DNA of 52,701 bases from a virus, in IMG/VR virus record IMGVR_UViG_3300042465_005662, positions 1 through 52,701 of that record. One strand, given 5' to 3'. Position numbers and translations under genes: made by a program. How positions within the stretch are numbered: the first letter of the stretch is position 1; each line of letters opens with the position of its first letter. Of the stretch, positions 1 to 52,701 are shown one piece after another. The notes under the pieces are model-generated. The model saw nothing but the letters and a program-made list of their open reading frames with translations, was not told the origin of the DNA and ran no database searches.

Positions 1-200
1 ACTTCGGGGCGCATGGTGAAAATGTAATTCTCGCTGGGGTCTTCGCCGTACCGTTCGCGGTACGCGGTGCAGTTTGCGAGATAAAGCTCCGCGGCCAGGC
101 CCCGGGGGTCCAGGCCATCAATGAATGCGGCGGCATGGTTTGCCACGGCCCAGGAAACCAGGGCGTCAATATGGAAATCAGGGACAACAAAACAGCTCAT
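1..200 (-). CDS. Partial leftward phage protein, unknown function
   Basis: The gene starts at the ATG at 200 and runs off the left edge after about 66 codons, so its true length is unknown. The start is well supported: it is preceded by the same GAAAGGATAGAGAA leader that precedes three other leftward genes here. The visible N-terminus (MSCFVVPDFHIDALVSW...) is not recognised. No signal peptide or membrane segment is evident. It has its own promoter (-10 at 251-256) and lies downstream of the palindrome-rich region at 303-494. Function is unknown; that it is a real gene is likely. Confidence 0.75.
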   Translation of the reverse strand, partial: MSCFVVPDFHIDALVSWAVANHAAAFIDGLDPRGLAAELYLANCTAYRERYGEDPSENYIFTMRPE

Positions 201-262
201 TTCTCTATCCTTTCAGGTTGCCCGGTGCAGGACCCTGCACCAGTGCCGCTATTATAGCACGG
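201..262 (-). promoter_or_regulatory. Promoter, leader hairpin and SD for the cut gene at the left edge
   Basis: Read leftward, a perfect TATAAT -10 box lies at 251-256. A hairpin follows at 224-241 (7-bp stem GGTGCAG/CTGCACC, 4-nt loop), then the leader GAAAGGATAGAGAA directly before the ATG at 200. No convincing -35 is visible at 17 bp. The hairpin would sit near the 5' end of the transcript. The same order recurs upstream of other early genes. Confidence 0.6.
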
Positions 263-531
263 CCACCACGGCGCGCGGCCAATTGAATTTTTTAATCGAT
301 TCCCCCGGGGCCATAGCCCCGGGGCCCGGGCCATGTTTCACGTGAAACATGGCCCACGGACCGCGGCGCGCGACCCGCGCGCCGGGTTTCAAGGGGAAAT
401 TCCCACGTTTCAGGCGGCAAGCGGCAGGGGCCGCGGGCCTGGTTTACCCTTGCCGCAACTAACCGGGCAAAACCATGAGTTTTTCGCATGGTTTCACTCG
501 ATAGCCCGGGACTATCGGCCCCGGGTTTCCA
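263..531. repeat. Non-coding region dense in inverted repeats
   Basis: This stretch has no convincing gene. Besides the parS-like site it holds: two direct CCCCGGGG octamers (303-310, 317-324); an 8-bp-stem dyad GGCGCGCG/CGCGCGCC (365-372/376-383, 3-nt loop); GCGGCAAG/CTTGCCGC (414-421/449-456); AAACCATG/CATGGTTT (470-477/487-494, 9-nt loop); and CGATAG/CTATCG around CCCGGG near 500-518. One or more could terminate leftward transcription from DUF932. The density is more than a terminator needs and would also suit a partition, replication or packaging region. The arms are read directly; the role is unknown. Confidence 0.6.
328..355. promoter_or_regulatory. parS-like: Canonical parS-like ParB-binding palindrome
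   Basis: A 28-bp perfect palindrome is centred between 341 and 342. Its core at 334-349 is TGTTTCACGTGAAACA, which matches the known consensus of bacterial chromosomal parS sites bound by ParB (TGTTNCACGTGAAACA). The flanking GGGCCA/TGGCCC extends the dyad by six bases on each side. It is intergenic, between the promoter of the left-edge gene and the end of the DUF932 gene. No ParA or ParB gene is present in the window, so the binding partner would be a host ParB or an off-window phage protein. The sequence match is certain; in vivo ParB binding is inference. An operator for an unrelated repressor is the alternative. Confidence 0.75.
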
Positions 532-1494
532 TTAGTTAACAGCTAACAGCTCCAGGGCCTTATTTTTAATGGCCGCACCAGTGCCAAACCAGGCGGACTC
601 CATGCGGGTGTTATTGCTCCGGCCCCGTTCATGGTCGACCATTTCGGTAACCGCGTTAAGCATGGCCCAGCGAGTACCGGACACCCCGGGAATGTCCGCG
701 CCGATAGCCTGGCCGTTAAACAATTCCATGATGCGCTTATAACCGCGGGTTTCATTCAATGGCACTTTGCTGGTGTGATAAGGCTGCAGCAGTGCCTGGA
801 CAAATTTATCGGCGGTAGCTTGTGACATTTCGACCAGTGCCAGCTTGCGGGACTGCACCAGGAAGCGCTCCCAGTTATCGGACACTATGCCCAGCTCCAT
901 GCGGACAGCATCAGGATTAAAGCGCTCCGAATGCAGCACTCGAACAGTGCCAGCACTCTCGCGGCCTAATGCGGCGGTAATTGTGTTATTGCAAACCACG
1001 CGAATGCTAGTAAATTTCGCCACTGTAGCCATAGTGCCATCGTATGACGTGCCCAGCAGCACATAAGGCCGCACGGTATCGCCCTCAACGATATCCGCGC
1101 CCTGGTTGACTTTCGCCAGTGCCCAAACCCGGCGACCATGGCTGAGCACTCCGGCGGTTTCCATTTGAAACCCGCCGATATCCACCAGTTTGCCAAAAAA
1201 GCCCATAACGTCAGCTGGTTGCACTACGCGGTACCCGTCAGACACTACGGCCAGTGCCCCGCCTGTATCTGAGCGGTGCAGTACTTTGCGGCCCTTGAAT
1301 TCCTCCGGCAGTGTTGCCGCGTCAGTCTGAAACAGTACGGGCGACTCTTTCACCGTGTAATCTAACCCGGCTTCGCGGGTCCATGTCTCGATTGATGCGT
1401 CAGGCGTCAACGCCTGGCCCAAGCCATGCCAGGGAGTATTGCCAGCGTAAGCCATAGCGGCCTTGCCTGTAGTGGTGTCAATCATATGTGCCAT
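532..1494 (-). CDS. DUF932 phage/plasmid-type protein
   Basis: This 320-aa protein belongs to the DUF932 (phage/plasmid-like protein) family. The N-terminus MIDTTTGKAAMAYAGNTPWHGLG, with its W-H-G-L-G signature, and a conserved core with SxRVVCNNT (about 162-171) are typical, and the length is normal for the family. Members are common on phages and plasmids, often near early or replication genes; the biochemical role is unknown. The ATG start at 1494 is fixed by the GAAAGGATAGAGAA leader. The gene has its own promoter and is not overlapped by neighbours. The parS-like region follows its stop codon. Confidence 0.85.
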   Translation of the reverse strand: MAHMIDTTTGKAAMAYAGNTPWHGLGQALTPDASIETWTREAGLDYTVKESPVLFQTDAATLPEEFKGRKVLHRSDTGGALAVVSDGYRVVQPADVMGFFGKLVDIGGFQMETAGVLSHGRRVWALAKVNQGADIVEGDTVRPYVLLGTSYDGTMATVAKFTSIRVVCNNTITAALGRESAGTVRVLHSERFNPDAVRMELGIVSDNWERFLVQSRKLALVEMSQATADKFVQALLQPYHTSKVPLNETRGYKRIMELFNGQAIGADIPGVSGTRWAMLNAVTEMVDHERGRSNNTRMESAWFGTGAAIKNKALELLAVN

Positions 1495-1567
1495 TTTCTC
1501 TATCCTTTCAGTGTTGCCGGTTTATTCCGGTGATTGAATTATATACCCAAATTAAACAGCTGTGCTA
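1495..1567 (-). promoter_or_regulatory. Promoter, hairpin and SD leader of the DUF932 gene
   Basis: Read leftward: candidate -35 TAGCAC (1562-1567), an 18-bp spacer, a perfect TATAAT -10 (1538-1543), a CCGG/CCGG stem around a 6-nt loop (1517-1530), then GAAAGGATAGAGAA before the ATG. Its -35/spacer sequence (nGCACnGCTGTTTA) resembles that of the promoter at 2614-2642, so the two look duplicated. Sigma70-type host recognition is inferred. Confidence 0.6.
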
Positions 1568-1630
1568 ATCCCCAGTAAACAGGTCGACTATTATCCACAG
1601 CAAGATAAATACAGCCAGGGCGAAGAACAT
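1565..1630 (-). CDS. Putative 21-aa hydrophobic micro-protein
   Basis: A 22-codon frame runs from ATG at 1630 to TAG at 1565-1567, immediately after the gp88-like gene. An AAGGGG Shine-Dalgarno overlaps the upstream stop codon, and only 11 nt separate that stop from this ATG, so translational coupling is plausible. The peptide (MFFALAVFILLWIIVDLF...) is almost entirely hydrophobic with an acidic end, as expected of a single membrane-spanning helix. Its last codons overlap the -35 of the DUF932 promoter. No family is recognised. It may be a genuine small membrane peptide or a chance frame. Confidence 0.4.
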   Translation of the reverse strand: MFFALAVFILLWIIVDLFTGD

Positions 1631-1641
1631 AGTTTTGCCCC

Positions 1642-2331
1642 TTATGCCTGTTTCATCATGAAAACCTTAGCCATTTTCCGGCCATGCGCGGGATAGCAGA
1701 TAAGATCGATTGATTTATCCCAGCATGCCCTACAGCCTGAACATTTGCCCTCATACTCGTATGCCCTGCAAAGTGATGCGCCAGGACGGTCCTGGAAAGT
1801 GTCCGCACCTGGACCGATAACAGATCCATGCAAGCCCGGGATATATTCCCCGGTGATGCTATCGGCCGAAAATCTAACGCTCACGTTGTCCAGGGATTTC
1901 ATCTGTTCCAGGACCTGGCGAAATTTCGGGAATTTATGCATGCGCGTTGGTAGCCAGTGCTTAACCCAGGGCGTGCGCTGCATAACCTCTAGGACCTTTT
2001 CGGCCAATGCCAGGCTAAACAGATCTCCGCTATCAAGCCACCGAAAATACTCGTCTTGCTGCAGTTCCTGCACCATGTTGTCGCACCAGTCCAGGCGGGT
2101 CCAGTCTGTTCGGTTGTATTCCCTGGGGGCTTTCACATTGGCGAAAACATAATTCCCGGTGGTGGCATAGCAGCCCTTACACGCGTCAACCAATACCCCC
2201 GGGGATTCAATCGAACCAGGGCAAGTGTCTAAAGCTTGCAGGGACCAGGACCGGATACCATCTAGTTTTGACGTAACGCTAATGCGCGGCCAGGCTTGAT
2301 CGATAGCGTTGACAAGTGTCGAATTTCTCAT
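1642..2331 (-). CDS. gp88-like Cys-rich phage protein
   Basis: This 229-aa protein resembles the phage gene-product-88 domain family. Visible signatures are C37 and a C51xxC54 pair in CKGCYATTGNYVF, the segment FRWLDSGDL (96-104), HWLPTR (125-130) and SVRFSAD (151-157). A second Cys cluster lies near the C-terminus (CSGCRACW...C). The Cys arrangement suggests a bound metal or Fe-S cluster. The family is widespread in phages and without an established activity, so an enzyme role is inference. It starts at ATG 2331 after the shared GGATAGAGAA leader, 20 nt downstream of the 72-aa gene, probably in the same transcript. Confidence 0.75.
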   Translation of the reverse strand: MRNSTLVNAIDQAWPRISVTSKLDGIRSWSLQALDTCPGSIESPGVLVDACKGCYATTGNYVFANVKAPREYNRTDWTRLDWCDNMVQELQQDEYFRWLDSGDLFSLALAEKVLEVMQRTPWVKHWLPTRMHKFPKFRQVLEQMKSLDNVSVRFSADSITGEYIPGLHGSVIGPGADTFQDRPGASLCRAYEYEGKCSGCRACWDKSIDLICYPAHGRKMAKVFMMKQA

Positions 2332-2352
2332 TTCTCTATCCTTTATGCCTGA

Positions 2353-2571
2353 TTAAGCTACATCGGTTCCCAGTTTGATCTCGCGTAGCTCCCCTAGTGC
2401 ATCTGTTAGCGTGACTGTGCCGAACACGGGAACATGTTCAAAGCTCATATCTAAGTCACTATCGCGATTTACAGCCGCGGCAAATTTCACAGCTTCATCA
2501 CGGGTTGCAAATCGATAGACCCACACAATACCGTTTTCATCAGTACCAACTGCCAAATCAATCGTGCTCAT
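2353..2571 (-). CDS. 72-aa phage protein, unknown function
   Basis: A small acidic protein (72 aa) with a plausible compact alpha/beta fold: MSTIDLAVGTDENGIVWVYRF is followed by a helix-like ATRDEAVKFAAAVNRD. No family is recognised. The start at 2571 is supported by the GAGGATAGAGAA leader and the good promoter immediately upstream. It is the first gene of a short leftward unit with the gp88-like gene. Confidence 0.65.
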   Translation of the reverse strand: MSTIDLAVGTDENGIVWVYRFATRDEAVKFAAAVNRDSDLDMSFEHVPVFGTVTLTDALGELREIKLGTDVA

Positions 2572-2642
2572 TTCTCTATCCTCTATGGTTGCCCGGGGTG
2601 TTCCGGTGCCGCTATCATAGCAGCAAATAAACAGCCGTGCAA
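2572..2642 (-). promoter_or_regulatory. Strong sigma70-like promoter and leader for the 72-aa/gp88-like unit
   Basis: Read leftward: -35 TTGCAC (2637-2642), exactly 17 bp, -10 TATGAT (2614-2619). The leader contains a short CCGG/CCGG dyad (2593-2606) and GAGGATAGAGAA before the ATG at 2571. The hexamers and spacing are close to consensus. The -35 abuts the stop of the nuclease gene, so this is an internal promoter that re-initiates leftward transcription. Confidence 0.7.
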
Positions 2643-2643
2643 A

Positions 2644-3066
2644 TTATTTTATCGGTGATTTCCCGGATAAGATATCGGCCAGGGCTTGCCAGTCCATGCC
2701 CCGGTTAGGCCATGCGGCCAGGGGTTCAAGGCGTAGCCCTTGCTCGGCCAGCTCTATTGCCTGTCGGCCATGGTACAAAACAATGCGGCCAGGGCGAACA
2801 ACAGTGCTCACCTGGTGCACCAGCACGTAGCACGGGCGACCCCGGGCGGCATGGCGGGTTAAAAAGGCAATCTGATGGGGGCGAAGCGCGATCTTCAAGC
2901 CACGCGAAACCGCTTTCAGCTCAATCGAAACAAAGCGATCACCCGCGCCCACCAGCATGTCAGACACGCCCAGGTTAACGCGGTTTTCAATCCGTTCGGT
3001 GTCGATGTCAAAGGGGCGAAGCCCGTCACGAACACGGGCGGCAAAGGCGGCTTCAGGCGTTGTCAT
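2644..3066 (-). CDS. PD-(D/E)XK (VRR-NUC-like) endonuclease
   Basis: A 140-aa nuclease-fold protein, about the size of stand-alone phage VRR-NUC or resolvase-like enzymes. The active-site pattern is visible: D36 in GVSDML, then E49-L-K51 in SIELKA (the D...ExK motif), followed by RPHQIAFL with the conserved Gln. Such enzymes cut branched or double-stranded DNA with a metal ion. I chose ATG 3066 because a longer upstream extension lies wholly inside the terminase gene; this start gives a 14-nt overlap with it. The SD is weak, so coupling to the terminase gene is likely. Co-location with the small terminase suggests a role in packaging or resolving DNA, which is inference. Confidence 0.75.
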   Translation of the reverse strand: MTTPEAAFAARVRDGLRPFDIDTERIENRVNLGVSDMLVGAGDRFVSIELKAVSRGLKIALRPHQIAFLTRHAARGRPCYVLVHQVSTVVRPGRIVLYHGRQAIELAEQGLRLEPLAAWPNRGMDWQALADILSGKSPIK

Positions 3067-3727
3067 CGTCGGGTCCCAAATCGTTGTCCCGTTCAAAGAT
3101 ATCCGGGGGAGGTTCCGCCACTGGAGAGACAAAAGCCGGGTCCCGTTCACGCTCGACACTTTCGATCACCTGTCCCGTGCTGGCATCAATGAGCGCGCTC
3201 GGGGGCGGTCCGCCGTACAAAGCGCGCAACTCGTCCAGTTTGCGCTGCACTTCCTCTTTGGACATCGAGTCGATTGTTCCATGCCTGATTTCCTTGCGAT
3301 CAACGTAGATTGTGCCCAGGGCTTGCCCACGGCGATATTCTGCCTGCACGGCAGCAGCATAAGCCCCGGCTTCCAGGGCTTTGTCCCGGATAAGCTGCAG
3401 GTCCTTCATGTGCCGCTCGTATGACGTGTTGTATTTGCTGTTCAGCTCTGCCCGGTATGCTTGGATAGCAGAGACCACGTGAGGGTTGATTTCGGGGTTC
3501 GTCAGCTTCCAGGCCATCACTGAGGCGCTTGTGGGCCTGTACCCAGCCCTGATAGCCGCCTCCTTCATGGTCACCCGGCCATCACCCGTCACTAGCTCCG
3601 AAACAAACTTCCATTCCTTGCCAGACAGGATTTTCTGTTTACGCAGCGGGGCCACCTCGGTGGCCATGCGCGACTGAGCCTTGTCCCTGATCACAGGGGG
3701 CACGTTCCAAACATCCCGCTTGGTCAT
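3053..3727 (-). CDS. terS: Terminase small subunit
   Basis: A 224-aa protein with the small-terminase layout: a helix-turn-helix near residues 50-80 (TMKEAAIRAGYRPTSASV, then KLTNPEINPHV), a central helical oligomerisation region (about 85-160) and an acidic, proline-rich tail. The small subunit recognises packaging sites and regulates the large terminase. ATG 3727 is chosen for its GGAG site and the ATGA overlap with the gene upstream. The large terminase is not downstream in this window, so the two subunits are separated by several unrelated early-type genes, unlike the usual adjacent pair. Confidence 0.75.
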   Translation of the reverse strand: MTKRDVWNVPPVIRDKAQSRMATEVAPLRKQKILSGKEWKFVSELVTGDGRVTMKEAAIRAGYRPTSASVMAWKLTNPEINPHVVSAIQAYRAELNSKYNTSYERHMKDLQLIRDKALEAGAYAAAVQAEYRRGQALGTIYVDRKEIRHGTIDSMSKEEVQRKLDELRALYGGPPPSALIDASTGQVIESVERERDPAFVSPVAEPPPDIFERDNDLGPDDDNA

Positions 3728-3939
3728 GCAATTCTCCAGAGACGCCAACCGCTCTCGACCCGGCGCAACTGGAACGACCAGTCAGGGGCATGCGACCGGA
3801 CAAACCGCAGCGCAGACACCCGGGCAGAGTTGGCCTGTTTCTCGTCAACAAAGCGGATTGAATCCCCCGGCAGCATGTCGCCAAAGGGGTACTTCGTACG
3901 CCCCATGGGCATCTCAACGCCCGACTCAATCTGAAACAT
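3724..3939 (-). CDS. 71-aa conserved phage protein
   Basis: The chosen ATG at 3939 has a good AGGAG site and lies downstream of the predicted transcription start near 3961; a longer frame from 3996 would begin upstream of that start. The protein has the pattern TKYPFGDMLPGDSIRF...RVSALRF...W.FQLRRVESGWRLWRI, a small family common in proteobacterial phages and of unknown function. It overlaps the terminase start by ATGA, so the two are co-translated. Confidence 0.7.
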   Translation of the reverse strand: MFQIESGVEMPMGRTKYPFGDMLPGDSIRFVDEKQANSARVSALRFVRSHAPDWSFQLRRVESGWRLWRIA

Positions 3940-3960
3940 CTGTTCGCTCCTGTAAACCAT

Positions 3961-3996
3961 TGAACCAAGTGTACCAGGGGCATCACCAAAGATCAA
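3961..3996 (-). promoter_or_regulatory. Leftward sigma70-like promoter upstream of the terminase unit
   Basis: -35 TTGATC (3991-3996), 17-bp spacer, -10 TACACT (3968-3973), giving a start near 3961. A similar TACACT -10 occurs at the divergent region around 19201-19210. A CCCCTATAGGGG palindrome lies just upstream at 4004-4015 and could be an operator. Confidence 0.6.
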
Positions 3997-4299
3997 TCAA
4001 GGCCCCCTATAGGGGTCTACGTACTATTTCATGAAAAAGTTTTTTCAAAAAGCATCTCGCGGAACTCCCCTGAAAAAACCTCTATTTCCTTACCTCAAAT
4101 CCTTCCCTGTAATGTACTGTCACACTCACAACCCTGATAAACATTGACTCTTACGTCCATTACGTCCATTACGCTATATCTCACGAAAAAAAATAAAAAA
4201 ACACTTCTCTCTGGAAAAAGTCTATATAGCCTTACTCGTACCTTACAAAACCACCAATCCCTACGGGTTTACCCCTACAAAATAAATCACTTTCTGTAC
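3997..4299. other. AT-rich non-coding divergent control region, possible origin
   Basis: No convincing gene lies between the leftward promoter near 3961-3996 and the rightward promoter at 4300. The stretch is strongly AT-rich against its surroundings, with long A and T runs (about 4029-4050, 4186-4202). It carries a tandem 9-bp repeat TTACGTCCA at 4151-4159 and 4160-4168, followed by a partial third copy, and the palindrome CCCCTATAGGGG at 4004-4015. A 80-codon frame here is low-complexity and lacks an SD. The composition would suit an origin or early regulatory region; that is inference. Confidence 0.5.
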
Positions 4300-4382
4300 T
4301 TGTGCTGTACTACCAGCGCCGCTTATAATTCCAACCGGGGCACGACAAATGCCCCGCTTTTAACCCAAGAAAGGATAGCGCA
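4300..4382 (+). promoter_or_regulatory. Rightward early promoter, 5' hairpin and SD leader
   Basis: -35 TTGTGC (4300-4305), 18-bp spacer, perfect TATAAT -10 (4324-4329). The predicted transcript begins just before a hairpin GGGGCA-CGACAAA-TGCCCC (4337-4355) followed by a short T run, and then GAAAGGATAGCGCA before the ATG at 4383. The SD leader is nearly identical to the leftward early leaders. The hairpin could protect the 5' end or attenuate transcription. Confidence 0.7.
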
Positions 4383-4616
4383 ATGAACAAAGAAAAACTC
4401 GACATGGAGAAGCTCCTGTCACGGTCCACGGACCGCGCACAGCTCCTCTTGCTCCGACTCATGCAAGACCAGGAACCCTTTGAGGCCATCGTGGTCACCA
4501 TGTTGGCAACTGCTGTCATGGCCAAATGCATTGACATGCCCCGGGAGACCCTCCTGGAGGGCGTTGGCGCGGCTTTTGACTCACTTGTGGAGGCTACCCC
4601 CCATGCAACCCACTAA
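4383..4616 (+). CDS. 77-aa phage protein, unknown function
   Basis: First gene of the rightward early operon, with a strong AAAGGA site in the shared leader. The 77-aa product is predicted all-helical, with a charged N-terminal half (EKLDMEKLLSRSTDRAQLLLLRL) and a moderately hydrophobic segment VVTMLATAVMAKCI. No family is recognised. The next gene starts inside its 3' end. Confidence 0.65.
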   Translation: MNKEKLDMEKLLSRSTDRAQLLLLRLMQDQEPFEAIVVTMLATAVMAKCIDMPRETLLEGVGAAFDSLVEATPHATH

Positions 4617-4806
4617 ACCCTCCCTGACCCGTCCTACGCCCCCCTACGACACTGGCAAGGTCAAGATTGGCATGTGTTACATCCAAACCCAGCCCTGGTC
4701 CCCGAGCCGCGATGCGTACAACTTGCAAACCGCTTTGTTGTCCCCTGCCCGTGGCCGCGGTCCAGTGTCCATCCGCCTCTTTGCTTTCCTGAAGGGTTTT
4801 GTATGA
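4603..4806 (+). CDS. 67-aa phage protein, unknown function
   Basis: The ATG at 4603 is supported by GTGGAGG upstream. The product (MQPTKPSLTRPTPPYDTGKV...) is basic and proline-rich at the N-terminus. It overlaps the previous gene by 14 nt, and its stop overlaps the next start as ATGA, placing it in the coupled operon. No domain is recognised. Confidence 0.55.
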   Translation: MQPTKPSLTRPTPPYDTGKVKIGMCYIQTQPWSPSRDAYNLQTALLSPARGRGPVSIRLFAFLKGFV

Positions 4807-5132
4807 CCGACCACACAAAAGAAGGCCTGTTGCTTTTTAACTACACATGCGACGAGTTAGGTGTTGATCTGGCTTGTTGGTTTGAATACGAAGCCGCGAG
4901 CCACGGCGCGAGAAGCCGTTTCGGTGAGCAGTTGGAGCCCGACTACCCGGCCACCTGGTCCCTGTACCACGTCTACCTGCCCAACTCTGACGTGGACATC
5001 GCCCCTGTGTTGTCGTCTGACGTGGCCAAGGAGATTGAGAACTGGGTGGCGGACCAGGCCGAAGAGGAGGCTGCTGATCAGGAATGGGATGACGGGTACG
5101 ACAAGTTTCAAGACTGGAAGGATGCGCAATGA
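4803..5132 (+). CDS. 109-aa acidic phage protein, unknown function
   Basis: Starts at an ATGA overlap with the previous stop. The product is very acidic, especially at the C-terminal end (VADQAEEEAADQEWDDGYDKF). The N-terminal part includes GLLLFNYTCDELGVDLACWFEYEA. An acidic small protein in an early operon could be a DNA mimic or inhibitor, but nothing in the sequence proves this. Confidence 0.65.
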   Translation: MTDHTKEGLLLFNYTCDELGVDLACWFEYEAASHGARSRFGEQLEPDYPATWSLYHVYLPNSDVDIAPVLSSDVAKEIENWVADQAEEEAADQEWDDGYDKFQDWKDAQ

Positions 5133-5374
5133 ACGAAGCAATGAAAAAAGCCTGGCTAGAGATTGACCAGATGTTGGGTGAGCCGACCCGCGAGGAGTTG
5201 GACGTGTTCCTGCGCACGTGGCAAAGGGCCATACAAGCGGAGCGCGAGGAGTGCGCGAAGCTCTGCGATGGCTGGGATTTTGTGCCCGGTGGTCACGAGT
5301 TCACCCCGCAGCAGTTGACCAAGAACCTCACCGATACGATTGCAACCCGCATCCGCGCAAGGGGGCAAGCATGA
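5129..5374 (+). CDS. 81-aa phage protein with EREECAK...IRARG pattern
   Basis: ATGA overlap with the previous gene; AAGGA upstream. The helical sequence WQRAIQAEREECAKLCDG and the C-terminal ATRIRARGQA match a short pattern repeated in many small phage proteins and also in the gene at 6215-6466. Function unknown. Confidence 0.65.
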   Translation: MNEAMKKAWLEIDQMLGEPTREELDVFLRTWQRAIQAEREECAKLCDGWDFVPGGHEFTPQQLTKNLTDTIATRIRARGQA

Positions 5375-5511
5375 ACGCGATCCTGGAATTCCTCAAGCGT
5401 TGGTTCGGCCCTGTCCCGCCAGCACAGACTGACGAACATTGCCCCTACTGTCACGGCCTTGGCTATGACAGCAGCGGATGGACTTGCACTTGCTTGAGGG
5501 AGAAGAAATGA
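5371..5511 (+). CDS. 46-aa zinc-ribbon-like phage protein
   Basis: ATGA overlap with the previous stop and a purine-rich SD inside the upstream gene. The protein has an amphipathic N-terminal helix (MNAILEFLKRWFG) and a C-x2-C ... C-x-C arrangement (HCPYCHGLGYDSSGWTCTC) typical of a small zinc-binding knuckle. It may bind nucleic acid or a protein partner; function unknown. Confidence 0.6.
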   Translation: MNAILEFLKRWFGPVPPAQTDEHCPYCHGLGYDSSGWTCTCLREKK

Positions 5512-6218
5512 CGACGCAATTGGTTCGAGACTCCATGAAGCTGATGTCTGATGCTGGCGTAGATATTGTGGACATCAAGTGGTTCGACCTGACCGGAGCA
5601 TTTTCAGAACATAAACATGCCAACCTTGAGCCTGTGATGACGCATCGCCCACCATTTGACAAATGTTTTGTCACTTGGAGGGGAAAGACTCGCAGCCACC
5701 CAAGCTACGAGGTCTTGATGTTGGTGTCTGGGACAGAGCCAGACGAGGGAATCACGGTGTCAATGTGGAAGGGTCCGAGTGGTACAAGGTTGCGCCCCAT
5801 CCCCGCGATGTTTTACTTCATAGAGGATGACAATATCCGTTATGGCGCAGTCAGTGATGAAGAGCCTGTAGACAAGGAGTTGGCAGAGATCATGCTGGCG
5901 CAGATTGGGGTTTGGTACAGCGCCATGGATGAGCGTATTGAGGCCTACATTCCATCGGTTCGAGATACCTTCACAAATCGACGCAAGGTACAGCAGGGCA
6001 AGCTGCCGACCTACGACTGGACAACGGTTTGGATTGAGCCAGCCAAGCCCCGCCAAGACCCCAAAGGGGGCACACACGCATCACCCCGCCTGCACGACCG
6101 TAGAGGCCACCTGAGGAGGCTCAAAACCGGCAAAAACGTCTGGGTAAAGTCCTGCAAGGTGGGTGACGCAAGCAAGGGAGCAATATTTCACGACTATGCA
6201 ATCAAGGAGCAGAAATGA
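5508..6218 (+). CDS. Conserved 236-aa phage protein, unknown function
   Basis: The ATG at 5508 overlaps the previous stop (ATGA), with AGGGAG just upstream. The C-terminal segment (about 185-236: THASPRLHDRRGHLRRLKTG, then VWVKSCKVGDASKGAIFHDY) is a pattern recognisable in many tailed-phage proteins of unknown function. The His, Arg and Lys content suggests nucleic-acid contact, which is inference. No catalytic motif is evident. Confidence 0.65.
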   Translation: MTTQLVRDSMKLMSDAGVDIVDIKWFDLTGAFSEHKHANLEPVMTHRPPFDKCFVTWRGKTRSHPSYEVLMLVSGTEPDEGITVSMWKGPSGTRLRPIPAMFYFIEDDNIRYGAVSDEEPVDKELAEIMLAQIGVWYSAMDERIEAYIPSVRDTFTNRRKVQQGKLPTYDWTTVWIEPAKPRQDPKGGTHASPRLHDRRGHLRRLKTGKNVWVKSCKVGDASKGAIFHDYAIKEQK

Positions 6219-6466
6219 GAGACACGATAGACATGGCCCGTGAGGCTGGCTGGAAAGACCTGCGTGACTATGACTCAGAAATGCGGCATGACTTTTTTAT
6301 GGGCAATACAGATAGCCTTAAAGCCCTTGTTGCCCTTGCCCGTGCTGATGAGCGCGAGGCGTGTGCCGTGATTGCTGAAACGCCAATTAGCGGTGAGCAG
6401 GACGACATCACTATGCAGGCTAAAGACCGAGTTGCCGCTGCCATTCGAGCAAGGGGAAACACATGA
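6215..6466 (+). CDS. 83-aa phage protein with EREACAV...IRARG pattern
   Basis: ATGA overlap, AAGGAG upstream. The central ARADEREACAVIAETP and terminal AAAIRARGNT are shared with the gene at 5129-5374 and with many small phage proteins. The N-terminal MREAGW-type segment is also common. Probably a small helical protein; function unknown. Confidence 0.65.
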   Translation: MRDTIDMAREAGWKDLRDYDSEMRHDFFMGNTDSLKALVALARADEREACAVIAETPISGEQDDITMQAKDRVAAAIRARGNT

Positions 6467-6960
6467 TCTACAAAACCTTTGAGCAGTGGAAAAGCGGCAA
6501 CGTGCTGGAGCATGGCATCTCCCGCACCGAGCATTACAGCGAAGACCAACTCGATTTGGTGGAGATGGGCTGGAATTATGGCTACGATGCTGGCCGCGCA
6601 GTGGAGCAAGCCCTCGACAAGAAAGCAGAGAACGCCAAAGAACTGGGGCTGGACTATGAGCCAGCACCTGTGCAGGAGCCTGTATGCGACAAAGACCCGC
6701 AAGGATGTTGGAGTGTGCGATGCCAGCTTGGAAATAAATGCAAGAACACCACCCCACCCGCAGCACAGCGGGAACCCGCACCCGGTTATTGCAAGCACTG
6801 TAAGCAGTACACGATTGAAGAGCCGCTGCCCGCAGCACAGCGGCAATGGGTTGGGCTGACGGATGAGGAGAAGCAGCAAATATTTGAGCGAGAAGACTAT
6901 CAAGGTTGGCTTGACTATATCAACGCCATTGAAGCCAAACTCAAGGAGAAGAACGCATGA
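6463..6960 (+). CDS. Modular 165-aa phage protein with PPAAQR repeats
   Basis: ATGA overlap, GGGGA upstream. It has an N-terminal helical part (residues 1-60), a Cys-rich middle (CDKDPQGCWSVRCQLGNKC and CKHC) and two copies of a PAAQR module, the second continuing into QWVGLTDEE. It ends with AKLKEKNA, which also encodes the SD of the next gene. The same modules appear in the gene at 7202-7543. Function unknown. Confidence 0.65.
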   Translation: MIYKTFEQWKSGNVLEHGISRTEHYSEDQLDLVEMGWNYGYDAGRAVEQALDKKAENAKELGLDYEPAPVQEPVCDKDPQGCWSVRCQLGNKCKNTTPPAAQREPAPGYCKHCKQYTIEEPLPAAQRQWVGLTDEEKQQIFEREDYQGWLDYINAIEAKLKEKNA

Positions 6961-7205
6961 CACCAAAACAAGAAGAAGCGTTGCGGGATTACTTGCGTGA
7001 GGCTGTCGTGCCGCTGATTGAAGATGTGCTGACCAAGAAACTGGGGCAAGCCATGACATTTGCAAAAGAAGAACTTGCACAGCCAGCACCTGTGCCGATT
7101 AAACCAATTGTCGATCCTGACCTCGATGTAAACCAGCGCCTTGCTTTTAAGCTCGGATGGAAGTCAGCAGAGGAAGCCCACGGCATCACGAAAGGCCAGC
7201 CATGA
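6957..7205 (+). CDS. 82-aa phage protein with QPAPVP linker
   Basis: ATGA overlap with an AAGGAG site in the upstream gene. An N-terminal helix (QEEALRDYLREAVVPLIEDVL) leads to a QPAPVP linker and a C-terminal helix (NQRLAFKLGWKSAEEAHG). The linker sequence recurs at the start of the next gene at DNA level. Function unknown. Confidence 0.6.
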   Translation: MTPKQEEALRDYLREAVVPLIEDVLTKKLGQAMTFAKEELAQPAPVPIKPIVDPDLDVNQRLAFKLGWKSAEEAHGITKGQP

Positions 7206-7543
7206 CACACACAAAAGACGAAGCACAGCCAGCACCTGTACCTGATTGGAAAGACGGATTTATGGAACAACAAGCAGAAACAATACTTTGGCAAGCCAAG
7301 CGCATTGCAGAATTGTTAGATCAACAAGCCGCACAGCCAGAGCAGGGGCCTGTGGCGTGGGCCAAGTTTTTGCATTACCCAGAATGCTGGGATACGGCAG
7401 CATATCCGACTTTGCATGACGCAATTCACGAAGCATTGGCGTGGGCTGGTTGCAGTGTTTGCACCCCACCCGCAGCACAGCGCACATGGGTTGGGCTATG
7501 TGCTGAATGGGCAAACGACGAACTCAAGGAGAAAAACGCATGA
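7202..7543 (+). CDS. Modular 113-aa phage protein with PPAAQR module
   Basis: ATGA overlap. It starts with a QPAPVPDWKDGF linker similar to the previous protein, has a coiled helix (QQAETILWQAKRIAELLDQQ) and ends with TPPAAQRTWVGL plus ELKEKNA, as in the gene at 6463-6960. A 20-bp stretch at 7463-7482 is identical to 6751-6770. It probably arose by duplication and shuffling; function unknown. Confidence 0.6.
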   Translation: MTHTKDEAQPAPVPDWKDGFMEQQAETILWQAKRIAELLDQQAAQPEQGPVAWAKFLHYPECWDTAAYPTLHDAIHEALAWAGCSVCTPPAAQRTWVGLCAEWANDELKEKNA

Positions 7544-7713
7544 CCTACGACTACCAAGGATCGCTGTCCCAGAAGATGGTGGATGAACTGCTGGAGGTGA
7601 TACACAAGTACGACCACACGATGATGGCGGCAACAGCCATCGGATGCCTTGAGATCGTCAAAGCGCAACTGCTGCAAGAACATATGGAGGTGGAAGATGA
7701 CGATGACCTGTAA
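7540..7713 (+). CDS. 57-aa phage protein, unknown function
   Basis: ATGA overlap, AAGGAG in the upstream gene. The short helical protein MTYDYQGSLSQKMVDELLEVI ends in a run of acidic residues (EVEDDDDL). Its end overlaps the start of the following gene. No domain recognised. Confidence 0.6.
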   Translation: MTYDYQGSLSQKMVDELLEVIHKYDHTMMAATAIGCLEIVKAQLLQEHMEVEDDDDL

Positions 7714-7831
7714 ACACCGCTGGGAGCCAAGCAACTTTGCCATCAAGTACCGCACACCCAACCACTACATTTTTGAATGCAAGCGATGCGGCAAAAGCAT
7801 CTTCGCAACACTAAAGGAGAAGCAAGCATGA
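7697..7831 (+). CDS. 44-aa zinc-ribbon-like protein
   Basis: Starts at 7697 (GGAGGTGGAAG upstream); an in-frame ATG at 7703 is an alternative. The CKHRWEP...FECKRCGKSIF pattern gives C-x-H and C-x2-C pairs typical of a minimal zinc ribbon, common in tiny phage proteins. Function unknown. Confidence 0.6.
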   Translation: MTMTCKHRWEPSNFAIKYRTPNHYIFECKRCGKSIFATLKEKQA

Positions 7832-7983
7832 CTAAAGTAGAAGCACTGCAAGCAATCAAATTGCTGTCCGCCCTGGAGTCGTGGGCCATGAGCCAGCAAA
7901 AAACTCTTCCTCCCTACTTGGATCAATACCTTGTAGAGACCATGGAAGTGATGGAGCGAATCTTGTTGGAAGAAAAGCCATGA
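7828..7983 (+). CDS. 51-aa helical phage protein
   Basis: ATGA overlap, AAAGGAG upstream. Short helical product (TKVEALQAIKLLSALESWAM ... VMERILLEEKP). No family recognised; position in the coupled operon is the main support. Confidence 0.55.
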   Translation: MTKVEALQAIKLLSALESWAMSQQKTLPPYLDQYLVETMEVMERILLEEKP

Positions 7984-8219
7984 CCGCCGAAGACGAAGAA
8001 TTCAACCGCATCGAGCGCGAGGCATCCATGCGCAAGGCCGCGGTCCTCGTCGCGATCACCAAGAAGGAGTGGATCAGCCTCCCGGACGAAGAGATAGTTG
8101 CCGCGATCCACGAGGCTGAGGGGTTCGCCTTTGGCCTGGACAACGGCAACGTGTCGGACAGGTCCGTGATCGAGTATGTGCGGATTGTTGAAGAACTGCT
8201 GAGGAAGAAAAACACATGA
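7980..8219 (+). CDS. 79-aa phage protein, unknown function
   Basis: ATGA overlap with GGAAG upstream. The product is charged and helical (FNRIEREASMRKAAVLVA ... SLPDEEIVAAIHEAEGFAF). The ending ELLRKKNT is again the amino-acid reading of the next gene's SD. Function unknown. Confidence 0.6.
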   Translation: MTAEDEEFNRIEREASMRKAAVLVAITKKEWISLPDEEIVAAIHEAEGFAFGLDNGNVSDRSVIEYVRIVEELLRKKNT

Positions 8220-8845
8220 GCTACATCATTGCATCCCTCCCTCCGCTCAAATGCTTTGTGCGGCGCGAGTTTCTGTACAACCACACCAAGGGCCAGGGCG
8301 AGTTTGAGCCCGCCATCTGGGTCAGCATTAAAGCGCTGCGCGGTCAGGTGTTCAGGATCGAATCGCTCCTGCCCAACTACGGCGCGCTGTACGACAAGCT
8401 GCCCTTGCATGCCTATGTCTGGACACACAGCCACGGCGACTTGCCCATCGACACGCTGCAACTGTGGGACTGCATGGGCTACCGCTTCACGGTCCTCGAG
8501 AAGATCGGTCTGCGCAACCTCGGCGTCAAGTTCCTGGGTAAGGACAAGAAGTGGCACCACGGGCGCTACATGTTCACCGTGGACTTCTGTGCGGACGGTA
8601 TGGACGTTGACACGGGGTTCACGGAGCAGGCTGAGGAGCACAAGAGCTTCAACTTCATCCGCTTGGAGAACGGCCAGTTTGCTTGCCAGCCAAACAACCG
8701 CTGCCTGTGGTACGACCAGAGCTTGATTCCTGCTGAGGTGAAGCTCCCTGATTTCCAGGCGGCGAAGGATTTTTACACTGTTGACGGTTCGCGCAAATGG
8801 GCCGCGGGCGACGATTGGTTTTACGGTATGGAGGAGAGAACATGA
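8216..8845 (+). CDS. Conserved 209-aa phage protein, unknown function
   Basis: ATGA overlap, AGGAAG upstream. The opening (LPPLKCFVRREFLYN...GEFEPAIWVSIKALRG) and YGALYDKLPLHAYVWTHSHGDLP are a pattern I recognise as widespread in environmental phages. Many His, Asp and Trp residues are scattered (TLQLWDCMGYRF, KKWHHGRYMFTVDF), but no known catalytic motif is clear. Function unknown. Confidence 0.7.
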   Translation: MSYIIASLPPLKCFVRREFLYNHTKGQGEFEPAIWVSIKALRGQVFRIESLLPNYGALYDKLPLHAYVWTHSHGDLPIDTLQLWDCMGYRFTVLEKIGLRNLGVKFLGKDKKWHHGRYMFTVDFCADGMDVDTGFTEQAEEHKSFNFIRLENGQFACQPNNRCLWYDQSLIPAEVKLPDFQAAKDFYTVDGSRKWAAGDDWFYGMEERT

Positions 8846-9051
8846 AAAAAGACATGAAGGTCTGGGCGATCAAGCTCAGGGGCCGCAGCTTCTACAAAGA
8901 CAGCTACGACATTCCTTTTGTTTATCCAACAAGGATTGCCGCGGTGATGGAAACCGAGAAGATTGCAGACTGGAAGAACAGGAACCCGATGAACAGAAGC
9001 CCATCAACCGAAGTAGTGCGCGTCAGATTGCGCATAGAGGAGATCGCATGA
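8842..9051 (+). CDS. 69-aa phage protein, unknown function
   Basis: ATGA overlap, GGAGGAGA upstream. A small basic alpha/beta-looking protein (MKKDMKVWAIKLRGRSFY...). No family recognised. Confidence 0.6.
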   Translation: MKKDMKVWAIKLRGRSFYKDSYDIPFVYPTRIAAVMETEKIADWKNRNPMNRSPSTEVVRVRLRIEEIA

Positions 9052-9284
9052 GAAAACAAACCTGCAACTGCCACCCTGACTCACCTTTTCACTGGGCGCG
9101 CAACCCGCAGCCCAGCATTTTTGTCAATGATGTCGCGTTCCGGCCCAAGAAGGCGCAGGTGTACGAGAACCTGACACAGGAGGAGAACCTAGTGGCCTAC
9201 AAGCAATTCAGCATCCACAGCCGTGCGCATCCCAAGATCAAGCCAAGCCTGAACAAACACGAACTCGGAGGGATTAGAAAATGA
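9048..9284 (+). CDS. 78-aa phage protein, unknown function
   Basis: ATGA overlap, AGAGGAG upstream. The N-terminus TCNCHPDSPFHWARNPQPS has a C-x-C-H cluster that could bind metal. The rest is basic (FRPKKAQVYENLTQEENL). Function unknown. Confidence 0.55.
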   Translation: MRKQTCNCHPDSPFHWARNPQPSIFVNDVAFRPKKAQVYENLTQEENLVAYKQFSIHSRAHPKIKPSLNKHELGGIRK

Positions 9285-9466
9285 AATGGAAAGAGTGGGG
9301 CGAGAACCATTGGGTGCTGATCGACAGCCGAGGCGAAGTGGTTGACGAAATCAAACGCGACAGCCAATTCTTCTTTGTACTGAAAAGCACCAACAAGAAG
9401 TTTGTCGACATCAACAAAGCCAAGAAATCTAGAATGACAGGAGTAGAAAATGGAAAACGGGATTAA
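9281..9466 (+). CDS. 61-aa phage protein, unknown function
   Basis: ATGA overlap, CGGAGGG upstream. Small protein rich in Lys and aromatic residues, probably a beta-hairpin start (MKWKEWGENHWVLIDSRGEVV). It overlaps the following HTH gene by 17 nt. Function unknown. Confidence 0.55.
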   Translation: MKWKEWGENHWVLIDSRGEVVDEIKRDSQFFFVLKSTNKKFVDINKAKKSRMTGVENGKRD

Positions 9467-9740
9467 AAGAATTCGTCTGTGCATGGGCCTGACCCAGCAG
9501 CAGTTTGCTGACATGCTGGAATGCTCCCAGGGCAACATTGGCCACTACGAGCTGCGCGATCAAATGGTCCCGCCCGAGACGGCCAGGAAACTTATTGCTG
9601 AAGCCGCGAAGCGCGGTTCACGAGTCACGTACGAAGACATCTACGGCACCGTGGACGAGCCTGTTGTCAAGATGAGCCCCCGCGCACGCAGGGAGATATT
9701 GGAAATCACCGAAAGGAGAGCACGCCATGCAGAAGATTGA
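9450..9740 (+). CDS. XRE/Cro-type helix-turn-helix regulator
   Basis: A 96-aa DNA-binding protein. Residues about 4-50 form an XRE-type domain, with LCMGLTQQQFADMLECSQ as helices 1-2 and GNIGHYELRDQMVPPETARKL as the recognition helix and following turn. It is a likely transcription regulator of the phage early switch, by family resemblance. The C-terminal half (about 55-96) is charged and without a domain call. It starts inside the upstream gene behind AGGAG. Targets could include the short dyads at the early promoters; this is not shown by the sequence. Confidence 0.75.
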   Translation: MENGIKRIRLCMGLTQQQFADMLECSQGNIGHYELRDQMVPPETARKLIAEAAKRGSRVTYEDIYGTVDEPVVKMSPRARREILEITERRARHAED

Positions 9741-10125
9741 ACACGACGTCTACGTCATCATCACCGAGTTGGGCGCACAGGCCGAAGTGGTGATCCCTCC
9801 GTTTGAGCTCAACGACATCCGCCGCGAGCGTGACGAGTACCTGTCGCAGACAGCCTCTGACCTCTACGACCGTGTGGTGTACATGGTGCGCAGTGAAGGC
9901 TTGGAATACGACCCTGTGCTGGACGAGGGCGAGGGCCCTGCAGTGGAGCTGGAAGTGCGCATGGGCATGTTCTCTACATCCACTGTGTTTTGGCGCGAGA
10001 CGCGGCGCGAGAGGCAGGACAGGGTAAAAGAGGTCATCAACGAAGCGTTCGCTCGCGTGTTGAACATGCAGAGAAACTTTGACGACTTGGCACGCGAAGA
10101 GGAAGAAGATGAGAAAGCGAAGTAA
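9727..10125 (+). CDS. 132-aa acidic phage protein, unknown function
   Basis: It overlaps the HTH gene by 14 nt, with an AAAGGAGAG site inside it. The product is charged and largely helical (PPFELNDIRRERDEYLSQT) with an acidic Glu-rich end (LAREEEEDEKAK). No family recognised; it follows the regulator closely and may work with it. Confidence 0.6.
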   Translation: MQKIEHDVYVIITELGAQAEVVIPPFELNDIRRERDEYLSQTASDLYDRVVYMVRSEGLEYDPVLDEGEGPAVELEVRMGMFSTSTVFWRETRRERQDRVKEVINEAFARVLNMQRNFDDLAREEEEDEKAK

Positions 10126-10597
10126 ATACCGGCCACGCGGCGTGATTTACGACACCATGCTGCACGTCACGAGCGGCATGAAGGTGGTAGGTGCAATCAG
10201 CGCTGGGACCACGCTCAAGATCAAGAATCACGCGGCGCTCGAACAGGTGCGCCAGGGCCTCGGTACGCGAGAAGATATTGACGTTCTCATTTGCGCATTC
10301 AACATCACAGAAGCTCTGGCTTTGATGCGCATTGGGGACGACTGGAAGGATGAGATTCGGGCCGCGCAAGACGCGCTCCTGGCGGTGGGACGCCGGGGCG
10401 TGGAGACTGGCAAGTTTATTTTGCGCGGACCCGAGCTCACCTCTTTCAACTTGGCCATGGAGATACATGACGCACAACTCGATGCCTGTACTGTAGCTGA
10501 ATTGGAAAAGGCTATCGACTTTGTCGAGACGATTGTCAAGAACAAACAGGCACGGCCCATCATACGAAAGCAGCATGCAAAAGAAGAACACGCCTGA
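10109..10597 (+). CDS. 162-aa phage protein, unknown function
   Basis: The ATG at 10109 follows AGAGGAAGAAG inside the previous gene's acidic tail. The pattern resembles a conserved small phage family with a basic start (MRKRSKYRPRGVIYDTM) and a helical core containing NHAALEQVRQGLGTREDID. It may bind nucleic acid; function unknown. Confidence 0.6.
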   Translation: MRKRSKYRPRGVIYDTMLHVTSGMKVVGAISAGTTLKIKNHAALEQVRQGLGTREDIDVLICAFNITEALALMRIGDDWKDEIRAAQDALLAVGRRGVETGKFILRGPELTSFNLAMEIHDAQLDACTVAELEKAIDFVETIVKNKQARPIIRKQHAKEEHA

Positions 10598-10733
10598 GGG
10601 CGCAGCACCCCTATCACAAGAGGAGCTCAAGGCTTGGTGGCCCTTTGAGCGCCTGGACCCGAAGAGGTTCCCCAAGCAACCCAAGGCCACTGAACCCGAT
10701 CCGCTTGCGGACATTGAAGAAGCACTTTTATAG
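10575..10733 (+). CDS. 52-aa phage protein, unknown function
   Basis: Starts at 10575 within the end of the previous gene; an SD-like GAAAGCAG lies upstream. Short proline-rich protein (LKAWWPFERLDPKRFPKQP) ending in an acidic helix (DPLADIEEALL). Function unknown. Confidence 0.5.
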   Translation: MQKKNTPEGAAPLSQEELKAWWPFERLDPKRFPKQPKATEPDPLADIEEALL

Positions 10734-10742
10734 GAGAACCCC

Positions 10743-11327
10743 ATGAGCAAAAAATTAAAACCCACCACCCTTGCAATTCTTGCAGCCCTGAAGGCCAAAC
10801 CGGAGGCCAAGCCGCGGGAACTTGCTGCAGAGTACGGCGTCGCTGTCAGCTACATCTACAAGCTGCGCAAGAAGCTGACCGAAGGCAGGCGCAAGATTAC
10901 CCTGACCCGCGACCAAGTGGAGATCGCAAAGAAGTTGGGCGTGTCCCTGGAAGACTATGTCAAAGAAGGCCTGAAGATGGGCGCGCTGCAGTTTGACGGC
11001 GAGCGTCCAATCGTCAATCCAGAGATCACTATGGAGCCCGAGGAGACGAACGTGGACCAGATTCTGGGAGAGCGCGGCAATCGCTACGGCACCTTTGAAA
11101 GCAATGCCAAGACCTGCCAGTTGCTGAAGAACGTGCTGCACTCACAAGAGGGCTGGTACCGCCTTTCTTATGTCCAACGTGAGGCGGTGGAAATGATGAT
11201 GCACAAGATCTCCCGCTTGGTGAATGGTGATGCGACCTATCTTGATACGGTTGTTGACATTGCAGGCTATAATCAGCTCATGTTGGAACACATGAGGGAT
11301 CGAAATGAAGGCAAGAAAGTGGAATAA
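10743..11327 (+). CDS. HTH plus DUF6378-like protein
   Basis: A 194-aa fusion-like protein with a good SD (AGGAGAACCCC) before ATG 10743. Residues about 8-45 look like a helix-turn-helix (AKPRELAAEYGVAVSYIYKL). A short motif follows at 56-75 (TRDQVEIAKKLGVSLEDYV). Residues about 108-190 match the phage DUF6378 pattern (RGNRYGTFESNAKTCQLLK ... AVEMMMHKISRLVNGD ... DIAGY). The last domain is usually a stand-alone phage protein of unknown function. The motif at 56-75 is strikingly like the end of the cut protein at 52510-52701. Confidence 0.7.
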   Translation: MSKKLKPTTLAILAALKAKPEAKPRELAAEYGVAVSYIYKLRKKLTEGRRKITLTRDQVEIAKKLGVSLEDYVKEGLKMGALQFDGERPIVNPEITMEPEETNVDQILGERGNRYGTFESNAKTCQLLKNVLHSQEGWYRLSYVQREAVEMMMHKISRLVNGDATYLDTVVDIAGYNQLMLEHMRDRNEGKKVE

Positions 11328-11841
11328 CAGCACGCAGCAACGGGCATATTACTCCTGGAGAAACATGCGCAGACGCTGCACCAATCCTAGCGATGACTCC
11401 TATCACCACTACGGGGGTCGTGGCATAACAGTGTGTGAACGCTGGGAAAGCTACGACGCCTTTTTTGAAGACATGGGCAACCCGGCACCGGGCCTGTCAC
11501 TTGATAGGATTGATAACAGCAAGGGCTATTCACCAGAGAATTGCCGATGGGCCACGGTCCGCGAGCAACTTAACAATCAGCGCAGAAATGTGGTGATTGA
11601 ACACAGCGGCATCAAGATGACGATTGGTCAGTGGGCCACGCATCTTGGGCTGCATTACGACACCCTTCACAAACGGCTTGAACGGATGGGGCCCGAAAAG
11701 GCTCTTCAAAAAGGCAGATTGAAAGAGTGGAAGCACGGAACGCGGGCCGGGTATGAAGGCCACGGCTGCCGCTGCGACCTTTGCAAAGAATCAAACAACG
11801 CCCGTCACCGGGCACAAAGAGAGAAACGGAGAAACACATGA
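11305..11841 (+). CDS. HNH/AP2-like endonuclease with C-terminal Cys motif
   Basis: A 178-aa phage protein. Residues 12-95 carry the SWRNMRRRCTNPSDDSYHHY, GGRGITVCERW and LSLDRIDNSKGYSPENCRWA signatures of a homing-type HNH family (D68-x-x-D70-N and N79-C-R-W). Residues 103-140 look like a helix-turn-helix (TIGQWATHLGLHYDTLHKRL). Residues 141-165 hold HGTRAGYEGHGCRCDLCK, a small Cys-His motif also seen in other phage proteins. Such genes are often mobile. The classic second catalytic His of HNH is not obvious, so activity is uncertain. Confidence 0.65.
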   Translation: MKARKWNNSTQQRAYYSWRNMRRRCTNPSDDSYHHYGGRGITVCERWESYDAFFEDMGNPAPGLSLDRIDNSKGYSPENCRWATVREQLNNQRRNVVIEHSGIKMTIGQWATHLGLHYDTLHKRLERMGPEKALQKGRLKEWKHGTRAGYEGHGCRCDLCKESNNARHRAQREKRRNT

Positions 11842-12005
11842 GCGATACCGTAGGCCTTGTCTTGATGATCTGGGTTGCAGCCGCATGGCTCACCCACGTG
11901 GTGGCTTCTATCCAAACAGCAAAGTGGCTTTTGCTGCTGGTCGGGGCCATTTTCTTTCCTGTTGGCTGCGTGCACGGCACGGGCATTTGGTTTGGGTGGT
12001 TTTGA
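11838..12005 (+). CDS. 55-aa two-helix membrane protein
   Basis: ATGA overlap, CGGAGA upstream. Two hydrophobic stretches (about 6-22 and 28-44) predict two transmembrane helices with few charges. The ending GTGIWFGWF resembles small phage inner-membrane proteins. It could alter the host membrane during infection; function unknown. TGATG overlap with the next gene. Confidence 0.6.
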   Translation: MSDTVGLVLMIWVAAAWLTHVVASIQTAKWLLLLVGAIFFPVGCVHGTGIWFGWF

Positions 12006-12295
12006 TGAACACCACACGCATCAAACCTGAAGAAGCGCGGGCCATGGTCCTCGCTGCCTTACGCGCGCACGACTACAAGGGCAAGACCTCGGAGTTGGCA
12101 CAGTGGACGGGGCTGCCGTCTTCTGTTGTCCGCCGCGCGGGCTTGTACCTGTCGTCGGACCTGCAATTGGACGCACAGCGGGCATCTGGCGCAGCCAAGG
12201 GGGAGTACCTCTTCACCCTGCGCCAGCTTGACCTGTTCGAAGACCAAAAACCTCCGGCCAGCATATGGCAGAAGGTCAAGAACTGGTTTCGTTAA
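12005..12295 (+). CDS. 96-aa putative DNA-binding phage protein
   Basis: Last gene of the rightward operon, starting at a TGATG overlap. The segment KTSELAQWTGLPSSVVRRAGLYLSS (about 25-50) looks like a helix-turn-helix, so a DNA-binding role is plausible. It is followed closely by a bidirectional terminator. Not matched to a named family. Confidence 0.55.
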   Translation: MNTTRIKPEEARAMVLAALRAHDYKGKTSELAQWTGLPSSVVRRAGLYLSSDLQLDAQRASGAAKGEYLFTLRQLDLFEDQKPPASIWQKVKNWFR

Positions 12296-12318
12296 AAAGG
12301 GCCCCGCGGGGCCCTTTT
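12295..12318. terminator. Bidirectional rho-independent terminator
   Basis: A 24-bp perfect palindrome, AAAA-GGGCCCC-GC-style dyad ending in TTTT, lies exactly between the convergent rightward early operon (stop at 12293-12295) and the polymerase gene (stop at 12317). Both strands have a GC-rich stem with a terminal T run, so it should stop transcription from both sides. Confidence 0.85.
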
Positions 12319-14182
12319 ATTTTGCTTCGCCCCAGCTTGGGCCAACTTCTACGTCACACCGGTTGGGCACTTCCATCTTGACGCAGTTTGCCATGATCTG
12401 AGCAGCCTGCAGCGCCTCATCTTTGGTGCGCACGGACAGGGCCAGCTCATCGTGCACTTGGAGGATAGGATCAAAGCCTGCCTTTTTCAGGGCCACCATG
12501 GCCGCTTTGGTCTGGTCTGCGGCAGACCCCTGGATTAAACGATTGAGCCCCTTGTAGGTGCCTGCGCGCTTGATCCTGGAGCCGTATTCAATCACAGCCT
12601 GTTCACGTGGCAGCGCTTTGTTCACGCCCCACTCCATTGGTTCCCAAAGAGGGAACCGACACTTGCGGCCAAGCAGCGTGCGGATCGCGCCGCCTGCAGC
12701 CGGATGGTCAATCCGCTTCATCACCGCGTTGACCGTGCCCTTGAGGAACGGGACGTTGGTATGGAACCGTGTGATCAGCTCCTCCGCTTCGCTCAGGGCC
12801 AAGTCTAGTTGCGCCGCGAGCTTGTTCTTGCCCATGCCGTACATCAGGCCCAGGCCGATCGTCTTGGCTGCCTTGCGTTTGATCCCGGCCATGTCCGCCA
12901 CCATCTGGTGGAAGTCGGTGTTGGGATCGTTGTTGTAGGCGTCGACCATGGTGTCGGCCCCGGGCAGGCCTAGGAGGCTTGCGTAGTGCACCAGCAAGCG
13001 CGGTTCTTGGGACGAGAAGTCATTTGATGCCCACATGTGCCCCTGCTCAGGCAGGAACAGGCCACGCACCATCGGGCCAATGATCTCGTGCCGGGCAGGC
13101 ACCTGCTGGAGGTTGGGGTTGGCCATGGACAAACGGCCAGTGACCGTGCCGCCATCATCAGAGCGCATCTGGTTGACGTGGGGATGGATGCGTCCTGTCT
13201 TGGCACTGAAGTCCATGTAAGGCTGCAGGAATGTGCTGTGCGTCTTGTTGGTCTCGCGCGCCTCAATGATCATCTTGGCCAGCGGGTGATCGTGGTTGTC
13301 CAGGAACTGCTTGGTGAAGCTGGGTGCGCCCTGCTCGGTCTTGGCATACTGAATGCCCAGGCGGTCGAAGGCGTGGGCAATGGACGCCGCACCCCAGATG
13401 TCGATCTTGACGCCTGCCTGCTCTTTCATCTCTTTGAGCAACTGGTGCTCGCGGGTGCGCATGCGGTCAATCATCAGGCCGCACTTCTCCCTGTCAAAGC
13501 GGATGCCCTTGCGGGTCATCTCCAGCAGCACAGGGAACACATCGGTCTCGACACCGAAAATGGATTCGACTTCATCCTGGCGCATCTTGATCTTGAAGTG
13601 CTGCCAGAGCTTGAGGGTCAGCGCCGCGTCTTGCTCCGCGTACTCGCCGACGTACATCGCTGGGAGCTTCCAGAGCTCTTTCTTAGGGTGGACGCCAAAG
13701 TCGGCTGCCGCTTGTTTAAGCCCTTGCTCCGATTTAATCTCTTGGAGGTAGTCGAAGCCAAGCGCATTAAGGCTGAACGAGAAACGGTTTTCGTCAAGAA
13801 GGGGGGCCGCAAGCATAGTGTCCATGATTCGGCCATTGATTGTGAATCCACTGGCACCCAGCCACCCGGCGTCGTAGGCCGCGTTGTGCATGATCTTGTC
13901 GGCGGGGGTGGCCAGAACGTCTTTGATCCATCGTTCCACCATCCTTTTATCGAGATTACCTCCTCCAGCATGAGCAACAGGATAGTACCCAGACCACCCA
14001 TCCACAGCGATGGCATATCCAACAATAAACCCGTCAGCACGAGGCCAGCCGGGACCAAAAGACTCCAGGTTCGGATCGCATGTTTCGAGGTCAATTGCTA
14101 TCTCCTTGGCTGTGGATAAGTTGGGGAAAGTTTCCGGAGCAACCCACTCTGTGGGGGTCGGGAAAAGTGGCATGGTTCTCAT
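12317..14182 (-). CDS. polA: Family A DNA polymerase with 3'-5' exonuclease
   Basis: A 621-aa replicative polymerase. The exonuclease motifs are present: D31-x-E33 (IDLETC), HNAAYDAGW with D104, and YAEQD with D185. The polymerase motifs are A at 387-395 (NDFSSQEPR, D388), B at 435-449 (K440...Y448-G), and C at 577-579 (HDE). In motif B, Leu444 aligns with E. coli Phe762, so this is a Leu-type enzyme; published virioplankton work associates Leu with slower or temperate-style replication. Motif A reads QEPR, not the usual xIELR. There is no 5' nuclease domain. The start at 14182 overlaps the helicase stop (ATGA); ATG 14173 is an alternative. Confidence 0.93.
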   Translation of the reverse strand: MRTMPLFPTPTEWVAPETFPNLSTAKEIAIDLETCDPNLESFGPGWPRADGFIVGYAIAVDGWSGYYPVAHAGGGNLDKRMVERWIKDVLATPADKIMHNAAYDAGWLGASGFTINGRIMDTMLAAPLLDENRFSFSLNALGFDYLQEIKSEQGLKQAAADFGVHPKKELWKLPAMYVGEYAEQDAALTLKLWQHFKIKMRQDEVESIFGVETDVFPVLLEMTRKGIRFDREKCGLMIDRMRTREHQLLKEMKEQAGVKIDIWGAASIAHAFDRLGIQYAKTEQGAPSFTKQFLDNHDHPLAKMIIEARETNKTHSTFLQPYMDFSAKTGRIHPHVNQMRSDDGGTVTGRLSMANPNLQQVPARHEIIGPMVRGLFLPEQGHMWASNDFSSQEPRLLVHYASLLGLPGADTMVDAYNNDPNTDFHQMVADMAGIKRKAAKTIGLGLMYGMGKNKLAAQLDLALSEAEELITRFHTNVPFLKGTVNAVMKRIDHPAAGGAIRTLLGRKCRFPLWEPMEWGVNKALPREQAVIEYGSRIKRAGTYKGLNRLIQGSAADQTKAAMVALKKAGFDPILQVHDELALSVRTKDEALQAAQIMANCVKMEVPNRCDVEVGPSWGEAK

Positions 14183-15681
14183 AGCATGAAGCCTTTATCT
14201 TGAAACTTGGGAAGCACTAAGTGCAATGATTTCTTCGCGCGGGTAATGCCCACATAGAACAGGCGGTTCACGTTGTCCCCGTTCTTCTGGTATTCCTTGG
14301 CGAACTTTGTGGAGATGTCCATGAGCAACAAGACGTTGTCCGCCTCCCCGCCCTTGGCTCCATGGATTGTGGATAACTTGACCCGGCTGCCGTCCCCGAG
14401 CTTGCCGCCGCGGCGCAGCACAGAGATCAGGTACTCGCGCTTGTCGTTGGCGATCTTGCCCAGGGCCTCGTGCCAGATGGGTGTGGACAGCAGCCCGTAA
14501 CTGGCCTGCAGCTGCTCCATGGCATAGAGCTCGTTGCGATCGCCTTTGAAGCTCCGATGTCCGCGGGCCACGTAATCCGAATCGAGATACCTGTAGATGT
14601 TGGCCACTTCCTCGCCGCCGACCAGTTGGTTCTTGCGCAGGCGCTCCCAGGCCACCACGGCCTTGAGGATGGTGGGTCCCACGCTGGGGACACCGCTGCG
14701 GTCAAACAACACGCCCTTACCCTTGAGCCATTCGCCTACCGGGTTGAGCAGGTAGTTGGTGCTGGCCAGGATGAGCCATTCGCCGTTGTCTATGGGCACG
14801 TCCTCGAAGCGGTAGTAGGTCATCACGTGGCCCTCGAAGTCGCGAGGCTTCCACACCTTTGGTTGGCGCTCACGGATGCGGTGCACCACTTGGTTGGCCA
14901 AGCGGTGCACGGTGCTCGGAACGCGGTAGGACTGCTGCAGCACTTTGATCGTGCCGGTGAAGGACAGGAAGCTCTTGACATCTGCCCCGGCCCAGGTGAA
15001 CACAGCCTGATCGTCGTCGCCTGCAAGGTAGACCCGCTTGGCTTTGGAGGCCAATGCTTCGACCAGTTGCCACTGCAGCCGGGATAGATCCTGCGCTTCG
15101 TCAACAATCAGAACCTCCAGTGAAGGCAGCTGCTCTGCGTCGCTGACCACCATCTCCAAGAGGTCGGTGAAGTCCAGCAGGTCTTTGCTGCGTTTGTAGT
15201 GACGGTAGGTCCGCTCGACAAACTCAAAGTGATGCCACTCGATGTCCAGCCCTGACTCGTTGTAGTGCTGGCGCAGGTCAATGCCGCGGATGCGGGCCAG
15301 ATTGATCTCGTTGAGGATGGGGTTGTCTGGCTTGGACAGGTCGGTGTCGTCGTCAGCGTTGATTTTGATCTCGATGCCTGCTTGCGCTGCAAACTCGCGG
15401 TAGTTCTCCGCCTGCATGATCAGGTCCGGCTTGACGGACAGCACCCGGTAGGCGAGGCTGTGCAGTGTGCGAAAGAACGGGAAGTCTGTCTTGGGGTGCA
15501 GTTGCGGGAATTTGGTGAGAGCCCTGTCGCGCGCTTCGTTGGCAGCCTTTCTGGTGAAAGAAAAGTAGCCAATCCTTGCAGAGGAAACCCCTGACTCGAG
15601 CTCGCGGTCGACGACGTTGAGCAGGTAAGTGGTCTTGCCAGAGCCTGGGGGCCCGAACACCTTTTCAATGTTCGGTGTCAT
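14179..15681 (-). CDS. UvrD/Rep-like superfamily 1 helicase
   Basis: A 500-aa SF1A helicase. Walker A is GPPGSGKT (10-17), motif II is VDEAQD (around 194-199), motif III GDDDQAVFTWAGAD (222-235), motif IV QSYR (251-254), motif V STIHGAKGGEADNV (about 437-450) and motif VI YVGITRAKK (about 476-484). It is shorter than UvrD because the inserted 2B-type domain is small. It translocates on ssDNA with ATP. It overlaps the upstream gene by 17 nt and the polymerase by ATGA, so it is likely to unwind DNA for this polymerase. Confidence 0.93.
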   Translation of the reverse strand: MTPNIEKVFGPPGSGKTTYLLNVVDRELESGVSSARIGYFSFTRKAANEARDRALTKFPQLHPKTDFPFFRTLHSLAYRVLSVKPDLIMQAENYREFAAQAGIEIKINADDDTDLSKPDNPILNEINLARIRGIDLRQHYNESGLDIEWHHFEFVERTYRHYKRSKDLLDFTDLLEMVVSDAEQLPSLEVLIVDEAQDLSRLQWQLVEALASKAKRVYLAGDDDQAVFTWAGADVKSFLSFTGTIKVLQQSYRVPSTVHRLANQVVHRIRERQPKVWKPRDFEGHVMTYYRFEDVPIDNGEWLILASTNYLLNPVGEWLKGKGVLFDRSGVPSVGPTILKAVVAWERLRKNQLVGGEEVANIYRYLDSDYVARGHRSFKGDRNELYAMEQLQASYGLLSTPIWHEALGKIANDKREYLISVLRRGGKLGDGSRVKLSTIHGAKGGEADNVLLLMDISTKFAKEYQKNGDNVNRLFYVGITRAKKSLHLVLPKFQDKGFML

Positions 15682-15922
15682 GGTCCGTCACTCTATACAT
15701 GTCGTTGGGCCAGACAAGGACCGGCGTGTCAGGACCAATGTACGCGCCCTCGATGTTGAACTCGATGAACTCGCGTGCGTCCTCAAACGTCATGCCATCG
15801 CGCGACATCAAGATGTTGCGGATCACCTCGGCGTTATAGACCAGCACTTCGATCTGGCCCTTCTTGTTCCAGACCATGGCTGGGCCAATAATGGCCTCGT
15901 CTAAATCGTCCCACTTTTTCAA
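15665..15922 (-). CDS. Conserved 85-aa phage protein, TTG start
   Basis: A widespread phage family of unknown function, recognised by DEAIIGPAMVW and by RDGMTFEDAREFIEFN plus EGAYIGP.TPVLVWPNDM. The start is TTG at 15922: GGGAG lies 6 nt upstream, and the TTG overlaps the primase stop (TTGA). The first in-frame ATG would cut off the conserved DEAIIGPA segment. It sits between primase and helicase, suggesting a replication-linked role. Confidence 0.75.
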   Translation of the reverse strand: MKKWDDLDEAIIGPAMVWNKKGQIEVLVYNAEVIRNILMSRDGMTFEDAREFIEFNIEGAYIGPDTPVLVWPNDMYRVTDHDTEH

Positions 15923-17451
15923 AATGGACTCCCTTCGGTGCGTTGGGTTTGTGTGTCGAACGGCGCTTCTTGTTTGCCGAAGCGCGGGATGCGCCAGCAG
16001 CGCACAGCGCGGCCCTTGAGGAACAGGCTGATGGGCTCGCCGCCGATGTCGCGCAGGCGCTGGGCCATCTTAGGCGCTGTCAGGGCTTTGAAGTTGTTGC
16101 GCAGCAGGTGCGCGTCCATGTCCTTCATGCGGAAGTAGGTCTTGCCCTCGTCCTCGTCTGTCCATGGTCGGCCCATGAGCATCTCTTCGCGGGCCAGGGC
16201 CTGTTGCATGTGGGTCGTGAATTCTTCCAACAGGTCCATGAACCGACCAATGACGCTGGTGTCTTCGGAGGCCACGGTGATCTGCTCGGTCTCCACCATC
16301 TCTTTGAGCAAAGCGTTGAGCAGGTTTTCCCAGTCAACCTTGCGCAGCGTAGGCGGCACGGTGTTGATCTTTTCGAGGCATGCCTTTTGGAAGGCCGCTT
16401 GGTTGTAAAGCATCTCTGTCTCGAGCTCTACACGCTTGCCATTGACGTCCAGGAACCACAGTGGTGGGTCGCTGGCGTACTTGGACAGGCTGGCTATCTG
16501 AGCCGCATCAGGGGCGTGAGCTCCGATTCCGAATTTGCGAGAACGGCACAGGCCTGAGTTGCAAAAACTGTTGAGAGGCGCGTCCTTGCATTTGTATTGA
16601 TAATCCTTTTTGCCCGCCTGTTTGATGATGAGTTGGACCTCATTGTTAGGTAGCGGGGGAGCAACGTACTTGAGGTTGTACTCGACCATCTTGTCTTCCC
16701 ATCCACCTGGGTGGGCACGTTTAAGATAGACACCAATGTTGAATAGGCCATTATTGCGGGTGCCTTCCGGAAAGCCCTGCGCACACAGTGCCTGTAGACA
16801 AGGCGGGCCATCTTTGATGGGGCTCTCCGCTTGCTTCGGTGGCTCTGGGAAATTAAGCGGCGTGTCCTGGACATTTGCAGCGTGGAGCTCATAAAACTCT
16901 TCAAGGGTCGCCGCAGAACCGTCGGCATTGAATGCATACCTTGTACCCGAATCCCCGCCAAAGTACGGAAGGTTGAGGAAGTTGCCGGTGTCTCCTCGGT
17001 CCACGAGGATCTCTGCTTGCTTGGGGAATATCTCCCGGCCTGCCTCGCCAAGGAGAGCAGCAGCGTTCTTGAGATACGTCTGGTAGTCACGAGCAGGCGC
17101 AGGCGTTTTTGTAAATAGGAATACATGTGCACCTCCTGATTTGCTGCGGCACACGACGAGCGGCAGCTTCAATTGATGAATTTTTTCAACCAAGCCTTTG
17201 TGGTCGAGCGGGTACTGATCAATATCGATGCAGCCCCAGATGCAAGTGTTGTCAGCACGAATTGGGATAATGCCCAGGGACGGGTCAACCCCCGCAAAAT
17301 GCTGGACCCATAAATCGTCAGTAGGTGGCTTGCGAACCACCGTAGCTTGTCCCGCCTGCTTACCATCGCCTCGCTCCGATTTAATTCTGTAGGTGCCATA
17401 AGCGATGTCGAGGCCGCTGAATATGGCTTTGAATCTGGTGATGTCGGTCAT
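15919..17451 (-). CDS. TOTE-type archaeo-eukaryotic primase
   Basis: A 510-aa primase of the archaeo-eukaryotic fold, closest in motif pattern to the primases of TOTE conflict systems and related phage enzymes. Visible motifs are the metal-binding DID at 76-78 (WGCIDIDQY), SKSGGAHVFLF with H109, FPKQ at 142-145, and GNFLNLPYFGG at 156-166. A PriCT-like middle follows (about 230-285: NNGLFNIGVYL ... PLPNNEV) with C288, C297 and C302, perhaps a zinc site. ATG 17451 has a weak SD; a TTG at 17487 would add 12 residues. It likely primes synthesis for the adjacent polymerase. Confidence 0.8.
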   Translation of the reverse strand: MTDITRFKAIFSGLDIAYGTYRIKSERGDGKQAGQATVVRKPPTDDLWVQHFAGVDPSLGIIPIRADNTCIWGCIDIDQYPLDHKGLVEKIHQLKLPLVVCRSKSGGAHVFLFTKTPAPARDYQTYLKNAAALLGEAGREIFPKQAEILVDRGDTGNFLNLPYFGGDSGTRYAFNADGSAATLEEFYELHAANVQDTPLNFPEPPKQAESPIKDGPPCLQALCAQGFPEGTRNNGLFNIGVYLKRAHPGGWEDKMVEYNLKYVAPPLPNNEVQLIIKQAGKKDYQYKCKDAPLNSFCNSGLCRSRKFGIGAHAPDAAQIASLSKYASDPPLWFLDVNGKRVELETEMLYNQAAFQKACLEKINTVPPTLRKVDWENLLNALLKEMVETEQITVASEDTSVIGRFMDLLEEFTTHMQQALAREEMLMGRPWTDEDEGKTYFRMKDMDAHLLRNNFKALTAPKMAQRLRDIGGEPISLFLKGRAVRCWRIPRFGKQEAPFDTQTQRTEGSPF

Positions 17452-17499
17452 ACAACTCTCTATAGAAGGCGGGGCCGCTGCGAACAACGGCCCCTAAAC

Positions 17500-18276
17500 T
17501 CAAAATGGTGCAGCGTTCGAGCTTGCAGCGCCTTCAGCGTGCTCGTGCTTGACCTTGACGTCACCAGCATTGATCTGCTGTGCGAAAGACTTGGCAGCCG
17601 TATAGGCGTTCATGTCTTCAACAGGGCCGACCTTCTCCACTTCCCAACCAAACCACTTGCCCTTGTCATTCGACTCGGCCTGTGTCGTCAAGCGATACAG
17701 GTGGCTGTACATAGGAGGCGTGAACGGACCGTTCTTGCCCATCATCTTGGTGGACATCAACATGCTGTTCCACTTGCGTGACTTCTTCAGTTGTGTCGAC
17801 TTCATCGTGATCAACGCTGGCTCTGGGATGCCGCTGTCGTTGATGACCATCACGTAGTGGTTGGCCGTGTTCTCGATGTAGTTGCCGTTGTCCAGATAGT
17901 CCTTGCTGTCGCCCGGTTCGCGGTGCGTGCGCGTGAGGATATCGGACGTTGCGGGGTAGACAGCGATTGGAGCACCGCTGCCCGAGCCGCGTGGGGCCCA
18001 CTCGATGTACTGGCGAACGTAGGTCACGGGGATGACTATGATGCCTGCCTTGCCGTCATGCAGTTCACCTGTAACAGTGTTCATGATCATGCCGGGCAGA
18101 GCGCCGTCCACTTCACCCACTTCTGGGCTGGTGTTGGTCAACAGGCGCAGGAACGGGAGCGCAAAGTCTTCCTGGCCCATGCCGTCAAAGCCACTGTTGG
18201 CATCGTCTTCAAACACGTTGCCCAATGCAACTGCGTACTCTTTGTTCTCTGGAACTGCGACTTGATTCTTGCTCAT
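17500..18276 (-). CDS. Conserved phage protein, candidate ssDNA-binding protein
   Basis: A 258-aa protein of a family common in phage replication blocks. The typical pattern is DFALPFLRLLTNTSPEVGE, GMIMNTVTGELHDGKAGI and VIPVTYVRQYIEW. The location next to the primase, the likely OB-type beta-rich core and a C-terminus ending in Pro-Phe (as in many SSBs) make single-stranded DNA binding plausible, but the tail is not strongly acidic. Start ATG 18276 has a strong AAAGGAA site. A recombination-partner role is the alternative. Confidence 0.6.
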   Translation of the reverse strand: MSKNQVAVPENKEYAVALGNVFEDDANSGFDGMGQEDFALPFLRLLTNTSPEVGEVDGALPGMIMNTVTGELHDGKAGIIVIPVTYVRQYIEWAPRGSGSGAPIAVYPATSDILTRTHREPGDSKDYLDNGNYIENTANHYVMVINDSGIPEPALITMKSTQLKKSRKWNSMLMSTKMMGKNGPFTPPMYSHLYRLTTQAESNDKGKWFGWEVEKVGPVEDMNAYTAAKSFAQQINAGDVKVKHEHAEGAASSNAAPF

Positions 18277-18288
18277 GATTGATTTCCT

Positions 18289-18846
18289 TTAGGCTGATTT
18301 AATGGTCGCTTTTTGGCCGATGAATACGCCAAAAAGGTCTGTCGGGAACGCGGTGCCGCGTTCCGTTTGCTCACGAACCCAGGCCTTGAGGGTCTGGGGT
18401 TCGATCTTCTGCGCTTGCTCCACAGGGTAGCTTTGCTCACGCAGCAGATTCAGTAGGCTCTCGCACAGTTGGTCTTCTCCTCGACCGAACCGCACGGAGA
18501 CCGTGTTTTTGATGATGTCGTCGTAGCCGTTGTCACGCAGCCATTCGTAGGCCTGGGCCCGGTTCTCTTCCTTAATGGAGGCAGAGTAGAAAGGCTTGAC
18601 AGTGATCTTGCTGCCGTCCGACATGGTGAATTCCTTCATGCCAAGCTCAGTTAGCATGTTGGGCAGTGTCTCTTCTTGCATTTTGCGCAGTTGCTCCGCG
18701 CGCTCTTTAAGAACAGACTCCATTTCTTCAATTTCTTTTTCCAGCATCTTGGCGCGCTTGGCCAATGCTGCAACAGAAGACAGGTCCTCATCCTTTACGG
18801 TGAGAGCGCCTGCGTCCTCTTCAAACATGGAATTTAAATTACTCAT
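18289..18846 (-). CDS. Conserved 185-aa phage replication-block protein
   Basis: The ATG at 18846 follows a perfect AAAGGAG. Residues about 20-65 are a coiled coil (AKRAKMLEKEIEEMESVL). The conserved C-terminal half (YEWLRDNGYDDIIKNTVSVR, FGRGED, and LKAWVREQTERGTAFPTDLF) matches a family repeatedly seen beside phage SSB/primase genes. Function unknown. It overlaps the end of the 109-aa gene by 8 nt. Confidence 0.7.
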   Translation of the reverse strand: MSNLNSMFEEDAGALTVKDEDLSSVAALAKRAKMLEKEIEEMESVLKERAEQLRKMQEETLPNMLTELGMKEFTMSDGSKITVKPFYSASIKEENRAQAYEWLRDNGYDDIIKNTVSVRFGRGEDQLCESLLNLLREQSYPVEQAQKIEPQTLKAWVREQTERGTAFPTDLFGVFIGQKATIKSA

Positions 18847-19168
18847 CGATTTCTCCTTTCTGGGTGACGTCAATTCTGACAGGTAGATACAAGTGCTCGC
18901 GGCGATCCCACTTCAGCGCTGTGTAACGGCCATTGTTGAAAAATGCAGCAATCGAGCAGGCCAAGCCAATCGCTACGGGGTCCCCTGCCAAAAGCAGAAA
19001 GTCCTCGTCAGTGTAATTGCGCAGTTTATTACGCAATGTGCGGATCGTGGGTGCAGTGCTGAACGCAATCTGGTTGTATGTAGGCAGCAAGATCTTCATC
19101 TCACCAAACTTCATAGCAGGTGTCAAATTGTGATTTGGCATCTCTTGCACAACAAATACGGTTGTCAT
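18839..19168 (-). CDS. Conserved 109-aa phage protein
   Basis: First gene of the leftward replication operon. The pattern IRTLRNKLRNYTDEDFLLLAGDP followed by IGLACSIAAFFNNGRYTALKWDR is very common among tailed phages with no known function. The start at 19168 is preceded by GAAAGGATAGCGTAAAC, the same SD leader as the early operons. Confidence 0.75.
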   Translation of the reverse strand: MTTVFVVQEMPNHNLTPAMKFGEMKILLPTYNQIAFSTAPTIRTLRNKLRNYTDEDFLLLAGDPVAIGLACSIAAFFNNGRYTALKWDRREHLYLPVRIDVTQKGEIDE

Positions 19169-19255
19169 GTTTACGCTATCCTTTCTTTAAACGTGCATTT
19201 AGTGTACACTACTTTCCAGGTTGTCAACAACCTTTTTTTAGAAAGACAGAAAGCA
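19169..19255. promoter_or_regulatory. Divergent control region of replication and helicase operons
   Basis: The region holds a perfect 10-bp palindrome AGTGTACACT (19201-19210) that supplies a TACACT -10 on both strands. Leftward, TTGACA (reverse of 19222-19227) lies 15 bp away; no good -35 is seen rightward. A hairpin AGGTTG-TCAA-CAACCT followed by seven T (19218-19239) lies at the predicted 5' end of the rightward transcript and looks like an attenuator or 5' cap. The dyad could also be an operator for the phage HTH protein. Confidence 0.55.
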
Positions 19256-20710
19256 ATGGACTATTTTTTGAACAGCTACCCCTTCAAGAACCAACCGTTC
19301 ACCCATCAGGCCGCATTTCTGCAGCGTTTTTGGGAGGAGCCGGAGGTTGCGGTACTCGCAGAGATGGGCACTGGCAAGAGCTTTATGCTCATCAACAATG
19401 CTGCGATGCTCTATGACAAGGGCAGGATCAATGCGATGCTTATCGTAGCACCCAAGGGTGTGTATCGCAACTGGTACACCTCCGAAATACCCAAGCACAT
19501 GCCAGAGCACATCCCTCTGGCCATGGCCTGTTGGTCGCCGACCCCGCGTAAGGCCGAGAAGATAGAGATGGAGAAGATGCTGGCCAGCGTGGACAGCCTG
19601 AGGGTGCTGGTGATGAACATCGAGGCCTTCAGCACAGACAAGGGCATGCTGTTTGCACGCACGTTTTTGCGTGTAACCAACTCCTTCATGGCGATTGATG
19701 AAAGCACTACGATCAAGACGCCCGGGGCCAAGCGCACCAAGAGCATCATCAAGGTCGGCAAGGAAGCGAAGTACCGCCGCATCGCCACGGGCTCTCCTGT
19801 CACCAAGAGCCCTCTGGACCTGTACAGCCAGTGCGAGTTCCTGGGCAACGACTGCCTGGGTTACCACAGCTTCTACGCCTTCCAAGCCCGGTACGCGGTC
19901 CTCATTGAACGCAAAATGCCGACCCACACATTCAAACAGATCGTTGGCTACCGGCACTTGGATGAGCTGCAAAAGAAGCTCAACAAGTTTGCCTTCCGTG
20001 TGACCAAGGACGAGTGCTTGGACCTGCCTGACAAGGTGTTCGTGCGCCGCGAGATTGACCTCACGCCAGAGCAGAAGAAATACTACGAGCAGATGAAGCT
20101 CATGGCCCTGTCCATGATGGACGATGGCTCGATGATGACCACCAACAACGCGCTCACGCAGATCATGCGGCTGCAGCAGATTTGCTGTGGCCACGTGAAG
20201 CTGGACGATGGCAGGCAAGAGGACATCCCCAGCAATCGCGTCAACGAACTGCTGGCGCAGATCGAAGAGGTCGAGGGCAAGGTGATCATCTGGGCCAACT
20301 ACCGCCGCGACATTGAAAACATCAAGCTGGCGTTGCAGGAGAAGCACGGGATGACGTCGGTGGCCACGTACTTTGGCGACACAGAGGCCGAGGTCAGGCA
20401 AGAGATCGTGACCAACTTCCAGGACCCTCAGCATGATCTGCGGTTCTTCGTCGGCAACCCCCGCACCGGGGGCTACGGTCTCACGCTCACAGCAGCGCGC
20501 ACCGTGATCTATTACAGCAACAACTTTGACCTCGAGGTACGCTTGCAGTCCGAGGACCGCGCTCACCGCATCGGCCAGACCAACAAGGTAACCTACGTCG
20601 ACTTCATCAGCCCGGGGACCGTGGACGAGCACATCGTCAAGGCCCTGCGCAGCAAGATCAATATCGCCAACGCAGTGCTCGGAGAAGAGCTCAAGGAATG
20701 GATCAAGTAA
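19256..20710 (+). CDS. SNF2-type superfamily 2 helicase
   Basis: A 484-aa SF2 ATPase of the SNF2/Rad54 type. The Q residue and Walker A are at Q18 and EMGTGKS (36-42), motif II is DEST (148-151), motif III is ATGSP, and motif VI QSEDRAHRIGQ (431-441) is the SNF2 hallmark arginine finger. Phage versions probably remodel protein-DNA complexes or branched DNA during replication and recombination. ATG 19256 is chosen because a longer upstream frame crosses the control region; its SD (GAAAG) is modest. The nuclease gene starts within its 3' end. Confidence 0.88.
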   Translation: MDYFLNSYPFKNQPFTHQAAFLQRFWEEPEVAVLAEMGTGKSFMLINNAAMLYDKGRINAMLIVAPKGVYRNWYTSEIPKHMPEHIPLAMACWSPTPRKAEKIEMEKMLASVDSLRVLVMNIEAFSTDKGMLFARTFLRVTNSFMAIDESTTIKTPGAKRTKSIIKVGKEAKYRRIATGSPVTKSPLDLYSQCEFLGNDCLGYHSFYAFQARYAVLIERKMPTHTFKQIVGYRHLDELQKKLNKFAFRVTKDECLDLPDKVFVRREIDLTPEQKKYYEQMKLMALSMMDDGSMMTTNNALTQIMRLQQICCGHVKLDDGRQEDIPSNRVNELLAQIEEVEGKVIIWANYRRDIENIKLALQEKHGMTSVATYFGDTEAEVRQEIVTNFQDPQHDLRFFVGNPRTGGYGLTLTAARTVIYYSNNFDLEVRLQSEDRAHRIGQTNKVTYVDFISPGTVDEHIVKALRSKINIANAVLGEELKEWIK

Positions 20711-21447
20711 TGCAGCTCGTCCCGATCAGAAACAAGTTCGTCTACCCCACGCTCAAGCGCCTGGACCTGCCCACGGGCCGCGTTTACAGCCTCGACGGCA
20801 ATCCTCCAGTGCCGAGCGTCACCACCATCCTGTCAAGCACCAAGGACAAGGCGCACTTGGACGAGTGGGCCAACAGGGTTGGCCAGGAGGAAGCGGAGCG
20901 CATCAAGAACGAAGCGGCCACCGTGGGCACACACATGCACAACTGCGTGGAGCGCCTGCTCTTGAACAGGCCCCTGGAGACGCCGCGCACGTGGCTACAG
21001 GTCAAGGGCTACCGCATGGGCTACACGCTGATCGAGAAGTTCTTTCCGTATGTCGACGAGGCGTGGGGCACGGAAATTCCTCTGATCTACCCGGGCCGCT
21101 ATGCGGGGACCTCGGATTTCATTGGTGTGTACAAGGGCAAGCCCTGCATTGTTGACTTCAAGCAAACCAACAAAATGAAGCGCCGCTCGTGGATCGAGGA
21201 CTACTTCATCCAGCTTGCTGCGTATGCTGTCGCACACAACCATCAGCACGGCACTGAGATCAACCAGGGTGTGATTCTGATGGTGGCGCAGGACGGAGAA
21301 GTGCAGGAATTTGTCTCCGTTGGCCGCGAGTTTGATGGCTACTGTGACCAGTGGTGGCGCAAGGTTGTGGCGCACGAGAAAAAGGGCCCAGACCTGAGCC
21401 TGGGCCAAAGTACCGTCGAGAGCGGAGAACCCCTGCCTGAGGCGTAG
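20698..21447 (+). CDS. RecB/MGME1-like PD-(D/E)XK exonuclease
   Basis: A 249-aa nuclease. GTHMHNCVE (77-85), E126, GTSDFIGVY with D140, IVDFKQ with D153-x-K155, and the QLAAYA motif (172-177) form the RecB-type nuclease site. Such enzymes degrade single-stranded or end DNA. It overlaps the helicase end by 13 nt (ATG 20698); ATG 20710, overlapping the helicase TAA, is an equally good start. Helicase plus nuclease suggests DNA-end processing, recombination or host DNA breakdown. Confidence 0.88.
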   Translation: MDQVMQLVPIRNKFVYPTLKRLDLPTGRVYSLDGNPPVPSVTTILSSTKDKAHLDEWANRVGQEEAERIKNEAATVGTHMHNCVERLLLNRPLETPRTWLQVKGYRMGYTLIEKFFPYVDEAWGTEIPLIYPGRYAGTSDFIGVYKGKPCIVDFKQTNKMKRRSWIEDYFIQLAAYAVAHNHQHGTEINQGVILMVAQDGEVQEFVSVGREFDGYCDQWWRKVVAHEKKGPDLSLGQSTVESGEPLPEA

Positions 21448-21461
21448 ACGGCAACTGCAAT

Positions 21462-21629
21462 TTATTTCTTCTTGGCCGCGCGCATGTTGTCGACCAAGTT
21501 GGGATAAGGACGGCCAGCAGCTTTGGCGGCAGCTTTGGCAGACGATTTCTTTGCGGGGCTGAGCTTCTTAGGTGCGCCCAGGTCCTTGGGACGAGCTTTG
21601 TCCCACACGGGTTTCTTTGAGGTAGCCAT
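21462..21629 (-). CDS. 55-aa Lys/Ala-rich basic protein
   Basis: A short gene from ATG 21629 to TAA at 21462. The product is extremely basic, beginning MATSKKPVWDKARPKDLGAP, with a histone-H1-like Lys/Ala stretch (SPAKKSSAKAAAKAAG) and ending in RAAKKK. The conserved PYPNLVDNMR segment is seen in similar small phage proteins. DNA binding is likely from composition. It ends 15 nt from the convergent nuclease gene. Confidence 0.7.
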   Translation of the reverse strand: MATSKKPVWDKARPKDLGAPKKLSPAKKSSAKAAAKAAGRPYPNLVDNMRAAKKK

Positions 21630-21632
21630 GGC

Positions 21633-21866
21633 TTAGTTGCACCCACGCTTAGCGATGCCCTTGCCCTTCATGGCCATGCCACCAGAAGCCATCTTGCCCT
21701 TGCCATCGGCTGCAAAGGCAGGCACTTTCTTGCCGTCCTTCATGGCCATAGGCATGCCACCCTTGGCCAGCTTGGTGGGAGTTGCGCCCTTGTGCAGGCG
21801 ACCCTCGTGTTTGTTGACAGCCTTTTGCATCATGGCTTTGTCTTTTTTCACGTCGGCGTGTTTCAT
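21633..21866 (-). CDS. 77-aa basic Lys/Met/Gly-rich protein
   Basis: ATG 21866 has a perfect AAAGGAG that overlaps the upstream stop codon. The product (MKHADVKKDKAMMQKAVNKH...) is rich in Lys, Met and Gly, with GGMPMAMKDGKK and GGMAMKGKG repeats. The type is common in phage late regions and may be packaged with or bind DNA. Function unknown. Confidence 0.7.
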   Translation of the reverse strand: MKHADVKKDKAMMQKAVNKHEGRLHKGATPTKLAKGGMPMAMKDGKKVPAFAADGKGKMASGGMAMKGKGIAKRGCN

Positions 21867-21876
21867 GGGAGCTCCT

Positions 21877-24800
21877 TTAAGGTTGGGGGCGTTGGCCAAG
21901 TTGTTGCTGACGCTGCTGCAGCATTTGGCTGATTGGGTCATTTGGGAACAGCGTAGGGTACATCAGGTTTGATGACTGAGCAGGCGCGGGAGCCGCGGGC
22001 GGCGGACCCATGCGCAGGTTTGGCATGCCACGTGTCTGCGGTGCTGGAGGCAGCTGGCGCAGCATTGATGCTGCGCTCTCGCGAACAGGGGGCTGCGCAG
22101 CTGCTGTGCCGTCTTCCCGGGCCAAGTCAGACGCTTCGAGGGCCGTGATCCGGGCAGGGCCAGGGACGTACGTCGTTGGGGAGATGCCGATGTTTTGCAG
22201 CATGCCTGCCAGCTTCTTGGCTTCCGCAGGGGTGCCCACCTTAGTGATGGACTTGGCGAACTCTGGGTCCTCCAAAGCCTTGGTGAAGATGCGCTGATAC
22301 AGCTGGTCTTCGATACTGCCTGTCAGGCGCAGCATGATGGCCAGTGCACCAGTGCTTGGGTTGATACGGCCCACGGCTGCTTCACGCATGGTGGTCGTCA
22401 GGAACTGGATGCCGGAGCCAAACAGCTTTTTCATCGACTGATCCAGCGAATCAAACGCAGGAATCTGTCCAGTGACGTCAGCAAAAGCATTGACCCGACG
22501 CTGCAGGTCAGCAAGCGTCTTGAGGTCGTTCAAGTGCGCAGTGTTCTTGAACAGCACGCCCAACGACTTCTCGTTGTTCTTGAGGAACGACTCCAGTGCA
22601 CCACCGCCCTGTGCGCCACCTGTGGCCAAGTCCCAGACCTGACGGCGCAGGGCAGCCAGACTCTCGGGGTCTTTGCCTACTTGGTCCACCAGCACACGCA
22701 TAGTGCCTGGATCGCGCAGCGCGGTAGTCAGAATTTGCTGTGGATCGGCATCGGGGCGGCTGGCCCTGGCCAGCAAGCTGTCGAGCTCGTTGTTGGTAGC
22801 GTCCACACGGCGGCGATCGATCTCGCCCATCCGCTTAGCAAAGTCATCGGCGTTGGCCACTTCGTCGCGCAGGCGCTGCTGTATGGGCGCGGGCAGATTC
22901 TCAACAATGTTCTTGTTGTTGTCCAAGATGCTTTTGATCTTCTTGGGGTCCACCAAGCCATCCTGGCCGACAGCACCCTTGGATCGCAGCCAGTCGATTG
23001 AGCCCTTGGTGAGCAGGTCCTCTGCGGCAGGGTTGTTGCCCAAGGTAACGCTGAGCTGGCGCAAGTTGTCCGCTGTCTTGAACGCAGTGCGCATCAGGTC
23101 TTCGTTGGGCAGCAGGAACTCACGGCCCCCGGCCTTTTGCGAAGTCATGAGCAGCGGCAGGCGCTTCTCGTAGCCAGCGTTGTAGTCGTCCAGCGCCATC
23201 TTCATGGCGTCGTATTCCTGACTGACCTTGGGCACCGATCCGAGAACAAGGTCCTCGATGTCTTTGTACCCGGCATTGCCGCGATCGAGCTTGAGCTGCG
23301 CGTCCGCGACCCGCGTTCCGCGGCCCGACATCATGGAGCTGTTGAACGAGTTGACTGCGTCGTGGCGCGCGCGTTGACCAGCGGCCAGCAAGTCCAGTGC
23401 TTCGGGGACGTTGATATCGATGTTCGTGCCTTCGCGGGCAATCATCTCGGCATCAAGCCTGATCTGCTCAGGGTTGACGTAGATTGGGCGGCCAGGGATA
23501 CCGGTGGCCACAGCCACCTCGCCTTTGGTGCCGCCTTTGCCTGTGATACCTGCGGCCTTTTGCAGGGTCATCTGGCGAGCCAGTTCATCTGCAGCCTTCT
23601 TGCCCTTGGTGCCGGAAGGCGCGATCAGGGCGCGCACGTTGGCCACGGTCTGCTCACGCAGTGCTTCGTCTAAGGGGTAGCCAGACAGCTGCTCGTTCAC
23701 GCGCTGGTTGATCAGGGATTCGGTGGCCTGCTTCAGTGCCTCTTGGCGTGCCCGGTCAGTGGCCTGCACCATGTTCTGCAGCATCTTGATCGGCTCAGGC
23801 ATGGGCCCACCCTTGGCTCCCGTTGCGCGGGCCGGGGTGTACTTGGCAACCAGTGCACGGGCAGCCTCTTCGATGTCGTAGGCAGGGTACTGGGGCAGAG
23901 ATTTCCCTGCGTCGGGGCCCTCGCGGAAGCGGGTGTCGGCCAGCGTGCCATCAGGGTTGGTTGCGCGCTTCATGCCGAGGCGAGACAGAACCTTCTGGCG
24001 CATGCCAAAGTCGGCTTCCATGTCGGCCATGAGCACGCCGCGCAGCTCGTTGTTGAGCATGTCGAGGTTCTGTGGGCCGAGGCGCTCGGACAGCGCAGCA
24101 ACTTCCGCGTCACTCACGTCTTTCTTCTGGCGCAGCAGGCCTTCAAAGAAGTTCTGGCGCTCCTGCTGAGCGGCCATGAATGCTTCTTCAATCGGCTGGC
24201 GGGCCTCAGGAGAGAACGAATCAAACAGCGTGGACAAGCGCTTCTGGTTTTCGTTGATGCGGGCCTTGACGGATTCCAGCTCTTTGGGGCCCAGTTGCTC
24301 CAACAACTCCGCCTTACGGCTGAGCAGGGGGCTGTACATGGTGCGCTCGGACACATCGAACATAAAGCCTGCGTCCGCGATCCGTGGATCGGCCAGCGCG
24401 GCCTCCAACTGACGAAGAGCCTGCTGAGCTTCGGGGCTCTCATTGATGGGGCCGAACACCTGTGCCAGCTTGCCTTCGGCGCGCTTAACCAAGACGTTGG
24501 GGATGATGTTGATCAGGGGCAGACGGTAGCCCTTGGGCAAAGAAGCGATGGCTTCCTTTTCGACTTGGCCTAGACCGCCCTGTGCGCCCTTGATCTTGTC
24601 CATGGTCCAGCCAGCAGCTTTGACGCTGGGCAGGCTTGCAGCAGCCAAGGGCAGGCCCATAAAAGCGGCGGCGGGCAGGAGGTCTTTATACAAGTCCTTG
24701 TATGGGTTGGACTCGTCCATGTTCTCTTCGACGGCCTGACGCAGGCCCTCGTATCCCGCACCAAAAGCAATGTCGGTGGCCGCAGCAGCCATGGGGCTTT

Positions 24801-25281
24801 TCTGCGCGTACTGCACAGCGCTGTTGGCGATCGACTTGAGCACACCTGCACCGGGCTCAGCAGCCTTGACCATGGGAGCAGTCCGGGCAGCGTAGGCCAA
24901 GATACCTGTAAATGGCAGCGTGCCGCCAACACCTTCGCCCACGGCACGGGCATAGCGCTCTGTTGCGTTGACAGGCGTGCGCTCGCCTCTGTTGAAGAAC
25001 TTGGCCAACGTGGCCACTTGGTCCTCTTGCATGCCCAGGCCCTGGCCAATCTTCTTGGCTGCGAAGTCAGGCAGAGCAAACAGAGCGCTGTTGAATCCCC
25101 AGGAGAAGTTGTTGATCAGGCCTTGCGCTGTCTTGCCGTCAGGGGCAGGCATATCGGGGCCCGTGGCCCGCGGATCGACAGACATGGGCGCTGCCTGTGC
25201 AGGAGCGCCCTCTGCCCTGCCGACAACCTCACCGGTTGCCATGTCAATGACTTCTCCACGGGTATTGGTCAGCGTAGGCAT
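21877..25281 (-). CDS. Large internal/ejection-type virion protein (1134 aa)
   Basis: A 1134-aa protein with an Ala-rich helical N-terminal third and long helical, coiled-coil-like segments (AEAKAR.., ELLEQLGPKELESVKARINE about 330-345). Hydrophobic stretches lie around 110-190 and 205-225. No transglycosylase or peptidase motif is evident. Size, composition and position at the end of the late operon fit internal or ejection proteins of short-tailed phages. TAATG overlap links it to the preceding gene. Assignment to the virion is inference. Confidence 0.6.
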   Translation of the reverse strand: MPTLTNTRGEVIDMATGEVVGRAEGAPAQAAPMSVDPRATGPDMPAPDGKTAQGLINNFSWGFNSALFALPDFAAKKIGQGLGMQEDQVATLAKFFNRGERTPVNATERYARAVGEGVGGTLPFTGILAYAARTAPMVKAAEPGAGVLKSIANSAVQYAQKSPMAAAATDIAFGAGYEGLRQAVEENMDESNPYKDLYKDLLPAAAFMGLPLAAASLPSVKAAGWTMDKIKGAQGGLGQVEKEAIASLPKGYRLPLINIIPNVLVKRAEGKLAQVFGPINESPEAQQALRQLEAALADPRIADAGFMFDVSERTMYSPLLSRKAELLEQLGPKELESVKARINENQKRLSTLFDSFSPEARQPIEEAFMAAQQERQNFFEGLLRQKKDVSDAEVAALSERLGPQNLDMLNNELRGVLMADMEADFGMRQKVLSRLGMKRATNPDGTLADTRFREGPDAGKSLPQYPAYDIEEAARALVAKYTPARATGAKGGPMPEPIKMLQNMVQATDRARQEALKQATESLINQRVNEQLSGYPLDEALREQTVANVRALIAPSGTKGKKAADELARQMTLQKAAGITGKGGTKGEVAVATGIPGRPIYVNPEQIRLDAEMIAREGTNIDINVPEALDLLAAGQRARHDAVNSFNSSMMSGRGTRVADAQLKLDRGNAGYKDIEDLVLGSVPKVSQEYDAMKMALDDYNAGYEKRLPLLMTSQKAGGREFLLPNEDLMRTAFKTADNLRQLSVTLGNNPAAEDLLTKGSIDWLRSKGAVGQDGLVDPKKIKSILDNNKNIVENLPAPIQQRLRDEVANADDFAKRMGEIDRRRVDATNNELDSLLARASRPDADPQQILTTALRDPGTMRVLVDQVGKDPESLAALRRQVWDLATGGAQGGGALESFLKNNEKSLGVLFKNTAHLNDLKTLADLQRRVNAFADVTGQIPAFDSLDQSMKKLFGSGIQFLTTTMREAAVGRINPSTGALAIMLRLTGSIEDQLYQRIFTKALEDPEFAKSITKVGTPAEAKKLAGMLQNIGISPTTYVPGPARITALEASDLAREDGTAAAQPPVRESAASMLRQLPPAPQTRGMPNLRMGPPPAAPAPAQSSNLMYPTLFPNDPISQMLQQRQQQLGQRPQP

Positions 25282-27725
25282 TATTGGTTCAGAGCTCGCA
25301 GTTGAGTTGGATTGAATTGCTGAACTGTACCATTGGGCATGCGTACGTGGACCACGGCCCGCGGGTCTTGCGTTTTGCCAATTGTGCTTCCCAAGAACGT
25401 GAACATGATGCGTTGCTGATCGGGATTTGATGGGACGACAAATGGGTCATTTTTGGTCCCTGTGTTAGGGGTGCGCATGACGTAGTCATCCTTCTCGTAA
25501 CCCAGCTGTGTCAGCACCTGCTGACGTCCATTACGCAAGCTAGTCTCGATCGCGTTCAATGTTTTTGCGGCCAGTTCTTTGTTCTGGAAGAAGCCTACGG
25601 GATTGTTAATTGCTTCGGCCAGCTCCCGAGCCCATTCCTGCTCTTGAACAGCTACGCGACCGCTTTCATTTGCAGAGGCGATGCTTTTTGTGAGGGTATT
25701 CAGCATGGTTTTCATGCGAATCTTTGCATCCTCTTGATCGAGGTTAGGCTTGATTGCCCCGGTCGGGTCCAGAGGGACAAACAAGTTATTGACCTTGTCC
25801 ACGAAGAAGGCACCGGGAGAGTACAGTTGTTGGAACAGGCCTCTAACATCATCCACGCCCCGCAGCGAATTGTCAAAAGATCGCAAGGTGCCTCCCAGCT
25901 TGACGCGCTCGGACTTGTCTGTCTCGATGGTGGTCGGGGCTTCGCCTCGGTTTTCAACATACGGGTTGTCCGTATTGCGCAACGTGAAGCGGCTGCTGAC
26001 CGCGGACTTGACGGCAGGATCGTTGGCGTCAATGCCCGAGCCCACAAACGAGCCGCTCTTAGTCTTGGTGACACGCAAACCCATGCCTGCGTCTTCAACA
26101 ATGCCGCCACCGGCCTGCTTGGCCTGCTCTTGCAATATTTTGTAGTCGCCTTCGAGCATCTTCAGCTTGACAGCCTGGGCATACTTGTCCTGTGCGTCCA
26201 CATCGCCAATGGCTTGTTGGAGTGCAGCCATCTTGCCCTTGACACCGAGCTCGCGCTCTTGTGCAGCGATTGCGGCAAAGCCGCGTGGCAGGCCAGAGGC
26301 GGCATCTGCCAAGGCCATGGCAAACGTAGGCTTGCGGGTCCCGGCCAGCTTCAGGCCCGCCTCCGACAATAAGAGCAGTGCGTTGATCTTAGCTGACTCC
26401 TTGTCGTCGCCCAGGATCTCTGCAAACAAGGGCTCGTACTCTGCCCGCGCGTCGCGAATGCGGTCGACCTTGCTCTTTTCCTTGACGGCTTCCTTAATGG
26501 CCCCGGCCACGCCAGTGTCCTTTTGACGCTTGTCAAAAGCACTCAGCTTGTCAGTAATAAATGCGCCCAAGTCATCTTCTGCGGGGGCCTCGACAGGCGT
26601 CTCTTGGCCAGCTGCAGCCGCAGAGGCAGCCATTGCAGGAGGTGCTGCCATGGGGATGGGCGTAGCTGCTTCACCGGGACGCTGCTGCGTCATGGTGTTC
26701 ATGTCCATTCGCATGGTGACCGGGCGCTGGCCTGCTGCAATCAATTCTTCACGGGTATCTGTGGGAATTTGACTGGCCATGCTGCTGCCCATACCGCCGT
26801 CGCCAGGGCCACCCCTGCCTGACACATAAGCTGATCCCGAGCCTACGCCCAGTGCGGGACCAACAAGGGCCGCGGCGCGCGGGAACTGTTCCGAGAGACG
26901 CGACACGCCTTGCTGGATGCCCTGCGTAAAGGTGGGCGTCAACAGGTCGCCGCCACGTTGAATCTGTTCAGCCGTGAACTTGCCGCCCGGGCCGCGCAGG
27001 TTTTCCAGGTAGGGCTGGGAAATGCCTTGAGGCGTCATGAACATTCGACCGAGCGCCGCGTTGGCCGACGAGCCCAGCTGACTGGCCTTGCTGCCCACGA
27101 ACTGAGCGGCGCGCATGGCAGGGTTGATGAATGCACCAGCGGCGGCATACATCGGAGGCATACCGTCGGGCGTAAGCGGCGCTACTTCGCCGCCGTAAGC
27201 GTAGCCCTGTGGGGCCTCAGCCCCCTGGGAAAAAGGGGGAGCACTCTCCATGCCCTGAGGCATGGGAATACCACCCTGAGGCATGGCCGGAGCAGATTGA
27301 GGGGCACCCATCTGGTCAGGGGCAGGCATGCCTGCGCCAGGGGCCTGACCGGCAGGAGCTTGCGCGCCGGGAGGAGCCATGGCTTGACCCTGGGGCAGTG
27401 CGCCAATACCCGCCTGCTGGGCACCCATCTGGCCCATCAACATGGCCAGCACCTCTGGAGGCGTTTCCATGGCGGCTTCTTCGCCCACCATTTGCGCCAG
27501 TTCCATGTAGCGAGCGTCCACCGAGCGCATGTCACCGCGCAGGTTGTTCATCAGGATTTCTGGATTCTGAGGCGTGCGCGCCATTGGAGGCATGTCCTCC
27601 ATGTCGGCGTTCTCGTCTTGGTCGGCCATCTCTTCCATGTCAAAGCCCGACATGATGCCAGTGCCCTGTGCTTCCTTGGACAGAGGCATTGCGAACATGG
27701 CTCGCTTGAGGATTTCTTCTTTCAT
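25281..27725 (-). CDS. Large Met/Pro/Gln-rich virion protein (814 aa)
   Basis: The N-terminal 250 residues are low-complexity, with NNLRGDMRSVDARYMELAQM and a Met/Pro/Gly/Gln-rich run (about 95-185). The C-terminal two thirds are helical, with acidic and charged segments. It lies between two other giant virion-type genes and begins behind AAGGAAG. Likely part of the internal/ejection apparatus; no enzyme motif is seen. Confidence 0.55.
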   Translation of the reverse strand: MKEEILKRAMFAMPLSKEAQGTGIMSGFDMEEMADQDENADMEDMPPMARTPQNPEILMNNLRGDMRSVDARYMELAQMVGEEAAMETPPEVLAMLMGQMGAQQAGIGALPQGQAMAPPGAQAPAGQAPGAGMPAPDQMGAPQSAPAMPQGGIPMPQGMESAPPFSQGAEAPQGYAYGGEVAPLTPDGMPPMYAAAGAFINPAMRAAQFVGSKASQLGSSANAALGRMFMTPQGISQPYLENLRGPGGKFTAEQIQRGGDLLTPTFTQGIQQGVSRLSEQFPRAAALVGPALGVGSGSAYVSGRGGPGDGGMGSSMASQIPTDTREELIAAGQRPVTMRMDMNTMTQQRPGEAATPIPMAAPPAMAASAAAAGQETPVEAPAEDDLGAFITDKLSAFDKRQKDTGVAGAIKEAVKEKSKVDRIRDARAEYEPLFAEILGDDKESAKINALLLLSEAGLKLAGTRKPTFAMALADAASGLPRGFAAIAAQERELGVKGKMAALQQAIGDVDAQDKYAQAVKLKMLEGDYKILQEQAKQAGGGIVEDAGMGLRVTKTKSGSFVGSGIDANDPAVKSAVSSRFTLRNTDNPYVENRGEAPTTIETDKSERVKLGGTLRSFDNSLRGVDDVRGLFQQLYSPGAFFVDKVNNLFVPLDPTGAIKPNLDQEDAKIRMKTMLNTLTKSIASANESGRVAVQEQEWARELAEAINNPVGFFQNKELAAKTLNAIETSLRNGRQQVLTQLGYEKDDYVMRTPNTGTKNDPFVVPSNPDQQRIMFTFLGSTIGKTQDPRAVVHVRMPNGTVQQFNPTQLRALNQ

Positions 27726-27734
27726 GTTTCTTCC

Positions 27735-29597
27735 TTAAATAACGCCTGCTGTGCGCGCAGCACCTGTAGCGCCTAGCGCCGCAATGCCCAAGCCCGCAGC
27801 CTGCTGGAAAGGGCTTGGAGCGGCCTGTGTCTGTTGCATGCTGGACATCTGCGACGACGGGGCGCCCCTGTAAATATCCGACAGGAATGCTGCCTGCTGG
27901 TACGGCTGCATGTTTTGCTGCAAAGTGTTTTGGCGCTGTGCGTCCAGCTCGGACTGGGCCTGCTTTTGCTGCGACGAGCCCAGGTTGTACAGGAAGTTGG
28001 TGTCCTGTTGGCCAAGGGCCTGAGCTTGTTGGCCAAGAGCCGCGTTCTGCATGCCGATGTTGGCTTGCTGCGTGCCAAGAGAACCGAGGCCCTGGGCTAT
28101 GTTCTGGCCAATGCCAAACTGCTGGCTGGCCAAGTTGCCAATGCCCTGGGCCATGGATTGGCCAAGCTGGGACTGCTGGCCATAGATGTTGGCCTGCTGG
28201 CCAGCAATGTTGCCGTACAGGCCCGAGAGGCCTGCCAGTTGGCCAGAAAGGTTGCCCTGCAAACCTGCTGCGGCTTGGCCAATTTGTGCTTGTTGAAGCT
28301 CCTGCTGGCCCATCGTCTGGCCCACATTTGCCTTCAACCCTGCTGCTGCCTGCCCGAATTGTGCCTGCTGCGCTGCTTGTTGGCCCACGGTCTGGCCGAT
28401 GTTGCTTGTCAGCCCTGCTGCGCCCTGACCGAGCTGTGCCTGCTGCAAAGACTGCTGCCCGTACAAGCCACCAATACCCTGAAGGGCTTGCGCCTGCTGA
28501 AGAGCCTGCTGTTGTTGTGTCTGACCAAACTGGCCTTGCATGCCTGCAGCGCCCTGCAGCCCTTGTGCTTGCGCCAGCTGGCGACCCTGCTGCTGCTCAA
28601 ACGCTTGTTGTGCCTGGGTAGAGGCCTGGTTGTAGCCCTGCGACAAACCGCCTACGATCGCCGCGTTGCGCTGCTCAGAGATAGCGCGCTCCAGCTCTGC
28701 CCGTTGCACGCCCTCGCGGCTGCCACCAAAGGCCCCGGCGCGCGTGGCTTGTGCCTGGAGATTTTGGCGAGAGATGTCACCTTGGCGATTGATCTGACGA
28801 ATAGACTCGTCAATCACCTGCTGCTGGTACGGATTCATGAATGCCTGAGCACGGCTCGGGTCATACATTTGGGCAGCGCCTTGCAGCGCTCCAATGCCCT
28901 GGCCCAGAGTGCCTTGAGCTTGACTGAAGTCAGTAGGGGCCGCGCCTCCTGCGATCCGCTCTGCTTGGCCAAGCGTGGACAGGGACTGACCCATGTTGGC
29001 TTGGGAGTACTGGTTGGCCATGTCAGCGGCACTGCCAAGGTAGCCTTGGGACCTCCCAAAGTCAGCCTGGGAGTACTGGTCCGCCATGTTCGCAGCACTG
29101 CCAAGGTAGCCTTGGGACTGGCCAAGGCCAGCCTGCTGATACTGCTGAGCCATGCCCTGGGCACCTTGAATGCCTTGTGCGCCCATGCCGATCAACGGAA
29201 CGCCTGCGCCAGCCAATTGAGCGCTTTGACCCATCTGGCCAATAGGGATGGCCGCTTGATTCATCGCGGCCTGCGCAGCGCCAAACTGGCCACGGGTATC
29301 TGCTCCACGCAACACGTCGGCGGCTTCGCCAAGCATGCTGCTGCCTGCGGTGACGTCGCGAGCCCCAGCGGTCAGGAACGGCTGATAAGCACCAATGCCC
29401 TGACGACCCATTTGCAGGGCGGTCAACTGATCGGGGCTCATGCCCGCGACTTCGTAGTCAGGGGTCAGGTATTCGCCGCTGAGGGCGTTCAGGTTGGCGG
29501 CATCGGTCAGCACCTTGGCCGAGTCCATGAGGCCGACTTTGCGCTCCTCAATATCCGGCGCTTCGCGCGATATGGTTTCTTGAACTTGATTCGCCAT
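27735..29597 (-). CDS. Gln/Ala/Gly-repeat virion protein (620 aa)
   Basis: The central 450 residues consist of imperfect repeats rich in Gln, Ala and Gly. Examples are QYSQANMGQSLSTLGQA, GYLGSAA.MA.QYSQA (three copies, about 165-215) and QQAQFGQAAAGLKANVGQT (several copies, about 370-450). It resembles long helical or fibrous virion proteins found in marine and freshwater podoviruses. The N-terminus (about 1-90) is more ordered. The repeats are also visible in DNA, for instance near 29031-29055 and 29096-29120. Confidence 0.6.
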   Translation of the reverse strand: MANQVQETISREAPDIEERKVGLMDSAKVLTDAANLNALSGEYLTPDYEVAGMSPDQLTALQMGRQGIGAYQPFLTAGARDVTAGSSMLGEAADVLRGADTRGQFGAAQAAMNQAAIPIGQMGQSAQLAGAGVPLIGMGAQGIQGAQGMAQQYQQAGLGQSQGYLGSAANMADQYSQADFGRSQGYLGSAADMANQYSQANMGQSLSTLGQAERIAGGAAPTDFSQAQGTLGQGIGALQGAAQMYDPSRAQAFMNPYQQQVIDESIRQINRQGDISRQNLQAQATRAGAFGGSREGVQRAELERAISEQRNAAIVGGLSQGYNQASTQAQQAFEQQQGRQLAQAQGLQGAAGMQGQFGQTQQQQALQQAQALQGIGGLYGQQSLQQAQLGQGAAGLTSNIGQTVGQQAAQQAQFGQAAAGLKANVGQTMGQQELQQAQIGQAAAGLQGNLSGQLAGLSGLYGNIAGQQANIYGQQSQLGQSMAQGIGNLASQQFGIGQNIAQGLGSLGTQQANIGMQNAALGQQAQALGQQDTNFLYNLGSSQQKQAQSELDAQRQNTLQQNMQPYQQAAFLSDIYRGAPSSQMSSMQQTQAAPSPFQQAAGLGIAALGATGAARTAGVI

Positions 29598-29600
29598 AGA

Positions 29601-32600
29601 TCAGCCCCGTTCTGAGTTCTTTTCAAGCTGATGCATCAGCTTGTACATCTGTTTTGCGCCTGCACGGCGGTTGCCTTTGCCCGCGCCGCGGACCGCTTTC
29701 GCCGTCATGACGAACTCTCCGTCAGAGAGCATGGCAGGGATTGAATCGGATTTCTCGGTCCCCGGACCGCTGATTTGACCATTGCGTCGAGGATAACCGC
29801 CCTGAGCCAAAGCTGCAATACCGCCCATGTTCATAAACCGGGCAGCGCCCCCTGACAAAGCGTTCCAATTTGCATTGGATTGCGGACCAAACATGGTCTC
29901 AGCCGCATTCCTAATCTGCGGGTCCGTTGCCCCTTGCTGGGTCAGGCGCTGGTATGCCGCCATCTTGTCTTCGCCCGTAGGCAGCAGGCCAGCAGCCAAG
30001 GTCTGCGAGTAAAGATTGGGACCGGTGTAGCCTGCTCCGGGGTTTGTGATATTGGAATACATCCCGCCAGTGGAACCTGGGGGAGGCGTCATGGGCTTAA
30101 AAGTGACGGGATCGTAGTCACGCCCTGGTCTGTATTCCATGTCCCTCATTTCGCCGGGAGGCGTCATGGGCTTAAAAGTGACGGGATCGTAGTCACGCCC
30201 TGGTCTGTATTCCATGTCCCTGACCATCGACATACCCGGTCCCACGCGAGCACCGGGATCATCACTAAAATCCGGAGGAGGGGGGTTTATTCTTATAGTC
30301 TCGGTGTCCCCAGGGGGCGCTATCGGCGAAGGCGTGATTGGGCCGACCACATTCACTGGAGGCTGAGTGACTGGAGGCGCTATCGGCATCGTAGTAATTG
30401 GACCGCCCGGAGGTTGGGCGACTGGAGGCGTCACGATATTTTGCAGTCCTCTCCAATCAGCATCTGTTTGCATACCGTAGCGGTTTTCTGCGGCGGCGCG
30501 AATCTGAGCATCCGTCAAACCTTGTCGGGCCAGACCGCGATAAAGCTCTGCTTTGTCTTGACCGCTGTAGCCGCTAACATTACGGGGCAACTGGCCGCTG
30601 GCCGCGATACCCGCTTGCTGGTCCATGGCAAAGCGCTGGCCCTGCAACATTGGGGCGTAGGCAGCCTGCCGTTGAGCCACGGCAGCCGTGCGGTTACGAG
30701 CACCAAAACCGGTGTCTGCCGAATCCATAGGATTGGTCTCAGGCGCGAGGGCCGAGATTCCCGCATTGATGTTGCCGTACATATTCCCGCTGCCCGCGGC
30801 CCGGCGCATGGCTTTTTCTTGGGCAACCTTGTTCCGCGCAGCCTCCTGCTTGGCCAGTGTTGCTGCTCTGGACTCTGAGGTTCTTACGTTGTATGCCTTT
30901 TGCTCCTCAGCAATGGTTGGGTCTTCTGTAAACGCAGTCCATTTCTTGACGTCCATGCCGTCTTTAAATGTGTCTTGCCATTTAGCAAATTCCGCGGACG
31001 TAGGGTCTCGGCCCAGTACTCTTTTAAAAATGTCAGTGGTCTCTGCTACTCCGCCCTCGGCATAGTGCTGAACGTCTCCGCCCCCTGCGTACCGCTGTGG
31101 GCCCATCAGGTTGGTGTACATGGACGAGGTGTTGTAGGGCTGAGCCACTTGACGGCTGCCGATTGAGCCCGAAGGCGTGTTGTATACCGGAGGCAGGCTC
31201 ATGCCGCCCTGGCCCCCTGTCGCCGCACCGGACATGTTGAAGCCACCGTAGTCGTAGTCAGGGACGTCGTAGGTAGGCAGGCGCGTGCTTTGGCCAAAGA
31301 CCGGTGCGCCGAATTCGTCGTATACGACGCCCGGCAGGCCCTGCATATACATCTGGCGCTGCGTACCGCCCTCGCGGATGCGCTGGGTAACGGGTTTCAT
31401 CAAGGATTGGGTGATAGGTCCGCCTTGGACAGGCTTGGACTCAAAGCCTCCGGCCAAGCCCATGATGCCTAGACCTGCTCCCACGGCGGGGCCATACGTG
31501 CCCAAAACACCGGGCATCACGGACTTAAATGCGGTCTGGTACGCGGCTTCCTGCATAGCTGGAGTGGCAGTTGGGACACGCGCCAACAGGTCCGATACCG
31601 CCTTTGATCCCGCCTCTTGGGCAGCAGGGGTCGCGGCCTCCTTGATGCCGGAGGGAGAGATATTTTCGCTGACAAACTTTTTGGCGGAGTCAAACATCCC
31701 AGGCTGAGTGCCTCCGAGGGGCTTGGCCAAGCTGCCCTGTGAGGCGGTAGCATCAAATGCGCTGCCTGCAGGAGCTGGAGCCCCTGCAGCGGCAGAGGCC
31801 TGATCCCCAAAGAACTCTGGGAACGGTTTTACCGGAGCCCCGGTCATCTTCAGTTCGCTGTACGGCGCTGCATCGGGCACAGGCATCTGGTTTGAGCCAA
31901 GGCCTGCAGTGGGAGCCCCTGCTTCAGGAACCGGGGCCTGCACGGATGCACCAGGGGTAAACGCCCCGGTAAATTTGTCTATTTGCCCCTGGAACGCTTG
32001 GCCAGGGGTAAGGCCTGCGGTTGAAGCGCTGCCGGAAGCAAAGGCGTCTGCTCCGCCCATAAGCCCTGCGCCAGCACCTGCGGTAATCCCGCCGACGGCC
32101 CCCGCCCTAAGGGCATCCTTCAGGTTCCCGCCCGCCAAAAGCGTGGAGCCCGCAGAGCCTACAAAACCGCTGACCGCGGCCACGCCTGCAACGGAGCTTG
32201 CGCCCAAGAAGCTGGCTGCCGCTGGGCCGAGGAAAAAGCCCAGGGCCACGGTCGTTACAAGACGGCCCACGGTGCTGCTGGCAAACTTCTTGACCGCCTT
32301 GCCAATGGACTTGAAAGCCTTCTTCAAGAAGAACTCTGGCAGGCCTGTGGCGGGGTTGATCGTGCCCGAGCCGCCGCGGCGCTTGAGCATCCGGGCTTCG
32401 GCTGGGGTGATGTGAGCCAGCATGGTGTCGCCATTGCGACCGTAGCTGGCGATCGCCTTGGCAATGGGTTTCAGCTCCGCGATGCCGCCTTGAGCAAATG
32501 CCTGAACGCCCGTGGGGGCGGCAATCATCTGGTCCACTGCCATGTTCAGGGCAGCAAAGAAGTAGGGGTCAAACTGCTCAGGCAGGATGTCGTCGGGCAT

Positions 32601-32894
32601 GCCCTGGGCCAGGAACTGCTGACGCAACTGGTCATACTGCTCTGGGTTGGCCAGAATCTGATCGACCAGATCGTTCAGGGCATCGAGCTCCTCGGGAGAA
32701 ACATCCAGGCCTCGGAGTTCTTCTGTGAACTCGGCCACGGCCTGGGGATCAACCTGGGAAGCGCCTGCCAGCATCTCGTTGGAAAATTCCTGAGGAGAAA
32801 TCTGCTGGCGCATCTGTTCATAGATCGCCATTTCTTCAGGATTTGGGCCCTGTGGTGCCATCTCGGCAGGCATGCCCATTTGTGGGTTTTCCAT
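29601..32894 (-). CDS. Giant virion-associated protein (1097 aa)
   Basis: Residues about 150-185 have the pattern DTMLAHITPAEARMLKRRGG and GSGTINPATGLPEFF, found in large proteins of many podoviruses. An Ala/Gly hydrophobic region (about 205-290) may cross or insert into a membrane. The middle is Pro/Gly-rich, with an exact 25-aa duplication near 910-960. The C-terminus carries ISGPGTEKSDSIPAMLSDGE and FVMTAKAVRGAG, a recognised phage motif of unknown role. Probably an ejected or internal virion protein. Confidence 0.6.
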   Translation of the reverse strand: MENPQMGMPAEMAPQGPNPEEMAIYEQMRQQISPQEFSNEMLAGASQVDPQAVAEFTEELRGLDVSPEELDALNDLVDQILANPEQYDQLRQQFLAQGMPDDILPEQFDPYFFAALNMAVDQMIAAPTGVQAFAQGGIAELKPIAKAIASYGRNGDTMLAHITPAEARMLKRRGGSGTINPATGLPEFFLKKAFKSIGKAVKKFASSTVGRLVTTVALGFFLGPAAASFLGASSVAGVAAVSGFVGSAGSTLLAGGNLKDALRAGAVGGITAGAGAGLMGGADAFASGSASTAGLTPGQAFQGQIDKFTGAFTPGASVQAPVPEAGAPTAGLGSNQMPVPDAAPYSELKMTGAPVKPFPEFFGDQASAAAGAPAPAGSAFDATASQGSLAKPLGGTQPGMFDSAKKFVSENISPSGIKEAATPAAQEAGSKAVSDLLARVPTATPAMQEAAYQTAFKSVMPGVLGTYGPAVGAGLGIMGLAGGFESKPVQGGPITQSLMKPVTQRIREGGTQRQMYMQGLPGVVYDEFGAPVFGQSTRLPTYDVPDYDYGGFNMSGAATGGQGGMSLPPVYNTPSGSIGSRQVAQPYNTSSMYTNLMGPQRYAGGGDVQHYAEGGVAETTDIFKRVLGRDPTSAEFAKWQDTFKDGMDVKKWTAFTEDPTIAEEQKAYNVRTSESRAATLAKQEAARNKVAQEKAMRRAAGSGNMYGNINAGISALAPETNPMDSADTGFGARNRTAAVAQRQAAYAPMLQGQRFAMDQQAGIAASGQLPRNVSGYSGQDKAELYRGLARQGLTDAQIRAAAENRYGMQTDADWRGLQNIVTPPVAQPPGGPITTMPIAPPVTQPPVNVVGPITPSPIAPPGDTETIRINPPPPDFSDDPGARVGPGMSMVRDMEYRPGRDYDPVTFKPMTPPGEMRDMEYRPGRDYDPVTFKPMTPPPGSTGGMYSNITNPGAGYTGPNLYSQTLAAGLLPTGEDKMAAYQRLTQQGATDPQIRNAAETMFGPQSNANWNALSGGAARFMNMGGIAALAQGGYPRRNGQISGPGTEKSDSIPAMLSDGEFVMTAKAVRGAGKGNRRAGAKQMYKLMHQLEKNSERG
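30082..30222. repeat. 75-bp tandem direct repeat inside the 1097-aa gene
   Basis: Two nearly identical in-frame copies with a 75-bp period encode DMEYRPGRDYDPVTFKPMTP followed by PGEMR or PPG. The identity at DNA level implies a recent duplication. The protein frame is preserved. Confidence 0.8.
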
Positions 32895-32947
32895 AGTATC
32901 TTCCTTACGCCGTGGCAGGCAGGTAAAAGTGTTGAAATCGTATCATG

Positions 32948-33607
32948 TTAGGGGGCTACCGGTCTAGGGCTGGGCAGCGGTGCGATGAAGTTCACCGCTA
33001 TCACCGCAGAAGGCATCCCGGGATGCGGAGCGGTCGGTGCAACAGCTTCCAACGTCATGTCCGTATCGTCCGATGCCCACCGCAACTCGACATACTCGTT
33101 CACTGCCAAATCGATGTTGAAGTTCCACGAAATGTTCAGGTGCACGTTGTTGCCGGAGACCGTGTATTGGTGAGTGGAGTAGCCGATGTCTGTGCCGTTT
33201 CGGGCAATCCAGATGTACACCTGCTTGGCGCTGGAGGACTTACTTCGCAACTGTCCGGAGAACTGAAAGTTGTACACGCCGCCAATCCCGACATATATCC
33301 GGCTGTCCGTGCCAGAGTTCACGAACACCGCGTTGTTCAGGTACTCAAGCGGAAAGTCGATAGGCTGGCCGACGTTCGCCGCCACGATGGGCTGGTCAGT
33401 AGTGCTGAAGAAAAGCCCGTTTGGACAGTCAATGTACTGCCCGCCGTTGGGCCCGATCAGGTTGTTGACGCTGCCGTTGAGGCGGTTGAAGTACAGGCGC
33501 AAAATGTTGTTGAGCTGGTCCTGGTAATACCGTGAGTAGCCCTCTTCCGCCAAAGGCAGGTTGGGGTTTGCAACCGATGCAAGCTGCTCGTTTCTGGCGA
33601 CGGCCAT
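32948..33607 (-). CDS. Putative C1q-like jelly-roll virion protein (219 aa)
   Basis: The first 55 residues are helical (NILRLYFNRLNGSVNNLIG); the rest is beta-rich, with YIDCPNGLFFSTTDQPI, VGIGGVYNFQFSGQL and VELRWASDDTDMTLEAV resembling a TNF/C1q-type jelly roll. Such domains serve as knobs on phage fibres or head decorations. ATG 33607 overlaps the tail gene stop (TGATG). Receptor binding or decoration is inference. Confidence 0.55.
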   Translation of the reverse strand: MAVARNEQLASVANPNLPLAEEGYSRYYQDQLNNILRLYFNRLNGSVNNLIGPNGGQYIDCPNGLFFSTTDQPIVAANVGQPIDFPLEYLNNAVFVNSGTDSRIYVGIGGVYNFQFSGQLRSKSSSAKQVYIWIARNGTDIGYSTHQYTVSGNNVHLNISWNFNIDLAVNEYVELRWASDDTDMTLEAVAPTAPHPGMPSAVIAVNFIAPLPSPRPVAP

Positions 33608-35706
33608 CAACGTCTCCCGTCTTTACGGATGTCCAAACGCGGCGCGCCAAGCTGCCATGTCGTGCCCAGTTTGGTGGACTCGCCTTTCAGGATCATCTGT
33701 CGACCGCGCACGCGGGTGTAAATCTGCCCGGTGAACTCTTCAGTGATGACGTAGGAAGAACCCTTGACCACGTCCCGGCTCTTGCCGCTTGTGACGCCTG
33801 AACCGGAGTTGGTCAGGCCATACAGCGTCATCGTGAGTTCAGGAGACGAGCCCTCTGTCGAACCCTCAAAGGTCAGGTCGGGCAGCATGCGCCACACCTG
33901 GGCCACGTTGTGCCCGTCTTCAATGTCAAACTCTGACGAGGAAATATAGGCTGCAATTGGAGCCGGGGTCCCCGTTTCGTTGTCGTCCACGCCCACTTCG
34001 TGCGACACGACCCTGTAGCCGTACGTGGCTGCGATCGGGCTTCTCAGAAGGCCCGTATCAAGCCACGCGGTTCGTGCCATCGTGCCGTAGTACCAAGCAT
34101 TTTCCGCATAGTTGTAGATGACGTACTTGTCGACGACCAGACTGTCTTTAGAACAGTAGAACCACCAGACCTCGTTGAAGCCCTCGTTGGTTCCCGCAAA
34201 CACCTGTTGGTTTTGTGAAATGTTCAAGTCGTTGAACACGTGCCGACGCAAATCGCAATTCAATGTCTGCACGCGACCGTCGTAGATGTAGAACTTGTCC
34301 ACGCCCATCCAATACACGACGCCTGATGCCAGTATCGCAGCATTGGGGCCCATGATGGAAATGTTGTCGCCCAACGGCTGAGCGCCCCAAACGAACGGCG
34401 GTCCGAGGTACTGCATAGAGTACACAGCCTGATCGGTGATAACCACGATTTCCTGTCGTGTCTGAACAGCGGTGACGATCTCTGAGCCCAGCGACAAACG
34501 CAGGCTACCTGCTTGGTTCGTGGCCAGCGGCTCCCAAACAAAGGGGCTCTCCTGATCGCTCCAACGAATGAGTAGCGGATCGAGGACCGTGCTCTGAAAC
34601 TCATTTGTTCCAAACAGGATCACGAACCGCGAATCGGACACCAACAGGTAGTTGTGCACGATCGGGGCATTAGGGTCTTCGACACCATAAATGTTGACGC
34701 CGCGTTGCGAGATAAACTGCAGGCCGGACTGGGTTCCACTGGTGGTGATGGCCGCGCCGCTGATCGTGGCAGCCACACTGAAGTTTGTGCCCACAGAGTC
34801 GCGGACAAAGTAGGTGACGCCAACAGCAAGGCCCGTGGGCAAGGCCCCGCTGGACTCGAACTGGATCAACGTGCCGTCAGGAAAATTAAATCCCGCAGGC
34901 AGGGAAATTACGCCGGGAGCGGCAATTGAGATGGTGACCTGGATCGGCGTCAATTCCTTGTTCGCGTTCCAGTAGTACACGCCCTGGCCCCGCGCGCCGT
35001 AGATCAAATCCTGGCCAAAGTTCTTGGCATTCCACAGCTGCAAAGCGTTGGTATCAGCCAAGCCATTGCCCCAAGTGCCGAGGCCCCAAGGACCTGCGCC
35101 CCATCCGTTAAATGGGATTTGGAAAGACGGGCCCGCGTTGACTTGGTACTGCGTGACCACCGTGCCGCCGCCGGGGGAGCCGGAGACGTCTGTGGCATTG
35201 CTTACCGCGTCAACGGTGATGGTGTAGTTGTCGTCATCGACTAAAGCGATCTGGAAACTGCCTGTTAGTTTGGCAGCGGTAATGTTTCCGCCAAGGCCCG
35301 TGATCCCCGCACCGCTGAACGTGACCGTGCTTTCATTGGCACATCCGTGATCGACATCAAGCACGTTGACCGTGGAAGTTCCAGCGGCTGCTACGCTGAA
35401 AGGGTTGGTCAATGTGACCGTGCTGCGGATGGGTGTGATGTCGTAGAAAAACCCGCCCCGGTTGACGTAGTACTTGAGGTTGGTGCCCACGCCCAACAGA
35501 TCGGCGTTATCCAGGGTAACCCAATTCCACAGCGAACGGCAGATGCCTGTAAAGGTGTTTGAAGAGTACTGAACCCAGCCTCCAATTTTCTCTGGCGTGC
35601 CTTGGCGAAAACGGATCTTGTCGCACTCGTACCAACCGCCTTCGGTCGTGTAGCGTGTGTTTTCTTTGTTGACACCCGGTTTGAACAGTATCTTGGAAAG
35701 TGGCAT
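33607..35706 (-). CDS. P22 gp10-like tail stabilisation protein (699 aa)
   Basis: The opening (LFKPGVNKENTRYTTEGGWY, then ECDKIRFRQGTPEKIGGW) is a strong signature of the gp10-like packaged-DNA-stabilising tail proteins of podoviruses. The predicted core is a beta-propeller (repeated motifs such as VYYWNANKELTPI, QAVYSMQYLGPPFVWG). An extra beta domain of about 90 residues (about 105-195, STVNVLDVDHGCANESTVTF ...) seems inserted near the N-terminus. Start ATG 35706 has GAGG upstream. Confidence 0.75.
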   Translation of the reverse strand: MPLSKILFKPGVNKENTRYTTEGGWYECDKIRFRQGTPEKIGGWVQYSSNTFTGICRSLWNWVTLDNADLLGVGTNLKYYVNRGGFFYDITPIRSTVTLTNPFSVAAAGTSTVNVLDVDHGCANESTVTFSGAGITGLGGNITAAKLTGSFQIALVDDDNYTITVDAVSNATDVSGSPGGGTVVTQYQVNAGPSFQIPFNGWGAGPWGLGTWGNGLADTNALQLWNAKNFGQDLIYGARGQGVYYWNANKELTPIQVTISIAAPGVISLPAGFNFPDGTLIQFESSGALPTGLAVGVTYFVRDSVGTNFSVAATISGAAITTSGTQSGLQFISQRGVNIYGVEDPNAPIVHNYLLVSDSRFVILFGTNEFQSTVLDPLLIRWSDQESPFVWEPLATNQAGSLRLSLGSEIVTAVQTRQEIVVITDQAVYSMQYLGPPFVWGAQPLGDNISIMGPNAAILASGVVYWMGVDKFYIYDGRVQTLNCDLRRHVFNDLNISQNQQVFAGTNEGFNEVWWFYCSKDSLVVDKYVIYNYAENAWYYGTMARTAWLDTGLLRSPIAATYGYRVVSHEVGVDDNETGTPAPIAAYISSSEFDIEDGHNVAQVWRMLPDLTFEGSTEGSSPELTMTLYGLTNSGSGVTSGKSRDVVKGSSYVITEEFTGQIYTRVRGRQMILKGESTKLGTTWQLGAPRLDIRKDGRR

Positions 35707-35737
35707 GGGTTACCTCAGCGTTGCGATATTTTCGCAC

Positions 35738-36244
35738 TTAACTCAGGAACAGCGCAATCTCAGCTTCGCGGCGCTTGACAAGGCCGGGCAGGATTTTGCC
35801 ACCCCCCTTGTTCCAAACACGGAATGCCTCTGCTGCGCTATCCCAGTCACCCCGGTTGGCACGCATGCGGATGGTACTGCGCTGGAGATTGCCTAGTCCA
35901 AAATTGTAGGAAATAGAGACAAGAGCGTCGAAAGAGCCTTGACGCCCAACCACGCCGGGCACAAGACGAAGAACACCCCGTTCAAAAGTTCCGACATCAG
36001 TGCGGAATAGTTCGTCGATCTCCGTTTTCGTCCAGACACGGTTGTCCTCCGGTTTCAGTGGGTACTCTTTGCGGATCATGGGCATCTCTTTGCCCTCTAC
36101 CCGCACCACGGGAAGCCTGATCTGTTCTTGGTACAGGACGTGGCCGTAGCCAATGGTCCAGATGTGCGCTGGGCAAAGGTAGGGTCGAGAGCGAAAGCCC
36201 TCGTACTTGTGCATCAAGTCTTCCCCGGCCTTGGACAGCTTCAC
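35738..36244 (-). CDS. GH24 (T4-type) lysozyme endolysin
   Basis: A 168-aa muramidase that cleaves the peptidoglycan sugar backbone at lysis. The E-8-C-5-T triad is visible: E15 in KYEGF, C24 in PYLC, T30 in WTIGYGH (Cys replaces the usual Asp; both occur in this family). The motif GSFDALVSISYNFGLG is also typical. The start is GTG 36244, which overlaps the holin stop (GTGA) with GGAG 6 nt upstream; a GTG at 36256 is an alternative. No signal peptide, so export would depend on the holin. Confidence 0.9.
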   Translation of the reverse strand: MKLSKAGEDLMHKYEGFRSRPYLCPAHIWTIGYGHVLYQEQIRLPVVRVEGKEMPMIRKEYPLKPEDNRVWTKTEIDELFRTDVGTFERGVLRLVPGVVGRQGSFDALVSISYNFGLGNLQRSTIRMRANRGDWDSAAEAFRVWNKGGGKILPGLVKRREAEIALFLS

Positions 36245-36744
36245 TTCTTGCTCCACTGGCGGCTACCAAACCAGAACCCGATGATGCCGCCCAGCATAGC
36301 CATCTCGTCGCTGGAGAAGATCAGATCAGAGTAACGAATTACGTCATCAACACTGGTGACCAAGCCCGGGTGCTGGTACAGATACCAAGCCATGAAGGCG
36401 TTGATTGCCACCAGCTCAAAGACAAAAATGTAGGTGACTGTGGGGCGCACAGTGCCCACATAGTTGGACACCCACCTGCTGGCCTTCTCAAGCACCTTGG
36501 CATCGTGTGCCAGCGCTGCTTCGGTCATCCGTGCATCGGTCTCCATTGCCACCTGCTCGGTGCGGATTTCCTCGACCTTAGCTTGAGCGGCAAATCCAGC
36601 AGCAGCCAACGCCAGTTCACGCTCCGTTTGAACAGCAGCCAAAGCCAGCTCATGTTTCTGGTCGGCTTTATTCTGGAAGTACTCCAGCAGCTTGGGCAGG
36701 CCGGAGATCAGCAGACCCCCAAGTGTTGAAAATAGTGAAAGCAT
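36241..36744 (-). CDS. Three-TM GTA-type holin-like protein
   Basis: A 167-aa protein with a hydrophobic N-terminus (SLFSTLGGLLISGLPKLL), a charged coiled coil (about 27-90) and two C-terminal hydrophobic segments (TVTYIFVFELVAINAFMAWY and AMLGGIIGFWFGSRQW). The VRPTVTY and GFWFGSR motifs match the 3-TM gene-transfer-agent/phage holin family. It lies directly before the endolysin and overlaps both neighbours by a few bases. Confidence 0.75.
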   Translation of the reverse strand: MLSLFSTLGGLLISGLPKLLEYFQNKADQKHELALAAVQTERELALAAAGFAAQAKVEEIRTEQVAMETDARMTEAALAHDAKVLEKASRWVSNYVGTVRPTVTYIFVFELVAINAFMAWYLYQHPGLVTSVDDVIRYSDLIFSSDEMAMLGGIIGFWFGSRQWSKK

Positions 36745-37352
36745 TAATGTCCCCTTTTGGTTAGCATGGCACTGGCAATTTCCAGCATAAATTTTACTTG
36801 CTCGATGTCCGCAGGCTGCTGTGCCCAGCCCACCGTGACTTGTCCGACAAACCTGTGGCTATCGGGGGGCACGCTCACCCGGCAGGTGTATCCCACACCT
36901 TTCTCCAAGTACCACAGCCCAACCTCAGACTGCGCGTAGCGGTACTCCCCACAAGGAATCTCGTTGGTCATCAGCCTGACCACATCGGCATTGTTGGCCG
37001 AGTTCTGGCTAAAAAGCCCTACGTCGATGTCTTCAATAGCTTTGTCCCTGCCGTCCTTCGTGTAGGCCCGGTACAGCACCCGGCTGTTGAACAAAGGGTT
37101 GACCTTGAATACCGCCACCACCGTAGCTCCCGTCTTCTTGAGCAGCATGGAGCTTGCGTCATCAGCCCTTGAGGTGTTGATCTCCGGCAGCTTCTTGGAC
37201 TCCTTGTAGGCATCGCGCATGAACTCTTGGTTCTGCCAGAGGAAGTAACCGGCGAAAGCCACCACGCCCATGACAAGGATGGCGAACAGCTTAAACGGGC
37301 TGTCTACGTAGGTCAACACCCTATCAACAACGGACGCTGGTTTGTCGCTCAT
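36744..37352 (-). CDS. Conserved membrane-anchored phage protein of lysis cassette
   Basis: A 202-aa protein with one TM helix near residues 20-40 (LFAILVMGVVAFAGYFLW). The rest (KKTGATVVAVFKVNPLFNSR, LMTNEIPCGEYRYAQSEVGLW, YTCRVSVPPDSHRFVGQVTV) is a pattern conserved in many marine and freshwater phages. Two Cys residues could form a periplasmic disulfide. Located in the lysis cassette; a spanin-like or lysis-timing role is inference. Confidence 0.7.
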   Translation of the reverse strand: MSDKPASVVDRVLTYVDSPFKLFAILVMGVVAFAGYFLWQNQEFMRDAYKESKKLPEINTSRADDASSMLLKKTGATVVAVFKVNPLFNSRVLYRAYTKDGRDKAIEDIDVGLFSQNSANNADVVRLMTNEIPCGEYRYAQSEVGLWYLEKGVGYTCRVSVPPDSHRFVGQVTVGWAQQPADIEQVKFMLEIASAMLTKRGH

Positions 37353-37795
37353 CTCAGGTGATTCATGTATATGATGAAGCCGCCAACCAGAAGGCCAGCA
37401 AGCACGATTACGGCCAAGCCGATGGCAATGTACTCTGCTAGGTCTTCAAGCTCTTGCTGCCGCCTTTTGGCTTCTTTGGCGGCTGCTTCCTTGGCCTCCC
37501 TGCGCTTACGCGCCGCTGCCGCTTGAAACTTTACCCAGTCATTCCACATGCCCGGACGGCCAGCGTAGACCATGCGCTCGCGCAGCTCCTCTTCTTGCTG
37601 CTTGAGTTGCTCAAGCGCCATGAACTCCTCAAGGTCTGACCCGCCGCCCTTCTTGGTGGCTGACTCCTGAATCTTGGCTTTGTTGTCAAAGTAGTCAAAG
37701 ACCCGTGAGCCGAGTTGATGCAGCTCCTTGCCGTTTGCCAGTGCGCCCTTTATTACTGCGAAGGCCGCATTCGCCGCTGCAATCTCTGCCAACAT
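37349..37795 (-). CDS. Coiled-coil membrane protein of lysis cassette (148 aa)
   Basis: Residues about 60-120 are a charged helix (LKQQEEELRERMVYAGRPGM, then ARKRREAKEAAAKEAKRRQQ) and a TM helix lies at the C-terminus (about 123-145). The ANAAF.VIKGALANGKEL start and YAGRPGMW motif are conserved in similar phages. ATG 37795 has AGGTGA 6 nt upstream; GTG 37804 overlaps the previous stop and is an alternative. Function unknown, lysis-linked by position. Confidence 0.65.
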   Translation of the reverse strand: MLAEIAAANAAFAVIKGALANGKELHQLGSRVFDYFDNKAKIQESATKKGGGSDLEEFMALEQLKQQEEELRERMVYAGRPGMWNDWVKFQAAAARKRREAKEAAAKEAKRRQQELEDLAEYIAIGLAVIVLAGLLVGGFIIYMNHLR

Positions 37796-37800
37796 ACCTA

Positions 37801-37893
37801 TCACCTAAACAACGGGATGACAATGTAGGCGCACCAGATGACGAGCCCAATCAAAAGGGCCGCAGCGATAAAGCTAACGGCCCAGTCTTTCAT
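37801..37893 (-). CDS. 30-aa single-TM lysis-cassette protein
   Basis: A small frame from ATG 37893 to TGA at 37801. After MKDWA it is one long hydrophobic helix (SFIAAALLIGLVIWCAYIVI) ending in PLFR. Its stop overlaps the next possible start (GTGA). No strong SD is visible. Size and composition resemble tiny holin or antiholin proteins; placement beside the holin and endolysin supports a membrane role. Confidence 0.55.
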   Translation of the reverse strand: MKDWAVSFIAAALLIGLVIWCAYIVIPLFR

Positions 37894-37908
37894 GGCTGTT
37901 TAGGCGGA

Positions 37909-38301
37909 TTAGGCCAAAACCTTGTCCATCGAGGCTTGTGAGATCACAGCCGCATCGACAAGCATTTGCAGCACCTCAGTGGTGTGCTCAAGCTCTTGCG
38001 CGGATGCCATCTCTTGCTTCGCGGTCACGGCCTCGGGCGCACTGTCGTTGTCCCACTTGACCCGCTCGGAAAGAGTCAGACCAGCGCGAATGTTTTCAGC
38101 GGTCCATGTGCGTGGTGCAGGTAGTGCAGGTGGCGCAGGCTCTGGTTTGACCAGTTGGCCATTAACCCAGCCGTCACCATTGGTCGCATCATCTGGCACT
38201 TCTGTGCTGTAGAACACCGCGATGTCTGGGTGGTAGCACTCATCAGGAATGCCGTGGCAGACATCGCGCACTTTGCCGTTTTCAATCCATGCGTATTTCA
38301 T
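37909..38301 (-). CDS. Tail-fibre-associated phage protein (130 aa)
   Basis: The pattern MKYAWIENGKVRDVCHGIPD, CYHPDIAVFYSTEVPDDA, GWVNGQLVKP and a C-terminal helix is a family commonly located next to tail fibre genes. It may be a fibre assembly factor or a distal component. It begins 1 nt after the adhesin stop codon. Function unproven. Confidence 0.65.
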   Translation of the reverse strand: MKYAWIENGKVRDVCHGIPDECYHPDIAVFYSTEVPDDATNGDGWVNGQLVKPEPAPPALPAPRTWTAENIRAGLTLSERVKWDNDSAPEAVTAKQEMASAQELEHTTEVLQMLVDAAVISQASMDKVLA

Positions 38302-38302
38302 A

Positions 38303-39430
38303 TTAATACCCCTCAGTCCAGAACAGAATTACTGCGCCTTTTCCGCCAGCGCCCACACCAGACGTGCCTCCTCCGCCGCCACCGCCGTTCCCGCCTAATT
38401 TTCCACCCGAGCCAGTCGTGCCGCCACCACCACCGCCGAACCCACCGTTACCACCAGCCTCGGTATTTGAACCGCCGCCACCTCCCCCAAATCCGCCACT
38501 GCCTCCGGGCGTAGATCGACTACCCCCACCGCCTGCACCAGCCGCGCCTCCTCCTCCGTTAGTGGAGTTAGTACCGCCGCCACCGCCGCCACCGCACAAT
38601 CTTTGGTTTGCATAGTCAATAAAAGAATTGTTTAACGAACCGCTGCTTCCAGAAGTGGCGCTAAACAAGAAAGTCCCGCCACCCGCAGCGCACCCGCCCA
38701 TTCCGCCGCCCGGTCCACCGCCCGACCCCCCTGCGCCATTACTGCTACTTACGGAACTTCCAACACCCCCCGACGCGCTGCCCGCGCCACCACCACAAAA
38801 AGTTGCGCTTGAAGTCAAAGAGCCGCCCTGACCGCCAAGACCGCCACCTCCCGCTCCAGCGGCAGAAGAATCAGCACAATTTCCACCTGCCCCCAAAAAT
38901 CCGCCCCCACCCGCGCCCGAGGCGGTGCTGGATGTGTTACCGCCGCCTGCGCCACCGTTACCATAGGAACTGCCTGCTCCACCGCCCCCGGCTGGTTGTG
39001 AACTGCCTGTCCCGCCCGCCCCACCTGATGCTGTAAAAGCGCCACGCAGTGCATTCGCAGCCGTTCCGGTACCGCCTGCTCCACCAGTACTTCCACTACC
39101 GTTAGCCCCACCTGTAGCAGTGAGAAGCGTGCCGAAGGATGAGGTACCGGCTGGGTTGTTGCCTACGGTAATGGTTGGCAACAATTGACCGGGAATCACA
39201 TCAATAATTGCTTCCGCATAACCGCCACCACCACCGCCGCCGTTGCTACCTGATGCACCGTTACCACCACTTCCAAAAACACAAACTTTCATTTGAAAAA
39301 CATTGAGCGGGACTGTTTCGTTTGAAAAAGTTCCGTTCGTGAGAAAAGTTTTGCACGACCTCCACTCTGGAGGGGCTACGCGAGTTGCCATATTGGGCGG
39401 CAAACCAAGCCCGTACATACCTTTGTTCAT
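38303..39430 (-). CDS. Polyglycine-rich tail adhesin candidate (375 aa)
   Basis: After about 60 N-terminal residues the protein is dominated by runs of Gly (up to about eight) separated by Ser, Ala, Asn and Thr, with a PGQ-type motif near IIDVIPGQLLPTITVGN. Comparable Gly-rich motifs pack as a polyglycine-II sandwich in the gp38 adhesin of Salmonella phage S16 and in other fibre tips. Receptor binding is therefore plausible. The last residues (AVILFWTEGY) are conserved-looking. TAATG overlap with the preceding gene. Confidence 0.65.
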   Translation of the reverse strand: MNKGMYGLGLPPNMATRVAPPEWRSCKTFLTNGTFSNETVPLNVFQMKVCVFGSGGNGASGSNGGGGGGGYAEAIIDVIPGQLLPTITVGNNPAGTSSFGTLLTATGGANGSGSTGGAGGTGTAANALRGAFTASGGAGGTGSSQPAGGGGAGSSYGNGGAGGGNTSSTASGAGGGGFLGAGGNCADSSAAGAGGGGLGGQGGSLTSSATFCGGGAGSASGGVGSSVSSSNGAGGSGGGPGGGMGGCAAGGGTFLFSATSGSSGSLNNSFIDYANQRLCGGGGGGGTNSTNGGGGAAGAGGGGSRSTPGGSGGFGGGGGGSNTEAGGNGGFGGGGGGTTGSGGKLGGNGGGGGGGTSGVGAGGKGAVILFWTEGY

Positions 39431-39831
39431 TAGAAGTCACCTCCGTAAGCGATCACGCGAACACCTGTTTGCGCGGTTGTTGTGGTTGCACGCAAAGAAT
39501 ATCCCGTTGGGATATTCAGCGGCATGATGTTTGCATTTGAATTACTTGACAGAATCGCAGTAAACGCCGGGGCAGTAGTGCTGGATGTAACTGCCTGAAC
39601 CGGGATTTGCTGCCACAAAAAGTAGGTTGTTCCGTCATAAATGAACAAGTTGATCAGGCCCGCAATTGTGGTTGCCACACCTTGAATGGCAATGTAGTCA
39701 ATGCGAGAGCCGGAAGAGCCAGCGGTGAACACTGTACCCACGGTTGATGGTGCTGTCAGCGATGTGTCCGCTGTGGTTAAAAGCGCCGACCCTACTTTGG
39801 GGATCGAGGCATACTGAGCCGAGGTTGTCAT
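39430..39831 (-). CDS. 133-aa fibre-region structural protein
   Basis: A Thr/Ser/Ala-rich, beta-type protein (YASIPKVGSALLTTADTSLT ... GVRVIAYGGDF). Similar proteins lie next to tail fibres in environmental phages and may be decoration or fibre subunits. Start ATG 39831 behind GGAGAAAAC. Confidence 0.6.
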   Translation of the reverse strand: MTTSAQYASIPKVGSALLTTADTSLTAPSTVGTVFTAGSSGSRIDYIAIQGVATTIAGLINLFIYDGTTYFLWQQIPVQAVTSSTTAPAFTAILSSNSNANIMPLNIPTGYSLRATTTTAQTGVRVIAYGGDF

Positions 39832-39840
39832 GTTTTCTCC

Positions 39841-40068
39841 TTAAATGAGAGCAAAAGAATCGGAAGGGTTGAAAGTGCCGGGAGGTTGGTTGCTGCCGGT
39901 TGCTTGGGTAACAAATGCTTGTGCGCCACCACCCCCCGCAGCAGCGCTTGTCCAAGTCGTGCCGTTGGATGTCAAGACGTTACCTGCGGTACTGGGTGCG
40001 GGTAACGCCACAGTCTGAATTGAGTTATCGGGAAATTGTACGCCCGTTGATACAAGTGAGGTTGGCAT
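39841..40068 (-). CDS. 75-aa fibre-tip-like protein
   Basis: A short protein (MPTSLVSTGVQFPDNSIQTV...) with a QFPDNSIQT motif found at joints of phage fibre proteins. It may be a truncated or split fibre segment. Strong AAGGAG site before ATG 40068. Confidence 0.55.
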   Translation of the reverse strand: MPTSLVSTGVQFPDNSIQTVALPAPSTAGNVLTSNGTTWTSAAAGGGGAQAFVTQATGSNQPPGTFNPSDSFALI

Positions 40069-40080
40069 TTAAAAGACTCC

Positions 40081-41163
40081 TTATGGTGTTCCGTTGCCGG
40101 TGATGTCGCTCAGTGTTGTAAATACACCGGCACTTGTCATGCTGGCAATCGTGGTTGCGCCGTATTTAAACACCAATACGCCGCCAGATTCTTCGACCGA
40201 AAAGTTGGTAGTCGCCAATTTTGCCACTGTGCCGTTTGCATTACCAGTACCGCCGTTAGCAGTGCCAAGTGTTCCTGCAAGAGTAACCGCGCCGTTAGTG
40301 GCCGTGGAAGGCGTCAGTCCAGTTGTTCCCGCACTAAACGTAGATACGCCCGCAGTAATTGCCCCGATTGAGTTGATTACAAACGCTGTGCTGGCTGCTT
40401 GGGTTGTGTTGGTTCCATTAGATGCAGTTGGAACAGTTGGGATACCAGTCAAGGCGGGGCTTGCGGAAAGAACTGTAGAGCCTGTCCCTGTTGAGGTTGT
40501 GACGCCTGTACCGCCGTTTACGACAGCTACTACGCCTGTGACGTTCGCCGCAGTGCCGGTGGTGTTTTGGTTTAGCGTTGGAACGTCTGCAACTTGGATA
40601 GCCGACATGACTACGTTTGTGCCGTTGCCCCGTAAATACTGACCTGACGTGACCGCCTGTGCAACACGGTTCATCTCTGCTTGAGCGGTGGTATTTCCTG
40701 TGCCGCCGTTGGCCACTGGCAGTACGCCGGTAACCTCGGTAGTCAAGTCAATTACGCTAGATGAAACTATTACAAAGTCAGAGCCGTTCCACGCAATCAG
40801 GGCTTTTTCACCGTTGGCAATCGTCACGCCTGTTGTTGGGCCAGCGCCGACTACCTTGACGCCAAACCCACCAGTGGTATCGTTGATAACAATATAGGCT
40901 TTGGACTGCGCGGGAGCAGTGATTGTTTTCAGTGTGGTCCGAGCACCTGTGCAGCGCAGCACTGCATTACGTGCCTGGTTGGCCGCGCCGTTGGTCGTGC
41001 TCAAAGTGACATCAGTGTCAGCAGACAACGTAGTAGTGCCAGCTACCGCAGAGTCAATCAACTGCGTGATCGAGTCGTTGACCGTCGTGCCCCATGTGCC
41101 GGACAGGTCGCCCGTGGTTGGCAGAGCCAGTCCGAGCAGCGGCGAGAAATTGGTTACAGCCAT
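40081..41163 (-). CDS. Tail fibre protein with VANGGTG repeats (360 aa)
   Basis: The N-terminus (LLGLALPTTGDLSGTWGTTV) is typical of tail-fibre head regions. The rest contains repeated (V/T)LPVANGGTGNTTA and VVNGGTGVTTSTGTG motifs, characteristic of long fibrous phage adhesins. A predicted trimeric beta-fibre; no chaperone domain. Confidence 0.7.
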   Translation of the reverse strand: MAVTNFSPLLGLALPTTGDLSGTWGTTVNDSITQLIDSAVAGTTTLSADTDVTLSTTNGAANQARNAVLRCTGARTTLKTITAPAQSKAYIVINDTTGGFGVKVVGAGPTTGVTIANGEKALIAWNGSDFVIVSSSVIDLTTEVTGVLPVANGGTGNTTAQAEMNRVAQAVTSGQYLRGNGTNVVMSAIQVADVPTLNQNTTGTAANVTGVVAVVNGGTGVTTSTGTGSTVLSASPALTGIPTVPTASNGTNTTQAASTAFVINSIGAITAGVSTFSAGTTGLTPSTATNGAVTLAGTLGTANGGTGNANGTVAKLATTNFSVEESGGVLVFKYGATTIASMTSAGVFTTLSDITGNGTP

Positions 41164-41166
41164 GAC

Positions 41167-44079
41167 TTATCCTTTTGCCTCAAGGGCTTCTACACGCTTG
41201 GTCAGTTCCGACAATGCGGCCAGAGCCAATGCGCTGAGTTTTTCGTAGTCTACCGCGAGAGAGCCATCGGGTCGAGTGCGGACTGCAATCGGGAACACCT
41301 TTTGAACGTCCTGAGCAATGACACCAAAGTCCTGTTTCTGAACGAAATAATCGTCCGGTCCGCCGTGGTCTGCGATGTATGCGTCTGTCCAGTCAAACAA
41401 CTTGCCGCCAATCGCTTTGGCGGTAGCCGCTGCGTTGGGGATGTCCCGCACATTTTCTTTGAACTTGATGTCAGAGGAGAAGAACGCTATGACGTTGTTG
41501 GTGGCGCGGATTTCGCCCGCAGTGCCCGATGCTGCTACGCCCACGCCCAGAGAGTTGACTTGGTAGTTGTTGCCTGTTGCCAAGGCGTTGGCCGTGGTGG
41601 CTGTTGTAGCGGTGGTTGCGTTTCCGTTCAAAGCCCCTGTAAAAGATGTCGCCGCTAAATCGCCCGTTGTTTTTGTGAACGTGAACCGGGTTGTTCCGTT
41701 GTCTGTGATGATGAAGCTGACCGCCGCTGCCTCAAGTTCCATCTCCATCGTGTTGTTCGTTCCGTCGTAGAAGAACTGCGTATCGTCACTGGTGCCAAAG
41801 CGAAGTATGTCACTGTCAGCCAAATCAATGGCGGAGCGCACATTCAACGTGCTGTCCACCGTCAAGTTGGTGAACTGGCCGTTTGACCATGTGTTTGCGG
41901 CATCTCCTATTACGCCCGTATTGTCTGCGGCAGGATAGATACTGGTGGAGGCAACAATGGTAGTAGCGTTGACAGTCCCGCCCGATTGGTTGGTGGCGGT
42001 GGTGGCTGTCGCAGCGTTACCTGTGGTGTTTTGATTCAGCGTGGGAATGTCCGCAGCAACAACAGCCCGGAATGTGGGAACGCCTGCTGTGCCGTTTGGC
42101 GCAGCCAATACAAAGTTGGCTGTTTTGGAAGCGTAGGGGTTCTGTGTGTCGCCGTACCCCGATGCAAGGCTGATCGCTGGAGTTGCGCCGCCGCTTGAAA
42201 CTACGGGAGATGTGCCAGAAACAGAAGTAACGGGAGCAGTTCCGCTGGACACCGCAGTAACAAGACCCTTACCGTTTACCGTGACGCTTGCGTTTGTAAA
42301 AGACCCGACGTTTGAGTTGACGGTCGCCAGAGTGCCTGCTGCTGTTACGTTACCCGAACCGTTGAACGATGGGCTTGTGTACGCCAAATCGCCAGTGATT
42401 GCAATGGTTCGTCCTGTCTGCAAAGCCGTGGCTGTAGCGGCATTGCCTGAAGTCGAGCTAGATGTTGTGGCGTTCCCGTTTAAGGCGGCGGTGATTGTGC
42501 CCGCAGCAAAGTTACCGGAGGCATCTCGTGCCACCACTTTGGAGGCGGTGTTTGTGGTCGTGGCGTCCACGGTCCATGTCTGTGCACCAGAGCCGTTGTA
42601 GGCCGTGCCGGTCAGGTATGTACCTGCGGTCAAGCTGTTCAGGTTGGAGCCCAAAGCCACACCAGAGATCGTGCCTGCCACGTAAGCAAACGCAGAGCCG
42701 TTCCAGCTCAAAACCTGCCCAGAGGCTGACGGGGCCACAATAAACGCAGTGGTTGCAGCGCCGGTGTTGTACACGATACGGTTGGCCGCGCCGCCCGCCA
42801 CGTTGGTAGCCGAAGTAGCATTGCCGGAAAGAGCCGCTGTAATGGTGCCCGCAGAGAAGTTGCCCGAGGCATCCCGCGCTACGACCTTGGAGGCGGTGTT
42901 GGCATCTGTGGCGTCCACAGCAAACGTACGAGCAGCAGAGCCGTTGTACGTGCCGCCGCTGGTCAGGAAAGTGCCCGCAGTTAGTGCGTTGGCCACAGAA
43001 CCAGCTTGGCCTGTGATGTTGCCCGACACAGCGGAGCCGTTGATGGCAATGGCCGTGTTGGTAACGCTTGTGACTTGCCCCTGCGCGTTCGTGACAAACA
43101 CCGGAACCTGTGAGGCCGAGCCGTATGTGCCCGCAGTGCCGGTGTTGGTGATGCTGAACTGAGTGCCCGAAAGCGTCAGGCCGGTGCCCGCACTGTAAAT
43201 CTGCGCAGAAGAGACTTGTGCAAACGTGATGTTGGTTGTGCCAAACGTAATCGTTCCGACGGTGTTGCAGGTATATGTCTCGCCCGCGCCTGTTGTGCCT
43301 TCTTGAACGAAAAAGGTTGAGCCTTCGCTCAGTGTGTCAGGGCCAGCAAACCCAAAGGTGTCAGCATCATCTGAACGGGTCAAGACCCAGTTGGTCGAGC
43401 CAGAGCCAATGCTGGTAACGACATACACGCCGTTTTGCGTTTGGTTGGTCTGCTCGTACACCAGCACACGGTCGGCCACCACCATCGTGATGCCGTCGAT
43501 CACCAAGGCAGCCTGCGTGCCTGCATTTGTCAGTGTGGCTCCAACCCCAGACGTGCCGTTGTTGTACGTTGCATTCAGGTTGATTGGAGACTCAACTCGG
43601 ACAGGCTCATGGAAGTGAATGCCGCTTGCTACCAACGTGTCCACGTAGGTCTTGTTGACGATGTCAGTTGCCGCTGAAGGTGTAGTGGAGACTGTGCCCG
43701 TCGTCAGCGCAGCGGAAGTGGCTGTGATGGCCCCAAACGATAACTGCGCCACAATGCCAGCGGCGTCCAAGTAGACCGACTTGCTTGACGGGTAGGTACA
43801 GAACACGTCCTTGCTGCCTGCAGCAAACGAAACCGCCGCGCCGCCAGTACTGGAAGACAAAATCGTGGTGCGGGACAGCGTGGTGCCCGAGGTGGTGTAT
43901 GTACCAATGCCAACTTCCCAGTCCCCCGTGGTGTTGTCAACGATGGCGTAATACGTGGTGTTGCTGTCACCCACGACGGAAAAAGACTGAAAGCCCGCAG
44001 CCGCACCGGCCAGTGTTACTGTGCCCGTGCCTGTCGTGGTGGTGGTTTCCTTAACCCGGTCTTTGAGTACTAAAGCCAT
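41167..44079 (-). CDS. Large tail fibre with C-terminal S74 chaperone (970 aa)
   Basis: The long fibrous shaft contains a duplicated segment ([20 protein letters not shown] and [20 protein letters not shown], about 410-530). The C-terminal 100 residues are a Peptidase S74 intramolecular chaperone: [10 protein letters not shown] (868-877, with S869/K874 as likely dyad), [13 protein letters not shown] and [14 protein letters not shown]. This domain folds the trimeric fibre and cuts itself off, normally just before the Ser. The N-terminus ([20 protein letters not shown]) attaches to the virion. Likely a main receptor fibre. Confidence 0.85.
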
Positions 44080-44088
44080 TTTTGATCC

Positions 44089-45045
44089 TTACGACGGCAG
44101 GTTGTTCCAACCGGGGTTTTGCGTGTCATTGACGACCTGCCAGTTTGTAACCTGTGCGTTATCGACATTTTGCCAGTTCGGGTTCTGGGTGTCATCCACA
44201 ACAGCCCAGACCAGCGCCCCGCCGATAGAGATAAAGAGTTGCACGCCAGTCACAGGGACGTTGGCAGTGCGAATTACAGACAAAAGGTCAGCGGCGGTAG
44301 CACTCTCCGACATGACACCAATGACCTGAACCTGCGCAGTCTGTGCGTCAGTTGCCGTAGCAGACTCAGCAACCGTCACAAAGAATCCACGGGCAGCATC
44401 CACAGCATCCGAAGCGGTTGCAAGTTCTGCAATTGCGGCAAGTACAGCGGAAGAGGCGGTAGCCGCATCATTACCTTGAGCCGCTTCGGAGATTGCCGCA
44501 AGAGCCGCCAATTGGCTGGAGAACACTGCTGTAGCATTTGCCTGCTCCGCAAGAGCCGCCAAAAAACTAGCAGCGGCGGAGGGTGCGTCAGTGGCTGTCG
44601 CGGTCTCAGAGATTGCAGCGTTGTAAATTGTGGCCCCGGCAAATTCTTCGGAGAAAACAAACGCCGTTTCACTGATGGACGCAATTGCTGCTATCAGGGC
44701 AGAAACCACATCACTGGAAGATGCGCCTTCGGCTATTGCGGCAAACACCGCCGACAAGGCGCTTGGGGCATCAAGAGCTATGGCGGACTCCGAAATACTT
44801 GAGAGCACATCGGCCCGTGCTACTACCGTCTCAGTACCCGTTGATGTTTCACTCTGCGTTGCCAGCAGGGCGGCAATAACCGCCTGTGTTTCTGCGGCTG
44901 CTGCCGCTTCATCTAAAAGCCCGCCGCGAACGCTAAGGGCATCCGACGAGTCTGCTGCTGTTGCTGAGTCCGCCAGATCGGCGAACACCACTTTGCCTCC
45001 TAGAGAAGCAAAGGGGGCTTGAGCAAAAGTGACATCACCGAACAC
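44089..45045 (-). CDS. Ala-rich repetitive virion protein (318 aa), GTG start
   Basis: A helical protein built from about seven imperfect repeats of roughly 30 residues, each around (I/V)SE(S/T)A.A.DA followed by an Ala-rich stretch. The C-terminus has short NPNWQNVDNAQVTNWQ-type repeats. The start is GTG 45045 (AAGG upstream). Probably a structural repeat protein of the fibre region; function unknown. Confidence 0.6.
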   Translation of the reverse strand: MFGDVTFAQAPFASLGGKVVFADLADSATAADSSDALSVRGGLLDEAAAAAETQAVIAALLATQSETSTGTETVVARADVLSSISESAIALDAPSALSAVFAAIAEGASSSDVVSALIAAIASISETAFVFSEEFAGATIYNAAISETATATDAPSAAASFLAALAEQANATAVFSSQLAALAAISEAAQGNDAATASSAVLAAIAELATASDAVDAARGFFVTVAESATATDAQTAQVQVIGVMSESATAADLLSVIRTANVPVTGVQLFISIGGALVWAVVDDTQNPNWQNVDNAQVTNWQVVNDTQNPGWNNLPS

Positions 45046-45057
45046 CGCACGACCTTA

Positions 45058-45630
45058 TCAGGCTGCGTCGAGCGAGAACTGATAGGTAACGCTCAGGGTG
45101 TCGCCGCTGTCCACGATCTTGTCGCCGCCAGTGAAGTCACCTGCAGAGAACAAGATGCCCGAAGTGCCAGAGTCCACGCTGCACAGAAACGCACCAGCGA
45201 TGGTCTGAGCATTGGCGTTCATGGTAAACGTCGAAGGCGAAGCGGAGTTGGTGATTACCGATGGGTCGGCTGTTGTGGCCGTACCGAACGTCACAGCCTT
45301 GCGGTTGCCTGTGTAGTTGGTGTTCTCAGTCCATGCCTTGGAAGCCAGCGTGTCGGCTGCGGCAAAGGTAGTGCCAGAGCCGGGGCCGGTAACCAGACCC
45401 AAGAACCAAGCTGCCGTGTAACCAGAGCCAGAGAAGTACTTGGAGTTCATGTCCTGCAAGCCTTGATTGACCACCAAGTTGTGGAACGTATCGGACCACT
45501 TCAGGTTGCCAGCAGCATCGCGGCATTCCACGGAGTAAACGCCACCAGCACGAGCACTGTCGGCTCCGGTGGGGCGCATGATTGACGAGGCTGTTACAAC
45601 GTCCTGGGCTTTGCTTTGTTCGGTGCTCAT
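45058..45630 (-). CDS. 190-aa structural protein of fibre/baseplate region
   Basis: A beta-rich protein with WSDTFHNLVVNQGLQDMNSK and SGYTAAWFLGLV, a pattern seen in conserved phage structural proteins. Start ATG 45630 has AAGGA upstream. Likely virion component; exact position unknown. Confidence 0.6.
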   Translation of the reverse strand: MSTEQSKAQDVVTASSIMRPTGADSARAGGVYSVECRDAAGNLKWSDTFHNLVVNQGLQDMNSKYFSGSGYTAAWFLGLVTGPGSGTTFAAADTLASKAWTENTNYTGNRKAVTFGTATTADPSVITNSASPSTFTMNANAQTIAGAFLCSVDSGTSGILFSAGDFTGGDKIVDSGDTLSVTYQFSLDAA

Positions 45631-45639
45631 GATGGGTCC

Positions 45640-46086
45640 TTACGAAATACGCACAATGGCGCTGTTGGCATCGGGGGTTGGGAAAATGATCTGGAAGGTG
45701 TCGTTGTTCACGGTTTTGTCCGAGCCAAAATCCAGCACCGCAACAGACTTGTTGCCTTTGGACAAATTGTAGATCAGTGCACCGCGTGCAGTAAAGGTCG
45801 AACTAACCCACGACGTATTGGCAAAAGACCAAAAGGCAGTAGGCACGCCGCTCAGGTTGTTCCCGGTCGTCGGGGAAACACTCACGGTGAGCGTATTGCC
45901 TCCTGCGATATAGCCTGCGCCCACGACCTCACCTGCTGTCGTATAGGCCGAAGTGGCCTCGCCAATCGACGCGGCAGAGGTGTACAGGGCAACTTTGTAC
46001 GTGTCTGGGGAAACAGGTCCAAAGTTGTGGATGCCTTGCGGCAGCTCTACTTTGAACGATGTGGTCGCAGTTTGAAAGATGGCCAT
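45640..46086 (-). CDS. Virion protein, paralogue of next upstream gene (148 aa)
   Basis: It shares with the gene at 46102-46524 the framework F...LP.GIHNFG...YKVALYTSAA, EVVG.GY.A.G, FTARGALIYNLSKGNKSVAV and a C-terminal DANSAIVRI. A beta-sandwich is likely. Tandem duplication of a structural gene; function unknown. Confidence 0.65.
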   Translation of the reverse strand: MAIFQTATTSFKVELPQGIHNFGPVSPDTYKVALYTSAASIGEATSAYTTAGEVVGAGYIAGGNTLTVSVSPTTGNNLSGVPTAFWSFANTSWVSSTFTARGALIYNLSKGNKSVAVLDFGSDKTVNNDTFQIIFPTPDANSAIVRIS

Positions 46087-46101
46087 TACCTTCTTCCTGC
46101 T

Positions 46102-46524
46102 TTAATTGACGCGAATGAGCGCGCTTTCCGCGTCATTCGTAGGCAACTGGATTTGGAACTGCTGGCTTAGCACCGTCTGGTTCAAGCCAAAGTTGAGGAC
46201 AGCGATTGACTTGCCTGCTTTGGTCGAGTTGTAGATCAATGCCCCACGGGTGGTAAACGTCGCCGCATTCCAGGTCGGATTGTTGAACGAGACAAAGGCA
46301 ATGCCCAGGCTTTCTGACAACGACACGGTGACACCTGTCAGTATCTCGCCCGTAGCGGTGTACGCCGTGCCCACCACTTCGTTGCTGGAGGTGTACTCAG
46401 GCGTGAGCGGGCCCAGCTCTGCATCGGCGGTGTACAGCGCAATTTTTAGCACGTCTGTGCTGAAGTCGTGCACACCCAGGAGGAGCTGTTCCTTGAAGGT
46501 ATTGGTGAGGCCTGCTGTGATCAT
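46102..46524 (-). CDS. Virion protein, paralogue of next downstream gene (140 aa)
   Basis: Similar architecture to the 45640-46086 product: TFKEQLLLGVHDFSTDVLKI, EVVGTAYTATGE, FTTRGALIYNSTKAGKSIAV, ending DAESALIRVN. The two proteins differ enough to suggest an old duplication. Start ATG 46524 behind GAGG. Confidence 0.65.
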   Translation of the reverse strand: MITAGLTNTFKEQLLLGVHDFSTDVLKIALYTADAELGPLTPEYTSSNEVVGTAYTATGEILTGVTVSLSESLGIAFVSFNNPTWNAATFTTRGALIYNSTKAGKSIAVLNFGLNQTVLSQQFQIQLPTNDAESALIRVN

Positions 46525-46527
46525 TGA

Positions 46528-47373
46528 TTACCTCACTGGGACCTTGACCTGACCATCCAGGTAAGCATCGCCGCGTTGTTTGCCATCGCCCAAGTTCTTG
46601 AGCAGCAAGACAGCTTCCTTGAACTTGGTGTCGTAGACAGCCATCATGTCCTGCTCGCCCTTCATCCAGGTGTATGCCTCGACAAGAGAGCCGTACAGAA
46701 GGGTGCTGTCAAAGTTGTCCCCCAGCCACGAAGTGCCTGCGGTAACGATTGATTCGGGGTAGTAGTAGAAGTGCAGCTCGGCCTTGTAGCCCAAGTCAGG
46801 TGTTGGCCCCACGATGAAGGTAAGCTCGTTCTCATCATTCGTGGTCGGCCCAAAAATGGCATAGTACTTCGGACGTGACTGGAACCCGGGGTTGGGGTAC
46901 ACCTCGCGGATAAAATTAACGTCTCTGTTTAAAAGGTACGTGTAGTCCCCCTGAAAGCCCACAGCGCCTGACACGGCCCCTGTGTTGGCCAAAGACAGCG
47001 TGACAGTAGTTCCTACGATCAGTGCGACCTGTGCCCCGGTGGCAATTCCTGTCCCGGTGGCGTACATGCCCAGAACCATCCCTGCCGTGCTTGCAACGAT
47101 GATGGTGAACGCTCCTGAGCTACCGGTAGCGGTCGTGCTTGCCTGTGCGTAAATGGCCAAAGAATATGCCGAAAGAAAGTCGTCAGGGCAGGCCAAATAC
47201 TTGTTGCCCGCCGTCAGCGCCCCTGTCACGTTCTTGCGCAAGTTGGCAATCTGCACCGTGTTGTAGATGCGCTGCTCTGCCTGACGCACGAACACCGGTA
47301 TCTCGGCAATAAAGTCGACGTCGGTGTTGTTGGTGTACGCCTGGATGGCGTCGCTTAGGGCGGCGTAGTTCAT
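46528..47373 (-). CDS. SU10-like adaptor protein with inserted domain (281 aa)
   Basis: The N-terminal 75 residues (YTNNTDVDFIAEIPVFVRQA, LRKNVTGALTAGNKYLACPD) and the C-terminal part (LLYGSLVEAYTWMKGEQDMM) match phage head-tail adaptor proteins. Residues about 83-138 (GSSGAFTIIVASTAGMVLGM...) look like an inserted small beta domain that breaks the usual fold. ATGA overlap with the Zn-ribbon gene. Adaptor assignment is by pattern. Confidence 0.65.
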   Translation of the reverse strand: MNYAALSDAIQAYTNNTDVDFIAEIPVFVRQAEQRIYNTVQIANLRKNVTGALTAGNKYLACPDDFLSAYSLAIYAQASTTATGSSGAFTIIVASTAGMVLGMYATGTGIATGAQVALIVGTTVTLSLANTGAVSGAVGFQGDYTYLLNRDVNFIREVYPNPGFQSRPKYYAIFGPTTNDENELTFIVGPTPDLGYKAELHFYYYPESIVTAGTSWLGDNFDSTLLYGSLVEAYTWMKGEQDMMAVYDTKFKEAVLLLKNLGDGKQRGDAYLDGQVKVPVR

Positions 47374-47705
47374 GTGATGCTCGTTCTGATTGTTCCCAGC
47401 GAGGTACCTGCCACCAGCTGTCTTGAAGGAGGCATCGGCTGCATACCGATACTAGCAAAGGACGTGTCCGCCGTGAAGCCCACATACACTGTGACGCCCA
47501 TCCGAGCCTCAGGACGGGGCTGATTCAGCGCCTGGGGCTCGTTGATGTTGCGCTTAGGCTCGAGCTGCGGGTGCTTGGGTTCGTAGCACTCATCGCAGAC
47601 CTTAAACCCCGTCCACTCCTTCTTTAAGGAATTGAGCTTGAACCGCTGCCCACACTGGTCGCACAGCGCAATCGCAAACTTGCCTGATGCGTACCCTGCA
47701 GTCAT
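47370..47705 (-). CDS. Zn-ribbon phage protein of neck region (111 aa)
   Basis: A C-x2-C ... C-x2-C arrangement (CDQCGQRFKLNSLKKEWTG and VCDECYEPKHPQ) makes a zinc ribbon. Such proteins sit between adaptor genes in many phages. The C-terminal half is Pro-rich and uncertain. Start overlaps the upstream stop (TGATG). Confidence 0.7.
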   Translation of the reverse strand: MTAGYASGKFAIALCDQCGQRFKLNSLKKEWTGFKVCDECYEPKHPQLEPKRNINEPQALNQPRPEARMGVTVYVGFTADTSFASIGMQPMPPSRQLVAGTSLGTIRTSIT

Positions 47706-48385
47706 CAGTATCCTTCTCTGTACGTGGGCACAGCAAAGTAACTGGAACGCTCGCGGTCTTCTGCTGCCGCCCGGGCAAACTCTTCCTCGTAGTACTGCTT
47801 GAGGATTTGAATCCTGTCAGGAGCCTTCTTGATGGCCAGATAGTAGGCAAGGCCTGCAATCAGGCAAGGCAAGAAGCGGAAGGAGATGTCCGCCGTGTTC
47901 GTAAATGCTCCAGTCTCCTGGATGCGACGAATGGCGTAGTAGCGGAAAATGTATTCTTGCGTGGCGTCCGGAGCAGGGTACAAGAACAGCTTGGCGGGGA
48001 CCGTGCGCTGAACGTAGAACTGTGCAGGGCGCGACGGGGTGTATTTGTTGGGCACATGCAGGTACTCGGCACTGCCAATTCGGTCGATCGTGATGTCCTG
48101 CTGGTTGGAGGTTCCAGCATTGGTACGGATAACCGCGGACAGCGCGTCCACAGTGTCCGCGGGCAGGTCGTACTCGTGCACGTTGGCCGTCAGGATCACT
48201 TGGCGCTGCTCGATCGTCCACAGATTCAGGCCACGGTTGGCCCACTCTGCAAACATCAAATTCAGCGATCGCTGTGCTGTCCGAGCGTCGTAGCCGTCAC
48301 GAACCTGGAGACCGCAGCGCTCATACGCTTCGAGGATGATCTCATCGAAGTCCAGGTTGTAAGCGGAGACGCCGGAAGTGGTCAT
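47705..48385 (-). CDS. Head-tail connector, P22 gp4-like (226 aa)
   Basis: The pattern NLDFDEIILEAYERCGLQVR, TAQRSLNLMFAEWANRGLNL and NVHEYDLPADTVDALSAVI is characteristic of the P22 tail-accessory/adaptor family that binds below the portal. The length is usual. It is placed correctly between head genes and tail genes in transcription order. Confidence 0.75.
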   Translation of the reverse strand: MTTSGVSAYNLDFDEIILEAYERCGLQVRDGYDARTAQRSLNLMFAEWANRGLNLWTIEQRQVILTANVHEYDLPADTVDALSAVIRTNAGTSNQQDITIDRIGSAEYLHVPNKYTPSRPAQFYVQRTVPAKLFLYPAPDATQEYIFRYYAIRRIQETGAFTNTADISFRFLPCLIAGLAYYLAIKKAPDRIQILKQYYEEEFARAAAEDRERSSYFAVPTYREGY

Positions 48386-48388
48386 GGC

Positions 48389-48586
48389 TTAGTAGATTCG
48401 GGCAGAACGGGCGCGCGCAGCACCTACACCGCGAACTTGCACACGGTCACCAGTGACCGACTTCTTGACGTTTTGCGTCAGGGTCGTGGCTGTGGGGCCT
48501 GCTGCATCGGAGCCCGAAGCGCTGATCTGGCCACCCTTAGGTACATTCTTCATTGCCACATTGCCCTTGGCTTTGCTTGATTTCAT
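48389..48586 (-). CDS. 65-aa basic protein, neck region
   Basis: ATG 48586 is preceded by GAAAGGCGG, a better SD than that of the longer ATG at 48604. The product (MKSSKAKGNVAMKNVPKGGQ...) is Lys/Ala/Gly-rich and basic. One of five small basic proteins in the late region; function unknown. Confidence 0.6.
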   Translation of the reverse strand: MKSSKAKGNVAMKNVPKGGQISASGSDAAGPTATTLTQNVKKSVTGDRVQVRGVGAARARSARIY

Positions 48587-48609
48587 AGCGTTACCGCCTT
48601 TCATGGTTG

Positions 48610-48855
48610 TTACTTGCCAGCGGCGTCATACGCCCGGATGGCATCAATCTTACGCTCGATCCTGTCAAAACGATCCAACAATTGCTGCATATCGGCGCGA
48701 AATTCTGAGCGGGTGATGTGGTCGCGTGCCACTTCCTCTCGAGTCTTGTTCAGCAAGATGCTGATGCGACCAAGCTCGGCAAACTTTTCCCTAATCACGA
48801 ACCCCAGCAATGCAACGATTGCCGTGAGAACGATGTTCCAGACCATCATCTCCAT
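48610..48855 (-). CDS. Single-TM coiled-coil protein (81 aa)
   Basis: An N-terminal TM helix (about 5-22, WNIVLTAIVALLGFVI) followed by a long amphipathic coiled coil (about 35-75, LLNKTREEVARDHITRSEFR). Resembles small phage membrane proteins of the holin or inner-spanin size class, though it lies away from the lysis cassette. ATG 48855 has a weak SD; ATGs at 48849 or 48846 are alternatives. Confidence 0.55.
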   Translation of the reverse strand: MEMMVWNIVLTAIVALLGFVIREKFAELGRISILLNKTREEVARDHITRSEFRADMQQLLDRFDRIERKIDAIRAYDAAGK

Positions 48856-48858
48856 GAC

Positions 48859-49119
48859 TCAGCACTTCCATGCCCGCAGGCTCTTGTTAATACGGCTGTC
48901 CGGATCTTTGGCTGTCTTCTCGCTTGTCAGCTTGCTTTTCATGCCCTCCATCCGAGCACAAAAGGACGCCTTGCGTCCTTTTGCTTCTTTGCTCTTGGGG
49001 GCTGGCGCAGGCGGCTTCAGGTTCATGCCCTGAGCCTTTGCGGAGGCCCGGCCCTTGGCGTTCAAGCCGCCTTTAGGGTTCTTGCCTTCCTTGCGTTGCC
49101 AAGCAGGAGAAGTCGCCAT
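48859..49119 (-). CDS. DUF6321-like basic phage protein (86 aa)
   Basis: The start MATSPAWQRKEGKNPKGGLN, the RKASFCARMEGMKSKLTSEK core and AKDPDSRINKSLRAWKC end match the DUF6321 pattern known from many aquatic phages. Very basic; probably binds DNA or an acidic virion component. Function unknown. Confidence 0.75.
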   Translation of the reverse strand: MATSPAWQRKEGKNPKGGLNAKGRASAKAQGMNLKPPAPAPKSKEAKGRKASFCARMEGMKSKLTSEKTAKDPDSRINKSLRAWKC

Positions 49120-49121
49120 GA

Positions 49122-49307
49122 TCAGTACATCTTGCAGGGCTTGTTACGGGCTTCACCCACGCCACGCGGGGACGGAGAAGCGTAGGGCTTCTGGTAGTCC
49201 TTGCGTGCGGTTTGCTTAGGACCGCCCTTGGACATGTCCTGCTTTTGAGCACCGGGCTGAACTTCGCCTTGGTACTGGTCGTCTGCCATTTTTGCTGCTC
49301 GTCCCAT
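49122..49307 (-). CDS. 61-aa phage protein, late region
   Basis: ATG 49307 has a strong AAGGAGTCC site. Product MGRAAKMADDQYQGEVQPGA... is polar and basic with a KPYASPSPRGVGEARNKPCK end. Type common beside DUF6321 genes; function unknown. Confidence 0.65.
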   Translation of the reverse strand: MGRAAKMADDQYQGEVQPGAQKQDMSKGGPKQTARKDYQKPYASPSPRGVGEARNKPCKMY

Positions 49308-49317
49308 GATGGACTCC

Positions 49318-49788
49318 TTATCCGTAGAAGATGGTTGTGTGCATGTCGGCAGGGAGAAACACGCGAATGCCGTTGCGCGCAACGATGCCGTCCGCAGGGA
49401 CAACAATGGTGTAGGCGGTTGCATTGGAAGCATCTGCTTGCATCAGCACGCTGTACCATACCGTCACGTTACCGCTTGCCGCGCCACTGTTTGCCACAGT
49501 GACCGTAAATGTGTCAGTGCCTGTGACAGTCACCTGATAGGGATTGTCTGCCAAGTCCCAATCCAAGTACGCCCAGTCCCCTGTTTTTAGACCGTGATTT
49601 GCGGAAGTGATCGTAGCGGTAGTGGTGGTACGAGCATAAGTGCCCGCGGCAGAAACGTCATCCACAAACGTGGTGTACCCTGTGGCACCGGTAAACGGGA
49701 AAATTACCGCGCCTTTTAGTCGCACGCGCCCGCCGATTATCAAACCGGAAACGGAGGCGTGCTTCGATCGTACGTCAAACTGAAACAT
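49318..49788 (-). CDS. 156-aa virion structural protein
   Basis: A beta-rich protein (RSKHASVSGLIIGGRVRLKG ... PADMHTTIFYG) with a central SANHGLKTGDWAYLDW and DTFTVTVANSGAASGNVTVW domain that resembles small Ig-like inserts in other virion proteins here. ATG 49788 follows AGGAG; an upstream TTG at 49794 is less likely. Confidence 0.65.
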   Translation of the reverse strand: MFQFDVRSKHASVSGLIIGGRVRLKGAVIFPFTGATGYTTFVDDVSAAGTYARTTTTATITSANHGLKTGDWAYLDWDLADNPYQVTVTGTDTFTVTVANSGAASGNVTVWYSVLMQADASNATAYTIVVPADGIVARNGIRVFLPADMHTTIFYG

Positions 49789-49831
49789 AATCAATCTCCT
49801 TTAAAACAGGGGCCGAAGCCCCCGAGATCAA

Positions 49832-50350
49832 TTAGGCAGTGCGTGTGAACACGTATGCGGTGGCGCTGGAGAACATGATGGTGAATCGTGCCAGACCGGT
49901 TACACCGGAGGCGACGGTCAAGTCACCAAAACTACCAGCAGTGTCCACGGCAGCGGACGACAAGACGCCGTTGACTGCAACAGCAATCGTCACGGTGTTT
50001 GCACCAGCGGTGTTGTCCACGTACAGGTCCAGCACGGTGCCTTGAGTTGCACCCAGGGCTGCGCCCAGCAAAGTGCCTGTAGGCAAAGTGATGGTGGTGG
50101 CGGCTGCCGAAGTGGAAGTGATGTAGCCGGTGGCAACCTGTGCAGCAGTCGCTGTAGCAGTAGCGTTGATCGCAGCTTTTGTGGGGTGGTTCTGGTCAGT
50201 AAAAACCAGGTTGGTGGTTGTCAGGTCAGTGACACTGGTGGCTGTGCCAAAAGTAGCGTCAACAGTGACAGCGCCTGTGGTAGGGCTGACGGTGACAGAT
50301 TGAAAACCGTTCTGCGAACGAACTGGGCCATTGAACGTGGTGCTTGCCAT
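49832..50350 (-). CDS. Head decoration/fibre-like structural protein (172 aa)
   Basis: A Thr/Ala/Val-rich beta protein (VRSQNGFQSVTVSPTTGAVT ... AYVFTRTA) of a type found just after capsid genes in aquatic phages. Probably a head decoration protein. Start ATG 50350 behind GAGGAAATC. Confidence 0.6.
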   Translation of the reverse strand: MASTTFNGPVRSQNGFQSVTVSPTTGAVTVDATFGTATSVTDLTTTNLVFTDQNHPTKAAINATATATAAQVATGYITSTSAAATTITLPTGTLLGAALGATQGTVLDLYVDNTAGANTVTIAVAVNGVLSSAAVDTAGSFGDLTVASGVTGLARFTIMFSSATAYVFTRTA

Positions 50351-50454
50351 GATGATTTCCTCACATGCGATAAGGCGTATCTGTCTGCATGTCGTCAGCC
50401 GGGACTGTCAGATACACCGGAAAACCCCGGAATGAGGCCAATATACACCAAAAG
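50351..50454. other. Non-coding gap after the capsid gene
   Basis: About 100 bp with no gene, between the decoration-type gene and the capsid terminator. A weak TATATT box appears leftward near 50440. It may contain a secondary promoter for the downstream late genes, but nothing strong is seen. Confidence 0.3.
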
Positions 50455-50479
50455 AAAAGGGCCCACAAGGGGCCCTTTT
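50455..50479 (-). terminator. Rho-independent terminator after the capsid gene
   Basis: A perfect 10-bp stem AAAAGGGCCC/GGGCCCTTTT (50455-50464/50470-50479) with a 5-nt loop lies 17 nt past the capsid stop codon. With T runs on both strands it would limit read-through and set a high capsid-to-downstream ratio. Confidence 0.8.
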
Positions 50480-50495
50480 CATGTTTTCCGACCGC

Positions 50496-51410
50496 TTACG
50501 CAGCGCCAGGAGAACCGTAGATACCACGTGGGTCAGACCAGCCGAAGCTGTAACGCTCACGGGCCTTGTAACGCACGTTACCGGTGTCGAAGTCGCCTTC
50601 GAAAGCGGTCTTGATGGGCGAACGGTTGAACATCTTCAGGCCGTTAGGCGCGTCGGTGATCAGGAACCATGCATCCACGTCGGTCAGGTAGTGGTTGACA
50701 GCGTAACCTTCGGGAATCAAGCCCATGGACTTGATCGCGTTGATATCGTTGTCAGCAGTGCCAGTGCGCAAAGTGCTCTTCATCAGGCGCTCTGCAGTGA
50801 ACTGCAGTTCCTTAGGAACGATCATCTTGCGTGCTGTCAAGGCAACCTTCAGGCCACGTTCGTCCGTGAACGCCGCGATGTCGATGATGCCTTGCTCGAG
50901 GGATGTCTCGTTCAAGTCAGCAGCAACCAAGGGGCGGTTCGCGAAGTTAGGACCCAAGGCAGTGGGGTGAGCAGTAGACATCAAAGCCACGCCGTCACCA
51001 CCAGCGTATTGACCGCCGGTGAAGCCATTGTTCAACACGGAAGCAGCTTTAACTTGCTTGGTGTTGGCCATGGAACGAGCCAGAGCCTTGGTGTAACGAG
51101 CAGACAGACGGTCGTAGAGGTTGTCCTCGACGGCTTCTTCTGTCAGCGCGAACGCCATAGCGATGGTTTCGTGGGTGTAGCGAGCAGTGAACGATTCCAA
51201 AGCGGTGTCGTATGCCAAGCCAGCACCTTCGGTCTTCACCGGAGCGGAGCCGAAGCCAGTCAACATCACCTCTTCTTCGAACGCACGATCAGATGTCTCG
51301 GTAGAGAAAATCTCTTCGTGTTCGTTCTCGTAGCGCTTGTACTCAATACCGAACAGGGCGTTCAGGCCCGGCTCAAGTTCTTTAACGAGTTGGGAACGGG
51401 TAATAGCCAT
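50496..51410 (-). CDS. Major capsid protein, Mu gpT-like HK97 fold
   Basis: A 304-aa protein of the Mu gpT-like major head subunit family, of the usual length. Characteristic segments are GLNALFGIEYKRYENEHEEI, MAFALTEEAVEDNLYDRLSA, RYTKALARSMANTKQVKAAS, the loop GGDGVALMSTAHPTALGPNF and MIVPKELQFTAERLMKSTLR. It forms the icosahedral shell. Start ATG 51410 has GGAG in the end of the previous gene. A strong terminator follows. Confidence 0.85.
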   Translation of the reverse strand: MAITRSQLVKELEPGLNALFGIEYKRYENEHEEIFSTETSDRAFEEEVMLTGFGSAPVKTEGAGLAYDTALESFTARYTHETIAMAFALTEEAVEDNLYDRLSARYTKALARSMANTKQVKAASVLNNGFTGGQYAGGDGVALMSTAHPTALGPNFANRPLVAADLNETSLEQGIIDIAAFTDERGLKVALTARKMIVPKELQFTAERLMKSTLRTGTADNDINAIKSMGLIPEGYAVNHYLTDVDAWFLITDAPNGLKMFNRSPIKTAFEGDFDTGNVRYKARERYSFGWSDPRGIYGSPGAA

Positions 51411-51412
51411 GA

Positions 51413-52000
51413 TTATGCTCCGTCAGCTGCAACACCGACGCTACCGTACTGGTGTTGATTGAGTTTAACAACGACCACTGCATAGTTGCCCAACTCATTG
51501 TCAGGAACAGCATAGAGGCCAACGATCTTGAAAGTCAGGGCCTGGGTCTTGGCAATTGTGGACGAGTCCAAAGTGCCATTAGAGATGCCGTTGACTGTGC
51601 TACCAGTAGTAGAAGCGGTTGGGTCAGCGTTCTTGCCGATGTCGGCCTGAACAATGTCCTCATCAGCTTGAACCAGGAACAACTGGGAAGGATCGTCCAA
51701 AACTTCGCAATAGATTGCGCCGATTTCGACGTTGATGCTACCGGGGTAGTAGTTCTTCCAAGTCGGCTTGTTGGCACGAGTTGGGTCGTTGTACTGGCAG
51801 CCGTTGAACACGCCGGTGGGGGCAGTGTGCGTGGATGCATCGTACTTAATGATGTAACCATCAAACAGAACGACGAGGTCGCCCTGGAAAATGGCTCCGG
51901 CCTGGTTGTCGGCGATCTCGTAACCGTATTGCTTTTGTGCACCGGTAGCAGAGAGGTTACCCGACGGACGCAGACCAAAAGGCTTGTTGATGTTTGCCAT
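51413..52000 (-). CDS. 195-aa head-associated protein
   Basis: The opening MANINKPFGLRPSGNLSATG, the QYGYEIADNQAGAIFQGDLV core and the beta-rich body match a protein that precedes the major capsid gene in many phages. Probably a decoration or minor head protein. Start ATG 52000 with AGGAG. Confidence 0.65.
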   Translation of the reverse strand: MANINKPFGLRPSGNLSATGAQKQYGYEIADNQAGAIFQGDLVVLFDGYIIKYDASTHTAPTGVFNGCQYNDPTRANKPTWKNYYPGSINVEIGAIYCEVLDDPSQLFLVQADEDIVQADIGKNADPTASTTGSTVNGISNGTLDSSTIAKTQALTFKIVGLYAVPDNELGNYAVVVVKLNQHQYGSVGVAADGA

Positions 52001-52026
52001 TTGAATCTCCTACAGGATTGAAGTTA

Positions 52027-52506
52027 TCAGCCTTGCGGCTGACGGAATGTTGTGCGCGAGCTCCGGTCAGGTGACTGGATTCGCATTGAAGAGTGAGCGT
52101 TCTCACGCATCATCTCGTTGTCCACAGCATGCAACTGTTCCTGTGCCCTCTGGCGGAAATAGGCGTTCCGTTCCTCAACAGTCTCGTCGGGAATCTTGGC
52201 AAGCAAGAGTCCACCAACAGAGATCACGCCAGCATGTTTGCCGTCGTCCATCGTGGGCAGTGTCGCGCGGTATTCCTCAGGAATATTTTCGGGGCGAACG
52301 AGTTCGTATCCCTCACGCAGCTTGCTGTACACGTTCTGGTTGTCGAGAGTGCCGTTGATTTCGGAACGAATCCAACGGTACTTGAATCCTTCGGGGGCAG
52401 GTGGTGCATCCAAGCGCGAAGGTGGACGCCATGGCTTGCGACGAGATTCTTTGTCCCGGCTTTCGGCGGAACGGCTGGCTCGATCGATAGTTAGTTTTTC
52501 GCTCAT
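52027..52506 (-). CDS. 159-aa conserved head-region protein
   Basis: The charged N-terminus (DRASRSAESRDKESRRKPWR) and RWIRSEINGTLDNQNVYSKL, VGGLLLAKIPDETVEERNAY segments are recognised in proteins encoded just upstream of capsid genes in environmental phages. Function unknown, perhaps an assembly protein. Start ATG 52506 behind AAGGAG. Confidence 0.65.
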   Translation of the reverse strand: MSEKLTIDRASRSAESRDKESRRKPWRPPSRLDAPPAPEGFKYRWIRSEINGTLDNQNVYSKLREGYELVRPENIPEEYRATLPTMDDGKHAGVISVGGLLLAKIPDETVEERNAYFRQRAQEQLHAVDNEMMRENAHSSMRIQSPDRSSRTTFRQPQG

Positions 52507-52509
52507 GAC

Positions 52510-52701
52510 TTACTCCTTTACGTACTTGGCATACTCTTCGAGAGGTACACCCAGCTTCTTTGCAATAGCAACCTGACTCGGCGATAACCGGACAGTTCGG
52601 CGCGCACTATTTATTCCGGAACTCCGGGATGCAGGGGCAACAGCAGGCGCGGAACGCTGTTGTCTGGAGGATTGGTTAGACGATTGCTCGCCCGCGAACT
52701 T
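52510..52701 (-). CDS. Partial protein with IAKKLGVPLEEYAK C-terminus
   Basis: The 3' end of a leftward gene cut by the window edge; 63 residues and a TAA stop at 52510-52512 are visible. A Ser/Gln-rich segment (SSNQSSRQQRSAPAV) is followed by RTVRLSPSQVAIAKKLGVPL and EEYAKYVKE. The gene order suggests a scaffold- or protease-type head protein, but the visible part cannot decide. The final motif echoes residues 56-75 of the protein at 10743-11327. Confidence 0.7.
   Translation of the reverse strand, partial: KFAGEQSSNQSSRQQRSAPAVAPASRSSGINSARRTVRLSPSQVAIAKKLGVPLEEYAKYVKE

What the first reader, a model, noticed from the sequence alone, without database searches (positions are those of the whole stretch)
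4803..12005. Sixteen ATGA junctions with SD sites encoded in C-terminal codons, producing shared C-terminal tags
Gene after gene ends in LKEKNA, LKEKQA, LRKKNT, RARGNT or RARGQA. These endings are simply the translation of an AAGGAG-type SD plus the ATGA overlap. The apparent conserved C-terminal peptide is thus a by-product of extreme translational coupling, and a warning for motif searches. It also implies that gene modules can be swapped at these junctions.
Basis: seen in the sequence. Interest (0 to 1): 0.6.

Follow-up and report, generated by a model that had tools for sequence, protein, structure and literature searches.

The report
Shuffled phage genes with ribosome-site tails
In a group of mostly uncultured freshwater phages, small early genes overlap head to tail and the last codons of each gene double as the ribosome-binding site of the next, so the genes share protein tails and behave like interchangeable modules whose order is reshuffled exactly at these joints.

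Summary
The window has exactly 16 ATGA stop/start overlaps at the stated places, with none on the antisense strand of that region. Their upstream ends pair with the 16S anti-SD far better than same-frame windows in the same genes (mean -7.4 vs -2.2 kcal/mol). Only 6 of the 16 carry the listed endings (9 with close variants). C-terminal IRARGNT is ATGA in 109/111 genes and AKLKEKNT in 122/129. Most exceptions use GTGA or TTGA, and the one gene that lost the overlap also lost the SD by synonymous changes. "Simply SD plus ATGA" is incomplete, however. DNA identity of about 93% covers 24-27 nt, including rare codons outside the SD, while flanks on both sides are at chance. Most tags are the 3' ends of two shuffled gene families, so homology also contributes. 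Module swapping is strongly supported: DNA shared at 90% or more on one side of a tag junction breaks there in 81-83% of cases, against 46-52% at other ATGA+SD junctions and 1.6% inside long genes. The kind is known (lambda nin region, "boundary sequences"); this is an unusually clean and extreme variant. Whether the patch drives recombination is open.

The parts
4803..9284 (+). run of 15 of the 16 ATGA-linked junctions (g3-g17; the ATGA at 9281 starts g18). One 17-nt overlap (g11/g12) interrupts the run.
5348..5374 (+). type A junction patch at the 3' end of g4 (RIRARGQA; CGC ATC CGC GCA AGG GGG CAA GCA TGA), overlaps start of g5
   Evidence: dG -10.5
6440..6466 (+). type A junction patch at the 3' end of g7 (GCC ATT CGA GCA AGG GGA AAC ACA TGA), overlaps start of g8
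6931..6960 (+). type B junction patch at the 3' end of g8 (GAA GCC AAA CTC AAG GAG AAG AAC GCA TGA), overlaps start of g9
   Evidence: repeat family D4
7514..7543 (+). type B junction patch at the 3' end of g10 (LKEKNA), overlaps start of g11
7802..7831 (+). type B-like junction patch at the 3' end of g12 (LKEKQA), whose body is unrelated to g8; overlaps start of g13
8190..8219 (+). 3' end of g14 (LRKKNT) with SD AGGAAG and AACACATGA
5485..5511 (+). 3' end of g5 (CTCLREKK) with SD GAGGGAG and ATGA
6192..6218 (+). 3' end of g6 (DYAIKEQK) with SD AAGGAG and ATGA; homologues end IKENT or IKEKNT
11812..11841 (+). 3' end of g24 (EKRRNT) with SD and AACACATGA; sixteenth ATGA junction (11838), away from the main run
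6215..6466 (+). g7, EREACA...IRARGNT family; homologues have 56 different upstream C-terminal pentapeptides and 62 different downstream N-terminal pentapeptides
6463..6960 (+). g8, mosaic protein with internal linkers (PAPVQEP, PAAQRxWVGL) that are also homology breakpoints
7540..7713 (+). g11 (phrog_3546, unknown); follows RARGNT or other ends in relatives
7697..7831 (+). g12 (phrog_7696, CKHRW small protein); genes starting MTCKH follow RARGNT and KENT ends in relatives

Best explanation
The region is a chain of small, mostly non-core early genes in which every gene is a self-contained plug-in module. It starts at the A of ATGA and carries, inside its own last codons, the SD and spacer for whatever gene follows. 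The shared C-terminal peptides are the translation of these 3' RBS/overlap patches: type A ATCCGAGCAAGGGGGAACACATGA, type B GAAGCCAAACTCAAGGAGAAGAACACATGA, and a short form AAGGAGAACACATGA. Each patch type is mostly tied to one gene family. Because any module's tail can start any module's head, recombinants joined at ATGA stay in frame and translatable, and the early region is reshuffled at single-gene resolution. Shown: SD coding, near-obligate overlap, DNA conservation beyond the SD, flanks at chance identity, breakpoints at the junctions. Inferred: translational coupling, and that short homology at the patch helps recombination in addition to selection for translatable joints.
For: SD energies against same-frame controls. 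Codon-blind scans: 231/240 tags at ATGA, 7 more at GTGA/TTGA; L268, which lost the overlap, has AAA GAA instead of AAG GAG. Tag codons inside and outside the SD against background. Mean pairwise identity of the patch is 0.93-0.94; it is about 0.28 from 20 nt upstream and 0.26-0.34 downstream; 134 downstream protein clusters. Breakpoint test at 90% identity or more: tag 0.81/0.83, other ATGA with SD 0.46-0.52, ATGA without SD 0.20-0.32, inside long genes 0.016. Breaks pile up within about 10 nt of the ATGA when the upstream side is shared and within the last 30 nt when the downstream side is shared; regional control holds. For the window itself, homology to relatives starts or stops at -2 to +5 nt of many junctions. 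Patch DNA occurs 299 times at an overlap with an upstream ORF of at least 35 codons and never as a free-standing RBS, whereas generic AAGGAG sites do so 304 times. Two annotated lake phages, DSL-LC04 and DSL-LC05, carry the patch at annotated 4-nt overlaps.
Against: Most tags sit on two gene families (bodies: 99/102 and 109/118 in one linked group), so family homology explains part of the sharing. Swap pairs with the same tag type on both sides are 2.4 times more frequent than expected (17 vs 7.2 at 90% identity or more), but they are a minority of the 83 swaps involving a tag and may be confounded by diverged homologues. Exact runs of 23 nt or more exist in only 21-26% of patch pairs with unrelated flanks. 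No recombinase of the Rad52/RecT kind was identified among the window proteins scanned. Coupling is not measured.
Confidence: 0.82

Rival explanations
1. One reading: the tags are only the translation of an SD plus ATGA, arising independently at each junction by selection for translation, with no shared history.
For: SD and ATGA codons are the most constrained; the seven remaining window junctions mostly have SDs with other peptides; families ending with different peptides, such as g13 (LEEKP) and g16 (RIEEI), also overlap by ATGA.
Against: Independent origin would not give CGA in 84% of the first Arg codons (background 0.14), GCC AAA CTC, or a fixed AAC spacer codon outside the SD, nor family-specific tags.
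Confidence: 0.12
2. The C-terminal peptides are functional protein motifs (for binding or turnover) conserved by selection on the proteins, and the SD is incidental.
For: Residues outside the SD (AIRA, IEAKL) are conserved within the two families, and L268 keeps the peptide after losing SD and overlap.
Against: Codon choice is fixed at DNA level (AGG 0.96 vs 0.10). Stops are TGA after NNA in 231/240. The g6 family ends variously KENT, KEKNT or KEQK while keeping AAGGAG.
Confidence: 0.06
3. The patches are boundary sequences maintained because they serve as homology for phage recombinases: recombination targeting, rather than translation, explains the conservation outside the SD.
For: Patch length (24-30 nt) is near the 23-27 bp minimal pairing length reported for Red-beta (PMC3945230). 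Breaks are more frequent at tag junctions than at other ATGA+SD junctions in the same region. Same-type swaps are in excess. A few patches sit on unrelated bodies.
Against: Most swaps join different junction types. Untagged ATGA junctions with an SD also break often (0.45-0.54). No single-strand annealing protein was found in the window.
Confidence: 0.3

Closest known systems
nin region of lambdoid phages (Kroger and Hobom 1982; described in PMC8022706)
   Same: Chain of small non-essential early genes linked by ATGA with the SD in the C-terminal codons. In lambda (L375), ninB, ninC, ninG and ninI end RAA, EAA, EAA and EGA from GCTGCATGA, GCCGCATGA and GGCGCATGA, a mild form of the same shared tails.
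   Different: Lambda shares only the last codons. Here the conserved DNA patch is 24-30 nt, comes in recognisable types, and marks breakpoints in hundreds of contigs.
Short conserved boundary sequences at mosaic junctions (discussed in PMC3029335; mycobacteriophage Island3 gp67/gp68 share 18 C-terminal residues and about 50 bp)
   Same: Shared 3' ends at DNA level next to gene replacements.
   Different: That paper says such sequences cannot be found at most mosaic boundaries. Here they are found at a large set of boundaries and double as the RBS.
T4-type mobile regulatory cassettes (Arbiol et al. 2010; title only seen)
   Same: A regulatory element proposed to mediate modular shuffling.
   Different: From my own knowledge, those are intergenic promoter/stem-loop elements. 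These are coding 3' ends with RBS and overlap. The paper is not held, so this was not checked.
Termination-reinitiation at overlapping gene pairs (Huber et al. 2019, PMC6728339)
   Same: 4-nt overlaps with intragenic SD; about half or more of such pairs in most prokaryote groups have one.
   Different: Concerns cellular gene pairs and expression, not tag sharing or module exchange.

Membership tests
lambda nin-type chain of interlinked genes | many successive ATGA stop/start overlaps between small co-directed genes | tested here: met
   16 ATGA in the window, 0 antisense
lambda nin-type chain of interlinked genes | SD of each gene inside the coding 3' end of the previous gene | tested here: met
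   12 of 16 at or below -6 kcal/mol vs 7% of controls; 3 weak
lambda nin-type chain of interlinked genes | homology to nin genes / location between replication genes and Q | tested here: not met
   no nin family hits for the region proteins scanned in PHROGs or Pfam; the region lies next to a PolA gene. It works like a nin chain but is not the nin region.
boundary sequences of mosaic phage genomes | short conserved DNA between otherwise unrelated flanks | tested here: met
   0.93-0.94 identity against chance-level flanks
boundary sequences of mosaic phage genomes | recombination joints coincide with them | tested here: met
boundary sequences of mosaic phage genomes | recombination is driven by homology at the sequence | tested here: inconclusive
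   same-type swaps 17 vs 7.2 expected, confounded by family homology
translationally coupled gene pairs | downstream translation depends on upstream translation | not testable with these tools
   needs reporters or ribosome profiling

The most novel reading that the evidence does not exclude
A community of freshwater phages shares a small set of portable 24-30 nt RBS/overlap patches that act both as translation signals and as homology for phage recombinases, giving a plug-and-play early operon in which whole single genes are exchanged at a standard joint.
Probability: 0.35. Interest if true: 0.75.

Novelty: new variant of a known kind. Interest (0 to 1): 0.58.

Why it matters
How phage mosaics are joined (short conserved boundary sequences or illegitimate recombination plus selection) is an old question, hampered by the lack of recognisable boundary sequences at most joints. 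Here the joint is recognisable, repeated, and readable both as protein and as RBS, so the question can be tested directly. It also warns that shared C-terminal motifs in phage proteins can be DNA signals rather than protein functions, and it suggests why hypervariable early regions tolerate gene exchange.

Tried and rejected
Search for near relatives in INPHARED with the 8-kb region: none. Type A patch in 85,000 bacterial/archaeal genomes: none; type B once, in a 6.3-kb contig of a Betaproteobacteria MAG, so host assignment remains weak. The idea that the patch is just the general RBS of these phages was rejected: it never occurs as a free-standing RBS. The idea that the tags are pure by-products of SD and ATGA was rejected by codons outside the SD. 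The idea that the tags sit on unrelated genes as a rule was rejected: most belong to two families, though a few are on unrelated bodies such as L327, L200 and L282. A first pooled breakpoint histogram was set aside for pseudo-replication and replaced by the per-junction test with regional control. The ACA 100% figure is true by construction (only ATGA junctions were kept there) and is not used; one search gives the unselected figure.

Full report
What is there. The window is a whole IMG/VR record of 52,701 bases. It carries PolA, UvrD-type and SNF2 helicases, primase, a PD-(D/E)XK-like exonuclease, terminase small subunit, tape measure and tail fibre genes. Between 4383 and 12295 lie 26 co-directed ORFs, mostly small; most of those scanned have no match in PHROGs or Pfam. 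Sixteen of their 25 junctions are ATGA overlaps, at exactly the stated range. The antisense strand of that stretch has none.

SD sites. At the 16 junctions the 15 nt before the spacer pair with the anti-SD at -7.4 kcal/mol on average, against -2.2 for 1402 same-frame windows in the same genes; 12 of 16 are at or below -6. Because the frame of an ATGA junction is fixed, an AAGGAG in frame reads KE, and one in another frame reads (A)RG. The last codon is always NNA. The listed endings occur at 6 of 16 junctions, not at nearly all.

I fetched 130 loci related to g8 and g7. Of 111 and 129 real gene ends, 109 and 122 are ATGA. Seven of the nine others are GTGA or TTGA overlaps with an open downstream frame, and one (L163) has TAG followed directly by ATG. 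The last (L268) has lost the overlap, and its SD codons have become AAA GAA while the peptide remains. So the tag essentially does not occur without a next gene starting at or beside its end.

More than SD plus ATGA. Codons outside the SD are also fixed: CGA 0.84 against 0.14 expected, GCC 0.88 against 0.32, AAA 0.76 against 0.37, CTC 0.57 against 0.16 (binomial values ignore relatedness). Yet related history is gone from the flanks. Patches agree at 0.93-0.94, while DNA from 20 nt upstream agrees at about 0.28 and downstream DNA at 0.26-0.34 in ungapped comparison, and 134 protein clusters follow the two tags. The patch DNA is never used as an ordinary RBS, unlike generic AAGGAG sites. Most tagged genes fall into two families, one with EREACA plus RARG and one with WVGLTDEE plus LKEKN. 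Only 3 of 102 and 9 of 118 bodies fall outside the main group of each type. In the window, g4 and g7 belong to the first family. g8 and g10 share the PAAQRxWVGL motif of the second. g12 has the tag on a body with no match to g8.

Shuffling. Homologues of g7 are preceded by 56 different C-terminal pentapeptides in 73 cases (69 ATGA) and followed by 62 different N-terminal pentapeptides in 78 ATGA cases; 17 homologues of g13 have 17 different upstream ends. When two loci share at least 90% identical DNA on one side of a tag junction, the homology ends at the junction in 81-83% of cases. The figure is 46-52% at other ATGA junctions with an SD, 20-32% at ATGA without SD, and 1.6% inside long genes. 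Restricting controls to junctions within 2 kb of a tag does not change this, and the breaks lie within a few bases of the ATGA or within the patch. In the window itself, relatives begin or stop matching at -2, -1, 0, +3 or +5 nt of many junctions, and neighbouring genes have their closest relatives in different contigs.

Mechanism. I take each gene as a module with a standard head (ATG followed by A) and a tail that carries the SD and spacer of the next gene. Recombinants at the joint stay translatable whatever follows, so selection alone would concentrate surviving joints there. Whether patch homology also promotes the exchange is unsettled. Same-type swaps are in excess (17 against 7.2), but they may include diverged homologues, and exact runs of 23 nt or more, the length reported as sufficient for Red-beta (PMC3945230), occur in only a fifth to a quarter of pairs with unrelated flanks. 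Coupled translation is likely from work on overlapping pairs (PMC6728339) but is not shown here.

Known kind. ATGA chains with SDs in coding ends are known from the lambda nin region (PMC8022706). Lambda genes there share short AA tails from GCTGCATGA-like ends. A shared 3' end at a mosaic joint has been described in mycobacteriophages (PMC3029335). The present case differs in patch length, in recurrence across hundreds of contigs, and in the measurable excess of breaks. It is a new variant of a known kind.

Limits. The loci were selected by the tags or their families. Many are fragments, and gene calls are simple ORFs. Counts are not corrected for phylogeny, although near-identical loci were removed. 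The host is unknown.

Noticed in passing
window 6655-6683, 6750-6770, 6822-6857, 7077-7096, 7223-7242, 7462-7497: Repeated in-frame DNA linkers inside genes (PAPV and PAAQRxWVGL motifs) coincide with intragenic homology breakpoints in g8 relatives, so domains inside genes seem to be shuffled at short repeats too.
   Followed up: partly
window 6350-6366 and 5240-5256: The EREACA-coding stretch is a second breakpoint inside g7 homologues: many relatives match only up to it or only from it on.
   Followed up: partly
ATGA junctions in related loci: The hexamer AACACA before TGA (ending NT) is the commonest end even at untagged SD-bearing ATGA junctions (49/759 and 46/778) but is not among the common ends at those without SD, so the spacer itself seems preferred.
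   Followed up: partly
window 8216-8845: g15 is a strong match to phrog_3704 (annotated ferredoxin, moron/auxiliary class; E 6.5e-74); its family follows several different tags in relatives.
   Followed up: no
window 17500-18873: Two adjacent genes match cyanophage Pam3 gp34- and gp33-like families of unknown function (Pfam Pam3_Gp34, DUF7307).
   Followed up: no
L327 and L092: A gene with an HTH-like body, unlike the usual type B family, ends in AKLKEKNT, a likely case of the patch having been copied onto an unrelated gene.
   Followed up: partly
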